DNA of 50,798 bases from Deltaproteobacteria bacterium (GTDB lineage Bacteria; Myxococcota; Myxococcia; Myxococcales; 40CM-4-68-19): contig VBKO01000045.1 of NCBI GenBank assembly GCA_005888115.1, forward strand, positions 1-50,798, written 5' to 3'. The notes under the pieces were generated by a model. The model was not told the origin of the DNA and did no database searches. It saw only the letters and a list, made by a program, of their open reading frames with translations. Positions within the stretch are counted from its first letter, which is position 1, and each line of letters opens with the position of its first letter. Both the position numbers and the translations under genes were made by a program. Shown here piece by piece: positions 1-50,798 of the stretch.

Positions 1-1
1 G

Positions 2-856
2 GCGCCCTCCAGTCCGTTCGACCGCGACCGTTTCGAGCGGGGCGTGCGGGCGCTGCAGGACATGGGCTTCGAGCCGCGCTTCGGGGAGGGAGTGCATGCC
101 CGCCATGCGGGGTACCTGGCGGGTCCCGACACGCGCCGCCTCGACGAGCTTCTCCGCGCCTTGCGCGATCCGTCGGCGCGCGCCATCGTGCTCGCCCGGG
201 GCGGGTACGGCCTGTTGCGCATCGCCCGGAGCATTCCGCCGCAGGAGCCGATCGCGAAGCCGGTGGTGGGCTACAGCGACGCGACCGTCCTGCACGAGCT
301 GTGGTGGCGCGCCAAGATGCCCAGCGTGCACGGCCCCATGTGTACCCAGCTCGCCGACGACGCGACCGCGCTGGCGCGGCTGCGGGCGCTCCTCTACGGC
401 GCCGTGCCCGAGCCGTTGCGCTGGACCGCGCGAACGGTGCGGCCTGGCCGCGCGGAAGGTCCCCTGCGTGGAGGCAACCTGGCGGTCCTCGCGTCGCTGT
501 GCGGCACACCTCTGCAGCCGAGCTTCCGCGAGGCCATCGTCCTGCTCGAGGACCTGAACGAGCCTCCCTACCGCCTGGACCGGCTCTGCACCCAGCTCCT
601 TCTCTCCGGCGCGTTCGAGGGAGCCGTGGGGTTCGTGGTCGGCGACCTCGCGGCCGAAGGGGAGGAGAACGACGGGCGCGACGAAGCCGTCGGGGAGCGC
701 CTCGCCACGCTGGGCGTACCGGTCGTTCTCGGCGGCCCCTTCGGACACGCCGGCCGGAACCAGCCGGTCGCCTTCGGGATCCCGCACACCCTCGACGCCG
801 ACGAGGGCGCGCTCGTCCAGATCGACCCGATGCTGGAAAAGCGCGGCCGCGTCTGA
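2..856 (+). CDS. LD-carboxypeptidase (peptidase S66, LdcA/MccF-like), 5' end cut by window
   Basis: Cytoplasmic serine peptidase of family S66, which removes the terminal D-Ala from murein tetrapeptides during peptidoglycan recycling. The reading frame is open from base 2 and already reads APSSPFDRDRFERG, a typical segment just after the N-terminus of this family, so only a few codons are missing. Family landmarks are visible: ARGGYG, then the nucleophile Ser in GYSDAT (about base 275), a Glu in the LLEDLNEPPYR segment, and the His in PFGHAGRN near the C-terminus, which together match the Ser-Glu-His triad. The next gene, 24 bases downstream, is mpl, which uses the tripeptide this enzyme would make; that supports an LD-carboxypeptidase role over a microcin-immunity (MccF) role. 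The true start lies outside the window. Confidence 0.9.
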   Translation, partial: APSSPFDRDRFERGVRALQDMGFEPRFGEGVHARHAGYLAGPDTRRLDELLRALRDPSARAIVLARGGYGLLRIARSIPPQEPIAKPVVGYSDATVLHELWWRAKMPSVHGPMCTQLADDATALARLRALLYGAVPEPLRWTARTVRPGRAEGPLRGGNLAVLASLCGTPLQPSFREAIVLLEDLNEPPYRLDRLCTQLLLSGAFEGAVGFVVGDLAAEGEENDGRDEAVGERLATLGVPVVLGGPFGHAGRNQPVAFGIPHTLDADEGALVQIDPMLEKRGRV

Positions 857-880
857 CGCCGTGTTACGGTCCGCGGCGCG

Positions 881-2284
881 ATGAACGTCTACCTTCTCGG
901 CATCGCCGGCACCGGGATGGGCTCGTTCGCGGGCTTGCTGCGCGCCGCCGGCCACCAGGTTTCCGGCTCGGACGAGAACGTCTACCCGCCCATGTCCGAC
1001 AAGCTGGCCGAATGGCGGATCAAGACGTACACGCCGTACGCCGCGGCGAACCTCGAGGCGGCGAAGCCGGACCTGGCCGTGGTCGGGAACGTCATTCGCG
1101 CGGAAAACCCGGAAGCCAAGGCGCTACGGCGGCGCGGCATCCCGCACATGAGCTTCCCCGAAGCGCTCGAGGAGCTGTTTCTTGCTTCGCGCCACCCCGT
1201 CGTCGTCACCGGCACGCATGGGAAGACGACGGCGACCAGCCTGCTCGCGCAGGTGCTGCACCACGCAGGGCGCGATCCGAGCCTGCTGGTCGGAGGCGTG
1301 CCGCTCAACTTCAACGAGGGATTCCGGCTCGGGAAGGGCGAGCACTTCGTCCTCGAAGGCGACGAGTACGACACCGCCTACTTCGACAAGGGGCCCAAGT
1401 TCCTGCACTACCGGCCGCGCACCGCGATCGTCACCGGCGCCGAATTCGATCACGCGGACATCTACCGCGACACTCCGCACTACGAGAGCGCGTTCGAGAA
1501 ATTCTACGCGCTGATGCCGCCCGGCGGTTACGCCGCGGCCTGCTCCACCTTCCCGAACTGGAAGCGGCTCGCCTCGTTCGCGCGCTGCCACGTGGAGAGC
1601 TACAGCTCGAAGGACGGCGCGGAGGCGGACTGGACGGCGCGTCGCGTCTCTCTCGGTCCCGCGGGCGCCTCGTTCGAAGTTGCCTTCCGCGGTTCTCGCG
1701 AGCTCCGCGTCACGCTTCCGGCCGCCGGGCGGCACAACGTGGAGAACGCCCTCGGCGTGTTCGCGGCGTGCCGCGCCCTCGGCCTGCGAGCGGAGGAGAT
1801 CGCGGCGGGCTTCAGCTCCTTCCGCGGAGTGAAGCGCCGGCAAGAGCTGCGCGGAGAGCCGCGCGGCATCGCCGTGATCGACGACTTCGCGCACCACCCG
1901 ACGGCCGTGCGCGAGACGATCGCGGCGGTGGCGGCGCAGTATCCGGGCCGGCGGCTCGTCGCTGTGTTCGAGCCACGCAGCAACACGGCGATGCGCAAGA
2001 TCCACCAGGACGAGTACGCGCATGCCTTCGCCGGAGCGGACGAGGCGCTCATCAGCCAGCCCACCGCCATCGCCAAGGTGCCGGAGTCGGAGCGCGTCGA
2101 CGCCCGGCGGATGGCCGAGGACATCGCCGCGGCAGGTACGCCCGCGCGGTGGATGGAGGGCCCCGACGCGATCGTGGCGCTGCTCGTGCGCGAGGCGCGG
2201 CCGGGCGACGTGATCCTCGCCATGTCGAACGGCAGCTTCGGGGGCCTTCACAAGAAGCTCCTCGACGCCCTGGCGGCGCGATGA
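881..2284 (+). CDS. mpl: UDP-N-acetylmuramate:L-alanyl-gamma-D-glutamyl-meso-diaminopimelate ligase
   Basis: Mur-ligase family enzyme that attaches recycled murein tripeptide directly to UDP-MurNAc with ATP hydrolysis. The 467-residue protein starts MNVYLLGIAGTGMG (N-terminal Rossmann-like UDP-binding domain), has the Mur-ligase ATP loop GTHGKTT at residues 111-117, the metal/substrate segment GDEYDTAYFDKGPKF around 161-176, and the C-terminal domain motif DDFAHHPTAVRET. EYDTAYFDKG is characteristic of Mpl rather than MurC. Length matches the family (about 450-470). Its stop overlaps the ATG of the following phosphatase (ATGA), so the two are probably translationally coupled, and with the upstream LD-carboxypeptidase they form a recycling unit. 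Confidence 0.95.
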   Translation: MNVYLLGIAGTGMGSFAGLLRAAGHQVSGSDENVYPPMSDKLAEWRIKTYTPYAAANLEAAKPDLAVVGNVIRAENPEAKALRRRGIPHMSFPEALEELFLASRHPVVVTGTHGKTTATSLLAQVLHHAGRDPSLLVGGVPLNFNEGFRLGKGEHFVLEGDEYDTAYFDKGPKFLHYRPRTAIVTGAEFDHADIYRDTPHYESAFEKFYALMPPGGYAAACSTFPNWKRLASFARCHVESYSSKDGAEADWTARRVSLGPAGASFEVAFRGSRELRVTLPAAGRHNVENALGVFAACRALGLRAEEIAAGFSSFRGVKRRQELRGEPRGIAVIDDFAHHPTAVRETIAAVAAQYPGRRLVAVFEPRSNTAMRKIHQDEYAHAFAGADEALISQPTAIAKVPESERVDARRMAEDIAAAGTPARWMEGPDAIVALLVREARPGDVILAMSNGSFGGLHKKLLDALAAR

Positions 2285-3069
2285 CGCCCGCCGAGCTGGA
2301 GCGCATCTGCGTGGCAGCGGCGCAGGCCGGCGCGCGGGTCCTTCGCGAGCTGTTCGACAAGCCGCGCGAGATCGCCCTCAAGGGGCGCATCGATCTCGTC
2401 ACCGATGCCGATCGCGCGGCGGAAGAGCGCATCCTCGGGCTGCTGCGCGAGCGCGCGCCTGGCGCCGCCGTGCTGGCCGAGGAGAGCGGCGAGAGCGGGC
2501 GCGGCGAGCTGCGCTTCATCGTCGACCCGCTGGACGGCACCACCAACTACGCGCACGGCCTGCCGCTGTTCGCCTGCACGGTCGCCGCGGAAGTCGCGGG
2601 GGAGCTGGTCGCGGGCTGCACCGTCGACCCGATGCGCGCGGAGACGTTCCGCGGACACCGCGGAGGGGGCGCCTTCGTCGGAGCGCGCAGGCTGTCGGTG
2701 TCGAACGCAACCAGCCTGGACGAGGCAGTGGTCTGCACCGGTTTCCCGTATGGGCACCGCAACCACCTGCCCGAGATGGTCGCCGCGTTCGGACGCTTCA
2801 CCGAGCTGGCGCGCGGCACTCGCCGGTTGGGCAGCGCGGCGCTGGACCTGGCCTACGTCGCTGCCGGCCGGCTGGACGTCTTCTGGGAGCAGGGCCTCAA
2901 ACCGTGGGACATCGCCGCCGGCATCGTCATGGTCCGCGAAGCGGGCGGCCTCGCCACCCGCTTCGACGGCTCCCCGCTGGCCATCCCGGACGGCGAGATC
3001 CTCGCCTGCACCCCGTCTCTACGCGATGCCGCCCGCGAGGTCCTGCGCGAAGCCCGTTCCCGCCACTGA
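2281..3069 (+). CDS. suhB: Inositol monophosphatase family protein (SuhB-like)
   Basis: Mg-dependent phosphatase of the IMPase/FIG superfamily, 262 residues. The metal-binding signatures are intact: DLVTDADRAAEE (residues 39-49), EES (67-69), VDPLDGTTNYAHG (81-93) and the C-terminal KPWDIAAG. The ATG at 2281 overlaps the mpl stop codon by four bases, which fixes the start; the open frame extends much further upstream but only as an antisense-type shadow of mpl. The natural substrate could be inositol-1-phosphate or another sugar phosphate; the sequence does not decide between SuhB and other IMPase paralogues. Its place behind mpl suggests co-transcription, not necessarily a shared pathway. 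Confidence 0.9.
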   Translation: MTPAELERICVAAAQAGARVLRELFDKPREIALKGRIDLVTDADRAAEERILGLLRERAPGAAVLAEESGESGRGELRFIVDPLDGTTNYAHGLPLFACTVAAEVAGELVAGCTVDPMRAETFRGHRGGGAFVGARRLSVSNATSLDEAVVCTGFPYGHRNHLPEMVAAFGRFTELARGTRRLGSAALDLAYVAAGRLDVFWEQGLKPWDIAAGIVMVREAGGLATRFDGSPLAIPDGEILACTPSLRDAAREVLREARSRH

Positions 3070-3108
3070 CGGGGACTGGAAGCGCTTCGCGGGAAACGCA
3101 GTCGGTCC

Positions 3109-3663
3109 TTACTTCGACTGGTACGAGGCGGGGATGGCCGTCAGGTCGTCGCGGCGGTTCTGGCGCCAGGCTTCCTCGTCGTGGCCGGCGGCCTTCGGCT
3201 TCTGGTCTCCAAAGCTGATCGCCGTGAGCTGCCTGTCGTGCGCCCCCATCGACGTCAGGTAACGCTTGGCCGCGTCCGCGCGGCGCTGCCCGAGGGCGAG
3301 GTTGTACTGCTCGGAGCCGCGCTCATCGCAGTTCCCCTCGATGCGCACCTTCAGGTCCGGGTACTTCGCCAGCACGGTGCCGACGGCCGAGAGCTTGTCC
3401 TTCGCCTCGCTCGTCAGCGTCGACGAATCGAACTCGAAGAAGACGCTCACGTTGCGCAGCGCCTCCATGGCCCTCTCCAGCTCGGCCTGGCCCTGGGCGT
3501 TGTTGGTATCGGTCGCCGGAGCGGGCTTCGCCGCCTCCACGGCGGGCTTCGCCTCCGCGTTGTTCGCCTGCGCGTCGGGCTTGGGCTGCGCGCCGGAGCA
3601 GGCCGTGAGACCGGCGGCGAGCGAGATCGAAATCACGTGATCAGTCAGCTTCTTGAACCGCAT
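3109..3663 (-). CDS. pal: Peptidoglycan-associated lipoprotein Pal (OmpA-C domain)
   Basis: Outer-membrane lipoprotein that ties the outer membrane to peptidoglycan as part of Tol-Pal. The 184-residue protein has a short signal peptide ending in a lipobox (GLTAC, lipid-bearing Cys22), then an Ala/Pro/Lys-rich linker to about residue 60, then an OmpA-like domain: VFFEFDSSTLT, the peptidoglycan-binding segment IEGNCDERGSEQYNLALGQR (where the family usually has GHTDERG or GNCDERG), and RRADAAKRYL. A strong Shine-Dalgarno (AGGAGG, five bases before the ATG) supports the start at 3663. The gene stands alone here, with no tolB or tolQR next to it, and converges on the suhB-like gene 39 bases away. 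Confidence 0.92.
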   Translation of the reverse strand: MRFKKLTDHVISISLAAGLTACSGAQPKPDAQANNAEAKPAVEAAKPAPATDTNNAQGQAELERAMEALRNVSVFFEFDSSTLTSEAKDKLSAVGTVLAKYPDLKVRIEGNCDERGSEQYNLALGQRRADAAKRYLTSMGAHDRQLTAISFGDQKPKAAGHDEEAWRQNRRDDLTAIPASYQSK

Positions 3664-3922
3664 GAGGTCCTCCTCGGGGTGACGCGCCTTGGAACATCGC
3701 GCTGCGCTGTTCTATGCCAACGCTGTCTCGCATATACTTTGCCCTCAAACAATACCACTCGCGAAACCCCCGGGCTCATACATCGCCCCACACGGACTCC
3801 CTGCGCAAGTGTGCGGGATCGCTCGCTTCGCGCCAGCGCTGCCGCCAGACTCGACCTCGGAAGCGCTGCGCTCCGAAAGGCGTAGCGCCGCCCCATCCGC
3901 GGCGGCTAGGCTCGGCACAGGC

Positions 3923-5263
3923 GTGGAGCGGCGCACCAGACTGCAGGCAGGACTTGCCCTGACGGGCGTGCTGCTCGGGACGATGCTGCAGGCGGTCGAC
4001 GGCAGCATCGTCAACGTCGCCATCCCGCAGATCCAGAACGAGCTCGGGGCCTCGCTGGCTACCGTCGGCTGGGTAGTGACCGGGTACGCGCTGGCCAGCC
4101 TGATCGCGATGCCGCTCTCCGCTGGCGTCGCCGCGCGCGTAGGCGTGCGGGCGTACTTCGTCGCCCAGGTGGCGACCTTCACCCTCGCCTCCGTCGCCTG
4201 CGCCGCCTCGCGAAGCGCCCCGACCCTCATCGCCTTCCGCATCCTGCAGGGGTTCTCGGCCGGCGGGCTGTTGCCGCTCTCGCAGGGCATCCTCATGTCG
4301 CTCTATCCGGGCGAGCGCCGCGGGACCGCGGTCGCCCTGGTGGGCGTGGCCGCCGTGCTGGGCCCGCTCTTCGGGCCGCCCCTGGGAGGCGTGCTCACCG
4401 ACCACTTCGGATGGCCGACGATCTTCTGGGTCAACGTCCCGCTGGGCCTTTTGAGCCTGCTCTTGCTGCGCAATCTCCAGGTGCAGCCCGCTCCCCGCCC
4501 CGAGGGCTTGGATCTGCGCGGCGCGACGCTCCTCGCGGCGGCGCTCATCTCGCTGCAGCTCGGTTGCGCGCACCGGGCGTGGCTGCTCGCCCCCGCACTG
4601 CTTTTCGGCTGGCTCTTCGTCAAGCGCGAGCGCACCGCCCGTTCTCCGGCGGTCGACCTGTCGGTGCTGCGATACCGTCCCTTGGCCGGCACCCTGGCCG
4701 CGGCGCCGCTGTACGGCATCGGCCTGTATGCGAGCATCTTCCTCATCCCCTTGCTGTTCGAGCGCCAGCTCTCGATGACGGCCGCGACGACGGGCCTCGC
4801 CCTGGCGGTCGGCGCGGTGACGAGCGGCGTCCTGATCGTCTGCGCGCAGCCGCTCCTCTCGCGGTTTCGCGCCCGCTCGCTGTGCGCCGCGGGAGCGGTG
4901 CTGTTCGCGCTGGCCATGCTGCTCCTGGCGCGGATCGCGCTGCGCTCCTCGGGCGACGTGTACTTCCCTCAAGCCCTCCGCGGCGCCGGGACGGGCCTCC
5001 TGTACATCGGCATGAACGGATTCGCGTTCGAGGGGATCGACGGCCACGATCTCTCCACCTCGGCGAGCCTGTTCTACATGCTGCGCCAGTTGGGCGGCAC
5101 CGCGGGCGTCGCCCTCGCCGCCTCCGCGCTGGACGGATTCGGGCAGACCGGAATGGTTGCGGCGCTGGTGGTGCTGGCAGTGGCCGCGCCGCTCTCGCTG
5201 GTCCCGATGGCTGCTGCGAACCGCCGCGCGAGCGCCGAGGAGCAGGCGCGCGTCAGCGCGTGA
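3923..5263 (+). CDS. MFS transporter, DHA2 (14-TM, EmrB/QacA-type) family
   Basis: Inner-membrane proton-driven efflux permease of the 14-transmembrane drug:H+ antiporter-2 type. About fourteen hydrophobic segments can be counted from LALTGVLLGTMLQAVDGSIVNVAIPQI to the final MVAALVVLAVAAPLSLVP. The DHA2 signature around LDxTIVNVAIP appears as AVDGSIVNVAIPQI, and motif C is visible in GVAAVLGPLFGPPLGGVL. The open frame extends to base 3689, but that N-terminal part reads like non-coding sequence and hydrophobicity only begins after the GTG at 3923, so I place the start there (446 residues). No obvious Shine-Dalgarno supports it, so the start is uncertain. The substrate cannot be read from the sequence. 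The 3' end overlaps the convergent TauE gene by 11 bases. Confidence 0.88.
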   Translation: MERRTRLQAGLALTGVLLGTMLQAVDGSIVNVAIPQIQNELGASLATVGWVVTGYALASLIAMPLSAGVAARVGVRAYFVAQVATFTLASVACAASRSAPTLIAFRILQGFSAGGLLPLSQGILMSLYPGERRGTAVALVGVAAVLGPLFGPPLGGVLTDHFGWPTIFWVNVPLGLLSLLLLRNLQVQPAPRPEGLDLRGATLLAAALISLQLGCAHRAWLLAPALLFGWLFVKRERTARSPAVDLSVLRYRPLAGTLAAAPLYGIGLYASIFLIPLLFERQLSMTAATTGLALAVGAVTSGVLIVCAQPLLSRFRARSLCAAGAVLFALAMLLLARIALRSSGDVYFPQALRGAGTGLLYIGMNGFAFEGIDGHDLSTSASLFYMLRQLGGTAGVALAASALDGFGQTGMVAALVVLAVAAPLSLVPMAAANRRASAEEQARVSA

Positions 5264-6032
5264 CCGCGAGGTATACGCCGATGGCGATGCCCACGCAGGC
5301 CGCGACCCCGCGCAGCGCCGTTGCTGGGAGCCGGCGCGCCACCCGCACTCCCGCCCAGCCCCCGACGACCGATCCGAGCGCGAGAGGAAGCGCGGCGTGG
5401 AAGTCGAGCGCTCCGGTGGGGTGCAGCGCTTCCAGCGCGATGAAGGTGAGCGCCGCCACCGCGTTGTTGATCATCGCGTTCAGGATGCGGAGCGCATTCA
5501 GCTCCCCGATCGGCCGCGGCAAGAGGAGCCCCATCGCGGCAAGAAACGGGATGCCCTGGGCGGCGCCGAAGTAGCCGCCGTAAATCGATACTCCGAACGG
5601 GACCACGACCGTCGCGGCGGGGTACCCATGTTCCGGGCGGTGCCGCGCCAGCCACCGGTTCACCAGCGGCTGGACCGCGATCAGGACTGCCGAGACGACC
5701 AGGAGCCACGGGACGACGCGGGCGAAGACGCGCCCGCCCAGGCTGAGCAGCAGCCACGCACCCAGCACGCCGCCCAGCGCCGACGGGAGGAGCTGGCGGC
5801 GCGCATCGCGCCGCAGGCCGGCGGACAGCTCGCGCCAGTACCCACCGGTAGATGCGATGATCCCGGGGAGCAGGCCCACCGTGCAGGTCGTATTCGCTAC
5901 CAGGGGGGAGAGATGCGCGACGCCGATGAGCACCGGAAACGCGAGCAGGGTCCCGCCGCCGGCCGCGGCATTCACGCTGCCGGCCAGGAGGCCGGCCAGG
6001 AAGATCCACAGGTCCGTCGGCACGGCCCGCAT
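5253..6032 (-). CDS. Sulfite exporter TauE/SafE family permease (DUF81)
   Basis: Integral membrane protein of 259 residues with seven to eight predicted TM helices, the usual TauE/SafE size. The N-terminal LLAGSVNAAAGGGTLLAFPVL and the repeated FGVSIYGGYFGAAQGIPFLAAMGL segment are the two duplicated Gly-rich TauE motifs. Family members export sulfite, sulfoacetate or other organosulfur anions; the actual substrate here is unknown. It is transcribed convergently to the MFS exporter with an 11-base tail overlap, and no sulfur-metabolism gene is adjacent. Confidence 0.9.
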   Translation of the reverse strand: MRAVPTDLWIFLAGLLAGSVNAAAGGGTLLAFPVLIGVAHLSPLVANTTCTVGLLPGIIASTGGYWRELSAGLRRDARRQLLPSALGGVLGAWLLLSLGGRVFARVVPWLLVVSAVLIAVQPLVNRWLARHRPEHGYPAATVVVPFGVSIYGGYFGAAQGIPFLAAMGLLLPRPIGELNALRILNAMINNAVAALTFIALEALHPTGALDFHAALPLALGSVVGGWAGVRVARRLPATALRGVAACVGIAIGVYLAVTR

Positions 6033-6100
6033 CCTCGCTCAACGCGCGGAAAACGGAAGCTCCGCGAGTGAGGAGTCGCGGGAGGACCTGCGCCGATCCC

Positions 6101-6382
6101 TCAGACGGTGCGGCGGCGGCCGCCCGCGAGCGCCAGGTAGGCCCAGAGGACGATGATCGCGCCGATGATCGACGAGATCCAGCCGCCGGGCGTGAAGCCC
6201 CAGCTGCCGTCCGCGGCCGATCGGTTGCCGAACAGCGCGTGCCCGATGAGTCCGCCCACCAGCGAGCCGACCATGCCCAGCACGGCGGTAGAGAGCCAGC
6301 CCATCTGCTGGCGGCCCGGAAAGACGGCCCGGGCGATGAGGCCGATGACGAGGCCGAAGATCAGGAATCCAATGATGCTCAT
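6101..6382 (-). CDS. GlsB/YeaQ/YmgE family stress-associated membrane protein
   Basis: A 93-residue, glycine-rich membrane protein of the transglycosylase-associated (GlsB/YeaQ/YmgE) family, with three predicted TM helices: IIGFLIFGLVIGLIARAVFPG, WLSTAVLGMVGSLVGGLIGHALFG and WISSIIGAIIVLWAYLAL. The order and the ARxxxPGxQxMGW motif after helix 1 match the family closely. The start is the ATG giving MSIIGF; the longer open frame upstream is not protein-like. The biochemical role is not established in the family beyond an association with general stress. It lies between two other membrane-protein genes on the same strand. Confidence 0.88.
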   Translation of the reverse strand: MSIIGFLIFGLVIGLIARAVFPGRQQMGWLSTAVLGMVGSLVGGLIGHALFGNRSAADGSWGFTPGGWISSIIGAIIVLWAYLALAGGRRRTV

Positions 6383-6485
6383 GCGTGCTTCTCCCCGAAG
6401 AGGTCTGGCCACAACGTATGCACGGCGAGTACGCCCCCGCCTGCCCGCGCGGCCGGAGGGCGTCGGCGGGCGGTGCGGCAGGACC

Positions 6486-7019
6486 TCAGCGCACCCGCAC
6501 GGCGTAGCGCAAACGCGCGATCGCGATGAGCGCGAGTCCGATCGCCGCGCCCAGTACCCAGCCCGCGACCACGTCGGACGGGTAGTGCACCCCGAGGTAG
6601 ACCCGGGAGACGCCCACCAGCAGCGCGATAGCCAGGGCGAGCGGTGCGAGCGCCGGCGCCGCCCAGCTGACCACGGCGGCAGCGGCCGCTGTGTCCGCCG
6701 CGTGCGCGGAGGGGAACGACTTGCCCGATCCACAGCCAAGCGGCGCGCGGACAGAAGCGAGCGAGTGGCACGGCCGCTCGCGGTCGATGGCCGGCTTCAC
6801 CACGCGCACGGAAACCAGGTCGGCGACACCCACTGCGACGAGGAGGAGCGCGGCCGCCACCCAGCGATGCGGGGAACGCACGCCCAGGTACACGGCGAAC
6901 GCGGCGGCGAGCGTCAGCAACAGACCGCGATTCGACGCTGCCGCCATGACGTGGTCCAGCGCCGGCGACGCATGGTCGTTGACCAGGCGCAAGAACTGGA
7001 GATCCAAGGGCGACGCCAC
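6486..7019 (-). CDS. PAP2-family phosphatase (membrane lipid phosphatase)
   Basis: Membrane phosphatase of the PAP2 / undecaprenyl-pyrophosphate phosphatase type. The three-part active site is complete: KPAIDRERP (KxxxxxxRP), SFPSAH (PSGH-like) and SRVYLGVHYPSDVVAGW (SRxxxxxHxxxD). The hydrophobic helices between them fit the six-helix fold. The start chosen is the GTG at 7019 (177 residues), which puts the conserved LVNDHASPALDHVM helix near the N-terminus; the open frame continues upstream over the divergent yggX gene but without family similarity. A role in recycling undecaprenyl pyrophosphate or in lipid dephosphorylation is likely; the sequence does not say which. Confidence 0.85.
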   Translation of the reverse strand: MASPLDLQFLRLVNDHASPALDHVMAAASNRGLLLTLAAAFAVYLGVRSPHRWVAAALLLVAVGVADLVSVRVVKPAIDRERPCHSLASVRAPLGCGSGKSFPSAHAADTAAAAAVVSWAAPALAPLALAIALLVGVSRVYLGVHYPSDVVAGWVLGAAIGLALIAIARLRYAVRVR

Positions 7020-7107
7020 GTCCGGGACGGTATCATGCCGGCGCCTGCCCGCTCGCCTGCCGCCGCGCGGCGAGCCGTGAGGCGATCTCGGTGATACACA
7101 AAGCGGC

Positions 7108-7113
7108 AGGAGG
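7108..7113 (+). promoter_or_regulatory. Shine-Dalgarno AGGAGG that fixes the yggX start
   Basis: A perfect AGGAGG lies five bases before the ATG at 7119. It overlaps the in-frame GTG at 7113 that would otherwise extend the protein by two residues, so it selects the ATG. Confidence 0.8.
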
Positions 7114-7118
7114 TGCCG

Positions 7119-7397
7119 ATGGCGCGGATGGTGAAGTGCGTCAAGCTCCAGCGCGAGCTGCCCGGCCTGGAGTTCAAACCGTTCCCCAACGACCTGGGGC
7201 AGCGCATCTACGAGAGCGTCTCCCAGGAGGCCTGGAAGATGTGGCTGGAGCATTTCAAGATGATCATGAACGAGTACCGGCTCGCCGGCGGAAGCGAGCA
7301 GGCGAACCAGATCCTCTTCGACCAGGCGGAGAAGTACTTCTTCGGGGAAGGCGCGGCGCTCCCGCCCGACTACAAGCCGCCGCAGGCCAAGGGGTAG
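7119..7397 (+). CDS. yggX: Oxidative damage protection protein / Fe(II)-trafficking protein YggX
   Basis: Small cytoplasmic protein of 92 residues implicated in protecting Fe-S clusters from oxidants. The signature is clear: [52 protein letters not shown], which contains the conserved Cys, the PxPG-like motif as [10 protein letters not shown], the GQRIYENVS-like helix and the W..W..H/QTMLINE region. Length matches the family (about 90). It ends two bases before the GTG of the radical SAM gene, so the two are very likely co-transcribed. An iron/Fe-S maintenance gene directly in front of an oxygen-sensitive [4Fe-4S] radical SAM enzyme is a sensible pairing, though that link is inference. Confidence 0.93.
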
Positions 7398-7398
7398 G

Positions 7399-8793
7399 GT
7401 GCGGAACCGCGGCGACATCCTCGTCGTGTCCTGCTACGAGCTCGGGCGGCAGCCGGTGGCGGCGGCGACCGCATTGGCCGAGCTGCGACGGGCGGGATTC
7501 GCGCCGGCCGCACTGGACGTGTCCGTGGAAGCCGTCGACGACGAAGTCCTCAGGCGCGCCAGCCTGGTCGCCATCTCGGTGCCGATGCACACCGCGCTGC
7601 GGCTCGGAGTACGCGTGGCGCAGCGCGCGCGAGAGGACGCCCACGTCTGCTTCTTCGGGGTGTACGCGCAGCTCAACGCGGAGCACCTGCTGGATCGGCA
7701 CGCGGACTCGGTCATCGGCGCCGAGGCCGACGTGCCGCTGCGCCTGCTCGCCGAGGCGCTGGAGCGCGACGATACCGCGGCGGTGCCCGGCGTGCGCACC
7801 GCGGGCGCAGCGCCGCTGCCTGCGCGCGAGAAGCTCGCTCCAGCGGTGCCCAGCCGCGCTGGGCTCCCCGTGCTCGACCGGTACGCGCGGCTGGAGATCG
7901 AAGCCGAAACGCGGCTCGTCGCTTCCGTCGAGGCGTCGCGCGGCTGCAAGCATTCGTGCCGCCATTGCCCGATCGTGCCGGTGTACCGCGGGCATTTCGT
8001 CGCGGTGCCGCGCGACACGGTATTGGGGGACATCGAGCAGCAGATCGAAGCGGGGGCGCGCCACGTCACCTTCGGAGACCCGGATTTCCTCAACGGGCCT
8101 ACGCATGCGCTGCGCGTGGTGCGCGAGCTGCACGCCCGCTGGCCGGACGCCACGTTCGACGCGACGATCAAGATTGAGCACCTCCTGCAGCACCGCGAAA
8201 TCCTGGCGGAGCTGGCCGCTTGCGGTTGCCTGTTCATCACCAGCGCCGTCGAGTCGCTCAACGACTCGGTGCTCCTGGCGCTCCGGAAGGGCCACACGGC
8301 GGCCGACGTCCCGGTCGCCTTGCGGCTGGTCCGGGCGGCGGGGATCGATCTGCGGCCCACGCTGTTGCCCTACACGCCCTGGACCGCGCTGGGCGACGTG
8401 GCCGAGTTGTTCGAGTTCGCGGTGCAGCACGACCTCGTCGAACAGATCGACCCGGTCCAGTACACGCTCCGGCTGCTCATTCCGCCGGGGTCGGCGATCC
8501 TGGACGGCGACGAGCCGCGTCCGTGGCTGCGGACGTTCGAGCCCGATCAGTTCGGCTGGAGCTGGACCCACCCGGACCCGCGCGTCGACGAGCTGTGGCG
8601 CGCGTCGGCCGCGCTGGCCAAGGCGCAGGTGGAAGCCGGGGCGGATCCGATGGACACCTTCCGCAAGCTGCGCGCACTCGCCGATCCGCAGCCGCACGAG
8701 GCTCCCAGGCGCGCTTCCCGCAAGGTGCCGCGGCTCACCGAGCCGTGGTTCTGTTGAACGGAGCCCACCACCGGCCAGGTCGGCCGGACCTAG
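7399..8793 (+). CDS. B12-binding-domain radical SAM protein with probable selenocysteine in a C-U-T-E-P tail
   Basis: Radical SAM enzyme of unknown substrate. Residues 7-120 look like a cobalamin-binding-type Rossmann domain (ILVVSCYELG..., LVAISVPMHTA, CFFGVYAQLN) and the [4Fe-4S] motif is C183-x3-C187-x2-C190 in SRGCKHSCRHCPIV. A conventional reading stops at TGA 8755-8757 directly after Cys452. Read as selenocysteine, the frame continues Cys-Sec-Thr-Glu-Pro and then TTGQVGRT to a TAG at 8791-8793 (464 residues). I recall a radical SAM family named for a C-terminal CUAEP/CCAEP tail, which this resembles with Thr for Ala. A GC-rich hairpin with an AGGTC loop lies 19 bases after the TGA. The GTG start is two bases after yggX and is preceded by AAGGGG. 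Sec insertion is inference; the conventional stop would give 452 residues. Confidence 0.82.
8758..8793 (+). promoter_or_regulatory. Candidate bacterial SECIS element after the in-frame TGA
   Basis: Immediately 3' of the TGA, CCGGCC (8771-8776) pairs perfectly with GGCCGG (8782-8787) around a five-base loop AGGTC (8777-8781). The loop begins 19 bases after the TGA, inside the range usual for bacterial SECIS hairpins, and has G in its second position. AGGUC also matches the apical loop of the E. coli fdhF SECIS as I remember it. There is no U-tract, so it is a poor intrinsic terminator. Only the six-base-pair upper stem is clear; the lower stem is weak. Confidence 0.6.
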
Positions 8794-8802
8794 AAATGCG
8801 GT

Positions 8803-10053
8803 TCAGCGGGGGCGGGCCGTGGGGAGCTTGGGGTCGAGAAGCGGTTCGATGAAGGAGCCGGCACGGCGCAGCGCCGATTCCACTTCCGCGGGTGTTTCGC
8901 CGCGGGCGAAGGCGAAGCCCAGGTAGCTGGCGCCCTCGGGGAGTGGGACCAGCTCCTCGTCGGCGTGCGCGGTGACCACCACGTCGGTGACGCCGGGCAC
9001 GGCCCGTGCCTCGGCAAGGCCGCGCACCTCGCGCAGGACGCCGCCGCGGCGGATAGGCAGCATCAGCACGCCCGACGCCGCGTTCTCCCGGACCAGCACG
9101 GGTGGGCCGCCCAGCGCGTGCAAAAGGAGCAGCTCCTCCAGGGTGACTCCCACGCCGAAACGCAGCGCGCGGCCGCAGAGGCCGCCGATCGATCGCGCCG
9201 CCACTTCGAGGATACGCGGTCCGTCCCCGGTCAGCCGCAGCTCGGCGTGGATGGGCCCGTGCGTGAGCCCTAGCGCTCGCGCCGCCGAAGCCGTCGCGCG
9301 CGCCACCGCTTGCTGCAGCTCCTCGGGATGACGCGACGGGGTGACGTAGAGGGTCTCCTCGAAGTACGGACCGTCCAGCGGGTCCGGCTTGTCGAACAGC
9401 GCCAGGACGGTCAGCTCCCCTCGCGTCAGCAGCCCTTCCACGGCCACTTCGGGGCCGGGGAGGAACTCCTCGACCAGGACGCTCGCGAGCTCAGCGTCGC
9501 GCCGGACGGCCACTTGCGGCGACCGGAGCAGCCGGCCGACGCGATCCAGTGCGGCTTGAAGCTCCGCTGGGCCGTCCGCCCGGATCACGCCGCGGCTTGC
9601 CGACAACACCAGAGGCTTTACCACGCAGGGAAAAGGCACGCCGTCCGGGATCGGGCCGCCCAGCTGCACGACCTGGAAGCGCGGCACAGGCACGCCGGCG
9701 TTGCGCAGTCGTTCCCGGGAGAGGCGCTTGTTCCGCGCCGCCTCGACCGCTTCAGGTGGGTCGTGGAGCAATCCGAGCAGCCGGGCTGCGCGCGCGGCGA
9801 TGACGGCCGTCTGATCGTCGGTGCCGAGCACGGCCACGGGTTTGCGCGGGCGGACGGCCTCGGCGAGGGACCGCGCCGCGCCGTCGGGGTCGGTGAAGTC
9901 CAGCGGGAGCGAGCCCTCCGTCCACTGCTCGGCGAGGACGTGGCACCGGTCCGAGGCCACGAACAGGTCGACGCCCACACGCGCGGCGGCCGCGAGCAGA
10001 TCGTCGCCGCGGTAGCTGCTCTGCGGCAGGAGCACGGCGACGCAAGGGCGCAT
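8803..10053 (-). CDS. ATP-grasp domain protein (carboxylate-amine ligase-like)
   Basis: ATP-grasp enzyme of 416 residues, of the type that joins a carboxylate to an amine or thiol through an acyl phosphate. The N-terminal preATP-grasp domain reads [36 protein letters not shown], followed by [20 protein letters not shown], the Lys of [34 protein letters not shown] and the metal-binding HAELRL...[11 protein letters not shown]. This resembles BL00235/CarB-like ATP-grasp proteins used in peptide or specialised-metabolite pathways. The ATG at 10053 is chosen because the sixteen extra codons upstream are not family-like. Its stop lies nine bases from the end of the convergent radical SAM gene when read through the TGA. 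Whether the two act together is unknown. Confidence 0.85.
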
Positions 10054-10109
10054 TGCAGCAGCATAACGGCGCTGTCCCGCGCAAACGAGCGACCCGGACA
10101 ATCGGTCGG

Positions 10110-11513
10110 GTGCCGGCGCCGAGCGATCCGCCGAAAAGCCAACGCGTTTCCGGCGGCGCCTCGCCGCGTTCGAGGCGTCTCGGTCAGGGATCCGACTGGC
10201 GCGCCGTCGCGCTCCGCGTATCGGTCGTACACGACCTCCGGAGAGAACCCATGACCGAGATTGCGCGCGCCCTCCAGCTCGTCCCCGAACTCGATGCAGG
10301 CGCGATCTCGGTAGGCGCGCACGCGCAGAACCAGGTCGTTCTGGAAGACCGCTTCGTTTCCGGTTTTCACTGCCGCTTGCATGTGCGCGATGGCCGGGTG
10401 TGGGTGAAGGACCTCGCCTCTACCAACGGCACCGTCGTGGACGGATCGCGGGTCGCCGAAGCCGAGGTGTCCGCCGGGTCCACGCTGCGCGTCGGATCGC
10501 AGGTCTTGCGGATCGAGCGCGACTCGCCCACCGCACCGGCGCCGCTGCCCGGAGTGATCACCTGCGATCCCGTCCTGGGCGGCGCGTTGGAGATGCTCCG
10601 GCGCGCTGCGCCGTCGAGGCTGCCGGTGCTCATCCTGGGAGAGAGCGGCAGCGGAAAGGAAGTGGCCGCGCGCGCCGTTCACGAGCTGTCGCCGCGCGCG
10701 GGCGAGGCGTTCGTGCCGGTGAACTGCGGAGCCATCTCGCCCGAGCTGGCCGAGGCCGAATTGTTCGGGCACGAGCGCGGGGCGTTCACCGGGGCGGTGG
10801 GGTCGAGCCCGGGCGCATTCGGTGCCGCCGACTCCGGGACGCTGTTCCTGGACGAGATCGGGGATCTCCCGCCTCCGCTGCAGGTCAAGCTGCTCCGCGC
10901 TCTCGAGGCAGGCGAGATCAAGCCGGTGGGTTCGCCGCGTCCGCGCCGCATCGACGTGCGCATCGTCTGCGCCACGCACCGCGACCTGAGGAAGCTCGTC
11001 CGGGCGGGATCGTTCCGCGAGGACCTCTACTACCGCCTGGCCGGGCTCTCGGTGGAGCTCCCGCCGCTCCGCGAGCGCAAGGAGGACATCGTCCCGCTGG
11101 CCGAGCATTTCCTCGCGCAGGAGGGAGACGGCGTGCAGCGAGGCTTCTCGGCCGACGCGCGGTCCCGCCTGCTCGCACATCGCTGGCCGGGGAACGCGCG
11201 CGAGCTACGCCACGTGGTCCAGCTCGCGGTCGTGCTAAGCGATACCGCGACGATCCGCGGGTCTGCGCTGCGCATCGACGACGGCTCGCGGCGTTGCCCC
11301 GAAGGCAGCGAGGCAGCCGATCCCCGCGAGCTGATCGATCTGCGCGGCAGGACGCTCGAGCAGATCGAGGCACTGGCGGTCCGCTCCGCCTGGGAACGGC
11401 ACCGCGGGCAGCGCGGCGCGATGGCGCGCGAGCTGGGCATCGCTCGGTCCAGCCTCTTGCGCAAGCTCGACGAGCTGGGCCTGCGCGAGCCTGCCCCCGT
11501 GGCCGGCGGATGA
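10110..11513 (+). CDS. Sigma-54-dependent transcriptional activator with N-terminal FHA domain
   Basis: Enhancer-binding protein of 467 residues. An FHA phosphothreonine-recognition domain ([27 protein letters not shown]...[12 protein letters not shown]) replaces the usual receiver domain. The AAA+ domain has Walker A GESGSGKE, the sigma-54-contacting GAFTGA loop, Walker B LFLDEIGD and the arginine-finger segment. A Fis-type helix-turn-helix follows ([24 protein letters not shown]). FHA activators of this layout are common in myxobacteria, where they respond to Ser/Thr kinases. I choose the GTG at 10110; the frame is open back to 10053 and an ATG at 10251 would cut into the FHA domain, so the start is uncertain. 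It is divergent from the ATP-grasp gene. Its target is not evident. Confidence 0.88.
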
Positions 11514-11553
11514 TTGTCGGCCGCCCCAGGCACGGTCCCGTTCGAAAGCGCAG

Positions 11554-11573
11554 CGCCGCCGAATACGGCGGCG
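11554..11573. terminator. Possible bidirectional hairpin between the activator and speA
   Basis: CGCCGCCG and CGGCGGCG form a perfect eight-base-pair stem with an AATA loop, in the short gap between two convergent genes. Neither side has a proper U-tract, so termination efficiency is doubtful. Confidence 0.4.
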
Positions 11574-11577
11574 GCTG

Positions 11578-13518
11578 TCAAACGCTGCCGAGGTAGGTGT
11601 ACCCCCGCATCGCCTGCTCGTAGAAGTCGGTGAGCGAGACGGACTCCTTCGGCTTGACCGACCCTTCGCGAACCTTCGCGTCCAGCGCCTGCTTCACCCG
11701 CTTGGCGAGGTCGCTGGGCTCGTACTGCACCCGCACCAGCACCCGCTCCAGCGTGTCCCCGGGGATGACCTCCTCGATGTAGTAGTCCTCGGGGTCCTCG
11801 TCGTCCACGAACACGTGCACCTCGTGCACGCGGCCGAAGAGGTTGTGCATGTCGCCCATGATGTCCTGGTAGGCGCCGGTGAGGAACATTCCCAGGTAAT
11901 AGGGCTCACCCTCGCGCAAGGGATGGAGCGCGATGGTCTCGTCGACCGTCTCGTTCTCGATGAAGCTGTCGATCTTCCCGTCCGAGTCGCAGGTGATGTC
12001 CACGATGGTGGAGTCGCGGGTGGGCACCTCGTCGAGCCGGTGCAGCGGCACGATGGGGAAGAGCTGGTCGATCGCCCAATGGTCGGGCGCGCTCTGGAAG
12101 ACCGAGAAGTTCGCCATGTACTGGTCGGCGAGCCGGTCCTCCAGCCCGCGCGTCTGGCCGGGGACCCGCTTGCGGCGCTTGTTGATCCCCACCAGCTTCC
12201 GGCACAGGCGCCAGAAGAGCCCCTCCACGATGGCGCGCTCCTCGAGGCCGAGGATCCCGAGCTTGAACATCGTCAGGGCCTGCTCCTTCTTGGAGACGGC
12301 ATCGTTGTACGTCTCGCCCGAGTTCTTCGGCGTCAGCCCCGCCACGATCTCGCGCATCTCGCGGACGATCGGCGTCTCGGGCGCGTCCGGCACCGGCGTA
12401 ACGACGCCGTCCGAGATCTCGGCTCCGTTCTCGCCGAACTCGATGTGGCCGAAGACGTTCATCAGGATGCAGGAGTGGTGCGCGGTGAGGGCGCGTCCGG
12501 ACTCGCTCACGATATGCGGCTCGGACACGCCTTCGTTCGTGCAGATCTGCTGGACCGTGTAGACCACGTCGGCGGCGTACTCTTCGACCGAGTAGTTGAG
12601 CGACGAGACGTAGGAGGTGCTGCGCGCGCCGACGTAGTCGACACCCAGGCCGCCGCCGACGTCGAAGTACTCGAGCACGACACCCATCTTGCGCAGCTTG
12701 GCGTAGATGCGTGCGCCCTCGTTCACCACGTCCTTCACGGTGCGGATGTCGGTCAGCTGGCTGCCCACGTGGAAGTGGAAGAGCTTCGCCGCGCCTTCCA
12801 TCCCGCGGTCCTTCAGCATCCGGACCGCCTGGATCAGCTCCGGCGTGGTGAGCCCGAACTTGGCGAAGTCTCCCGACGAGGACTCCCACTTGCCGGTGCC
12901 CTTGGTGGAGAGCTTGCTGCGCAGCCCGATCAGCGGCTGCACGTTCATCTCCTCCGAGAGCCGGAGCAGCTCGGGAAGCTCGGACAGCTTCTCGATGACC
13001 ACGATGATCTTGCGGCCCAGCTTGCGGCCCACCAGGGCGAGGCGCAGGTACTCCTCGTCCTTGTAGCCGTTGCAGATGGTGAGCGCCTCGGGGTCGGTGT
13101 TCAGCGCCAGCACGATGAGCAGCTCGCCCTTGGAGCCCGCCTCCAACCCGAAGTGATAGGGCGCGCCGGCGTCGAGGATCTCCTCGACCACCTCGCGCAT
13201 CTGGTTCACCTTGGTCGGATAGACGCCGAAGTACTGGCCCTTGTACCCGTGCTGCGCGATCGCGCTGCGGAAGGTCTCGTTGAGCTGCTTGACGCGGGAG
13301 CGGAGCACGTCCTGGAACCGCACCACGCAAGGGAAGCCCAGTTTGCGTTCCCGGATGTCGTCGACGACGTCCATCAGATCGATCACCGGGCCCGGCTGCC
13401 CGTTCGGATGGACGACCAGGTGACCCTTCGAGTTGATGTTGAAGTACCCCGCGCCCCAGTTCGGGATGTTGTAGAGCTGGAGCGCGCGCTCGATGGACCA
13501 GTCCTGCGGATGCAGCAT
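11578..13518 (-). CDS. speA: Biosynthetic arginine decarboxylase
   Basis: PLP enzyme converting arginine to agmatine, the first step of the agmatine route to putrescine. The 646-residue product matches the usual SpeA length. Visible features are the PLP-lysine region FGVYPTKVNQMREVVEEI, the alanine-racemase-like barrel segments HFHVGSQLTDIRTVKD and FDVGGGLGVDYVG, the catalytic ITCDSDGKIDSF motif (Cys-x-Asp) and the FLTGAYQDIMGDMHNLFGRVHEVHVF region near the C-terminus. MLHPQDWSIERALQLYNIPNWGAGYF is the normal N-terminus, so I start at 13518 rather than at the open frame's 13536. No agmatinase or agmatine deiminase gene is next to it. Confidence 0.95.
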   Translation of the reverse strand: MLHPQDWSIERALQLYNIPNWGAGYFNINSKGHLVVHPNGQPGPVIDLMDVVDDIRERKLGFPCVVRFQDVLRSRVKQLNETFRSAIAQHGYKGQYFGVYPTKVNQMREVVEEILDAGAPYHFGLEAGSKGELLIVLALNTDPEALTICNGYKDEEYLRLALVGRKLGRKIIVVIEKLSELPELLRLSEEMNVQPLIGLRSKLSTKGTGKWESSSGDFAKFGLTTPELIQAVRMLKDRGMEGAAKLFHFHVGSQLTDIRTVKDVVNEGARIYAKLRKMGVVLEYFDVGGGLGVDYVGARSTSYVSSLNYSVEEYAADVVYTVQQICTNEGVSEPHIVSESGRALTAHHSCILMNVFGHIEFGENGAEISDGVVTPVPDAPETPIVREMREIVAGLTPKNSGETYNDAVSKKEQALTMFKLGILGLEERAIVEGLFWRLCRKLVGINKRRKRVPGQTRGLEDRLADQYMANFSVFQSAPDHWAIDQLFPIVPLHRLDEVPTRDSTIVDITCDSDGKIDSFIENETVDETIALHPLREGEPYYLGMFLTGAYQDIMGDMHNLFGRVHEVHVFVDDEDPEDYYIEEVIPGDTLERVLVRVQYEPSDLAKRVKQALDAKVREGSVKPKESVSLTDFYEQAMRGYTYLGSV

Positions 13519-13555
13519 CGAGGCTCTGTGCCACAACGCACGCCGGGATCACAAG

Positions 13556-14241
13556 ATGCGAATCGGATTTTTTCGGCGAGGCGGATCACCCCGCCGGCCG
13601 GCCTCGTCCGCGTCCTCGACGCCGCCCTCGACGACGCGCTGGTGCGGCGGGCGCGGCGCGCCATCGGACGGCTCGGCCCGGAGCGTCTCGGGCAGAGCTA
13701 CTTCACGACTTTCTGGATGCCGCGCGGCGAGCCGGCCACAAACCCCGTCGAGGAGGCTGTCCTGGCGCTGTGGCGGCTCGCCGCTCCGGACGCGCGGTGC
13801 GCCGGGGCCGAGTGGTGGATCGGGCGATCGTACACGAACGACGTGCCCGTCGGATTCCACTTCGACCAGGACGTGCGCGCCGCGCGCGGGCTGCGGCACC
13901 CGCTAGAGTCCAGCGTGTTCTTCTTCAACCGCGTCAGGGGCGGGCAGCTGGCGGTGACCGACCAGCGCGCCGGCCGCCGAGGCGAGCCGACGCCTGCAGC
14001 CGCCGGCGATTTGCAGGTGGTCTCGCCGCGACCCAACCGGTACGCGGTCTTCGACGGCGGGCTGTTCCACGGCGTGCTCGACGCGCGGGGGCGCACGCCG
14101 GGGCGGAAGCTGCCCGGACCACCGGGCAGGCTGCGCGTGACCCTGGTCGTGAACTTCTGGGACCGGCGGCCGGCGGGCGTCCCGCGTTGGCGCGATGCGC
14201 GCGTCTACCGGGCGCTGGCCGGCGGGCGAGTGCGGCGCTAG
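13556..14241 (+). CDS. 2-oxoglutarate/Fe(II) oxygenase-like protein, start or frame uncertain
   Basis: The protein has a double-stranded beta-helix pattern: HFDQD (metal His/Asp), then SSVFFFNRVRGGQLAV, then PRPNRYAVFDGGLFHGVLD (second metal His) and RLRVTLVVNFWDRRPAG (2OG-binding Arg). This resembles prolyl-hydroxylase-like 2OG oxygenases of unknown substrate. The frame holding this domain (stop at 14241) has no ATG upstream; its protein-like sequence begins near 13576 with ARRITPPAGLVRVLDAALDD. An ATG at 13556 opens MRIGFF in the neighbouring frame and runs into six T's at 13568-13573, where a minus-one shift would join the two. The alternative is a GTG start at 13642 (199 residues), which drops conserved-looking sequence. 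It is divergent from speA and followed by rlmN after 12 bases. Confidence 0.6.
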
Positions 14242-14253
14242 AACCTCTTCGCG

Positions 14254-15285
14254 ATGCACCTGGCCGGACAGACCGAAGCGGACCTCGCCGCCTGGGCGAC
14301 TTCGCGCGGGGCTTCGCGCGGCGGCGCCCGCGTGCTGGCGCGCGCCCTGGTCGCTGGGCTCGCCGGGCGGCCGGTCCGCGAGCCACCGGCGCGGGGTCTC
14401 TTCGCCGAGGCGCGGTCGCGCTTCGAGACGGACATGCCTGCCGCGGAGGTGGCGCAGGATGCGGACGGCACGGTCCGCTTCGCCGTGCGGCTGGGCGACG
14501 GCAACCTCGTCGAGACGGTCGCCATCCACCAGCCCGCCTCGCGCCTACGCGCCAAGGAGCGCTGGACGGTGTGTCTCTCCAGCCAGGTCGGGTGCGCGCG
14601 CGGTTGCGTGTTCTGCGAGACGGGGCGGCTGGGCCTGGTGCGCAACCTGGACGCATCGGAGATCGTCCTCCAGTACGCCCTGGTCGCCCGGCACCTCGGA
14701 TTCGCGCCGCCCAACGTGGTCTTCATGGGGATGGGCGAGCCTCTCGACAATCTCGAGGCGGTGCTGCGCGCCGTGGCCGTGTTGCGGGAACCCGCCGGAT
14801 TCGCGGTGCCGGAGCGGCGCATCACCGTGAGCACGGTGGGGATCGTGCCGCGCATGGACGATCTCTTCGCGCGCTCGCGCGTGAACCTGGCCGTCAGCCT
14901 GCACGCCGTCGATCCGGCCGCACGGCTCGCGCTCCTGCCCGTCGCGCGGCGCTTCAGCCTGGGCGAGGTGCGCGCCGCGATTGCGCGGGCGCCGCGCACG
15001 GTGCTGCTGCAATGGACGCTCATCCAGGGAGTGAACGATTCGGACCGCGAGGCGGACGCGCTGGCGGACTTCGCGCGCGGCCTGGACGTTCGCGTGAACC
15101 TGATCCCGCTCAACCCCGGTCCGGATCCGCGGCAGGTGGCGCCGCCGCTCGCCCGCTGCCGCGCCTTTCAAAGGCGGCTCGCTGCCGGCGGAGTGCGGAC
15201 GCTCCTGCGTCTCCCGCACGGTCAGTCAGTGGGCGGCGCCTGCGGTCAGCTTGCCGGATCCCTGCGGACACAGGCGCAAGGCTGA
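14254..15285 (+). CDS. rlmN: 23S rRNA (adenine-C2)-methyltransferase RlmN-type radical SAM enzyme
   Basis: Radical SAM methyltransferase that methylates C2 of A2503 in 23S rRNA (and some tRNAs). In the 343-residue protein the [4Fe-4S] motif is C114-x3-C118-x2-C121 in SSQVGCARGCVFCETG, followed by NVVFMGMGEPLDN, ITVSTVGIVPRM, VNLAVSLHAVD and LLQWTLIQGVNDSDREADALADF. The methyl-carrying Cys is in GGACGQLAG near the C-terminus, where typical RlmN has AACGQL. All of these are RlmN/Cfr hallmarks. The N-terminal accessory domain is shorter and less conserved than in E. coli, so the protein could be a divergent paralogue with another adenine target. Confidence 0.87.
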   Translation: MHLAGQTEADLAAWATSRGASRGGARVLARALVAGLAGRPVREPPARGLFAEARSRFETDMPAAEVAQDADGTVRFAVRLGDGNLVETVAIHQPASRLRAKERWTVCLSSQVGCARGCVFCETGRLGLVRNLDASEIVLQYALVARHLGFAPPNVVFMGMGEPLDNLEAVLRAVAVLREPAGFAVPERRITVSTVGIVPRMDDLFARSRVNLAVSLHAVDPAARLALLPVARRFSLGEVRAAIARAPRTVLLQWTLIQGVNDSDREADALADFARGLDVRVNLIPLNPGPDPRQVAPPLARCRAFQRRLAAGGVRTLLRLPHGQSVGGACGQLAGSLRTQAQG

Positions 15286-15371
15286 GCGCACGCCCCGCGA
15301 CTGTGCTCGCGGCTGCACTCCCGCCGGGGGTCACCTGACAGCGCCAGCAGGCGGACGTAGCTTTGGCGGCC

Positions 15372-17941
15372 ATGGATGCGCCTGCAAAGAGGAAATGGCC
15401 GATCGTCGTCGGCGCCGTTCTCGGCGCGCTGATCCTGGTGGTCGTCATCGGGCTGTTCGTGCTCGACTCCGTCCTCACCAGCAAGGCGCACGACGAGGCG
15501 GCGAAGCTGTCGCAGCAACTCGGCCGGCCGGTGACCATCGGGTCGGTCTCCACCAAGGTGCTCACCGGCCTCGGGGTTGCGGTCAGTGACGTGGGCATCG
15601 GCCCCGCGGCTGGCGAAGGCGTTCCGCTCGCGCAGGTGAAGCGCATCGACGTCCGTGCCGCGCTCCTCCGCGCGATCCGCACCGGCGGCAAGGACGTGCT
15701 CATCCGTTCCGCCGAAGTGGATGGGCTGAACGTGAACCTGATCCGGTTCGACGACGGCACCACCAACCTGGACCGCCTGCAGAAGAAGCTCGCCGAGACC
15801 CAGCCGAAGGAGCCCGAGGCAAAGAAGCCGGCCGAGGAGCAGAAGCAGGGCGACCTCTCCTTCTTGCGCGTCGACCACGCCGCGCTGCGCGACGCCCGCA
15901 TCGCGCTGGTCGATCGGTCTGGACGCGCGCAGAGGCAGCTGGCGATCCAGCACCTCGACGTGACGCTCGAGGACCTGCGCGCCGGCAAGCCGCTGGACGT
16001 GGTGGTGACCGCGGCCGTCCTCGCCGAGCAGAAGAACTTCGAGCTCCGGCTGCACGCCGCGCCGCTTCCGCCCACCCTGGTGCCCACGCCGGAGAAGGTC
16101 ACTCTCAAGGTGCAGCCCATCGACCTCTCTCCGCTGGCCCCCTTCGTCCCCAAGGACGTCGGCCTCGAGGCGGGCCGGTTGGATGCGAACTTCGAGGCGC
16201 AGCTCGGCGCGGCGGTGCCGGGCGGCAAGGGCCCGACCAGTATCCAGGGAGCGGTGCGTGCGCTCGGGCTCAAGTTCGCCGGGGCGGAAGGTGGAAGGGC
16301 CCTGGACGTCGTGCTCGACACCGACGTGAAGGGCGACGCCGAGAAGGGGGACGTGCAGATCTCCAAGCTCCGCCTCGACCTCGGGCCGGCGGGCATCACC
16401 GGGCAGGGGCGTGCGTCGGCCCTGAACACGCCGTCTCCGCGCATCGACGGTCTGGAGATCCGCAGCCACGACCTCGACCCTGCCCGCCTCGCCGCGTACT
16501 ACCCGCCGCTCGCGAGGCAACTGAAGGGCCAGGTGGCGGGACCCATCGGGCTGCTCGTGCACGCGAGCGGGACGCAGGCGTCGCAAGCGCTGGAAGTGCG
16601 CGTCGATCTCACGCCGGTGAGGCTGGCGCTGCCGCAGACGATGACCAAGGCGGCGGGCGCCCCGATGACCCTGGTCGCCCATTTGAAGGGCGCCGCGCAA
16701 GGCAAGCTCGCGTTCGACGCGAACGTCGATCTCGCCGGCGCGGACCTGCGGCCCGGGCAATCGCTGGACAAGCCGCCCGGCCAGCGACTCGAGCTCTCGG
16801 CGAAGGGGACGCGCAGCTCCTCGGGGACGACGGCAAACCCGCAACAGCGCATCGAGCTGGAGGCGGTCGCGCTCCACGTGCTCGACGACCGCATCGACGC
16901 GCACGGCTGGGCAGAGACGAAGGGCGCGGGCGACAAGGCGACCAAGCAGTTCGAGCTGCTGGTGACCAGCGAGCACCTCGACCTCGACCGGATGCTCCTC
17001 GTCTCGAAGACGCAACCGGAGGAGAAGCCGCCGCCCGATCCGAAGACGTTCGCCGGACTCTCGGGGCATGCGACGGCGAAGCTTGCCCGCGTCACGTACA
17101 AGAAGCAGCAGTTCCAAAGCGTGGCGGCGGACGTGACCATGAAGGAGGACGAGATCGCCGTGCAGACGGCGTCGATCCAGGGACTCGGCGGGCAGATCGA
17201 CGCAGGCGGCACGCGCATCAGGCTCGCGCACCCGAAGGACCCGTGGCACGTCGCCACCAAGGTGCGCGGAATCGACCTGGAAAAAGCCGCCGCGATGGGC
17301 TCGCCGCGGAAGGTGCTGGCGGGCCGCTTCGACGGAGACGTCACATTCGACGGGCGGGGCCAGGACATCGCCAACCTGACGAAGTCGCTCTCGGGCGTGA
17401 TGCTCGGGCACGTCCTGGACGGAAAGTTCTACGGCAAGGACATCGTCGCCTCGGCGGCCTCGCCGGTGATGGGAGCGCTGCCCGGAGCGTTGCGCGGGAA
17501 GGTGCCCCAGAGCGGGGTGACGGACTTCGGCAAGGACCTTCCCTTCGGGCTCACCGTGAAGGATGGGTGGGCGCGCCTGAAAGAGCCGCTCAAGGCGTCG
17601 ACGCCGCAGGCGGAGATGAGCTTCTCGGGCGGCATCCGGCTCGACGGCACCCTGGACATGCCGGGGACACCAACGTTCCCGTCGGGCTCCGCATCGTGGG
17701 ACCGCCCACGAGCCCGAGCATCACCGACCTCGACATCCGGGGCGCGGTGGAGGCGATCGTGAAGTCCGCCGGGTCGAGCCTCATCTCCGGGGTCCTCGGC
17801 GGCCCCGCCGACCAGAAGAAGGAGCAGGGGCAACAGGTCGCGCAGCAGAAACAGCAGGAGCTGGAACAGAAGGCGCAGCAGCAGGCCGAGAAGGCGAAAC
17901 AAGACGCCGCGAACAAGCTCAAAGGCGTGTTTGGACGTTGA
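15372..17941 (+). CDS. AsmA-family protein, interrupted by a single frameshift near 17662-17675
   Basis: Large envelope protein of the AsmA/TamB-like class, anchored by one N-terminal TM helix (KWPIVVGAVLGALILVVVIGLFVLDSVL) with a beta-rich periplasmic body. Family features include LDRLQKKL, repeated GLEIRSHDLDPARLAAYYPPL-type blocks, and FDGDVTFDGRGQDIANLTKSLSGVM plus LDGTLDMPGT near the end. The first frame runs off-family after MPGT and stops at 17762. The adjacent frame continues with NVPVGLRIVGPPTSPSITDLDIRG, a natural AsmA ending, then a Gln/Lys-rich coiled tail to KLKGVFGR and the stop at 17941. One missing base restores an 856-residue protein. AsmA-like proteins are linked to lipid transport to the outer membrane; the exact role here is unknown. 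The ATG at 15372 is preferred to the in-frame TTG at 15363. Confidence 0.8.
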
Positions 17942-18037
17942 CATCGGCCGTGGCGAAGATTTCGCTCGCGCTTCGCGGCGCCACCGGATAGATAGATCGC
18001 GTTCCAACCTTCCTGCGCAAAAAAACGCAACAATCAT

Positions 18038-18652
18038 ATGGCCCAACGAAACAGGGATGCCTCTTTCCGCGCGCTGATCGAGCGGTTCGCGCAAGACCTG
18101 AGCTCGGCGATCGGCGAGCTGGTGCAGCGCCAGGTGAAAGATGCGGTAGCGCGCGCCTCCGCCGGCCGCGTGGAGGTCGACGGCCGTCGGGCTGGCCGGC
18201 TGTGCCCGGTTCCGGGCTGCGGCGAGCCGGGAGCTGGCCCGCGCAACCGCTGGTTCTGCCGCGAGCACTCGAAAAAGCTTTCCGCGGCGGAACAGAAGAG
18301 CATCGTCGAGCGCAACAAGCGGCTGGCGGCGGAAGGGAAGCTGCCCACCGCCGTCCCCGCCCAGCGCATCGTGCGGCTGCCCCCCAAGGCGCCACGGGCC
18401 CGCCGCACGCTGGACATGAGCTGCCGCGTGGACGGCTGCCCGAATCGGTCGCGGGGCCCGCGGGCCGGTTTCATCTGCGACCTGCACCGTGCCCAGCTGT
18501 CGCCCGAAGAGCAGCGCGACACGCGCGAGCGCTGGAATGCACGGCGCCGCGGCGTGGCCCTGGCCGAGCCCGAGGTGCGGCACGACCCGCCCGTGATCAC
18601 GCCCGTGCCGCCCATCGTGCGGAAGGCCGAGCCCGCCGCCGAGAGCTCGTAA
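18038..18652 (+). CDS. Hypothetical protein with a duplicated C-x4-C-x12-C-x2-H zinc knuckle
   Basis: A 204-residue protein I do not recognise by name. After a helical N-terminus (FRALIERFAQDLSSAIGELVQRQVKDAV) come two metal-binding clusters with identical spacing: C56-x4-C61-x12-C74-x2-H77 (LCPVPGCGEPG...WFCREH) and C129-x4-C134-x12-C147-x2-H150 (SCRVDGCPNRS...FICDLH). Each is followed by a basic or charged helix (KKLSAAEQKSIVERNKRL; RAQLSPEEQRDTRERWNARRR). The Pro-rich tail is probably disordered. Zinc-dependent nucleic-acid binding is a reasonable guess, but it is only a guess. The gene lies alone between the AsmA gene and msrP; an A7 run sits 15 bases upstream and there is no clear Shine-Dalgarno. 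Confidence 0.72.
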   Translation: MAQRNRDASFRALIERFAQDLSSAIGELVQRQVKDAVARASAGRVEVDGRRAGRLCPVPGCGEPGAGPRNRWFCREHSKKLSAAEQKSIVERNKRLAAEGKLPTAVPAQRIVRLPPKAPRARRTLDMSCRVDGCPNRSRGPRAGFICDLHRAQLSPEEQRDTRERWNARRRGVALAEPEVRHDPPVITPVPPIVRKAEPAAESS

Positions 18653-18720
18653 CTCTTGAGCTGGCGGGGTCGAGGCGGCCGCTGTAACGATCCTGGCGCA
18701 TCGGGGACAGGGAGGAAGTG

Positions 18721-19653
18721 ATGCGCATCCGGTCGTCGGAGATCACCTCGAAAGCGCTCTACCTGCGCCGTCGCGAGTTCCTCGCCCTCGGAGCAGCCGG
18801 CGCCGGCGCGCTGCTGCTCCCGCGCCACGCGCGGGCGGCCGAGACGCCGCACGGGCGCAAGCTCGACGGCGTCAAGCCGGGCCAGCCGTCAACGGAGGAG
18901 AAGAAGAACTCCTTCGAGGAGATCACCCACTACAACAACTTCTACGAGTTCGGCACCGACAAGGACGATCCAGCACGCCACGCAGCGAAGCTGCAGACGC
19001 GGCCCTGGACGGTGAAGGTGGAGGGCGAATGCGCGAAGCCCGCCGCCTTCGACATCGACGAGCTGCTCAAGCTGCCCCTCGAGGAGCGCGTCTACCGGCT
19101 GCGCTGTGTCGAGGCGTGGTCGATGGTCATCCCCTGGGACGGCTTTCCCCTGGCCACGCTGCTCGAGAAGGTGCAGCCCACCTCGCGCGCGAAGTACGTC
19201 GCGTTCGAGACGGCCGTGCAGCCCAAGAACATGCCCGGCGTCGGCGCTTTCGGGGCCATTCCCTTCCCGTACCTCGAGGGCCTGCGCATCGACGAGGCCA
19301 TGCACCCTCTCACCCTGCTCGCGGTCGGCATGTACGGCGAGGAGCTGCCGAAGCAGGACGGCGCTCCCATCCGCCTGGTGGTCCCCTGGAAGTACGGGTT
19401 CAAGTCCGCCAAGTCGCTGGTCAGGATCCGGCTGCAGGAGACGCAGCCGCCTACCACCTGGTCGCAGTACGGCGGGGGCACCGAGTATGGCTTCTATGCC
19501 AACGTGAATCCCGAGGTCGACCACCCGCGCTGGAGCCAGGCGAAGGAACGGCGGATCGGTGAGCTCTTCCGCAAGCCCACCCAGAAGTTCAACGGCTACG
19601 CGGACCAGGTGGGGAAGCTCTACGCCGGAATGGACCTGAGGAAATTCTTCTGA
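18721..19653 (+). CDS. msrP: Protein-methionine-sulfoxide reductase catalytic subunit MsrP (YedY)
   Basis: Periplasmic molybdopterin enzyme that reduces methionine sulfoxide in oxidised envelope proteins. The 310-residue product opens with a Tat signal ([25 protein letters not shown]), then the typical [34 protein letters not shown], the molybdenum-ligating Cys in [15 protein letters not shown], and the C-terminal [15 protein letters not shown] and [20 protein letters not shown]. It overlaps msrQ by one base. An ATG at 18721 follows GGGAGGAAG; the GTG three bases before it is also in frame. Tat export and cofactor insertion are inferred from family knowledge. Confidence 0.95.
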
Positions 19654-20279
19654 TGAACAAGGCTGCGAAGCAGCCGTGGCTCAAGCCGCTCGTCTTCGCC
19701 GCCGCGCTCTCGCCGCTTCTGTGGCTCGCGTCGCGGGCCGTGCGCGGGACACTCGGTCCGGATCCCGTCGCCGAGGTGCTGAACCGGCTGGGGCTGTACG
19801 CGATCTCGCTTCTCTTCTGCTCGCTCGCATGCACGCCGCTGCAGATCGTCGCCGGTTGGAGCTGGCCCTTGCGCGTGCGCCGGATGCTGGGGCTGTTCGC
19901 CTTCTTCTACGCTTGCCTGCACCTCTCGACGTACTTGTTCGTCGATCAGGGATTCGACTTCGGCGGAATCGCCAAGGACGTCGCCAAGCGGCGCTTCGTC
20001 ACGGTGGGCTTCGCCGCCTGGTGCGCGCTCGTCCCATTGGCGATCACCTCCACGCAAGCGTGGGTGAAGCGGCTCGGGTTCCGCCGCTGGAAGTCTCTAC
20101 ACCGCCTGGCGTACCTGGCGGGCGGGCTCGCCTGCGTCCACTTCATCTGGCGGTTCAAGACCGCGTTGCTGCAGCCGGTCCTCTTCACCGCGATCCTCGT
20201 GGTGCTGCTCGGGATCCGGCTCGCCGCCCGGGTACGGGCGCCGGCGCGCAGGATGTCCGTGCCGTCGCAGTCGAGGTAG
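19653..20279 (+). CDS. msrQ: Heme-binding membrane subunit MsrQ (YedZ) of the MsrPQ system
   Basis: Inner-membrane b-type cytochrome that passes quinone electrons to MsrP. The 208-residue protein has about six TM helices and the ferric-reductase-like fold, with conserved heme-ligand histidines in FYACLHLSTYLFVDQG and in KSLHRLAYLAGGLACVHFIWRFK. NRLGLYAISLLFCSLACTPLQ and WVKRLGFRRWKSLHRLAY are characteristic of YedZ. Its start overlaps the msrP stop, giving translational coupling. The sigma-54 response regulator starts only nine bases after its stop, so the three genes may form one transcript. Confidence 0.94.
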   Translation: MNKAAKQPWLKPLVFAAALSPLLWLASRAVRGTLGPDPVAEVLNRLGLYAISLLFCSLACTPLQIVAGWSWPLRVRRMLGLFAFFYACLHLSTYLFVDQGFDFGGIAKDVAKRRFVTVGFAAWCALVPLAITSTQAWVKRLGFRRWKSLHRLAYLAGGLACVHFIWRFKTALLQPVLFTAILVVLLGIRLAARVRAPARRMSVPSQSR

Positions 20280-20288
20280 ACTCGGGAG

Positions 20289-21665
<1,377 letters not shown>

Positions 21666-21680
21666 CGTCCGCTGGCCCGC

Positions 21681-23249
21681 TCAAGCCGGCCTCGGCTGGA
21701 CGGGCAGCACGATCGAGAATGTCGATCCTCTTCCGAGCTCGCTCTCCACCGCGGTGTCTCCACCGTGGGCGACGACGATCCGGCGCACGTTGGGAAGGCC
21801 CATGCCCACGTGAGCGCCGGTGCGCTTGGTGGACTTGAAGGCGTCGAAGATGCGCGGCAGTCGCTCCTGCGCGATCCCCGGGCCGCGGTCGGTCACCTTG
21901 AGCGTCGCCACGGTGTCCCGCTGCGACACCTCGATCGAGACCTGCACGCCGGGGGGCGAGGCCTCGATGGCGTTGGAGAGCAGGTTCAGCGCGGCGCGCT
22001 CGAGCAGGTAGCGGTCTCCGTTGACCCAAGGCGCCTCGGCAGCGGGCATGACGGTGATGTGCACGCCAGCCTTCTCTGCGTGCGGGACGGCGGTGCGCCC
22101 GATGCTGTGGGCGAACGCATTCAGGTCGAGCGGGAGGAACTGGTCCGGCGATACCTCGCGCGAGAGGTCGGCGAAGTCGGCCACGAACTTCTTCAAGGTG
22201 GCGGTCTCCGCGCGCAGGTTGTCGCGGATGAGCGGGAGGTACGCGGGGTCGTTCGCCTCGGCGAGCGCGGCCGTGGACTGCAGGATGGCGAGCCGGTGCC
22301 CCAGATCGTGCGAGATGCCGGTCGCGATGCGCCCTGCGGTGCGCCACCGTTCCTCGGTCTCCAACGTATCGAGGACGCGCCGGGACTGCGCGGCGCCGAG
22401 GGCCAGCGTGACGAACAGCGCGGCCACCGCAACCGCGGAGAGACCGATCAGCGCGTTGCGCATCGGCGCCAATGCTTCGCGCTTGGGCTCCTCGACCACC
22501 ACCGTCCAGCGCGGGTCCGACAGCCGCGCCCACCCGGCCAGGACGTCTTCGCCGATGGCCCCGTGCAGCTGGGGGGGCGCGGGCTCTCCACGCGCTACCC
22601 TGCTCGCCAGCGGCGACTCGGCGATTGGCTCGCCGGTCAGCACGTTGGCGCGGAGCGCGGGGGCGCCCGCGGCGAGGAGGCGGCCCTCGGCGTCGAAGGC
22701 GAGCGCGAACCCGCTCTCGCCGATGCGGATGCGCTGCACCTGGCGCTGCAGCTCGAGCAGGTCGAGCGTGGCGCACACGGCGGTTCCCGCCGTCGCTCCG
22801 GCGGGGACGCAGACGTCCATCGCCGGGGTCAGGTCCTCGCGGAAGTACAGGGCCGAGGCGACCTCGCGGCCGGCCAGCGCCGCGACGACGTCCGCGGGCG
22901 CCAGGCGCTGAGGGAGCCGGTCCGCCGGGGTGCGCGGAGTGAGCAGCGTCACGTGCCCCAGGCTGGGGGCGTCGAGCGCTACCTGCGCGAGCCGCCGCTC
23001 AGCCTCCGTGATGCCCGTGACCAGCCCGGCGAGGGCGCGCAGCATCTCGCGCTGGTGCGAGAGATAAGCGCCGATGCGCGAGGCCGCCTGCTCCGCGATG
23101 ACCGCGAGCGCCGCCTGGGAGCTCCGCTCGGCGCTGCGCCGCAGGAGGAAGATGGCGGAGAGACCGACCAGAGCGATGAGAATCCCCGAGCTCGCGACCA
23201 GCACGAGGAGCTTCCGCGCCATCTCCTGTCGGCTCGATCGGTCGTTCAC
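21681..23249 (-). CDS. Membrane sensor histidine kinase
   Basis: Sensor kinase of 522 residues. TM1 is LLVLVASSGILIALVGLSAIFLL. A periplasmic domain of about 230 residues follows, with Cache-like features (YFREDLTPAMDVCVPAG, GESGFALAFDAEGRLLAAG, WARLSDPRWTVVVEEPK). TM2 is IGLSAVAVAALFVTLALGA. A HisKA-type domain has phosphoacceptor His in GISHDLGHRLAILQSTA, and the ATPase domain shows NLLSNAIEA (N box), DRGPGIA (G1), FDAFKSTK (F) and GMGLPNVRRIV (G2). I start at the GTG at 23249: it overlaps the stop of the binding-protein gene (GTGA) and has GGGAG eight bases upstream, which beats the in-frame TTG at 23264. Coupling to the SBP gene suggests the SBP presents the ligand to this kinase. Confidence 0.88.
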   Translation of the reverse strand: MNDRSSRQEMARKLLVLVASSGILIALVGLSAIFLLRRSAERSSQAALAVIAEQAASRIGAYLSHQREMLRALAGLVTGITEAERRLAQVALDAPSLGHVTLLTPRTPADRLPQRLAPADVVAALAGREVASALYFREDLTPAMDVCVPAGATAGTAVCATLDLLELQRQVQRIRIGESGFALAFDAEGRLLAAGAPALRANVLTGEPIAESPLASRVARGEPAPPQLHGAIGEDVLAGWARLSDPRWTVVVEEPKREALAPMRNALIGLSAVAVAALFVTLALGAAQSRRVLDTLETEERWRTAGRIATGISHDLGHRLAILQSTAALAEANDPAYLPLIRDNLRAETATLKKFVADFADLSREVSPDQFLPLDLNAFAHSIGRTAVPHAEKAGVHITVMPAAEAPWVNGDRYLLERAALNLLSNAIEASPPGVQVSIEVSQRDTVATLKVTDRGPGIAQERLPRIFDAFKSTKRTGAHVGMGLPNVRRIVVAHGGDTAVESELGRGSTFSIVLPVQPRPA

Positions 23250-24420
23250 TCCGAGATCTCCCAATCCGGCAAAGTCTCCAGATAGCCGTACGGGCCGACC
23301 TGGGGATTCTTGACGCGGCTGTCCACGACGGCCAGGCGCTCGGGGGTGCAGATGAAGGCGACCGGCGGGTCTTCGCGCAACTCTTGCAGGGCGCGTGCCC
23401 AGTCACCGCCTCTCAGCGCGGCGTCGACCTTGGGATTGCTGTAGCCGATTTGATTATAGGGCGAATCGGACGCCCAGACGAGCGCCGCCGAGCTGGCCGG
23501 CCAGACGAGGGGCCGGAGTAACAACAGATCGAAATCCTGACTCTTGGCAAGTCGGAAAGCATCAGCGACAGAAACCAAACGGACGTCGCCCCCGTGCCGT
23601 CCCAGGGCTCGCGCGACGGCCAAGGCGGTGCGCTCCAAGGCGAGATCCTGCCGGAAGACGGTGATCTCCAATGCTCTGGCGGGCAGGACGGGGTTTTTAT
23701 CGCGGCCGACGGAAAAGGCAGGACATTCATTTCCGAAGACGAGCCTGCTGATGCTATCCACCGGAAGCGCCGCGGCGATCGCACTGCGGGTTGCGCGGCT
23801 GAGCCGGTTGAGGCCCATGGCGACGGCGATCGCGTTCGCGCCGTGCGCACGAATGATGCGCAACCGGCTGATGCCTTGGAAGAACTCCAGCTGCTTCGGA
23901 TCGGTCACGATCAAGAGGTCTGCGTCTCCCGCCAGCGTGCGCGCGAATGGATCCCGGGGCGTGGGAAACCCGAGCAAGAGGACCTCATCGATTTTTCCAA
24001 GACCCGGGACCACGCGGCGGAGCAAGAGCCGTTCGGGGTCGAACGAGACTCGATCAAGAGGCCGCGTGTCTGCTCGCGGACCTCGAGCCCGGCCTCTCGG
24101 AGGGACTGCCGGACGTTTTCTGGCGTGATGGCAGATCCGTCGCTGAACTTCGCCCCATTGCGAATCTCCAACAGCACGCGCGACGGGCTCGAAAATTGGA
24201 ACCGGCTGGCGAGTCCGGAGATCGCCGAGCCGTCAGATGCAGTGCGCAGTAGCGGCTCGAATACCCATTCCTTCGCATACCCGCTGGCGCTGGGTTGGGC
24301 GCCCGGCGTGAGCGCCGTGAGCGGACCGACCAGCGCGATGCGCAGCCGGAATTCTCCCTTCGTCTGCGAGGGCCTGCAGGCGAGAGCTGCGGTGAGGAAC
24401 GCGAGCAGGAGGCGGCGCAC
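23246..24420 (-). CDS. Peptide-binding lipoprotein (SBP family 5), frameshifted near 24024-24068
   Basis: Extracytoplasmic solute-binding protein of the oligopeptide/dipeptide (SBP_bac_5) type. The first frame (from ATG 24420) has a signal peptide with lipobox-like ALAC (Cys15), then ALVGPLTALTPG, YAKEWVFEPLLR, and VLLEIRNGAKFSDGSAITPENVRQSLREAG, which is the family's hallmark region. After GLEVREQTR the protein-like sequence moves to the adjacent frame: PLDRVSFDPERLLLRRVVPGLGKIDEVLLLGF and on to YGYLETLPDWEISE at 23246. One missing base restores 391 residues, shorter than the usual 500 or so. No ABC permease or ATPase gene is nearby; the gene lies between a 26-codon peptide gene and a histidine kinase. 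A peptide-sensing role is inferred. Confidence 0.78.
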
Positions 24421-24455
24421 GAGGCCCCCAAGCCTCGTGGCGCCATCGCATTACG

Positions 24456-24536
24456 TCAAGAAATGTTGGGCACGAGAATCATGATGCAGGGCGCTGCCTT
24501 GCGGGTGCTCTTCCGGGCGCTGCGCTTGATCTTCAT
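24456..24536 (-). CDS. Candidate RiPP precursor peptide, 26 residues
   Basis: A 27-codon ORF directly behind the radical SAM/SPASM gene (20 bases after its stop), far too short for routine gene callers. The N-terminal half MKIKRSARKSTRKAA is strongly basic; the C-terminal part PCIMILVPNIS is hydrophobic with a single Cys at residue 17. GGAG lies six bases before the ATG. Such a leader/core layout next to a SPASM maturase is what a minimal ribosomally made, modified peptide looks like, and it recalls the short 'geopeptide'-type precursors described near SPASM enzymes in Geobacter; I cannot verify family membership. The 35-base gap to the SBP gene fits a single operon. The modified residue is unknown; Cys17 or a neighbouring aliphatic residue is a guess. 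Confidence 0.72.
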   Translation of the reverse strand: MKIKRSARKSTRKAAPCIMILVPNIS

Positions 24537-24556
24537 GGTTCGCTCCATTTGCGGCC

Positions 24557-25839
24557 CTATGCCGCGGCGGTTGCGGGGGACGACACTTCGGTGACGGGGA
24601 ATTCCGCGAGGTAACGGCGCACGATCGTCTCGCGGAAGCTCAGCTCGTACTTCTCCTTCTTGCAGGCGACTTCATCCATGCGGCCGGTCTTGAGGTACTT
24701 GCCGCCCAGGCATCCGCCGACACAGACAGGGAGGTATGGGCAGTCTCCGCACTTCTCCCAGGGCCGCAGGGCCACGAGCGGCGCGACCTTCTCCGGGCCC
24801 GTTCCCGCGACGTGCGCCACTTCCAACCCGGGGATGCCCGCCACTACCGGGCACTTGTAGACGCGGCCCTCGGGGTCGATGGTGTAGTTGTTCTTCCAGT
24901 GCAGCTCGCATTGTTGAGCTGCACCAGGACCTGCGACTCCTGTTTGTCGCCGCAGCCCGTGCAGCTCGCCTTCGCCTTCTGCGTGTCGACGATGGGCTTG
25001 AAGTTCACGCCCGCGAGCTTTCCGCGCAGGCCCGCCGCCTCGATCCGGTCGAGCAGCCGTTCGAAGCTCTCCCTTTGCTCGGGCAGGAAGTTCCCGTTGA
25101 CGAGGATCCGGACGAGGTCGGCGCAGGCGACCACGTTGTCGAAGATCTGGTCGAAGCTCCCGCGGCCGTTCCGGTAGACGCGCATCTGGTCGTGCGTCTC
25201 GCGATCGCCGTCGAGCGTCACCATGAACAGGCCGTCGCCGAAGCGGCGCATCTCGAGGGCGAAGTCGGGGGTGAGCCCGATCCCATTGGTGGTGCACGAC
25301 CAGCGGAACCGGCCGCCGCGCGCCTCCATCGAGGCGCTCAGCACCTCCGCGGTGCGAAGCATGAAGTCCTTGCGGGTGAGCGGCTCGCCTCCGAAGTAGT
25401 GTACGTGCAGGACGCGCAGCGCGCGCTCGTCCAGCGTGCGCAGGATCCACTCGAGGGTGGAGTCCTCCGTGCGCTCGTGCATCTTGGTGAAGGCCGGGTG
25501 GTCCTTCTGGAAGCAGTAGGTGCAAGCGAGGTTGCAGGCGAGCGTGGGCATCAGGGTGACCTGCATGGTCCCCGGTTCGCCCTCGGCGGCCCGGTCGAGG
25601 AATGCGCGCAGATTCGCGTCATCCTCCGCGCGCGAGCGCACCAGGAAGCCTTCCTCGAGCAGCACCTGCTGCGTCTCGCGCTCGGCGGCGTCCGCCGGGC
25701 GGCGCCCGCGCGTCCAGCGCTCCAGCGCGTCGGACGTGGCGTCGTCGATGCCGACGTAATGATCGGCGAGGACGCTGTAGAGCACGTGCTCGCCGGGTCG
25801 GATGTCGCGGTAAGAGACGACGAACCGTGACAGCTGCAT
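24557..25839 (-). CDS. Radical SAM/SPASM peptide maturase with PqqD-like N-terminus, frameshifted near 24915-24925
   Basis: Probable RiPP-modifying enzyme. Residues 1-85 look like a PqqD-type peptide-recognition element (MQLSRFVVSYRDIRPGEHVLYSVLADHYVGID...). The radical SAM motif is C102-x3-C106-x2-C109 (TLACNLACTYCFQKDHPAF), followed by VHYFGGEPLTRKDFML, CTTNGIGLTP and MVTLDGDRETHDQMRVYRNGRGSFDQI. The C-terminal SPASM/twitch region is Cys-rich: SCTGCGDK, CELHWKNNYTIDPEGRVYKCPVVAG and CGDCPYLPVCVGGCLGG, enough for auxiliary clusters. Its second half lies in an adjacent frame; one missing base around VQLNN/CELHW restores 427 residues. The ATG at 25839 has no Shine-Dalgarno and lies only about four bases from the start predicted by the sigma-54 promoter. 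It is the first gene of the maturase-peptide-SBP-kinase operon. Confidence 0.85.
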
Positions 25840-25854
25840 GGACGACGCAGCTAC

Positions 25855-25869
25855 GCAACGCGAGTGCCA
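25855..25869 (-). promoter_or_regulatory. Sigma-54 promoter (-24/-12) of the maturase operon
   Basis: On the minus strand TGGCAC (25869-25864), five bases, then TTGC (25858-25855) match the sigma-54 consensus TGGCAC-N5-TTGC exactly. The predicted start point is near 25843, only about four bases before the ATG at 25839, so the transcript would be almost leaderless. I inspected the other TGGCAC occurrences I noticed in the window and none has a correctly spaced TTGC. Confidence 0.75.
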
Positions 25870-25925
25870 GGGTGCGCCCGCCGTGCGGCGTGCGAGCGCG
25901 GATCGGCGCAAATCGGGAGCCTGCG

Positions 25926-25979
25926 CAGGAATTCCAATTCGAATAGCCAGGAATCGAGCCCCAGGCCAGGATTCGAGCC
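25926..25979. promoter_or_regulatory. Repeated operator-like sequence, candidate enhancer (UAS) for the sigma-54 regulator
   Basis: GCCAGGAATCGAGCC (25946-25960) and GCCAGGATTCGAGCC (25965-25979) are direct repeats differing at one base, with a 19-base period. A third related copy, CAGGAATTC, begins at 25926. The palindromes GGAATTCC (25928-25935) and ATTCGAAT (25937-25944) lie inside the same stretch. The block is about 80-135 bases upstream of the predicted sigma-54 start, the usual distance for enhancer sites. Binding by the 20289-21665 regulator is inference. Confidence 0.55.
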
Positions 25980-26154
25980 GCGCAGGGATGGTCGATCGGG
26001 CCCGGAGTCTGGCCGATGGCCGCTTCCATGCCCGCTTCCGCGCACGATAAAAATGTTTTAAAACCAATTACTTATCATTGGTGGCCGAGATCCGGGCCAG
26101 TGGGGCCAATCGGCTGGCCTGGGCGATGGCGCGCGACTTGCTCAAGGGAGCCGC

Positions 26155-26385
26155 GTGACCGATCAAAAGCTCATCGGCGTGTGCCACCTCCGATCCGAAG
26201 GCCGCAGGATCCCCGTCCTGCTCTTCCGCAACGGCCCCACCTCGGTCGCGGCGCGTTGCCTCATCCATCCCGGTGACACGCCCATCCTCGACGGGCCCTC
26301 GCCGGAAGCGGTGCTCGCGCTCCTGGCTGGCGTGATCGACGATCTGCTGCTCGCACGCGGGGCGATCACCGTTCCGCCGATTTAG
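26155..26385 (+). CDS. Hypothetical protein, 76 residues
   Basis: Small soluble protein I do not recognise. It reads MTDQKLIGVCHLRSEGRRIP, then a beta-rich stretch (VLLFRNGPTSVAARCLIHPGDTPILDG), then a helix (SPEAVLALLAGVIDDLLLARG). The GTG start at 26155 is preceded by AAGGGAG six to seven bases upstream, a good ribosome binding site. It is divergent from the maturase operon and shares its upstream region, so it might belong to the same regulon. Its end lies 13 bases from the convergent TVP38-like gene. Confidence 0.6.
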   Translation: MTDQKLIGVCHLRSEGRRIPVLLFRNGPTSVAARCLIHPGDTPILDGPSPEAVLALLAGVIDDLLLARGAITVPPI

Positions 26386-26398
26386 TCCGCGCCGCGCA

Positions 26399-27079
26399 TC
26401 AAGCGCGTCGCCGGGGCCGGAGCCGCCGCGCCGCAGCCACTCCGATGATCGCGGCGGCGGCAAAGCTGCATCCGACCAAGGCCCAGACGAGTGCTCCGGG
26501 GACTTCGTGCCGCTCGAGCGCCGCCGCGCTGGGCACCAGCGATCCCGCCCACACGTACAGCGCAATTCCCGGAGCCATGCCGAACAGCGTTCCCAGGACC
26601 AACGCGCGCGGCTTCAGCCCGGTGAGACCCAGCACGGCGTTGCTGGGAGTGAAGGGAAGCAGGGGAGAGATGCGGATCAGGGCCACCGTGGCCATTCCGC
26701 CGTCCTCGGCGAGCTGCGCGAGCGCGCGGGCTCGGGGCCGGCCGAGCAGCCAGCGCGCGAACGCGCCGCGGCCCAGCGCTCGCGCGATCCCGAACGAGGT
26801 GGCCGCGCTCGCCACGGCGGCAGCGAGCGAGATGGGGATTCCCCACAGACCGAAGAGCCAGCCCGATGCGAGGATCAGCGGAATGATTGGTACGAGCAGC
26901 AGCGTGGCGAGGTAGATGCCCGCCCCCCACAGAAGCGCGCCGGCGAGACCCGCGCCCTGCAGCCTCGCGGCAGCCACCGCGATCCAGTGCAGCAGCGGCA
27001 GCTCGGCTCCGATGATCCACAGCGCGAACAGCACCGCGACCACGGCGGCGAGCCGCAGCGCGGTACGCGAGGGAGGCAT
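26399..27079 (-). CDS. TVP38/TMEM64 family membrane protein
   Basis: Inner-membrane protein of 226 residues with about six hydrophobic segments, of the SNARE-associated/DedA-related TVP38/TMEM64 class. The core motif is visible: IPLILASGWLFGLWGIPISLAAAVASAATSFGIARALGRGAF, followed by EDGGMATVALIRISPLLPFTPSNAVLGLTGLKPRALVLGTLFGMAPGIALYVWAG, where LRLSPLxPFNxLNYxxGLT and GMxPGT are the family signature. The family is thought to scramble or flip lipids; the function here is not shown by context. Confidence 0.88.
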   Translation of the reverse strand: MPPSRTALRLAAVVAVLFALWIIGAELPLLHWIAVAAARLQGAGLAGALLWGAGIYLATLLLVPIIPLILASGWLFGLWGIPISLAAAVASAATSFGIARALGRGAFARWLLGRPRARALAQLAEDGGMATVALIRISPLLPFTPSNAVLGLTGLKPRALVLGTLFGMAPGIALYVWAGSLVPSAAALERHEVPGALVWALVGCSFAAAAIIGVAAARRLRPRRRA

Positions 27080-27084
27080 CTATC

Positions 27085-27616
27085 TCATGTCCCCTTCGGT
27101 CGGCGCCGCCCCAGCGTCTTGCGCGGTCCCGCAGGCGCGGGCTCGGACGAGGAGGGTGAGGCTGGAGTCGAGGTCGACGTCGACGAGGACGACGAGGTCG
27201 GGGTGGAGGGAGAGGGAGAGGTGGGGGTCGAGGTCGAGGGGGAGGCCGCGCTCGGGGGGAGCGCCGTGCTCGCCGCCACTCCTTTGAAGAGTGGATCGTC
27301 GGCCAGCTGTCGGTGCGCTTCGGCTCGCGCGTCGGCGCGGAGCGCCTGGTACTCCCGGCGCTCCGCCTCGTCCATCTGGTCCAGCGCGAAGTTGAGCTTC
27401 GCGCGGGCCTTCACCACGCGCGTCCGGGCGTCATCGGTGAGCCGACGGCCCTCCTCGAGCAGATCGGCGGCGGCAACCGGTTTGAGCCCGGGATCTCGCG
27501 CGCGCTGCAGCTTGTCCTCGCCCTCGCGCTGCTGGGCTTCCGCGGCCGCGCTGCGCGCGCGCCTGCGCCTCGAGGTGCTGCATCTTCAGGATCAGCTCGT
27601 CCACCTCGTCCGGCAT
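27085..27616 (-). CDS. Coiled-coil hypothetical protein with Ser/Thr/Pro repeat tail, apparent frameshift near 27548-27560
   Basis: The start MPDEVDELILKMQHLEAQARA (ATG 27616) is a helical, charged segment. The next frame continues AEAQQREGEDKLQRARDPGLKPVAAADLLEEGRRL and then VVKARAKLNFALDQMDEAERREYQALRADARAEAHRQL, a good coiled coil, so one extra base (or two missing) within the GC-dinucleotide-rich stretch around 27550 separates two halves of one protein of about 176 residues. The C-terminal third is low-complexity STSTPTSPSPSTP-type sequence ending in a basic KTLGRRRPKGT. I do not know its function. It lies six bases upstream of the TVP38-like gene on the same strand. Confidence 0.55.
27148..27247. 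repeat. Simple purine-rich hexamer-like repeat (GTCGAG/GACGAG units)
   Basis: An imperfect run of GTCGAG, GACGAG, GGAGAG and related units, purine-rich on the plus strand. On the minus strand it encodes the Ser/Thr/Pro tail of the coiled-coil protein. A shorter run of the same kind lies in the NFACT gene near 30853-30890, also encoding an STSTST stretch. Such tracts are prone to length change. Confidence 0.6.
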
Positions 27617-27682
27617 GGGCAGAGCCTAGCACGCGCCCGCGGCGCGCAAGCCGGGCCTGACATGGTGAGGTACGCTGGAGAG

Positions 27683-28720
27683 ATGGGTGCGCTCCTCCTC
27701 TCGGCCGAGCTGTGGATCGCGGGCGGACGGCTGCTCGATGCGCAGGGGACGCGTTCGGCGGCGCTGGCCGTCGAGGCAGGCCGTATCGCCGGCGAGGCGC
27801 GCAGGCCGCCAACCGGCGCCAGGACCGTCGACGCGAGCGGGCTGCTCCTGCTCCCGGCGTTCGTCGACGCGCACGTGCACCTCTCGGTCGCGGGGAACGT
27901 GGCCGAGGTCGCGGCGGCCGAGCTGCGCGGAGGGGTCGCGGCGGTGCTCGATCTCGGCGAGCCCGAGCGGACGTTGCCGATGGGCGCGCCTCCGTTGCGG
28001 GTGCGCTTCGCGGGTCCGCTGCTCACCGCGCCGCGCGGGTACCCGACGCAGAGCTGGGGCGCGAACGGGTACGGGCTGGAGCTGGCCACGCCCGAAGAGG
28101 CTCGAGCGGCCGTGCAGCGGCTCGGCAAATCTGGCGCGCGGTTCGTGAAGCTGGCCTTCGACCGGCGCTTCCCGCTGCTGGATCCCGAGGTGGCGCGCTC
28201 GGCAGCCCAGGAGGCGCATCGTCTCGGACTCCGCGTCGCTGCTCACGCGCTCGACGTCGACGCCGTGCGCCGCGCACTGGCCGCGGGCGCGGACGTGCTC
28301 GCGCACACGCCGGTCGAGCCACTGCCGGACGACGTCGTCCGGGAAATCGCCAGCCGGAAGCTATGGGTCATCTCCACCCTGCATGCCTTCGGGGGCACCA
28401 CTGGCGCGCTCGACAACCTGCGCCGTCTGCGCGCCGCCGGCGTGCGCGTCGCTTACGGCACCGATCTCGGCAACCAGGGCACCGCACCGGGGATCGATGC
28501 GAAGGAGCTGGCTCTGCTCGGGCGAGCGGGGCTCTCGTTGCGCGAGGCGATCGACGCGGCGACCGCCGCCGCCGCGGAGCTGCTCGGCGAGCGCGATCTC
28601 GGGCACCTGCGGCGCGGGGCCGCCGCGTCGGTCATCGGCGTGCCCGAGGCGGCCCTGCAGGACGCGCGGCTGCTGGCCCGTCCGGCCCTGGTGCTGATCG
28701 AGGGTGCTCCGCCGCCTTAA
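27683..28720 (+). CDS. Amidohydrolase family protein
   Basis: Metal-dependent hydrolase of the imidazolonepropionase/prolidase-like amidohydrolase group, 345 residues. The metal ligands follow the family order: DAHVHLS (HxH), VKLAFD (where many members have carboxylated Lys), AAHALDVDAV (His), LAHTPVEP (His) and GTDLGN (catalytic Asp). A C-terminal LGHLRRGAAASVIGVP is the usual return to the small beta-sandwich. No signal peptide is clear. The start is uncertain: ATG 27683 follows GGAG at very short spacing, and ATG 27662 is also in frame. The 3' end overlaps the convergent metallophosphoesterase gene by four bases. The substrate is unknown. Confidence 0.85.
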   Translation: MGALLLSAELWIAGGRLLDAQGTRSAALAVEAGRIAGEARRPPTGARTVDASGLLLLPAFVDAHVHLSVAGNVAEVAAAELRGGVAAVLDLGEPERTLPMGAPPLRVRFAGPLLTAPRGYPTQSWGANGYGLELATPEEARAAVQRLGKSGARFVKLAFDRRFPLLDPEVARSAAQEAHRLGLRVAAHALDVDAVRRALAAGADVLAHTPVEPLPDDVVREIASRKLWVISTLHAFGGTTGALDNLRRLRAAGVRVAYGTDLGNQGTAPGIDAKELALLGRAGLSLREAIDAATAAAAELLGERDLGHLRRGAAASVIGVPEAALQDARLLARPALVLIEGAPPP

Positions 28721-29889
28721 CCCACCGGCGTTTGCGCAGGAAAAAGTCGCAGCAAGGTAATCTCCGCGGGCGCGAAGACGCGCATCGGTGGACCCCAGAA
28801 CCCGGTTCCGCGGCTCACGTACAGCTGCGCCTCGCCTAGCCGGTGGAGGCCGGCGATGTACGGTTGCACGAGCGCCACGAGCCAGGAGAACGGCCAGATC
28901 TGCCCGCCGTGCGTGTGTCCGCTGAGCGTGAGCGAAACGCCGTGCCGCGCCGCCTCACGGAACTGGCGTGGCTGGTGCGCGAGGAGGACGACGGGCCTGT
29001 TCGCGTCACGCCCGTCGAGCGCGGCTGGCAGGTCGGGAGCGTAGCGCCCACGCCCCGTCGGATCGTGGATGCCGGCCACGTCGAGCCCGGGAGCGGCCTC
29101 GACCCGCTCGTTGGCGAGCGGCCGGATCCCGAGCGTCGGCAGGTAGCGGAGCCAGTCGTCGACGCCGGAGTAGTACTCGTGGTTGCCGGTGCTGAAGTAG
29201 ACGCCGCGGGGCGCCTCGGCCAGTCGGGCGAGAGGCGCGACGTGCTCGCGCAGCTCGTCCACCGTGCCGTCCACCAGGTCGCCGGTGATGGCCACCAGGT
29301 CAGGCTTCAGCGCGCGGACGCGCGTCACCACTCCCTCGACCCACTCTTTCCGCAGGAGCGGACCGATGTGGAGATCCGAGATCTGCACCACGCGCAGTCC
29401 GGCGAGCGCCGGCGGCAGATCGCGAATCCGCACCAGCACGTCCTTGATGCGCAGCCCCGCCAGCGCCGATCCCACGCCGACCGCCGACAACCCGGCGACG
29501 ACGCCGCCCACGCCGACCGCCAGAGCGCGCGCGAGGAGGACGCGACGCTCGGGGTCGGCGGGGGTGTCGGGCGAGGCGAGCTTGCGGGCCACCCAGGCGA
29601 GCGCGCGCCCCGCGTCGGCGAGCCCGAGAAACGCGGAGAGCAGGAACACGACTCCCATCCAGAGGAACGCGATCCAGACCATCGGCCGGGGCGCGCCCCG
29701 GGTGCGGGAGAGGACGAGCGTCGCGGGCAGCACCAGCGCCATGGTGGCGAGCAGCGAGGTGAGGAGCCTCGCCGTGGCGGCCGACAGATGGGGATCGCGC
29801 ACCAGGCGCGCCCACACGTAGTAGTGCATGCCGGTGAGCAGCAGCAGCGCGACGGCGACGAAGGCGAGGAAGGGAAGAAGACGGGCCAC
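28717..29889 (-). CDS. Membrane-anchored metallophosphoesterase (YkuE/YaeI-like)
   Basis: Calcineurin-like phosphoesterase with an N-terminal membrane region of about four TM helices (LLPFLAFVAVALLLLTGMHYY; LLTSLLATMALVLPATLVL; VWIAFLWMGVVFLLSAFLGL; then a shorter one). The catalytic domain has the complete dimetal motifs: QISDLHIGP, ITGDLVDG, STGNHEYYSG, VLLAHQP and SGHTHGGQ. This layout matches proteins thought to act on lipid-A precursors or cell-envelope phosphates. I start at the GTG at 29889 (390 residues) because GAGAGG lies six bases upstream; the in-frame TTG at 29916 lacks one. Confidence 0.88.
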   Translation of the reverse strand: MARLLPFLAFVAVALLLLTGMHYYVWARLVRDPHLSAATARLLTSLLATMALVLPATLVLSRTRGAPRPMVWIAFLWMGVVFLLSAFLGLADAGRALAWVARKLASPDTPADPERRVLLARALAVGVGGVVAGLSAVGVGSALAGLRIKDVLVRIRDLPPALAGLRVVQISDLHIGPLLRKEWVEGVVTRVRALKPDLVAITGDLVDGTVDELREHVAPLARLAEAPRGVYFSTGNHEYYSGVDDWLRYLPTLGIRPLANERVEAAPGLDVAGIHDPTGRGRYAPDLPAALDGRDANRPVVLLAHQPRQFREAARHGVSLTLSGHTHGGQIWPFSWLVALVQPYIAGLHRLGEAQLYVSRGTGFWGPPMRVFAPAEITLLRLFPAQTPVG

Positions 29890-29929
29890 TTTTGTCCTCT
29901 CGGAAGGATGCCCCAAGACGGGGTCCGAT

Positions 29930-31396
29930 TCACTCTTCTGTCGAAAGGAGCGCGGCCAGGCGCGCGCCGTCGAGGCGCACCCGCAGCGTGCGTTCCTGGG
30001 TGGCGATCACCGAGCCTTCCGCGGCGCCCTTCGGCTTCCGCACGTGCTTGCGCCGCGTCCAGGAGATCTCGGCCGCATCCTCGCCACGCGCGCGAGAGAA
30101 GTGGGCGGCGAGCAGCGCTGCGTCACCCAGCGTGCGCGCGTCCGGAGCGTCGCCGGCGCCGCGGACGACGACGTGCGACCCTTGCACACCTCGCGCGTGC
30201 AGCCAGACGTCGTTGCCGCGCGCGACGCGCAGGGTGAGCTCGTCGTTGTCGCGCGCGCTGCGGCCGACCAGGATCCGCGCGCCGCTGGCCGAGCGGAACG
30301 TGCGGTAGGGAAGGCGCGCCATACCCCCCCGATCCGAAGGGCGCGGCGCCCGAGCCGCCAGCGTCGTCCCAGCCTCGGACTCGACGGCGCGCAACGCGGC
30401 TGCATCGGCAGCGGCGGCCGCGCGCGCGAGCAGCTCCTCGGCGCGCGCCAGGCTGCCCTTGACCTCGTCCCTCCGGCGCGCGATGCGCGCCGCCGCGGCC
30501 TGGTAGCGCTGCGAACGGCGGAACCAGCGGTCCGCGTTCCGGGCGGCCGAGAGGGCCGGGTCGAGCTGCAGCGTCACCTCGCGCGGGGCGCCCTGCTCGT
30601 CGAGGTCGCTCCAGTCGGGCACGCGCGCCTCGCGAGCGCCGCGCGGGATCCGCGACTGGTGGGGGACGAGCAGCTCCGCCCGTTTCCGGTCTTCCTTCGC
30701 TTGGGCCGCCCGTGCGGCGTCGCCCTCGACCGCGGCCAGGGTCCGGCGCAACCGCTGCACGCGCGCTCGCAGCCTTTTCTCCAGCTCGCGCCTGCGCAGC
30801 GCGAGGCCCGAGGCCTCCTCGGCCGCTAGAGCGGCGCGGACGAGCGCAGCGTCGTCGGTCGAGGTTGCCGTCGAGGTCGAGGTGGAGGCGGATTCGCCGG
30901 GATGGACCTCTCGCACCTCCGGATACGCGGCTCCCGGCCTGCGCTCGACTCCGGCGCCGGCGGCGGCCCAGACGATCCGCCCGCCGCCGTTCGCCGGCGC
31001 GACCAGCAAGAGCGCCGGGCCGTCTCCGGCGATCAGCGCCCTCGGTCCTGCGTCCGTCTCGAATTCAAGCCGCACCGCGATCCCGGTGCCGTGGAGCGGG
31101 TGCTCGAGCCGCGCGAAGAGGAGCCGCGCTCCTTCCAGCGCCGCGCGTAGCGTCGCCTGCGAGCGCGGCGCCGACTCGGGCGAGGTGGGCCGGTCGTCCG
31201 CGACCGCCGCAAGCCCCAGGCGGGCATCCAGCACGGCGAGCGCGGTGCGCCCCGGAACGCGGAGCTGCAGGACCGCGACCGCGGCCGACGGCAACCACAG
31301 CTTCTGGACGTTGGCGCCGGCGAGAGCACGCACGCCGTCGAGCAGGCGCGCACGCCGTTCGAGAGTCAGCTCATCGCCGGGAGGGATGCGGGCCAC
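29930..31396 (-). CDS. NFACT-domain protein (RqcH/Rqc2-like, fibronectin-binding-A family)
   Basis: Relative of RqcH, the factor that binds obstructed 50S subunits and adds C-terminal alanine tails. The 488-residue protein has a diverged NFACT-N domain (LDGVRALAGANVQKLWLPSAAVAVLQLRVPGRTALAVLD), a coiled-coil middle (ALRRRELEKRLRARVQRLRRTL and later RWFRRSQRYQAAAARIARRRDEVKGSLARAEELL), and the NFACT-R domain YRTFRSASGARILVGRSARDNDELTLRVARGNDVWLHARGVQGSHVVVRG. The C-terminal part is typical; the N-terminal part is shorter than in Gram-positive RqcH, so the tailing activity is not assured. An STSTSTATST insertion near residue 170 is low-complexity. Confidence 0.85.
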   Translation of the reverse strand: MARIPPGDELTLERRARLLDGVRALAGANVQKLWLPSAAVAVLQLRVPGRTALAVLDARLGLAAVADDRPTSPESAPRSQATLRAALEGARLLFARLEHPLHGTGIAVRLEFETDAGPRALIAGDGPALLLVAPANGGGRIVWAAAGAGVERRPGAAYPEVREVHPGESASTSTSTATSTDDAALVRAALAAEEASGLALRRRELEKRLRARVQRLRRTLAAVEGDAARAAQAKEDRKRAELLVPHQSRIPRGAREARVPDWSDLDEQGAPREVTLQLDPALSAARNADRWFRRSQRYQAAAARIARRRDEVKGSLARAEELLARAAAAADAAALRAVESEAGTTLAARAPRPSDRGGMARLPYRTFRSASGARILVGRSARDNDELTLRVARGNDVWLHARGVQGSHVVVRGAGDAPDARTLGDAALLAAHFSRARGEDAAEISWTRRKHVRKPKGAAEGSVIATQERTLRVRLDGARLAALLSTEE

Positions 31397-31428
31397 GCGG
31401 TGGAAGCCTACCGCGCCAGGGGCCCGAG

Positions 31429-31452
31429 GGGCGGCCTCGGACGAGGCCGCCC
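31429..31452. terminator. Strong GC hairpin after the lysine-rich mini-gene
   Basis: GGGCGGCCTCG pairs perfectly with CGAGGCCGCCC around two bases (in practice nine or ten base pairs with a small loop). It lies between the stop of the small basic gene (31469) and the start of the NFACT gene (31396), both read on the minus strand. There is no U-tract, so it could also be an mRNA-stability element. Confidence 0.5.
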
Positions 31453-31468
31453 GGGAGCTGCCGGGCTA

Positions 31469-31552
31469 TTACTTCTTCGAGCCCCTTCTCTTCGTCGACC
31501 GCTTCGCGCCCTTCTTCGTTCCCTTCCGTGCGCCCTTCTTCTTCGTCGGCAT
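31469..31552 (-). CDS. Tiny lysine/arginine-rich basic protein, 27 residues
   Basis: The ORF encodes MPTKKKGARKGTKKGA followed by KRSTKKRGSKK: sixteen of 27 residues are Lys or Arg, with Gly/Thr/Ser spacers. A strong GGAGG lies nine bases upstream of the ATG and a GC hairpin follows the stop, so it looks like a real, independently expressed gene. The composition resembles histone-H1/AlgP-type tails and suggests DNA or RNA binding, but that is not proven. Confidence 0.6.
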   Translation of the reverse strand: MPTKKKGARKGTKKGAKRSTKRRGSKK

Positions 31553-31939
31553 CGTTTCCACCCTCCGAAAACGTTGTTGGTGGTGCGGAGCATCGCGCGC
31601 GCGCAACCACTAGCCGCGCACGATAGAGAGCGCGATCCACACTGTCAAGGAAGCGGCCGCGCCGATCACCGCGATTTTTAAGAGTGAAATCGATTTAACT
31701 CACAGTGAATAGAGATCGGCGCCGCGCGCCGCGCTCGCAAACGCGGTGGCGCCGGACACGGCTTCGCGGCGCCAGTCAAGTGCGCTCGATGTGGAGCTCG
31801 AGCGCGACGAGCCCCGCGCCGCCGATCCATGTCGACGGATGTGGGCGCGTGCACGACCGCTCGCCTGCCTGCTCACCCAGAGGAAGCGCGAGCACCTGTT
31901 GCTCAAGCGATCGGCCTGCCCCTAGAGTGGAAGCCGGGC
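31553..31939. other. Divergent intergenic region with AT-rich palindrome
   Basis: This stretch separates the basic mini-gene from the SprT-like gene. It contains an AT-rich patch at about 31672-31715 with a perfect ten-base palindrome AAATCGATTT (31687-31696), a plausible promoter/operator area. The frame of the SprT-like gene is open back to 31829, but the added sequence is not family-like. I see no other gene in it. Confidence 0.5.
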
Positions 31940-32698
31940 ATGAAACCGACGCAGCTCCCCCTCTTCTCTTCCCGTGCGGCTGACCGTGCCGCAACCCTCC
32001 CGGCATGGCCGGAGCCACAAGCCGCCGCATCTCTCCTCGCCGAGCGCATCGGACGCCTGCTCCGCGAGCCGGTGGACGTGCACCTGACCGACAACGCCTG
32101 GACCATGGTGTCGTTCAAGCGCCTGCAGGGCCGCGTGCGCTTCCGGCTGCATCACATGTTCTCGGCGGCGAACGACGACGTGGTGCGGGCGCTGGCGGGG
32201 TTCACTGGACGGAACCGACGCACGCACGGGCGCGCGATCGACGACTACATCCGGGACAACCGCGACCTGATCCGCGTCGTACCGGAGCGGCCGCAGCAGA
32301 ACGTCACCGAGCGCGGGCGCGTCCACGATCTCGGCGAGATCTTCGCGCGGCTCAATGCGGAGCACTTCCACGGGAGCCTGGAGGCGCGGATCGGGTGGGG
32401 CCGCCGTGGTCCGGGCGGGCGGCGGCGGTCGATCAAGATGGGCGTGTACTTGCACGACCACAAGTTGATCCGGATCCACCCGGCCCTGGACGACGCGCGC
32501 GTGCCGCGCCACTTCGTCGAGCTGGTCGTGTTCCACGAGATGCTCCACCAGGCGATCCCACCGGTCAGCGGGCGCGACGGCCGCCGGATGGTGCACGGGC
32601 GCGACTTCCGCGCCCGCGAGCGGCGCTTCCCCGGCTACGAGCGCGCGCGCGCCTGGGAGAAGCAGAACCTGCATCTGTTGCTTCGCCAGCGTCCCTGA
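31940..32698 (+). CDS. SprT-like zinc metalloprotease domain protein
   Basis: A 252-residue protein with a zincin motif VFHEMLHQAIPP (HExxH) and a third ligand region in GRRMVHGRDFRARERRFPGYERA. The LGEIFARLNAEHFHGSLEARIGWGRRG segment upstream of HExxH is the helix-strand start of SprT/M48-like domains. The N-terminal third (LLREPVDVHLTDNAWTMVSFKRLQGRVRFRLHHMF) is probably an added domain. SprT-family proteases are linked to DNA-protein crosslink repair, but the bacterial paralogues are mostly uncharacterised. I start at the ATG at 31940 with GTGGAAG upstream. Confidence 0.78.
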   Translation: MKPTQLPLFSSRAADRAATLPAWPEPQAAASLLAERIGRLLREPVDVHLTDNAWTMVSFKRLQGRVRFRLHHMFSAANDDVVRALAGFTGRNRRTHGRAIDDYIRDNRDLIRVVPERPQQNVTERGRVHDLGEIFARLNAEHFHGSLEARIGWGRRGPGGRRRSIKMGVYLHDHKLIRIHPALDDARVPRHFVELVVFHEMLHQAIPPVSGRDGRRMVHGRDFRARERRFPGYERARAWEKQNLHLLLRQRP

Positions 32699-32708
32699 AG
32701 CCGGCGCA

Positions 32709-34823
32709 GTGCAAAAGTGGCCCGGGCTCGACTACCCTGCTCCGGCCTTGCGCACGACCCTGCCCCTCTTCTTGCTGGCGCTCTGCGCTTGCGCGACGCC
32801 CTCGACGCCGTTCGAGGGCAGGCCGGTGCTGGTGGGGATCGACTTCGTCGGCAACAAGAGCATCTCGTCGGGGGAACTGCTCGAACACATCGCCACCGCT
32901 CCGACCAGCGGCTTCTTCACGAAGACGGCGCGGTACTACGACGCGGACCTGTTCGCCATCGACGTGAAGCGGATCGTCCGCTGGTACAACGAGAAGGGCT
33001 TCTACGAAGCGAAAGTCACCGGCCCCGACGAGGTGCGGGACGAGAAGGGGCGGGTGCGTCTCGTGGTTCGCATCGAGGAGGGCCGCCGCGCATACGTCAA
33101 GGACATCTGGTTCGTCGATACGGACGGCGTCACTCCGGACGAGATGGCGGACATCGATCGCGCCCTGGAGCTGCACCGGGGCGACGCCTTCGACGAGGAT
33201 CAGTACGAGCGCTCGAAGGACCAGCTGGTCGACCAGCTCAAGCAGCGTGGATTCGCCGAGGCGCAGGTGAAAGGGCAGGTGCGCGTGGCGCCGGAGGATG
33301 CCACGGCGTTCATCACCTACCAGCTCGATCCCGGGCCCCGGTACACCTTCGGGCGCGTGGTCGTGACCGGGAACCGCGCCATCGACACTTCCGAGATCAC
33401 CCGCGCGACAGGGATCCGCCGCGGCGACCTTTTCTCGCCGCGGGCCCTGCAGCTCGCGCAGCAGCGGGTTTACAACCTGGGCGCGTTCGCCGGGGCGCGG
33501 GTTTCGCTCGAGCCGCTGGGAGACAGCCCGGTGGCGGCGGTGCGGGTGACGGTGCGCGAGGCGCCCTTCCAGACCATCCGGGCGGGCATAGGAGGGCAGA
33601 TCGAGGAATTCCGCTGGGAGCTGCCGCGCCTTCGCGCCGACTACACCAACCGGAACCTCTTCGGAGGGCTGCGCCGCCTCGAGCTGAGCTCGACCTTCGG
33701 CTACGCGTTCGTGCCCAGCCTTCCGGACGTGATCCGGCGACCGCCGAACGTGAACACGCAGACGGGTCCCGTCACCTTGACCAGCGCGCAGATCGTCACG
33801 CCCAACATCCTCTTCCCAGGCCTCGACTTCGTCAGCCGCATCGAGTTCGCACGCGAGCTGCAGCAGGGGTTTGCCTACAACGAGATTGCAGGCAGGTTCG
33901 GTCCCCTTTACCGCTTCGACAGACACACGATCGCCGCGTCGCTGAACTTCGTGCGCTACTTCGACGCGCTTCTGAACGGCGTCGATTTGACCCAGCTGCT
34001 GCAGCAGGGCGGGCCGACCAACCTGGTGGGGTGCGACAAGGCCTGCACCCTCACCTATCCGGAGCTGCGGTACACCTACGACTCGCGCGACAACGTGCTC
34101 GAGCCGACCACGGGCTTTCTCGGCACCTTTTCGCTGCAGCAGACCCTCAAGCCTGGCTCCTTCAGCTACTTCCGGCTGGAGCCCGAGGTGCGCGCCTACT
34201 TTCCCATGACGCCGTGGCTGGTGTTCGCCGCCCGCGCGCAGTACGGCGCCCTCCTCCTGGAAGGGACTTCGGCGAGCCCGTTCACCCAGCGGTTCTTCGG
34301 AGGTGGGCAGAGCTATCAACGCGGGTACGCCTCGTTCGGCCAGGGACCGAAGGTGGGCGGGTCGCCGACGGCGGGCGTCGGCCAGGCGCTGATCACGCCG
34401 TTCGGTCCCGTTCAAAGCTACTGGTCGACATACGCCTCGGTCGGCGGAAACGGCGCCGCCTTGCTGTCCGGCGAGCTGCGCTTCCGCACGGACTTCCTGC
34501 TTCGGCACAGCGGGATCGTTCTGTTCACCGATGCCAGCCGCATCACGGCCAACCCGAGCCTTCCGTGGGAGGGACGGTTGGAGGTCGCGCCGGGCATCGG
34601 GCTCCGCTACATCACTCCATTCGGCCCCATCCGGTTGGACGTCGCCTACGTGCTGAATCCGGCAGCGGTGGTCGCGGGAGGTCTGACGGCCGTGGATCCG
34701 GGCACGGGATTACAGCGACCGGTCGCGGACACGCCGATCGGGCCGGATTGCATCGAGGCCACGCATACCTGCATCTTCCAGCGCCGCTGGTCCTATCACC
34801 TGACCCTGGGCGAGGCGTTCTGA
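32709..34823 (+). CDS. tamA: Outer-membrane BamA/TamA-like assembly protein (POTRA + beta-barrel)
   Basis: Omp85-superfamily protein of 704 residues. The N-terminus is a secretion or lipoprotein-like signal (LPLFLLALCACATP). Three POTRA-like units follow, for example VLVGIDFVGNKSISSGELLEHI, AYVKDIWFVDTDGVTPDEM and YTFGRVVVTGNRAIDTSEITRATGIRRGDLFSPRALQLAQQRVYNLGAF. The 16-stranded barrel ends in the classical C-terminal aromatic (LTLGEAF), with FGGGQSYQRGYA as the conserved L6-type (VRGY/F-like) motif. It lies 57 bases before tamB, so TamA is more likely than the essential BamA. The GTG start at 32709 is tentative. Confidence 0.88.
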   Translation: MQKWPGLDYPAPALRTTLPLFLLALCACATPSTPFEGRPVLVGIDFVGNKSISSGELLEHIATAPTSGFFTKTARYYDADLFAIDVKRIVRWYNEKGFYEAKVTGPDEVRDEKGRVRLVVRIEEGRRAYVKDIWFVDTDGVTPDEMADIDRALELHRGDAFDEDQYERSKDQLVDQLKQRGFAEAQVKGQVRVAPEDATAFITYQLDPGPRYTFGRVVVTGNRAIDTSEITRATGIRRGDLFSPRALQLAQQRVYNLGAFAGARVSLEPLGDSPVAAVRVTVREAPFQTIRAGIGGQIEEFRWELPRLRADYTNRNLFGGLRRLELSSTFGYAFVPSLPDVIRRPPNVNTQTGPVTLTSAQIVTPNILFPGLDFVSRIEFARELQQGFAYNEIAGRFGPLYRFDRHTIAASLNFVRYFDALLNGVDLTQLLQQGGPTNLVGCDKACTLTYPELRYTYDSRDNVLEPTTGFLGTFSLQQTLKPGSFSYFRLEPEVRAYFPMTPWLVFAARAQYGALLLEGTSASPFTQRFFGGGQSYQRGYASFGQGPKVGGSPTAGVGQALITPFGPVQSYWSTYASVGGNGAALLSGELRFRTDFLLRHSGIVLFTDASRITANPSLPWEGRLEVAPGIGLRYITPFGPIRLDVAYVLNPAAVVAGGLTAVDPGTGLQRPVADTPIGPDCIEATHTCIFQRRWSYHLTLGEAF

Positions 34824-34880
34824 CACTTAGCGTCCGACGAAGCTGCCGCCGCGTTCCACCGCAGCTAAAATTGCAAGCGC

Positions 34881-37800
34881 GTGAGCGAACCCCACCCGCC
34901 CGAGACGACGCCTGTCTACGTGCCCCGGCCAGGCGCGCGGCCGCCGATGCGCCGCCGCCGGCGCCCGGCGCTGCGCGGAATCGGGGTCGCCGCGGCAGCG
35001 CTGCTCGGTCTCGTGCTGCTGGCGATCGTGGTGGCGCTCGTCTGGCTGCACACCGGGACCGGTGCCCGCAAGCTGGGCGAAGTCGTCACCGAGCAGGCGC
35101 GCAACGCGATCCGCGGCCGGCTGACGGTGCGCGCCCTCGAGGTACGCGGCTTCTTGACCATCTGCGCGGACGGCGTGGACCTGCGCGACCCGGACGGGAA
35201 CCCGGCGCTCGCCGCCGACCGGGTCTGCCTGCACGTGAACCCGATCGCCCTGCGGACCAACAAGGTGTTGCTCAGCGACGTGCAGCTGATCCGGCCACGC
35301 ATCGACATCGCGACGGTGACGGGACCGGACGGCAAGCCGGCGACGACGCTCAGCCGCGCGCTCGAGCCGCGCATCCCGCCGGCGGAAACCCAGCCGCAGA
35401 GCGGTCCGTTCAAGTGGGTCATCGACGTGACCCGCCTCCGGCTCGAGAACGGCAGCATCGCCCTGCGTCCGGCGCCGCGCGCCGATGCGAGCTTCGCGCT
35501 CGAGGGCGCCGCGATCACCGCGCCGCATGCGCGGTACGCCGCCGACGGCGCCGATGCGCGGCTCACCTTCCAGGCCGAGCTGACCTCGCCCGGAACGGAC
35601 CGGGTCGCGCTGGAGGTCGATGCGCAGCTCACCGGCTCCGCGAAGACTGGCAGCGCCGAGGTGCGCGCGCTCCAGGTGGGGCTGGGGGAGAGCGGATTCT
35701 CCGGCCAGGGGCGGTACGACCTCGCGGCGCGTACCGGGGAGCTGCATCTCCAAAAGCTTCGGCTGGCGCCGCGAGATCTCTCGGTCCTGCTGCGCGGCCA
35801 GCCATCGCCGCTGTCGGGCGAGGTGCGGGGCGAAGCCGACGCCCGGATGCAGGGCGACTCCATCGCGCTTGCGGCGCGCCTCGAGGTCGGTGGCGGCCGG
35901 GCGCAGCTCGACGCCGACGTCACGCTGGGAACGCCTCCGCGGTGGCAAGTGGCGCTCACACTGGACGGCGTCGATCCAGCGCGCGTCGCCGTGGCCGGGC
36001 CGGAAGGCGAGGTGAGCGCGCGACTCGAGGCGCGCGGCCGCGGCGTACCGCAGCTCGACGCGCACGGAGTCCGCGGCGACCTGGGCCTGCGCGCCCATGT
36101 CGGGCCGGCGCGCATCGACCGCGTCGGCGAGGTGCGCCTCGACGTCCAGGCCGACGTGCAGGGCCGCGACGCGCTGGTGCGCGCCTTCACTGCGACCGCG
36201 CTCGGCCTCCAGGTCTCGGCGCACGGCACTGCCTCCTTCGATGCAGTCGCGCTCGACCTCGACGTGAACGCTCCGGACCTGCGCGTGGTCGGCCGCGCAG
36301 TGGGCGCTCTGCAGAAGCAGCCTTCGCTGCCGCTCTCGGGCTCGGCGCACCTCGCGGCGCACCTCACCGGGTCGCCGCGTGCGCCCGATGCCCAGGTGCA
36401 TCTGCGCGTCCCCGAGGTCCGGCTGGACGGCCAGTTCGCCGCCCGGACCCTGGCCGTCGACGGGAACCTGCGCGGGACGCTCGCGGCGCCGGACGGCAAC
36501 CTGCGGCTGACGGCGGCATCGCTCGACGCCGGTCAGATCGCCTTGCAGTCGCCGCGTATCGACGCCACGCTGCGGTGGCCGTGGGCGAACCTGCGCATCG
36601 ACTCCGCGGTCGCGCAGGGCCGCGTGCTGCTCGCCGGCGACGCACGCATCGACGACGATCGGGACGGGCTGCGCCTGGCCAACTTCACCGTCGCCTGGCC
36701 TGGCAACGAGCTGCGCCTGGCGCACGATACGCGCATCCACTTCCGCGAAGGGGTGACCATCGTCGAGCCGCTCGACCTGGTGGGTGACCACGGATCGCTG
36801 CGCTTGTCCGCCCAGCTCACGCCGGTCCGCGTGGACGCAGCCGCGGTGGTGAAGGAATTCGACCTCTCGCGCCTGCCCGCCTTCGCGCTGCCGCCGGATC
36901 TGGGACTGCACGGGCGGCTGGACGGGAACCTGGTGGTGAACGGTCCCAAGTCCCGGCCCGAGCTGGACCTGGAGGTGGACGTGCTCGGCGCGGGAGTGCG
37001 GCAGACCGTCGATCTGCCGATCGATGCGCACACGCACGCGCATCTGCACGGCGGGCGGTTGCGCGCGGAGGGCTTCGTGCGCGCGCAGCGTGGAGGGCCG
37101 GAGCTGCGCTTCGACGCGGACGCGCCCGTGCAGGCGCTGCCGGATCTGCCGCCCACCACGCCCGTGCGCGCCGACGTCCAGCTGCGCGGCGCCGACCTGG
37201 CGCAGATCGGCGCGCGCTTGCACCTGGACCGCCTGCGCAGCCAGGAGCTCCAGGGGGCGGTCGATGCCCGTCTGCTGGCGACCGGCACCCTGGGTTCCCC
37301 GCGCGCTACGCTCTCCATCGAGGCCCTCGGCGTCGCTACGGCGCGCGTGCGCGACGTGAACCTGCGCGCCGGCGTGGTGCTGGACAAGGGCCGCGCCGCG
37401 CTGGACGGCGCGCTCACGGTGGGCGGCGAGCCGGCGGTGAGCCTCTCCGGGCAGACCCCGTTCGACCTCTCCCGCGCGTTCCGGGACCATTCCTATCTCG
37501 CAGGGGCGCTGCGGCGCCCCGTGCAGCTCGACCTGGCCGTGGTGCAGCTGCCGCTCGAGCGGCTCGCCCGGGCCCGAGCGCTGCCCGACAATGCGAAGGG
37601 GGAAGTGAGCCTCTCCCTCCATCTCACAGGAACGCCGCTGGCGCCGCAGCTCGCGGCGTCGGCGCGCGGCGAGGGCATCACCTCGGGGAAGGTGCGCGGG
37701 CTCTCCTTCCAGACGCAGCTCGCCGTCGACGAAGGCGTGAAGCTTTCCTTCGGGGCGCAGTCGAACGGCGACCCGATCGGCAGGCTGGAGGCGACCGCGG

Positions 37801-39632
37801 CGCTCTCCGGCGCGGAGCTGGTGGAGCTCGCGCGCGCCAAGGTCGATCCGGCGTCGCTCGAGCCGCTGCTCGGGCGCGGCCTTTCCCTGACCCTCGACGT
37901 GCCGGGGCTGCTGGTGGGCCGCGTCGCGAATCTCGCTGGCCAGGATCGAAGTCCTGCCGAGGGGCGGCTGCAAGGCCGCCTGGCCCTGAGCGGCACGGCC
38001 GCCTCGCCACGCCTGCAGGGACAGTTCCAGCTCCGCGACGTCGAGCGCGAACGCAAGCACCTCGGCAACGCCGACCTGTACGTCGAGGCGACGCGCGACG
38101 GCGCCCTGCTGCACCTGGGCATCAACCCGCCGGGGGGCGGCAGCTTCCTGGGCCACGCGAACCTGATCGCGGATCTCGGCGCGCGCACACTGCTGCGCAA
38201 GGGAGCCGCCTCCGTGCTCGACGGCGAGCTGAGCGGACAGGTCGACGCGCGCCACCTGGACCTGGCGTTCCTTTCGGGCGTCGCGCCGCGGCTGCGCGGC
38301 ACCGGCGGTACGCTCGACGCGCAGGTCAAGGTGAGCGGCCTCTTGGGAAAGCCGAAGCCGGAAGGGAATGCGCGTCTGCGCGGCGGCCAGTTCGACGTGG
38401 TCGGGCAGGGCGTGTTCCAGGACGTATCGCTTGCCGCGACTTTCTCGCCCAAGGAGGTCGTGGTCGAGCGGCTGAGCGGGTCGCTGAGCGGCGGGACGTT
38501 CTCGGCGGTGCTGGTCGGTTCGCAGCGGGCGGGCGCCACCGCCGACGCGGCCGGCGCGATCGATTTCACGGGGGAGGTACACCTGGGCGACGACGAATCG
38601 GTGAAGGGGCGCGTCGTCGACGGGAAGCCGGTGCGGAAGGCCGCGGTGCCGCTCCGCCAGGCGGGCGAGGAGCGCGCCACCGTGGAGGGCGAGCTGGACG
38701 TGTTCGGCGATTTCACGGACGGTATGCTCACCCTGAACGCCAAGATCCCGGATGCCAACGTTCGCGTCCTGCAGCTCCCGAGCAAGAAGCTCCCCGGCCT
38801 CGATCCACATCCCGACGTGCTGCTGGTGCACGCCGGCGAGAAGGCGCACCCGCCGGGCAAGGAGCCCGATGAAGTGGAGCGCGAGATCGAGGCGCAGCGC
38901 ACGGCGAACTTCCGCCTGCACGCGAAGCTCGATATCGAGCACCTGTACGTCGCCGCCGAGGACTTCGAGTTCCCGGTGGAGAGTCACCTCACCTTCGACT
39001 ACGACGCGCAGCATCCCGACCAGCCCACCGCCGATGGGACAATCGTCGTGCCGCAGGGTTCGTTCAGCGCGCTTGGCCGCCGGTTCGTCATCGACCACGC
39101 GAAGATCACCGAGACCGGCGGCGACCTGGCCGACCCGGAGCTCGACATCCGCGCCCGATTCGAGAGCGCGAAGGCGACGGTGAACATCGTCATCTCCGGC
39201 AGCGCCAAGGAGCCGCAGGTCGATCTCACTTCCAATCCAGCGATGGATCAGGACGCGATCGCGTTCTTCCTCGCCACCGGCCGCATCGAAGGGCGCGCGA
39301 CGCAGAACGGCGGAGGCGTCGACCTGTCGGGCGCGGCGAGCAGCGTGCTGGGCAGCCTGCTGTTCGGCCAGCTGCGCAAGACTCTCGCGAGCGTCCTGCC
39401 CGTCGACGTTCTCACCATCGAGACGCAAGGGACGGGAGTGGCGCAAGCCAGCGTGGGCAAGTACATCGGCGACCGCATCTTCATCGGCTACCGGCAGCGT
39501 CTCACGCCGGCTCCCAACGAGAACACGGTCGAGGGCCGGCTGGAATACGAGATCAGCAAATCGCTCACTGCCGAGGCCACCATGGGCGACGTGTCCAGCG
39601 AAGTGTCCATCCTGTACACGCACGACTTCTGA
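34881..39632 (+). CDS. tamB: Translocation and assembly module protein TamB (DUF490)
   Basis: Very large envelope-spanning protein of 1583 residues with one N-terminal TM helix (GVAAAALLGLVLLAIVVALVWLHTGTGARKLGEVV) and a long beta-helical body of repeated short strands. The C-terminal DUF490 domain ends in VDLTSNPAMDQDAIAFFLATGRIEG, VLGSLLFGQLRKTLASVLPVDVLTIETQGTGVAQASVGKYIGDRIFIGYRQRL and FLEYEISKS-type strands (LEYEISKSLTAEATMGDVSSEVSILYTHDF), a standard TamB ending with a terminal Phe. TamB-class proteins act as bridges for phospholipid transport to the outer membrane and partner TamA, the preceding gene. It starts with GTG 34881. Confidence 0.93.
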   Translation: MSEPHPPETTPVYVPRPGARPPMRRRRRPALRGIGVAAAALLGLVLLAIVVALVWLHTGTGARKLGEVVTEQARNAIRGRLTVRALEVRGFLTICADGVDLRDPDGNPALAADRVCLHVNPIALRTNKVLLSDVQLIRPRIDIATVTGPDGKPATTLSRALEPRIPPAETQPQSGPFKWVIDVTRLRLENGSIALRPAPRADASFALEGAAITAPHARYAADGADARLTFQAELTSPGTDRVALEVDAQLTGSAKTGSAEVRALQVGLGESGFSGQGRYDLAARTGELHLQKLRLAPRDLSVLLRGQPSPLSGEVRGEADARMQGDSIALAARLEVGGGRAQLDADVTLGTPPRWQVALTLDGVDPARVAVAGPEGEVSARLEARGRGVPQLDAHGVRGDLGLRAHVGPARIDRVGEVRLDVQADVQGRDALVRAFTATALGLQVSAHGTASFDAVALDLDVNAPDLRVVGRAVGALQKQPSLPLSGSAHLAAHLTGSPRAPDAQVHLRVPEVRLDGQFAARTLAVDGNLRGTLAAPDGNLRLTAASLDAGQIALQSPRIDATLRWPWANLRIDSAVAQGRVLLAGDARIDDDRDGLRLANFTVAWPGNELRLAHDTRIHFREGVTIVEPLDLVGDHGSLRLSAQLTPVRVDAAAVVKEFDLSRLPAFALPPDLGLHGRLDGNLVVNGPKSRPELDLEVDVLGAGVRQTVDLPIDAHTHAHLHGGRLRAEGFVRAQRGGPELRFDADAPVQALPDLPPTTPVRADVQLRGADLAQIGARLHLDRLRSQELQGAVDARLLATGTLGSPRATLSIEALGVATARVRDVNLRAGVVLDKGRAALDGALTVGGEPAVSLSGQTPFDLSRAFRDHSYLAGALRRPVQLDLAVVQLPLERLARARALPDNAKGEVSLSLHLTGTPLAPQLAASARGEGITSGKVRGLSFQTQLAVDEGVKLSFGAQSNGDPIGRLEATAALSGAELVELARAKVDPASLEPLLGRGLSLTLDVPGLLVGRVANLAGQDRSPAEGRLQGRLALSGTAASPRLQGQFQLRDVERERKHLGNADLYVEATRDGALLHLGINPPGGGSFLGHANLIADLGARTLLRKGAASVLDGELSGQVDARHLDLAFLSGVAPRLRGTGGTLDAQVKVSGLLGKPKPEGNARLRGGQFDVVGQGVFQDVSLAATFSPKEVVVERLSGSLSGGTFSAVLVGSQRAGATADAAGAIDFTGEVHLGDDESVKGRVVDGKPVRKAAVPLRQAGEERATVEGELDVFGDFTDGMLTLNAKIPDANVRVLQLPSKKLPGLDPHPDVLLVHAGEKAHPPGKEPDEVEREIEAQRTANFRLHAKLDIEHLYVAAEDFEFPVESHLTFDYDAQHPDQPTADGTIVVPQGSFSALGRRFVIDHAKITETGGDLADPELDIRARFESAKATVNIVISGSAKEPQVDLTSNPAMDQDAIAFFLATGRIEGRATQNGGGVDLSGAASSVLGSLLFGQLRKTLASVLPVDVLTIETQGTGVAQASVGKYIGDRIFIGYRQRLTPAPNENTVEGRLEYEISKSLTAEATMGDVSSEVSILYTHDF

Positions 39633-39638
39633 GGCCCC

Positions 39639-40106
39639 TCAGCGGTGCCGCACCCGGATGGCCCAGCCCAGCTGCAGGAGGCCCTTCAGGACGCGCGGAA
39701 CGCGCCGGATCCAGGGCCGGCCGTCGTTCGCGCCGCGCATCGCCTTGGAGCCGACCACCAGATCGGCGCCCTCGGCGATGAGCGGGAGCGCGCGTTGGTA
39801 GAAGCCCACGTCACACAGGTCGATCTCGTCGCAGATCACCACCCGGCCGCGCGCTTCGAGGATGCCGCGCTTCAGGGCGCGCCCGTAGTTGGGCTGTTCC
39901 TCGTGGAACCAGCGCACGCGCGGATCCGACAGCGCGAGCTGGCGCAGGGCGTCCTCGGTGCCGTCGCGCGAGCCGTTCTCCGCCAGCACGATCTCGTAGT
40001 CCCAACCCAGCGCGTCGAGCTTGCGGCCCAGGTCGTGGACGGCGTCGCGAACGATGCTCGCCTCGTTGTAGACGGGGATGACGACCGAGATCTCCGGCGC
40101 GCTCAT
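39639..40106 (-). CDS. Glycosyltransferase family 2, C-terminally truncated
   Basis: GT-A fold glycosyltransferase start: MSAPEISVVIPVYNEASIVRDAV, then YEIVLAENGSRDGTEDAL, the VRWFHEEQPNYGRALKRGILEARGRVVICDEIDLCD segment with the acidic metal motif region, and LVVGSKAMRGANDGRPWIRRVPRVLKGLLQL. It ends after 155 residues, just before the place where relatives continue with a GTDTHGLK-like motif and about 80 further residues; neither other frame downstream restores it. The stop lies seven bases from the end of tamB. It overlaps the preceding FAD oxidase gene by four bases (ATGA), so both belong to one transcript. Likely an incomplete enzyme or remnant. Confidence 0.72.
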   Translation of the reverse strand: MSAPEISVVIPVYNEASIVRDAVHDLGRKLDALGWDYEIVLAENGSRDGTEDALRQLALSDPRVRWFHEEQPNYGRALKRGILEARGRVVICDEIDLCDVGFYQRALPLIAEGADLVVGSKAMRGANDGRPWIRRVPRVLKGLLQLGWAIRVRHR

Positions 40107-41428
40107 GCCTTGAGCGCCCGCGCGGCGGCCCGGCCGGAGAGGATCGCGTCCTCCATCGAGCTGTATTCCCAGTTCCCGTACCGGCCGGCGACGTGCACGC
40201 CGTGCCGGCGCAGGTGCTCGACCACGTACGCCCGGGCGGCGGCGTGATCGTGGTCGAACAGGACGTACGCGACGGGAATGGTGCGGGTGCGCAAGAGCCG
40301 CACGCGCGCGCGGTCGAGGAGCCCCAGGCCGTGCAGCGATTCGACCGCATGCGCGGCGAGCGGCTCCGTCTCGATCGCTCCCTGATGCGAGAATTCGACC
40401 GCGAAGCTGCGCATTCCGTCGGGCGCGAGGCGCGGATTCACCTCCGACGGCGAGCCCACGCGGTAGAAACGGAAGCGCTCCTCGGGGAAGTAGGCCCAAT
40501 GGAAGCGCTTCCCGAAGACGTCGTCGGCGCCGATCTCGACCACCGTGACGCTCACCGCGCGGAGCTTGCGTGCGGCCTCCAGCACGTCGGCGGGGCCGTC
40601 GAGCAGCCGCGCCACGGCCGAGAGCGGCAGGGTGAAAACGAGCTCGCCGTACGCAATCTCCTCGCCGGACGCGAGCCGCACCCGCCGTCCCGCGAGGTCG
40701 AGCGACGCGATGCGCGCGCGCAGACGCACCTCCCCGCCCTTCAGATCGGCGGCGATGCCGCGCGCCAACGCCTCGATGCCGCCTTCCCGCGGATACCAGA
40801 AGGTCGCGTTGTAGCCGGCGCCGCCCGGCGGGATCCCCAGCGCCCCGCGTACCACCTCCTCGAGCGTCGGCCGCGGGATGAAGCGGCCGCCCCACTCGGG
40901 CGACAGCTCCTCGCAAGGCACGGTGAACAGCTTGCGGTTGTAGGGGAACATGAAATGGCGGGCGAACCCGTCCCCCAGGTGCCGCTGGATGAACTCGGCC
41001 GCGTTGCGCAGCGGCCGGTCTCGGAGCGCGCGCCCCGTCTCGCCCGCGGTCGCCTGCACGAATCCGATCAGGCAGTCGGCGACCGTCCGCGCCGGGAGCC
41101 CGTGCAGGTTGTGCTGGTAGGGAAATTCCGTCCAAACGCCCTCACTGTGGACGAGCGCGCGCCGCTCGACTTCGAGGAGGTTGCCGCGCAGCCACCGCTC
41201 CTCGACCAGCGCGCGCACCTCGGCGTCGCGCGCGTGGAACCAGTGGCCGGTGAAGTCGAAGGAGAAACCCTGCACCACCTCGGTTCGCACGAGGCCGCCC
41301 ACGCGATCCTCCGCCTCGAGCAGCGTGAAGCCCGAGCCGAGCTCGCGCGCACACGACAGGCCCGCGAGCCCGCCGCCGGCGATCACGGTGTGGGAGAGCG
41401 GCACAGGGGGACGCATCTTCCCCGCCAT
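40103..41428 (-). CDS. FAD-dependent amine oxidase / protoporphyrinogen-oxidase-like protein
   Basis: Flavoprotein of 441 residues. The dinucleotide-binding motif is TVIAGGGLAGLSCARELG...TLLEAEDRVGGLVRT (GxGxxG followed by E and the GG motif). The middle part (FPYQHNLHGLPARTVADCLIGF; GDGFARHFMFPYNRKLFTVPCEELSPEWGGRFIPRP) resembles UDP-galactopyranose-mutase-like and NAD(P)-binding amino-oxidases that accompany glycosyltransferases. The end GVHVAGRYGNWEYSSMEDAILSGRAAA is the FAD-closing motif. The truncated GT2 gene follows with a four-base overlap, suggesting a sugar-nucleotide or polyprenyl-sugar pathway. The substrate is not known. Confidence 0.83.
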   Translation of the reverse strand: MAGKMRPPVPLSHTVIAGGGLAGLSCARELGSGFTLLEAEDRVGGLVRTEVVQGFSFDFTGHWFHARDAEVRALVEERWLRGNLLEVERRALVHSEGVWTEFPYQHNLHGLPARTVADCLIGFVQATAGETGRALRDRPLRNAAEFIQRHLGDGFARHFMFPYNRKLFTVPCEELSPEWGGRFIPRPTLEEVVRGALGIPPGGAGYNATFWYPREGGIEALARGIAADLKGGEVRLRARIASLDLAGRRVRLASGEEIAYGELVFTLPLSAVARLLDGPADVLEAARKLRAVSVTVVEIGADDVFGKRFHWAYFPEERFRFYRVGSPSEVNPRLAPDGMRSFAVEFSHQGAIETEPLAAHAVESLHGLGLLDRARVRLLRTRTIPVAYVLFDHDHAAARAYVVEHLRRHGVHVAGRYGNWEYSSMEDAILSGRAAARALKA

Positions 41429-41532
41429 TCCCGTGGGCTGTCCAATCGAAAATGTCCCGAATTTCCGCAGATCGACGTCCGGCCGTTTCGTTGCTGCGCG
41501 CTGCGGCCGTCTGTTACCGTCGACTCTCTCCG

Positions 41533-42339
41533 ATGAGCGAGCCGCTGCACGGTCTTTTGCATCTCGTGCGCCGCCACCCGGCGGGGACCGTTCTCTTTCG
41601 CGAAGGCGATCCGGGCGAGAAGATGTTCCTCATCCGCGCCGGCAAGGTGAACATCGTGAAGCGGATCTCCGACAGCGAGATCACGCTGGCGGTGCTCGGG
41701 CCCGGGGAGTTCTTCGGGGAGATGGCGCTGCTGGAGAAGCTGCCGCGCAGCGCCAGCGCGACGGTCGCGGAAGACGCCCAGCTGATCGAGATCGAGCAGG
41801 AGCACTTCGACACCCTGGTGCGCAAGAGCGGAGAGATCGCCATGCGGATGCTGCGCCGGCTCTCCGGACGGCTGCGCGAGGCCGGGCGGCAGATCCAGTC
41901 GCTGATGAGCCGCTCCGGCGCGGCGCGCGCGCTCACCCTGCTGCGCACGCTGGCGGAGCCGCCCGATGCGGAGGGAGCGCGCTGGCTGCCCGTCGGGACC
42001 ACGGTGGCACAGCTCACCGCGCGCGCCGGGCTCAAGGTGGACGAGGCGGACCGGGTGGCGCGGACGTTCCAGCGCGCCGGGCTTCTGGTGCTCCGGGGCG
42101 ACCGTCTGGCGCTCGGGCCGGACAAGCTGCTGAACGAGTTCCTCCTCTACGTCGATCTTCAGGAGAGGTACGATCCGCTCGACGTGAGCGAGCTGGCCGA
42201 GCTGACCGGGCTCGCCGAGCAGGAGGCCCACGCGATCGTCAAGCGCGTCCTGGCGGCGCGGCTTCTGGAAGCGCGCGGCCGCGACCCGGACACCTACACG
42301 ACCTATCTCTCGCTCAAGCAGCGCTTCGAGTACGCCTGA
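41533..42339 (+). CDS. Crp/Fnr-type cyclic-nucleotide-binding-domain regulator
   Basis: A 268-residue protein with an N-terminal cyclic-nucleotide-type sensor domain (GTVLFREGDPGEKMFLIRAGKVNIVKR; LGPGEFFGEMALLEKLPRSASATVAEDAQLIEIE). A phosphate-binding cassette FGEMALL...RSA supports nucleotide binding. Two winged-helix-like regions follow: VGTTVAQLTARAGLKVDEADRVARTFQRAGLLVLRGDRLAL and LDVSELAELTGLAEQEAHAIVKRVLAARLLEA. The ATG at 41533 is preferred because the extra 27 codons upstream are not family-like. It is followed by the large TPR gene after 16 bases. Confidence 0.85.
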   Translation: MSEPLHGLLHLVRRHPAGTVLFREGDPGEKMFLIRAGKVNIVKRISDSEITLAVLGPGEFFGEMALLEKLPRSASATVAEDAQLIEIEQEHFDTLVRKSGEIAMRMLRRLSGRLREAGRQIQSLMSRSGAARALTLLRTLAEPPDAEGARWLPVGTTVAQLTARAGLKVDEADRVARTFQRAGLLVLRGDRLALGPDKLLNEFLLYVDLQERYDPLDVSELAELTGLAEQEAHAIVKRVLAARLLEARGRDPDTYTTYLSLKQRFEYA

Positions 42340-42355
42340 GGAGCGACGGACGGCG

Positions 42356-45300
42356 ATGCGGATCCAGTGCCCCAACTGCCCCGCGGCATATGAGCTGGAC
42401 GACGGCCGGGTTCCTCCGGCGGGCCTGTCCATCAAGTGCCCGAAGTGCAAGACGCCGTTCACCGTGCATCGCCCGAAGCCGGGCGAGGGCAAGGCGGCGG
42501 GACAGAAGGTGCCGCTGCACGGGACGGGAGCGCCGCCCGCTCGGCCGGCCGGGGCGAAGCCCCCGGCAAAGGGCGTGGTGCCGTTGCCGGGGACGCAGGC
42601 ATCCGCCGCGGCGCCGAAGAAGCCGGCCGGCGCCGTTCCGCTGCCGGGACTCGATGACGAGATGCCCGCGCCCCCGCCGGGCGGCGCGATGGATTTCCCG
42701 CCGCCCCCGCAGCAACCCGACCTCGATGCGGCGTTCGCGTCCCCTCCCGGGAGCGGACAGGGCTCGCTCGACGACGCGTTCCCGGTCCCGGACGAGACGG
42801 CGCTGACGCCGAAGAGAGAGCTGGGGGAGACCGACCTGGCTCCGAAGCAGTTCGCCGGGCAGGGCGATACGCACCTTTCCGCTCCGCCGGCTGACGACGG
42901 CGCCCCGAGCTTCGACTTCGTCGATCCCGGTCCGGCGCGGCAGCCGGCTCCCCCCGCCCCGCCGGATCCACCCGAGGTGCTCGACTTCGGCGGCGAGCAG
43001 CCCCGGCCATCGCCTTCCACGGGCCGCGCTCCGCCGCCCATGATCGCGCCTGCCTCGGCGAAGGCAGACAAGAAGCGCCCCGCCTTCCGGGGAAAACCAT
43101 CGCTCCTGCGGCCGCGCAACGTGGTCGTGTTCCTGCTGCTCGGAGGCGTAGGCGCCGCGGCGGCGCTGGGCGTGCGCGCGCGAGGCACTCCGGCGGGCCT
43201 GTTCTGGCGCAACAACCTGCTGGCGGTCTCGCGCGCCAGGCCGAGCACCGCGACACTGGCGGTGGTCGCTGCCGGGCAGGCGAAGCTTGCGCAGGGAACA
43301 TTCTCCTCCGCGCGGGAGGCGCTCGGCGCGGCCGCACAGCTCCTCGGCTCTGCGCCGGACGACGACGACGCAAAGGCCTTCTTCGTGCTCTGCGCGGCCG
43401 AGCTGAAGGTCTGGTACGGGCAGGGCGGCGGCGACTGGGACCAGGCGAAGCGCGTGGTGGAGAGGATCAGGGGCAACGCCGCGCCGCAGAACCGGGCGCG
43501 CGGCGCGTTCGCCCTGGCGGTCGGCGACACGGGCAAGGCCCGCCAGCTCCTCTCCACGCTCTCGGAGTCCGACCTCGAATCGGCCTGGCTCTTCTCCCAG
43601 GCGCTGACTCGCACAGGCGACGTGCAGCGCGCCGCGCAGGTGCTGGATCGCGGTCTCAAGGGGGAGAACGCTGGTTCCCCCAAGCTGCTCATCGCCCGCG
43701 GCATGGCGGCGAAGGCGCTCGGGGCGCTGCCGGAGGCGACCGCGTTCTTCGAGAAGGCGCTCGTGGCGCAGCCGGATCACGGGCGCGCGCTGGTCGAGCT
43801 GGCGGACGTGAAGCTCCTGCAGAAGGACACCGAGAAGGCTGCGCAGCTGCTCGACAAGGCGCTGGGTCAGGACGCGCGCAAGACGCTGGACGCCTCGGAG
43901 GAGGCGCGCGGCGCCATCTTGCGGGGCAAGCTGCTCGTCGCGCAGCACCATGGCAAGGAAGCGGAAGCGGCGTTCGAGCGCGCCGTGCAGCTCGACCCCA
44001 ATTCGGGCGACGCGCACGCCGCCTATGGGGCCTTCCGCCTGTACCGGCGCGAGTCCGAGAAAGCGCAGAAGCAGCTCGAGGCGGCGCTCGTGCTGGACCC
44101 GGGGAACGCGCGCGCGTTCGCCGACCTGGCGCGCGCGTACCTGGGCACCAACCGGCTGCTGGAAGCCGACAAGCGGATCCAGGAAGCGGTGGCCCGGGAC
44201 GCGAACGATCCCCAGGTCCTCTTCGTGCAGGGGCGGGTAGCGGAGGCGATCGGAAAGCAGGAGGACGCCTACAAGGCCTACGAGAAGGCGCTGCAGAAGA
44301 AGCCCGACCTGGCCGAGGCGCTCATCGCCCAGGGGTCGATCTGGTTCTCGCGCGGCGACAAGCAGAAGGCGCGCGAGAGGCTCGAAGCGGTGCTCAAGAC
44401 GCCGTCGCGCACGGCCCGCGAAGAGGAGGCCGCCGGGGATCTGGCGCTCGACCTCGGGGACGGCAAGACCGGGAAGGAATGCTACCAGCGCGCGCTGCAC
44501 CTCGATCCGGAGGACGCGCAGGCGCACTCGGGCCTGGGCCGCGCGCTCGCCGCGCTGGGCGACCTGCCCGGCGCGCGTGCCGAGCTGGAGTCCGCGCTGC
44601 GGCAGGTGGATACGGACGCGGTGCTGCACTACGAGTACGGATCGCTCCTGCGCCGCATCGGCGACGGGCAAGGCGCGCTCTCGGCGCTGCAGCGCGCGGT
44701 GCAGCTCGATTCGAAGGACCACCGCTTCCGCGCGCGCCTGGGGACGCTCCTGGTCGAGCGCAAGGAGTACGAGAAGGCGGAGGTGGAGCTTCGCGGGGCT
44801 CGCCTCGGCAACGACCGCTATGGCGAGACCTGGTTCAACCTCGCCCGCGCGCTCGCCGGGCAGGGCAAGCTCGGGGAGGCGATCGACACCATGCGCCGCG
44901 CGGTGGAGATCGAGCCGGACAACGCCGAGTACCTCTACTGGCAGGGGCTGATCTACGAGCAGGGACAACAGATTCAGGACGCCGTGGAGAGCTTCGAGAA
45001 GTCGATCGCGAGGAACCCGAAGAACGCCGACGCGTACGAGCACCTCGGCCAGAACCTGAACGTGCAGAACCGCTTCCTCGAGGCGGTGACCGCGTTCAAG
45101 AAGGCCACCGGGCTGGATCCGTCGCGCGCGCGCTTGTGGGCGCAGATCGCCGACTCGCAGCAGCAGGCCGGCGATCTCGACGGCGCCATCGCCAGCTACC
45201 AGAAGTCGCTCGCGCAAGACTCCAACCAGCCCGGGGTCTGGAGCCGGCTCGGGATCGCGTACAAGGACCGCGGTTGCACCGGGTGCAAGAACCGCGCGAT

Positions 45301-45508
45301 CGAGGCGTTGAAGCGCGCGGAGGTGGTCGATCCCAAGGACTGGGTGGCCCACCACGAGCTCGGCTACCTGTACAAGGACGACGGGCGGAGAGCGGAAGCG
45401 ATCGCGCAGTTCCGCAAATACCTCAACCTGCGTCCGGACGCGGGCGACGTCGAGACCGTCAAGGACGACATCTACTTCTTGCAGGAAGAGAGCCGGCGCA
45501 CCCCTTGA
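42356..45508 (+). CDS. MJ0042 zinc-ribbon, single-TM, TPR-repeat protein
   Basis: Protein of 1050 residues. It begins with an MJ0042-type zinc ribbon (QCPNCPAAYELDDGRVPPAGLSIKCPKCKTPFTV: two CxxC), then a long Pro/Ala-rich linker, a TM helix near residues 255-277 (NVVVFLLLGGVGAAAALGVRA), and about fifteen TPR-like repeats to the C-terminus, including repeats reading YGAFRLYRRESEKAQKQLEAALVLDPGNARAFADLARAYLG and YLYWQGLIYEQGQQIQDAVESFEKSIARNPKNADAYEHLGQNL. The architecture is typical of Myxococcales membrane-tethered scaffolds. Partners are unknown. It shares its stop with the TTG start of the deacetylase (TTGA). Confidence 0.85.
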   Translation: MRIQCPNCPAAYELDDGRVPPAGLSIKCPKCKTPFTVHRPKPGEGKAAGQKVPLHGTGAPPARPAGAKPPAKGVVPLPGTQASAAAPKKPAGAVPLPGLDDEMPAPPPGGAMDFPPPPQQPDLDAAFASPPGSGQGSLDDAFPVPDETALTPKRELGETDLAPKQFAGQGDTHLSAPPADDGAPSFDFVDPGPARQPAPPAPPDPPEVLDFGGEQPRPSPSTGRAPPPMIAPASAKADKKRPAFRGKPSLLRPRNVVVFLLLGGVGAAAALGVRARGTPAGLFWRNNLLAVSRARPSTATLAVVAAGQAKLAQGTFSSAREALGAAAQLLGSAPDDDDAKAFFVLCAAELKVWYGQGGGDWDQAKRVVERIRGNAAPQNRARGAFALAVGDTGKARQLLSTLSESDLESAWLFSQALTRTGDVQRAAQVLDRGLKGENAGSPKLLIARGMAAKALGALPEATAFFEKALVAQPDHGRALVELADVKLLQKDTEKAAQLLDKALGQDARKTLDASEEARGAILRGKLLVAQHHGKEAEAAFERAVQLDPNSGDAHAAYGAFRLYRRESEKAQKQLEAALVLDPGNARAFADLARAYLGTNRLLEADKRIQEAVARDANDPQVLFVQGRVAEAIGKQEDAYKAYEKALQKKPDLAEALIAQGSIWFSRGDKQKARERLEAVLKTPSRTAREEEAAGDLALDLGDGKTGKECYQRALHLDPEDAQAHSGLGRALAALGDLPGARAELESALRQVDTDAVLHYEYGSLLRRIGDGQGALSALQRAVQLDSKDHRFRARLGTLLVERKEYEKAEVELRGARLGNDRYGETWFNLARALAGQGKLGEAIDTMRRAVEIEPDNAEYLYWQGLIYEQGQQIQDAVESFEKSIARNPKNADAYEHLGQNLNVQNRFLEAVTAFKKATGLDPSRARLWAQIADSQQQAGDLDGAIASYQKSLAQDSNQPGVWSRLGIAYKDRGCTGCKNRAIEALKRAEVVDPKDWVAHHELGYLYKDDGRRAEAIAQFRKYLNLRPDAGDVETVKDDIYFLQEESRRTP

Positions 45509-46413
45509 TCTTCAGCGTCTCGGTCGACCTCGATGGACTCGGCTGCTACGCAGCCATCCACGGGCTCGATGCCGCGTCGCTGCCCGAGCAGGCGCTGCAG
45601 GCGGTGCCCGTCGTGGCGGTCTCCCGGCTGTGCGATCTGTTCTCGACGCTGCGGCTCCGCGCCACCTTCTTTGCCATCGGCGGCGAGCTGGGCATTGCCG
45701 GCAGCGCGCGCGCGTTGCGCGCGGCGGCGGCCTCCGGGCACGAGGTCGCCTCGCACTCCCACGGTCACGACTATGCGCTCTCCCGGCGGACGGCGGACGA
45801 GATCGACGGGGACCTCGCGAGGGCCGAGCGCGCCATTGCCGAGGCGGTGGGAAAGGCGCCGCGCGGGTTCCGTGCGCCGGGATATACCTTGTCTCCCGCG
45901 CTGCTCGAGGTGGTGCGGACGCGCCGCTATCTCTACGACAGCTCGCTGTTGCCCTCGCCGCCCTACTACGCGGCGAAAGCGGCGGCCATCGCGCTGCACG
46001 CGCTCCGCGGGCGGCGCAGCCGCAGCATTTTGGGCGGAGCCGGACAGCTGTTCTCGCGGCGCGCTCCACACTGGCGGGGCGGGGTACGCGAGCTTCCCGT
46101 CGCCACGCTCCCGGTGCTCCGCGCGCCAGTGATCGGGACGGTCGTGCTCGCCGCGCGCGAGCGCCTCGCGGCGGGGCTCGCGCGCGCGGCCGCGGCTGGA
46201 GGTCACTTCAACCTGGAGCTGCACGGGATCGACGTGCTCGATGCGTCCGACGCGACTCCGGAGCTCGCCGCCCTGCAGCCGGGCCTGCGCCTCGCAGCAG
46301 CGGAGAAGCTCCGGCGCCTCCGCGCGCTCCTCGAGTCACTCCGCGCGACGGCCGAGCCTCTCACTCTCGAGCAGGCTGCGCTGCGGCTGCTGCCGCAAGG
46401 CGTGAGCCACTAG
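45505..46413 (+). CDS. Polysaccharide deacetylase (NodB-like)
   Basis: Carbohydrate esterase family 4 homologue of 302 residues. The NodB signatures are FSVSVDLDGLGCY (catalytic Asp), LRATFFAIGGEL, and HEVASHSHGHDYAL (metal HxxxH), then GFRAPGYTLSPALLEVV and YLYDSSLLPSPPYY. It starts at TTG 45505 within the stop codon of the TPR gene; no ATG or GTG lies upstream close enough to keep the SVDLD motif, so a coupled TTG start is likely. Similar proteins lacking a signal peptide act in the cytoplasm or on lipid-linked sugars. The substrate is not shown. Confidence 0.83.
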   Translation: MIFSVSVDLDGLGCYAAIHGLDAASLPEQALQAVPVVAVSRLCDLFSTLRLRATFFAIGGELGIAGSARALRAAAASGHEVASHSHGHDYALSRRTADEIDGDLARAERAIAEAVGKAPRGFRAPGYTLSPALLEVVRTRRYLYDSSLLPSPPYYAAKAAAIALHALRGRRSRSILGGAGQLFSRRAPHWRGGVRELPVATLPVLRAPVIGTVVLAARERLAAGLARAAAAGGHFNLELHGIDVLDASDATPELAALQPGLRLAAAEKLRRLRALLESLRATAEPLTLEQAALRLLPQGVSH

Positions 46414-46422
46414 CCGCAAGCC

Positions 46423-46449
46423 GCGGATCGGTGGGTTGACCCGGTCCGC
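46423..46449. terminator. Possible hairpin after the deacetylase gene
   Basis: GCGGATCGG (46423-46431) pairs with CCGGTCCGC (46441-46449) with one G-U pair and a nine-base loop. It lies ten bases after the stop codon. There is no U-tract, so this is a weak candidate. Confidence 0.35.
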
Positions 46450-46473
46450 CGCGGGGACTACACCCCACGGACC

Positions 46474-47298
46474 ATGGCCTTGCGCGCTCCGGTCGAGAGC
46501 CAGTCCACCGCGATGGTGCGGTTCGATCCCGAGCGGCCGAAGGGGCTCCTGGGCCGCCTGCGCGGCGCGATGGAGAAGTGGACCCTGCAGCAGGGCGGCA
46601 AAGACCTCGAGGCCCGCCTCGCGCGCCTGGTCGCGCCGCAGAACGAGTACGGCGTGGACCCCTTCGGCCTGGACCTCGAATTCACCAAGGCCGCCCTGGC
46701 GCCGGCGCTCTGGCTGTACAAGAACTGGTTCCGGGTCGAGACGCGCGGCATCGAGCACATTCCCGCCGGACGAGCGCTGCTCATCGCCAACCACTCGGGG
46801 CAGCTCCCGTTCGACGCGCTGATGATCGGCATCTCCATGCTGGTCGAGGCCGAGCCGCCGCGCATCTGCCGCGCCATGGTCGAGAGGTGGGCGCCCACCC
46901 TGCCGTTCGTGGCGCCCTTCTTCGCCCGCATCGGGCAGGTGGTGGGGACGCCCGAGAACGCACGCCGGCTGCTGGCGGCCGGCGAGACGCTGATGGTGTT
47001 CCCCGAGGGCACGCGCGGGCTCAACAAGACGTTCGAGAAGAAGTACCAGCTGCAGGATTTCGGGCTCGGCTTCATGCGGCTCGCGCTCGAGATGCAGGCG
47101 CCGATCGTGCCCGTCGCCGTCGTCGGCGCGGAGGAGCAGGCGCCCGCGCTGTGGGACTTCAAGGCCGCCGCGAAGATCCTCGGTTTTCCCTCCCTGCCCG
47201 TCACGCCGACGGTGCTGCCCGTTCCGCTGCCGGTGAAATACCGGCTCCACTTCGGCGCGCCGATGAAGTTCGAGGAGCGGAAAGCGATCTTCTTCTAG
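46474..47298 (+). CDS. Lysophospholipid acyltransferase family protein (PlsC-like)
   Basis: A 274-residue protein of the 1-acyl-glycerol-3-phosphate acyltransferase family. The acyltransferase motifs are LLIANHSGQLPFDALMI (HX4D) and LMVFPEGTRGLNKTFEKKYQLQDFGLGFMRLALE, followed by IVPVAVVGAEEQAP. An N-terminal extension (ALRAPVESQST...WTLQQGGKDLEARLARL) precedes the domain. It could acylate a lysophospholipid or another envelope acceptor. The NAD-dependent epimerase 49 bases downstream is transcribed the same way, and the pairing of the two looks deliberate. Confidence 0.88.
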   Translation: MALRAPVESQSTAMVRFDPERPKGLLGRLRGAMEKWTLQQGGKDLEARLARLVAPQNEYGVDPFGLDLEFTKAALAPALWLYKNWFRVETRGIEHIPAGRALLIANHSGQLPFDALMIGISMLVEAEPPRICRAMVERWAPTLPFVAPFFARIGQVVGTPENARRLLAAGETLMVFPEGTRGLNKTFEKKYQLQDFGLGFMRLALEMQAPIVPVAVVGAEEQAPALWDFKAAAKILGFPSLPVTPTVLPVPLPVKYRLHFGAPMKFEERKAIFF

Positions 47299-47299
47299 C

Positions 47300-47337
47300 C
47301 GCCGCCAGTCGCCCCACAGGGCGGCGCTGCGCTTTTT
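47300..47337 (+). terminator. Rho-independent-like terminator after the acyltransferase gene
   Basis: CGCCGCC (47300-47306) pairs with GGCGGCG (47320-47326); TTTTT follows at 47333-47337. The next gene begins only ten bases after the T-run, so this may attenuate rather than fully separate the two genes. Confidence 0.45.
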
Positions 47338-47347
47338 CGAGGCCTGG

Positions 47348-48304
47348 ATGCGCGACACCGTCCTCATCACCGGCATCAGCGGCAACCTGGGGCGGACGCT
47401 TGCGCGCAGCCTGCACCGGACGGAGAAGGTCGCGGGACTCGACCGGCGCCCGTTCGCCGGGAAGCCCAAGGACCTCGAGCTGCACCAGCTCGACATCCGC
47501 AAGAAGAAGGTCGAGGACGTTTTCCGCAGGGGCGAGATCAAGGCGCTCCTGCACATGGCGATCATGCACGACCCACGCCTCTCGCAGAGCGAGCACCACA
47601 GCTTCAACGTGCTGGGCACCAAGGCGGTCCTGGAGTACGCCGCCAAGTACGGCGTGGAGAAGGTGGTGGTGCTCAGCTCGACGAACGTCTACGGCCCGCG
47701 CCCCGACAACGACAACTTCCTCACCGAGGACGCGCCCCTGCTCGGCTCGCAGAACTTTCCCGACATCCGCGACCTGATCGAAGTCGACATGTACGCGCAG
47801 CAGTACATTTGGAAGCACCCCGAGGTGGAGACGGTGATCCTCCGGCCGGTGCACATCGTCGGGCCCCACGTGCGCAACGCGCCTTCCAACTATCTGCGGC
47901 TCAAGCGGCCCTGGGTGCTGGCGGGTTTCGACCCGATGGTGCAGCTCATCCACGAGGAGGACGTCGCGCGCGCGATGCAGCTGTCGCTCAGGCCCGGAGC
48001 GCGCGGCGTCTACAACGTCGTCGGCCCGGGCGAGGTCCCGCTCTCCACCATCCTGCGCGAGCTGGGGCGTCAGCCCATCCCGGTGCCGCACCTCCTGGCG
48101 CGGCCGCTGCTCGACCGGCTCTGGACGTATCGCATCACTGGCTTTCCCCCGCCCGAGCTCGATCACCTCCAGTTCCTCTGCACGGTGGACGGTTCCAAGG
48201 CCGAGAAGGACCTCGGCTATCGGCCTTCGTCCACCCTGCGTGAGACGATCCGCAGCGTGCTCGGCGAGACTCCGGCTCGCGCGAATCTGTCGGTGGTGAC
48301 CTGA
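47348..48304 (+). CDS. NAD-dependent epimerase/dehydratase (extended SDR)
   Basis: Extended short-chain dehydrogenase of 318 residues. The Rossmann motif is TVLITGISGNLGRTLARSL (GxxGxxG), then LHQLDIRKKKVEDVF, the active-site Ser/Tyr region VVLSSTNVYGPRPDN and VDMYAQQYIWKHPEVETVILRPVHIVGP (the catalytic YxxxK is only partly kept, as YxxxxxK). C-terminal substrate binding is diverged. Sugar-nucleotide or lipid oxidoreductase activity is likely but not identified. It lies between the acyltransferase and hslO. Confidence 0.82.
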   Translation: MRDTVLITGISGNLGRTLARSLHRTEKVAGLDRRPFAGKPKDLELHQLDIRKKKVEDVFRRGEIKALLHMAIMHDPRLSQSEHHSFNVLGTKAVLEYAAKYGVEKVVVLSSTNVYGPRPDNDNFLTEDAPLLGSQNFPDIRDLIEVDMYAQQYIWKHPEVETVILRPVHIVGPHVRNAPSNYLRLKRPWVLAGFDPMVQLIHEEDVARAMQLSLRPGARGVYNVVGPGEVPLSTILRELGRQPIPVPHLLARPLLDRLWTYRITGFPPPELDHLQFLCTVDGSKAEKDLGYRPSSTLRETIRSVLGETPARANLSVVT

Positions 48305-48344
48305 TTCCCCGGCCGGGCGGCTGGCGCGGGGTTATCTTCCTCGC

Positions 48345-49316
48345 ATGCGCGATCAGCTGCTCGTCTTTGCAGCCGCCGGCGCTGGAGCCCGCCTCGCCGT
48401 CTGCGTCGCGCCGAAGCTTTCGCGCGAGGCCGCTGGCCGCCATGCGCTCGCCCCGGGTAGCGCCTCCGCGCTGGCGCAGGCGCTCGCCGGGACGCTGCTG
48501 CTCGCAGCCTCGGAGCGCAGGCCGCCGCAGGCGCGCGTGGACGTGCAGCTCGAGTGCGGTGGGCCGCTCAAGGGGCTGCTGACCGACGCGGACGCATCCG
48601 GCGCCGTCCGGGGCCTGGTCCGGGTGAACGGCCTGCATCGCGACGGCTCGCGTGCGGCATCAGCCGGCGGGCCCGCCTCGGGGGAGCCGCTGCAACGGTT
48701 CGATCCACGGCCGCTGCTGGCCAGCGGGCACGACGAGCGCGCCGGCATGCTGTCCATCGTGCGCGCCACGCCCGGCTCGGACGAGCTGCATCGGGCCGCC
48801 TTTCCCTTCGCCGGCGCGGATCTGGCAGCGGCTCTCACGCTCTTCCTGCGGAACGATCGCGCCCGCGGAGGCGAGATGGCGCTGGAGGTGCTCTTCCGGC
48901 CCGGGGAGCCCCTCGCCGCGGTGGCGGGGGCGCTGCTCTGGGCGGAGCGAGAGGACGACGCGGACGACCTGCGGGCGCTGGGCAAGCCGCTGCGCCAGCG
49001 CGTCCTGCACGAGTCGCTGCTTAGAGTCGAATTGGCGGGAGCGAGCGGGGACGCACGCGCGCTCGCCGAGGACCTCGCGCGCGCGCTGGAGCTGGGTTCG
49101 CTCGAGCTGCAAGGAGAAGTCAAGCCGCGGTTCGCCTGCCGCTGCTCGCGCGACCGGGTAGTGCGCGCGCTCGCCACCCTGGCTCGGGACGAGCTGCGCG
49201 ACATGGCCGCGCGCGACAATGGCGCGGAGGCGAGCTGCGATTTCTGCGGCGCGCGCTACGGCATCTCCGCCGCCGAGCTGCTGCAGCTCGCCGGCGACGG
49301 CCCTTTGCCGGCCTGA
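48345..49316 (+). CDS. hslO: Redox-regulated holdase chaperone Hsp33
   Basis: Heat-shock protein of 323 residues that becomes an ATP-independent holdase under oxidation. The N-terminal domain (LVRVNGLHRDGSRAA..., ERAGMLSIVRATPGSDELHRAAFPFAGADLAAALTLFLRND) resembles Hsp33's DSL/YSGxxP region only loosely. The redox switch is clear at the C-terminus: FACRCSRDRV (CxC) and CDFCGARYGI (CxxC) about 37 residues later, in the spacing of the zinc-thiolate centre. The family usually has 280-300 residues; the surplus is Ala/Gly-rich sequence. It converges on the sigma factor gene two bases away. Confidence 0.85.
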   Translation: MRDQLLVFAAAGAGARLAVCVAPKLSREAAGRHALAPGSASALAQALAGTLLLAASERRPPQARVDVQLECGGPLKGLLTDADASGAVRGLVRVNGLHRDGSRAASAGGPASGEPLQRFDPRPLLASGHDERAGMLSIVRATPGSDELHRAAFPFAGADLAAALTLFLRNDRARGGEMALEVLFRPGEPLAAVAGALLWAEREDDADDLRALGKPLRQRVLHESLLRVELAGASGDARALAEDLARALELGSLELQGEVKPRFACRCSRDRVVRALATLARDELRDMAARDNGAEASCDFCGARYGISAAELLQLAGDGPLPA

Positions 49317-49318
49317 CG

Positions 49319-49870
49319 TTAGTCCGCGCCGCCGAGCCAGGTCTTCAGCCTCTGCACGGCGTGATGGAAGTCCACCTTCGCGTTCACTTCGGTGATTCCC
49401 AGCGCCCCCGCAATCTCGGCGAATGGCAGATCGCCGTCGATGCGAAGCAGGAGGACCTCGCGTTGCCGCCGCGGGAGGCGCGCGATCGCCGCGCGGAGCG
49501 CGCGCTGCCGCTCTGCCCGCTCGAGCAGGTCGTGCGCCTCGGCCGGTGCCGGCGGCGCCTCACGCTCGTGGGCCTCCTCGCTGCGGTCGAACCGCGCCAC
49601 GTCGCGCAGGTGGTTCTTCGCCAGGTTCACCACGATGCGAAACAGCCACGACTTGAACGAGCCTCCCCGCCAGCCGGCCGCGCGGCCCGCCGCGTTGATG
49701 AAGGCGCGTTGCGCCAGGTCCTCGGCATCGTCCTGATCGCGGGCGAAGCGGCGCGCGATCGCCAGCACCGGCGCCTGGTAGCGGCGGACGAGGGTCTCGA
49801 ACGCGCGCGAGCTCCCCGCGCGGAACGCGGTCAGGAGCTCGGCGTCCGAAGGGGATCGCTCGTCCGGCAT
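49319..49870 (-). CDS. ECF-type RNA polymerase sigma factor
   Basis: Sigma-70-family factor of 183 residues with the two-domain ECF layout. Region 2 reads FETLVRRYQAPVLAIARRFARDQDDAEDLAQRAFINAAGRAAGWRGGSFKSWLFRIVVNLAKNHLRD, and region 4 reads AIARLPRRQREVLLLRIDGDLPFAEIAGALGITEVNAKVDFHHAVQRLKTWL. There is no region 1 or 3. No anti-sigma gene adjoins it. The ATG at 49870 is chosen; the frame is open far upstream over serS but without sense. The gap to the divergent serS (90 bases) must hold both promoters. Confidence 0.9.
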   Translation of the reverse strand: MPDERSPSDAELLTAFRAGSSRAFETLVRRYQAPVLAIARRFARDQDDAEDLAQRAFINAAGRAAGWRGGSFKSWLFRIVVNLAKNHLRDVARFDRSEEAHEREAPPAPAEAHDLLERAERQRALRAAIARLPRRQREVLLLRIDGDLPFAEIAGALGITEVNAKVDFHHAVQRLKTWLGGAD

Positions 49871-49897
49871 CGGAAGGGGAACACCTGTAGCAATTGA

Positions 49898-50798
<901 letters not shown>

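Follow-up and report, generated by a model that had tools for sequence, protein, structure and literature searches.

Gene content of the locus

The window (the whole 50.8-kb stretch of DNA analysed) contains a group of genes arranged around a radical SAM/SPASM maturase, with two divergent promoters and a set of palindromes. The features are as follows, where SBP stands for the solute-binding protein:

20289–21665, plus strand: NtrC-type response regulator with Pfam receiver, sigma-54 interaction and Fis-type HTH domains
21681–23264, minus strand: membrane histidine kinase with a dCache-like sensor (HATPase_c 6.5e-25; dCache_1 1.3e-9, below its cut-off)
23246–24429, minus strand: family-5 solute-binding lipoprotein (SBP), split in frame (24040–24429 and 23255–24067)
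24456–24536, minus strand: RiPP precursor of 26 aa (strongly supported), a 17-residue leader block ending in Cys17 plus a 9-residue tail
24557–25839, minus strand: radical SAM/SPASM maturase, in two frames in this assembly (24847–25839 and 24557–24913)
25854–25869, minus strand: sigma-54 promoter TGGCACTCGCGTTGCG, 30 bp upstream of the maturase start
25945–26119, no strand assigned: operator-like palindromes GGCYMG-N4-CKRGCC between both promoters (best copies at 25945–25960, 25964–25979, 25999–26014 and 26104–26119)
26127–26142, plus strand: divergent sigma-54 promoter TGGCGCGCGACTTGCT, ahead of the 72-aa-type gene
26155–26385, plus strand: conserved protein without known family, 76 aa here and about 72 aa in relatives, with a GTG start

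The minus strand of 24456–24536 translates to MKIKRSARKSTRKAAPCIMILVPNIS*. Its ATG lies at 24534–24536 and the stop codon of the maturase at 24557–24559, so the gap is 20 bases, and the start is preceded by a Shine-Dalgarno-like context (ATGGAGCGAACC-ATG; GGAG at 6 nt spacing). The preliminary description, which had reported this distance and a well-spaced GGAG, is confirmed by the sequence on both points. ATG-initiated ORFs of 20–45 codons with a Shine-Dalgarno-like motif number merely 8 in the whole 50.8 kb, counting both strands, so that finding one of them 3' of the maturase is uncommon, which by itself is no proof. The precursors fit none of the NCBIfam models, and an Rfam scan of the entire window gave no family. 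Precursors of this size are too short for ordinary gene finders.

Conservation of the precursor

The maturase is carried by 13 genomes in the phylum sample. The relatives are metagenome assemblies of Deltaproteobacteria/Myxococcales, together with one Byssovorax and one Acidobacteria bin; a single-sequence scan of genome contigs gave no matches, whereas an alignment query did find them. Wherever the contig continues, a peptide ORF follows about 15–110 bases 3' of the maturase (all 12 readable loci, among them the window). Among these 12 loci, the peptide of G005 sits on a second contig and the maturase of G007 is broken in frame.

The block from the start codon to the cysteine is exactly 17 codons in all 12 loci, with one additional start codon ahead of it in L020. 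It follows the pattern M-x-[IVL]-x-x-S-x-R-x-[ST]-x-R-x4-C, in which S6, R8, R12 and C17 are invariant and M1 and S10 nearly invariant (alignment of 11 sequences). The tails are variable and 5–10 residues long (IMILVPNIS, PNMIG, GMIVISPPVA, MSLVY, PMMVDNNP, TIMIDNMP, AHFGELY, GAGHS, SIVAE and SMVVG were seen), and the precursors have 22–27 residues in total with a single Cys in each. The family signature is therefore not the PCxMxLVPN-like C-terminal tail that had been proposed beforehand, since the tail varies and the leader with Cys17 is conserved instead.

The substitutions in the leader also agree with a coding sequence. The check for synonymous excess suggested in the preliminary description gave a pN/pS (Nei-Gojobori) of 0.74 in frame, compared with 1.07 and 1.30 when the two alternative frames are read, and in the closest pair (L018/L022) the change is mostly synonymous (pS 0.51, pN 0.06). 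When a degenerate leader pattern was searched in 19 genomes, matches were confined to these loci, while the reversed-pattern control gave 0 matches. L041–L046 are distant SPASM maturases (23–29 percent identity), and the leader pattern is absent from L041, L043 and L044.

Lack of conservation beside homologous maturases had been named as the observation that would speak against the peptide; we found the ORF conserved in 11 relatives, and because it is conserved in the same place we consider it real. The earlier assignment as a RiPP precursor gains support from a tiny ORF 3' of a SPASM maturase in every readable locus with a fixed leader length, and the 24456–24536 ORF is almost certainly such a precursor. 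As to the locus as a whole, the preliminary description was right about the precursor ORF beside the maturase and missed the frame break of the maturase, the larger module and its regulation.

Two relatives lie further out. L035, from the Byssovorax bin, has an ORF of 43 aa (MLTTPETNDTPRAANTDKPRIKTSGKPPGREALPWYTCAYMVF, about 9657–9788, plus strand) some 460 bp past the maturase, with a GGAGG-ATG start context; its product contains the stretch IKTS and a single Cys close to the C-terminus. This single example may be a distant, longer precursor; beside its maturase there are no SBP, kinase or regulator genes and no sigma-54 promoter. In L036 (7–1191, plus strand), a maturase homologue of the Acidobacteria bin with 52 percent identity lies at a contig edge, and the contig shows no precursor.

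Radical SAM/SPASM maturase

The window maturase matches NCBIfam and Pfam radical SAM models and carries the motif CNLACTYC (CxxxCxxC). This motif and the SPASM cysteine pattern are both present in 11 full-length homologues, and in the window the copy is split over two frames. Apparent frame breaks occur in the window at about 17.7 kb (AsmA-like gene), 24.05 kb (SBP) and 24.9 kb (maturase). They are likely assembly indels, because most relatives are intact, including most of the maturases. The AsmA-like gene extends over 15.4–17.9 kb, so its apparent frame change is near the end.

Among named models, the best is TIGR04280 (geopeptide radical SAM maturase), which matches over the whole length. 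Compared by the maturase only, full-length relatives reach 195–262 bits against a curated cut-off of 400, and membership was therefore rejected; no genome of the phylum sample scanned with TIGR04280 reaches the cut-off. A search of plasmids returned distant SPASM proteins at most.

Among solved structures, the top profile match is CteB (2.3e-21). An AlphaFold model of the L018 homologue, of moderate confidence (mean pLDDT 74), aligns nearly over its full length with CteB first and then with SuiB. Both CteB and SuiB carry N-terminal leader-binding domains, and the first ~95 residues of the maturase probably form such a domain. As far as the fold match to CteB alone can tell, a thioether crosslink at the Cys would be favoured. 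Assignment to the SCIFF, ranthipeptide or sactipeptide classes was rejected, with one Cys per precursor and with TIGR03974 and NF047865 below cut-off.

Linked binding protein, kinase and regulator

The module has the order maturase, peptide, SBP lipoprotein, dCache histidine kinase and convergent NtrC-type regulator. In relatives the SBP is intact, with about 415–449 aa and a lipobox-like Cys. The pieces in the window score below the cut-off of Pfam PF00496 (SBP_bac_5), and the fold matches are clear: a model of the L016 homologue (pLDDT 88) has the oligopeptide/nickel-binding fold and matches CtaP, MppA, AppA and NikA. The SBP profile also matches OppA, DppA, PrgZ, NikA and the methanobactin binder MbnE. 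There is no permease next to the SBP in the module, and no exporter or leader peptidase among the module genes. The regulator contains a sigma-54 activator domain (PF00158, 7e-70) and is oriented convergently to the kinase gene wherever the contig extends that far.

As far as the contigs extend, the maturase is accompanied by the SBP, the kinase and the regulator. Outer neighbours are conserved as well in the family of the window, while a second family (L025, L026 and L027) keeps the same module with different flanks, and we therefore regard the module as a unit. Four Anaeromyxobacter-like genomes (L066, L067, L068 and L069) have the SBP and kinase as a pair but no maturase or peptide, and no regulator beside the pair; two of these genomes are complete (5,029,329 and 5,013,479 bases). 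In L066 the neighbours of the pair are a TPR gene and a second regulator, both shared with the complete loci of that family, suggesting that the rest of the module was lost; in all four genomes the pair has the look of a receptor that was retained after such a loss.

Divergent protein of about 72 aa

A gene for a protein of about 72 aa follows the divergent promoter in 13 of 13 loci, and the 13 sequences align over their length. In a phylum search of 193 genomes, the protein occurs once per maturase genome, beside the maturase, and the sole extra match is a contig-edge fragment in G009, a genome that is 74 percent complete. Pfam, NCBIfam and PDB profiles gave nothing credible for it. The protein is an obligate, undescribed partner of the maturase; it may be HicB-like, with strands followed by a helix. 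In L023 a second histidine-kinase-like ORF lies beyond this gene. The window also has an ORF at 27085–27417 (minus strand) that contains an extended low-complexity stretch of Ser, Thr and Pro.

Sigma-54 promoters and operator-like palindromes

In each of the 13 loci the maturase start is preceded at 28–31 bp by a near-consensus sigma-54 promoter (TGGCAY-N5-TTGC). The divergent one is found at a strict threshold in the window and in 10 of 12 relatives, and is weaker in the other two. The 12 relative loci contain 24 strong sigma-54-like sites, and 22 of them are these two promoters. The palindromes between them are often paired, 19–21 bp apart, and at a stricter threshold there are 2–5 per locus in 12 of 13 loci, compared with about 0.1 expected from shuffles. 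In the window's genome a tandem palindrome pair exists only at this locus. Searches for palindromes plus promoter in 17 genomes returned this promoter region, with other matches at about the control rate; further genomic tandem palindromes (L080 and L081) were dismissed as targets, having no convincing sigma-54 promoter.

The locus combines a sigma-54 activator domain with -24/-12 promoters that have upstream sites, and an NtrC-type regulator within the unit fits the sigma-54 promoters in front of it. Control of the operon by sigma-54 and the linked regulator is very probable. The regulator would bind the palindromes directly. In L027, three tandem operator-like palindromes lie upstream of the regulator gene itself (G055:C231:15468-15524), hinting at autoregulation there.

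Comparison with known systems

The enzyme class is known. CteB/SCIFF and the PapB ranthipeptide system have thioether SPASM maturases; CteB gives the best fold and profile match and shares the radical SAM plus SPASM layout. SCIFF precursors are longer and contain six Cys, whereas the peptides here have 22–27 residues with one Cys, and the scores stay below the family cut-offs.

In its layout the module resembles Gram-positive circuits of the agr/ComX type, in which precursor, modifying enzyme, kinase and regulator form one unit and a conserved leader is joined to a variable mature part. Here, however, the modifying enzyme is unrelated, an SBP receptor precedes the kinase and the output is through sigma-54. 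A periplasmic binding protein that recognises a small signal together with its kinase is also known from LuxP-LuxQ, although LuxP belongs to a different SBP family. Streptococcal RaS-RiPPs under Rgg/SHP quorum sensing likewise couple the operon of a radical SAM peptide with signalling (PMC13361665), there with a cytoplasmic Rgg and a separate SHP peptide, and here with an SBP, a kinase, an NtrC-type regulator and sigma-54 promoters. As far as gene order and sequence can indicate, the architecture would fit a peptide quorum-sensing circuit.

In the open-access literature, we came across neither this precursor family nor the 72-aa family, nor a SPASM RiPP with a dedicated SBP-kinase-NtrC unit, and there were no papers on geopeptide/TIGR04280 or on NtrC-linked radical SAM precursors. 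The precursor family and the wiring appear new, and the unit as a whole seems to represent a novel type of signalling by modified peptides.

Proposed circuit and alternative explanations

Induction of the operon by its own SBP-kinase-regulator pathway is most likely, and the inducer is plausibly the mature peptide itself. In this circuit, the basic leader would be bound by the maturase through an N-terminal RRE-like domain, and the maturase would crosslink the Cys with the short tail, a thioether being the most likely bond. After trimming, the product would leave the cytoplasm by an export route absent from the module and be bound by the lipoprotein, and the loaded lipoprotein would activate the kinase through the Cache domain. 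The regulator would bind the palindromes and fire both sigma-54 promoters, thereby raising the output of precursor, maturase, receptor and kinase, which would amount to an autoinducing signal in a Gram-negative lineage. The identity of the ligand, the crosslink chemistry and the export step are all put forward here as predictions.

Self-induction is favoured by the linkage of the genes, the promoter type, the permease-less SBP, the variable tail on a fixed leader, the divergence of the SBP and its correlation with the tail. The SBP is the most divergent part of the module (mean distance 0.59 versus 0.38 for the maturase core). After correction for the maturase, tail and SBP distances correlate with a partial r of 0.33 (permutation p 0.014, 12 taxa; phylogeny only partly removed), which is weak and, with 12 taxa, only suggestive. 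Against self-induction, the unit has no exporter or peptidase, receptor pairs occur without the peptide, no wider regulon was seen, and the Byssovorax locus has a maturase and a possible precursor with no sensor genes.

The main rival is that an outside cue, such as a metal chelate or a peptide that is foreign or derived from the cell wall, is sensed by the SBP, kinase and regulator and switches on a RiPP that is not its own inducer. The RiPP would serve, for example, as an antimicrobial or metal-binding compound, and the 72-aa protein would have an immunity or accessory role. The closest fold matches of the SBP (CtaP, MppA, AppA and NikA), the four genomes with SBP-kinase pairs alone, the absence of a wider regulon from the searches and the co-regulated, obligate 72-aa gene all agree with it, but the RiPP operon itself includes the SBP and kinase genes, and tail and SBP are both variable and weakly correlated. 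We consider it a real possibility, though less likely than not. A secreted metal- or nutrient-binding RiPP could also be recaptured by the SBP, with the kinase reporting the loaded form. The profile matches to MbnE and NikA and the invariant Cys point this way, and MbnE is itself a periplasmic SBP with a RiPP ligand, Cu-loaded methanobactin (PMC7558416). However, MbnE is part of an uptake route and methanobactin is made by other enzymes. A scan of the neighbouring genes showed no MbnB or MbnC, by which a methanobactin-type system was rejected, and the module has neither permease nor TonB-type receptor; a single Cys with a variable tail also provides no fixed metal-binding motif. This makes an uptake ligand improbable. 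A chance open frame without a product would accord with the shortness of the ORF, its unconserved tail and the broken maturase and SBP frames of the window's assembly. It is at odds with the 17-codon block with its Cys in 12 loci, the mostly synonymous change in the closest pair, the Shine-Dalgarno-like motif and a leader pattern unique in 19 genomes, and is so improbable that it can be taken as already refuted for practical purposes.

On balance, the best reading is that the ORF encodes a precursor for a small radical-SAM RiPP of a new family within a self-regulated six-gene module, and we give even weight for and against the product being its own signal. The extended form of the self-induction model is more tentative and falls a little short of even: the modified mini-peptide would be a Gram-negative pheromone, acting via the SBP lipoprotein and the Cache kinase on the divergent sigma-54 promoters, the 72-aa protein, induced along with it, would act as an effector or control element, and there would be receptor-only listeners among Anaeromyxobacter. 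Since no other target promoters stood out, the targets of such a signal would chiefly be its own operon and the 72-aa gene. Here a SPASM RiPP comes with its own SBP-kinase-NtrC pathway and with promoters of the fitting type, and this makes the purpose of orphan mini-RiPPs directly testable.
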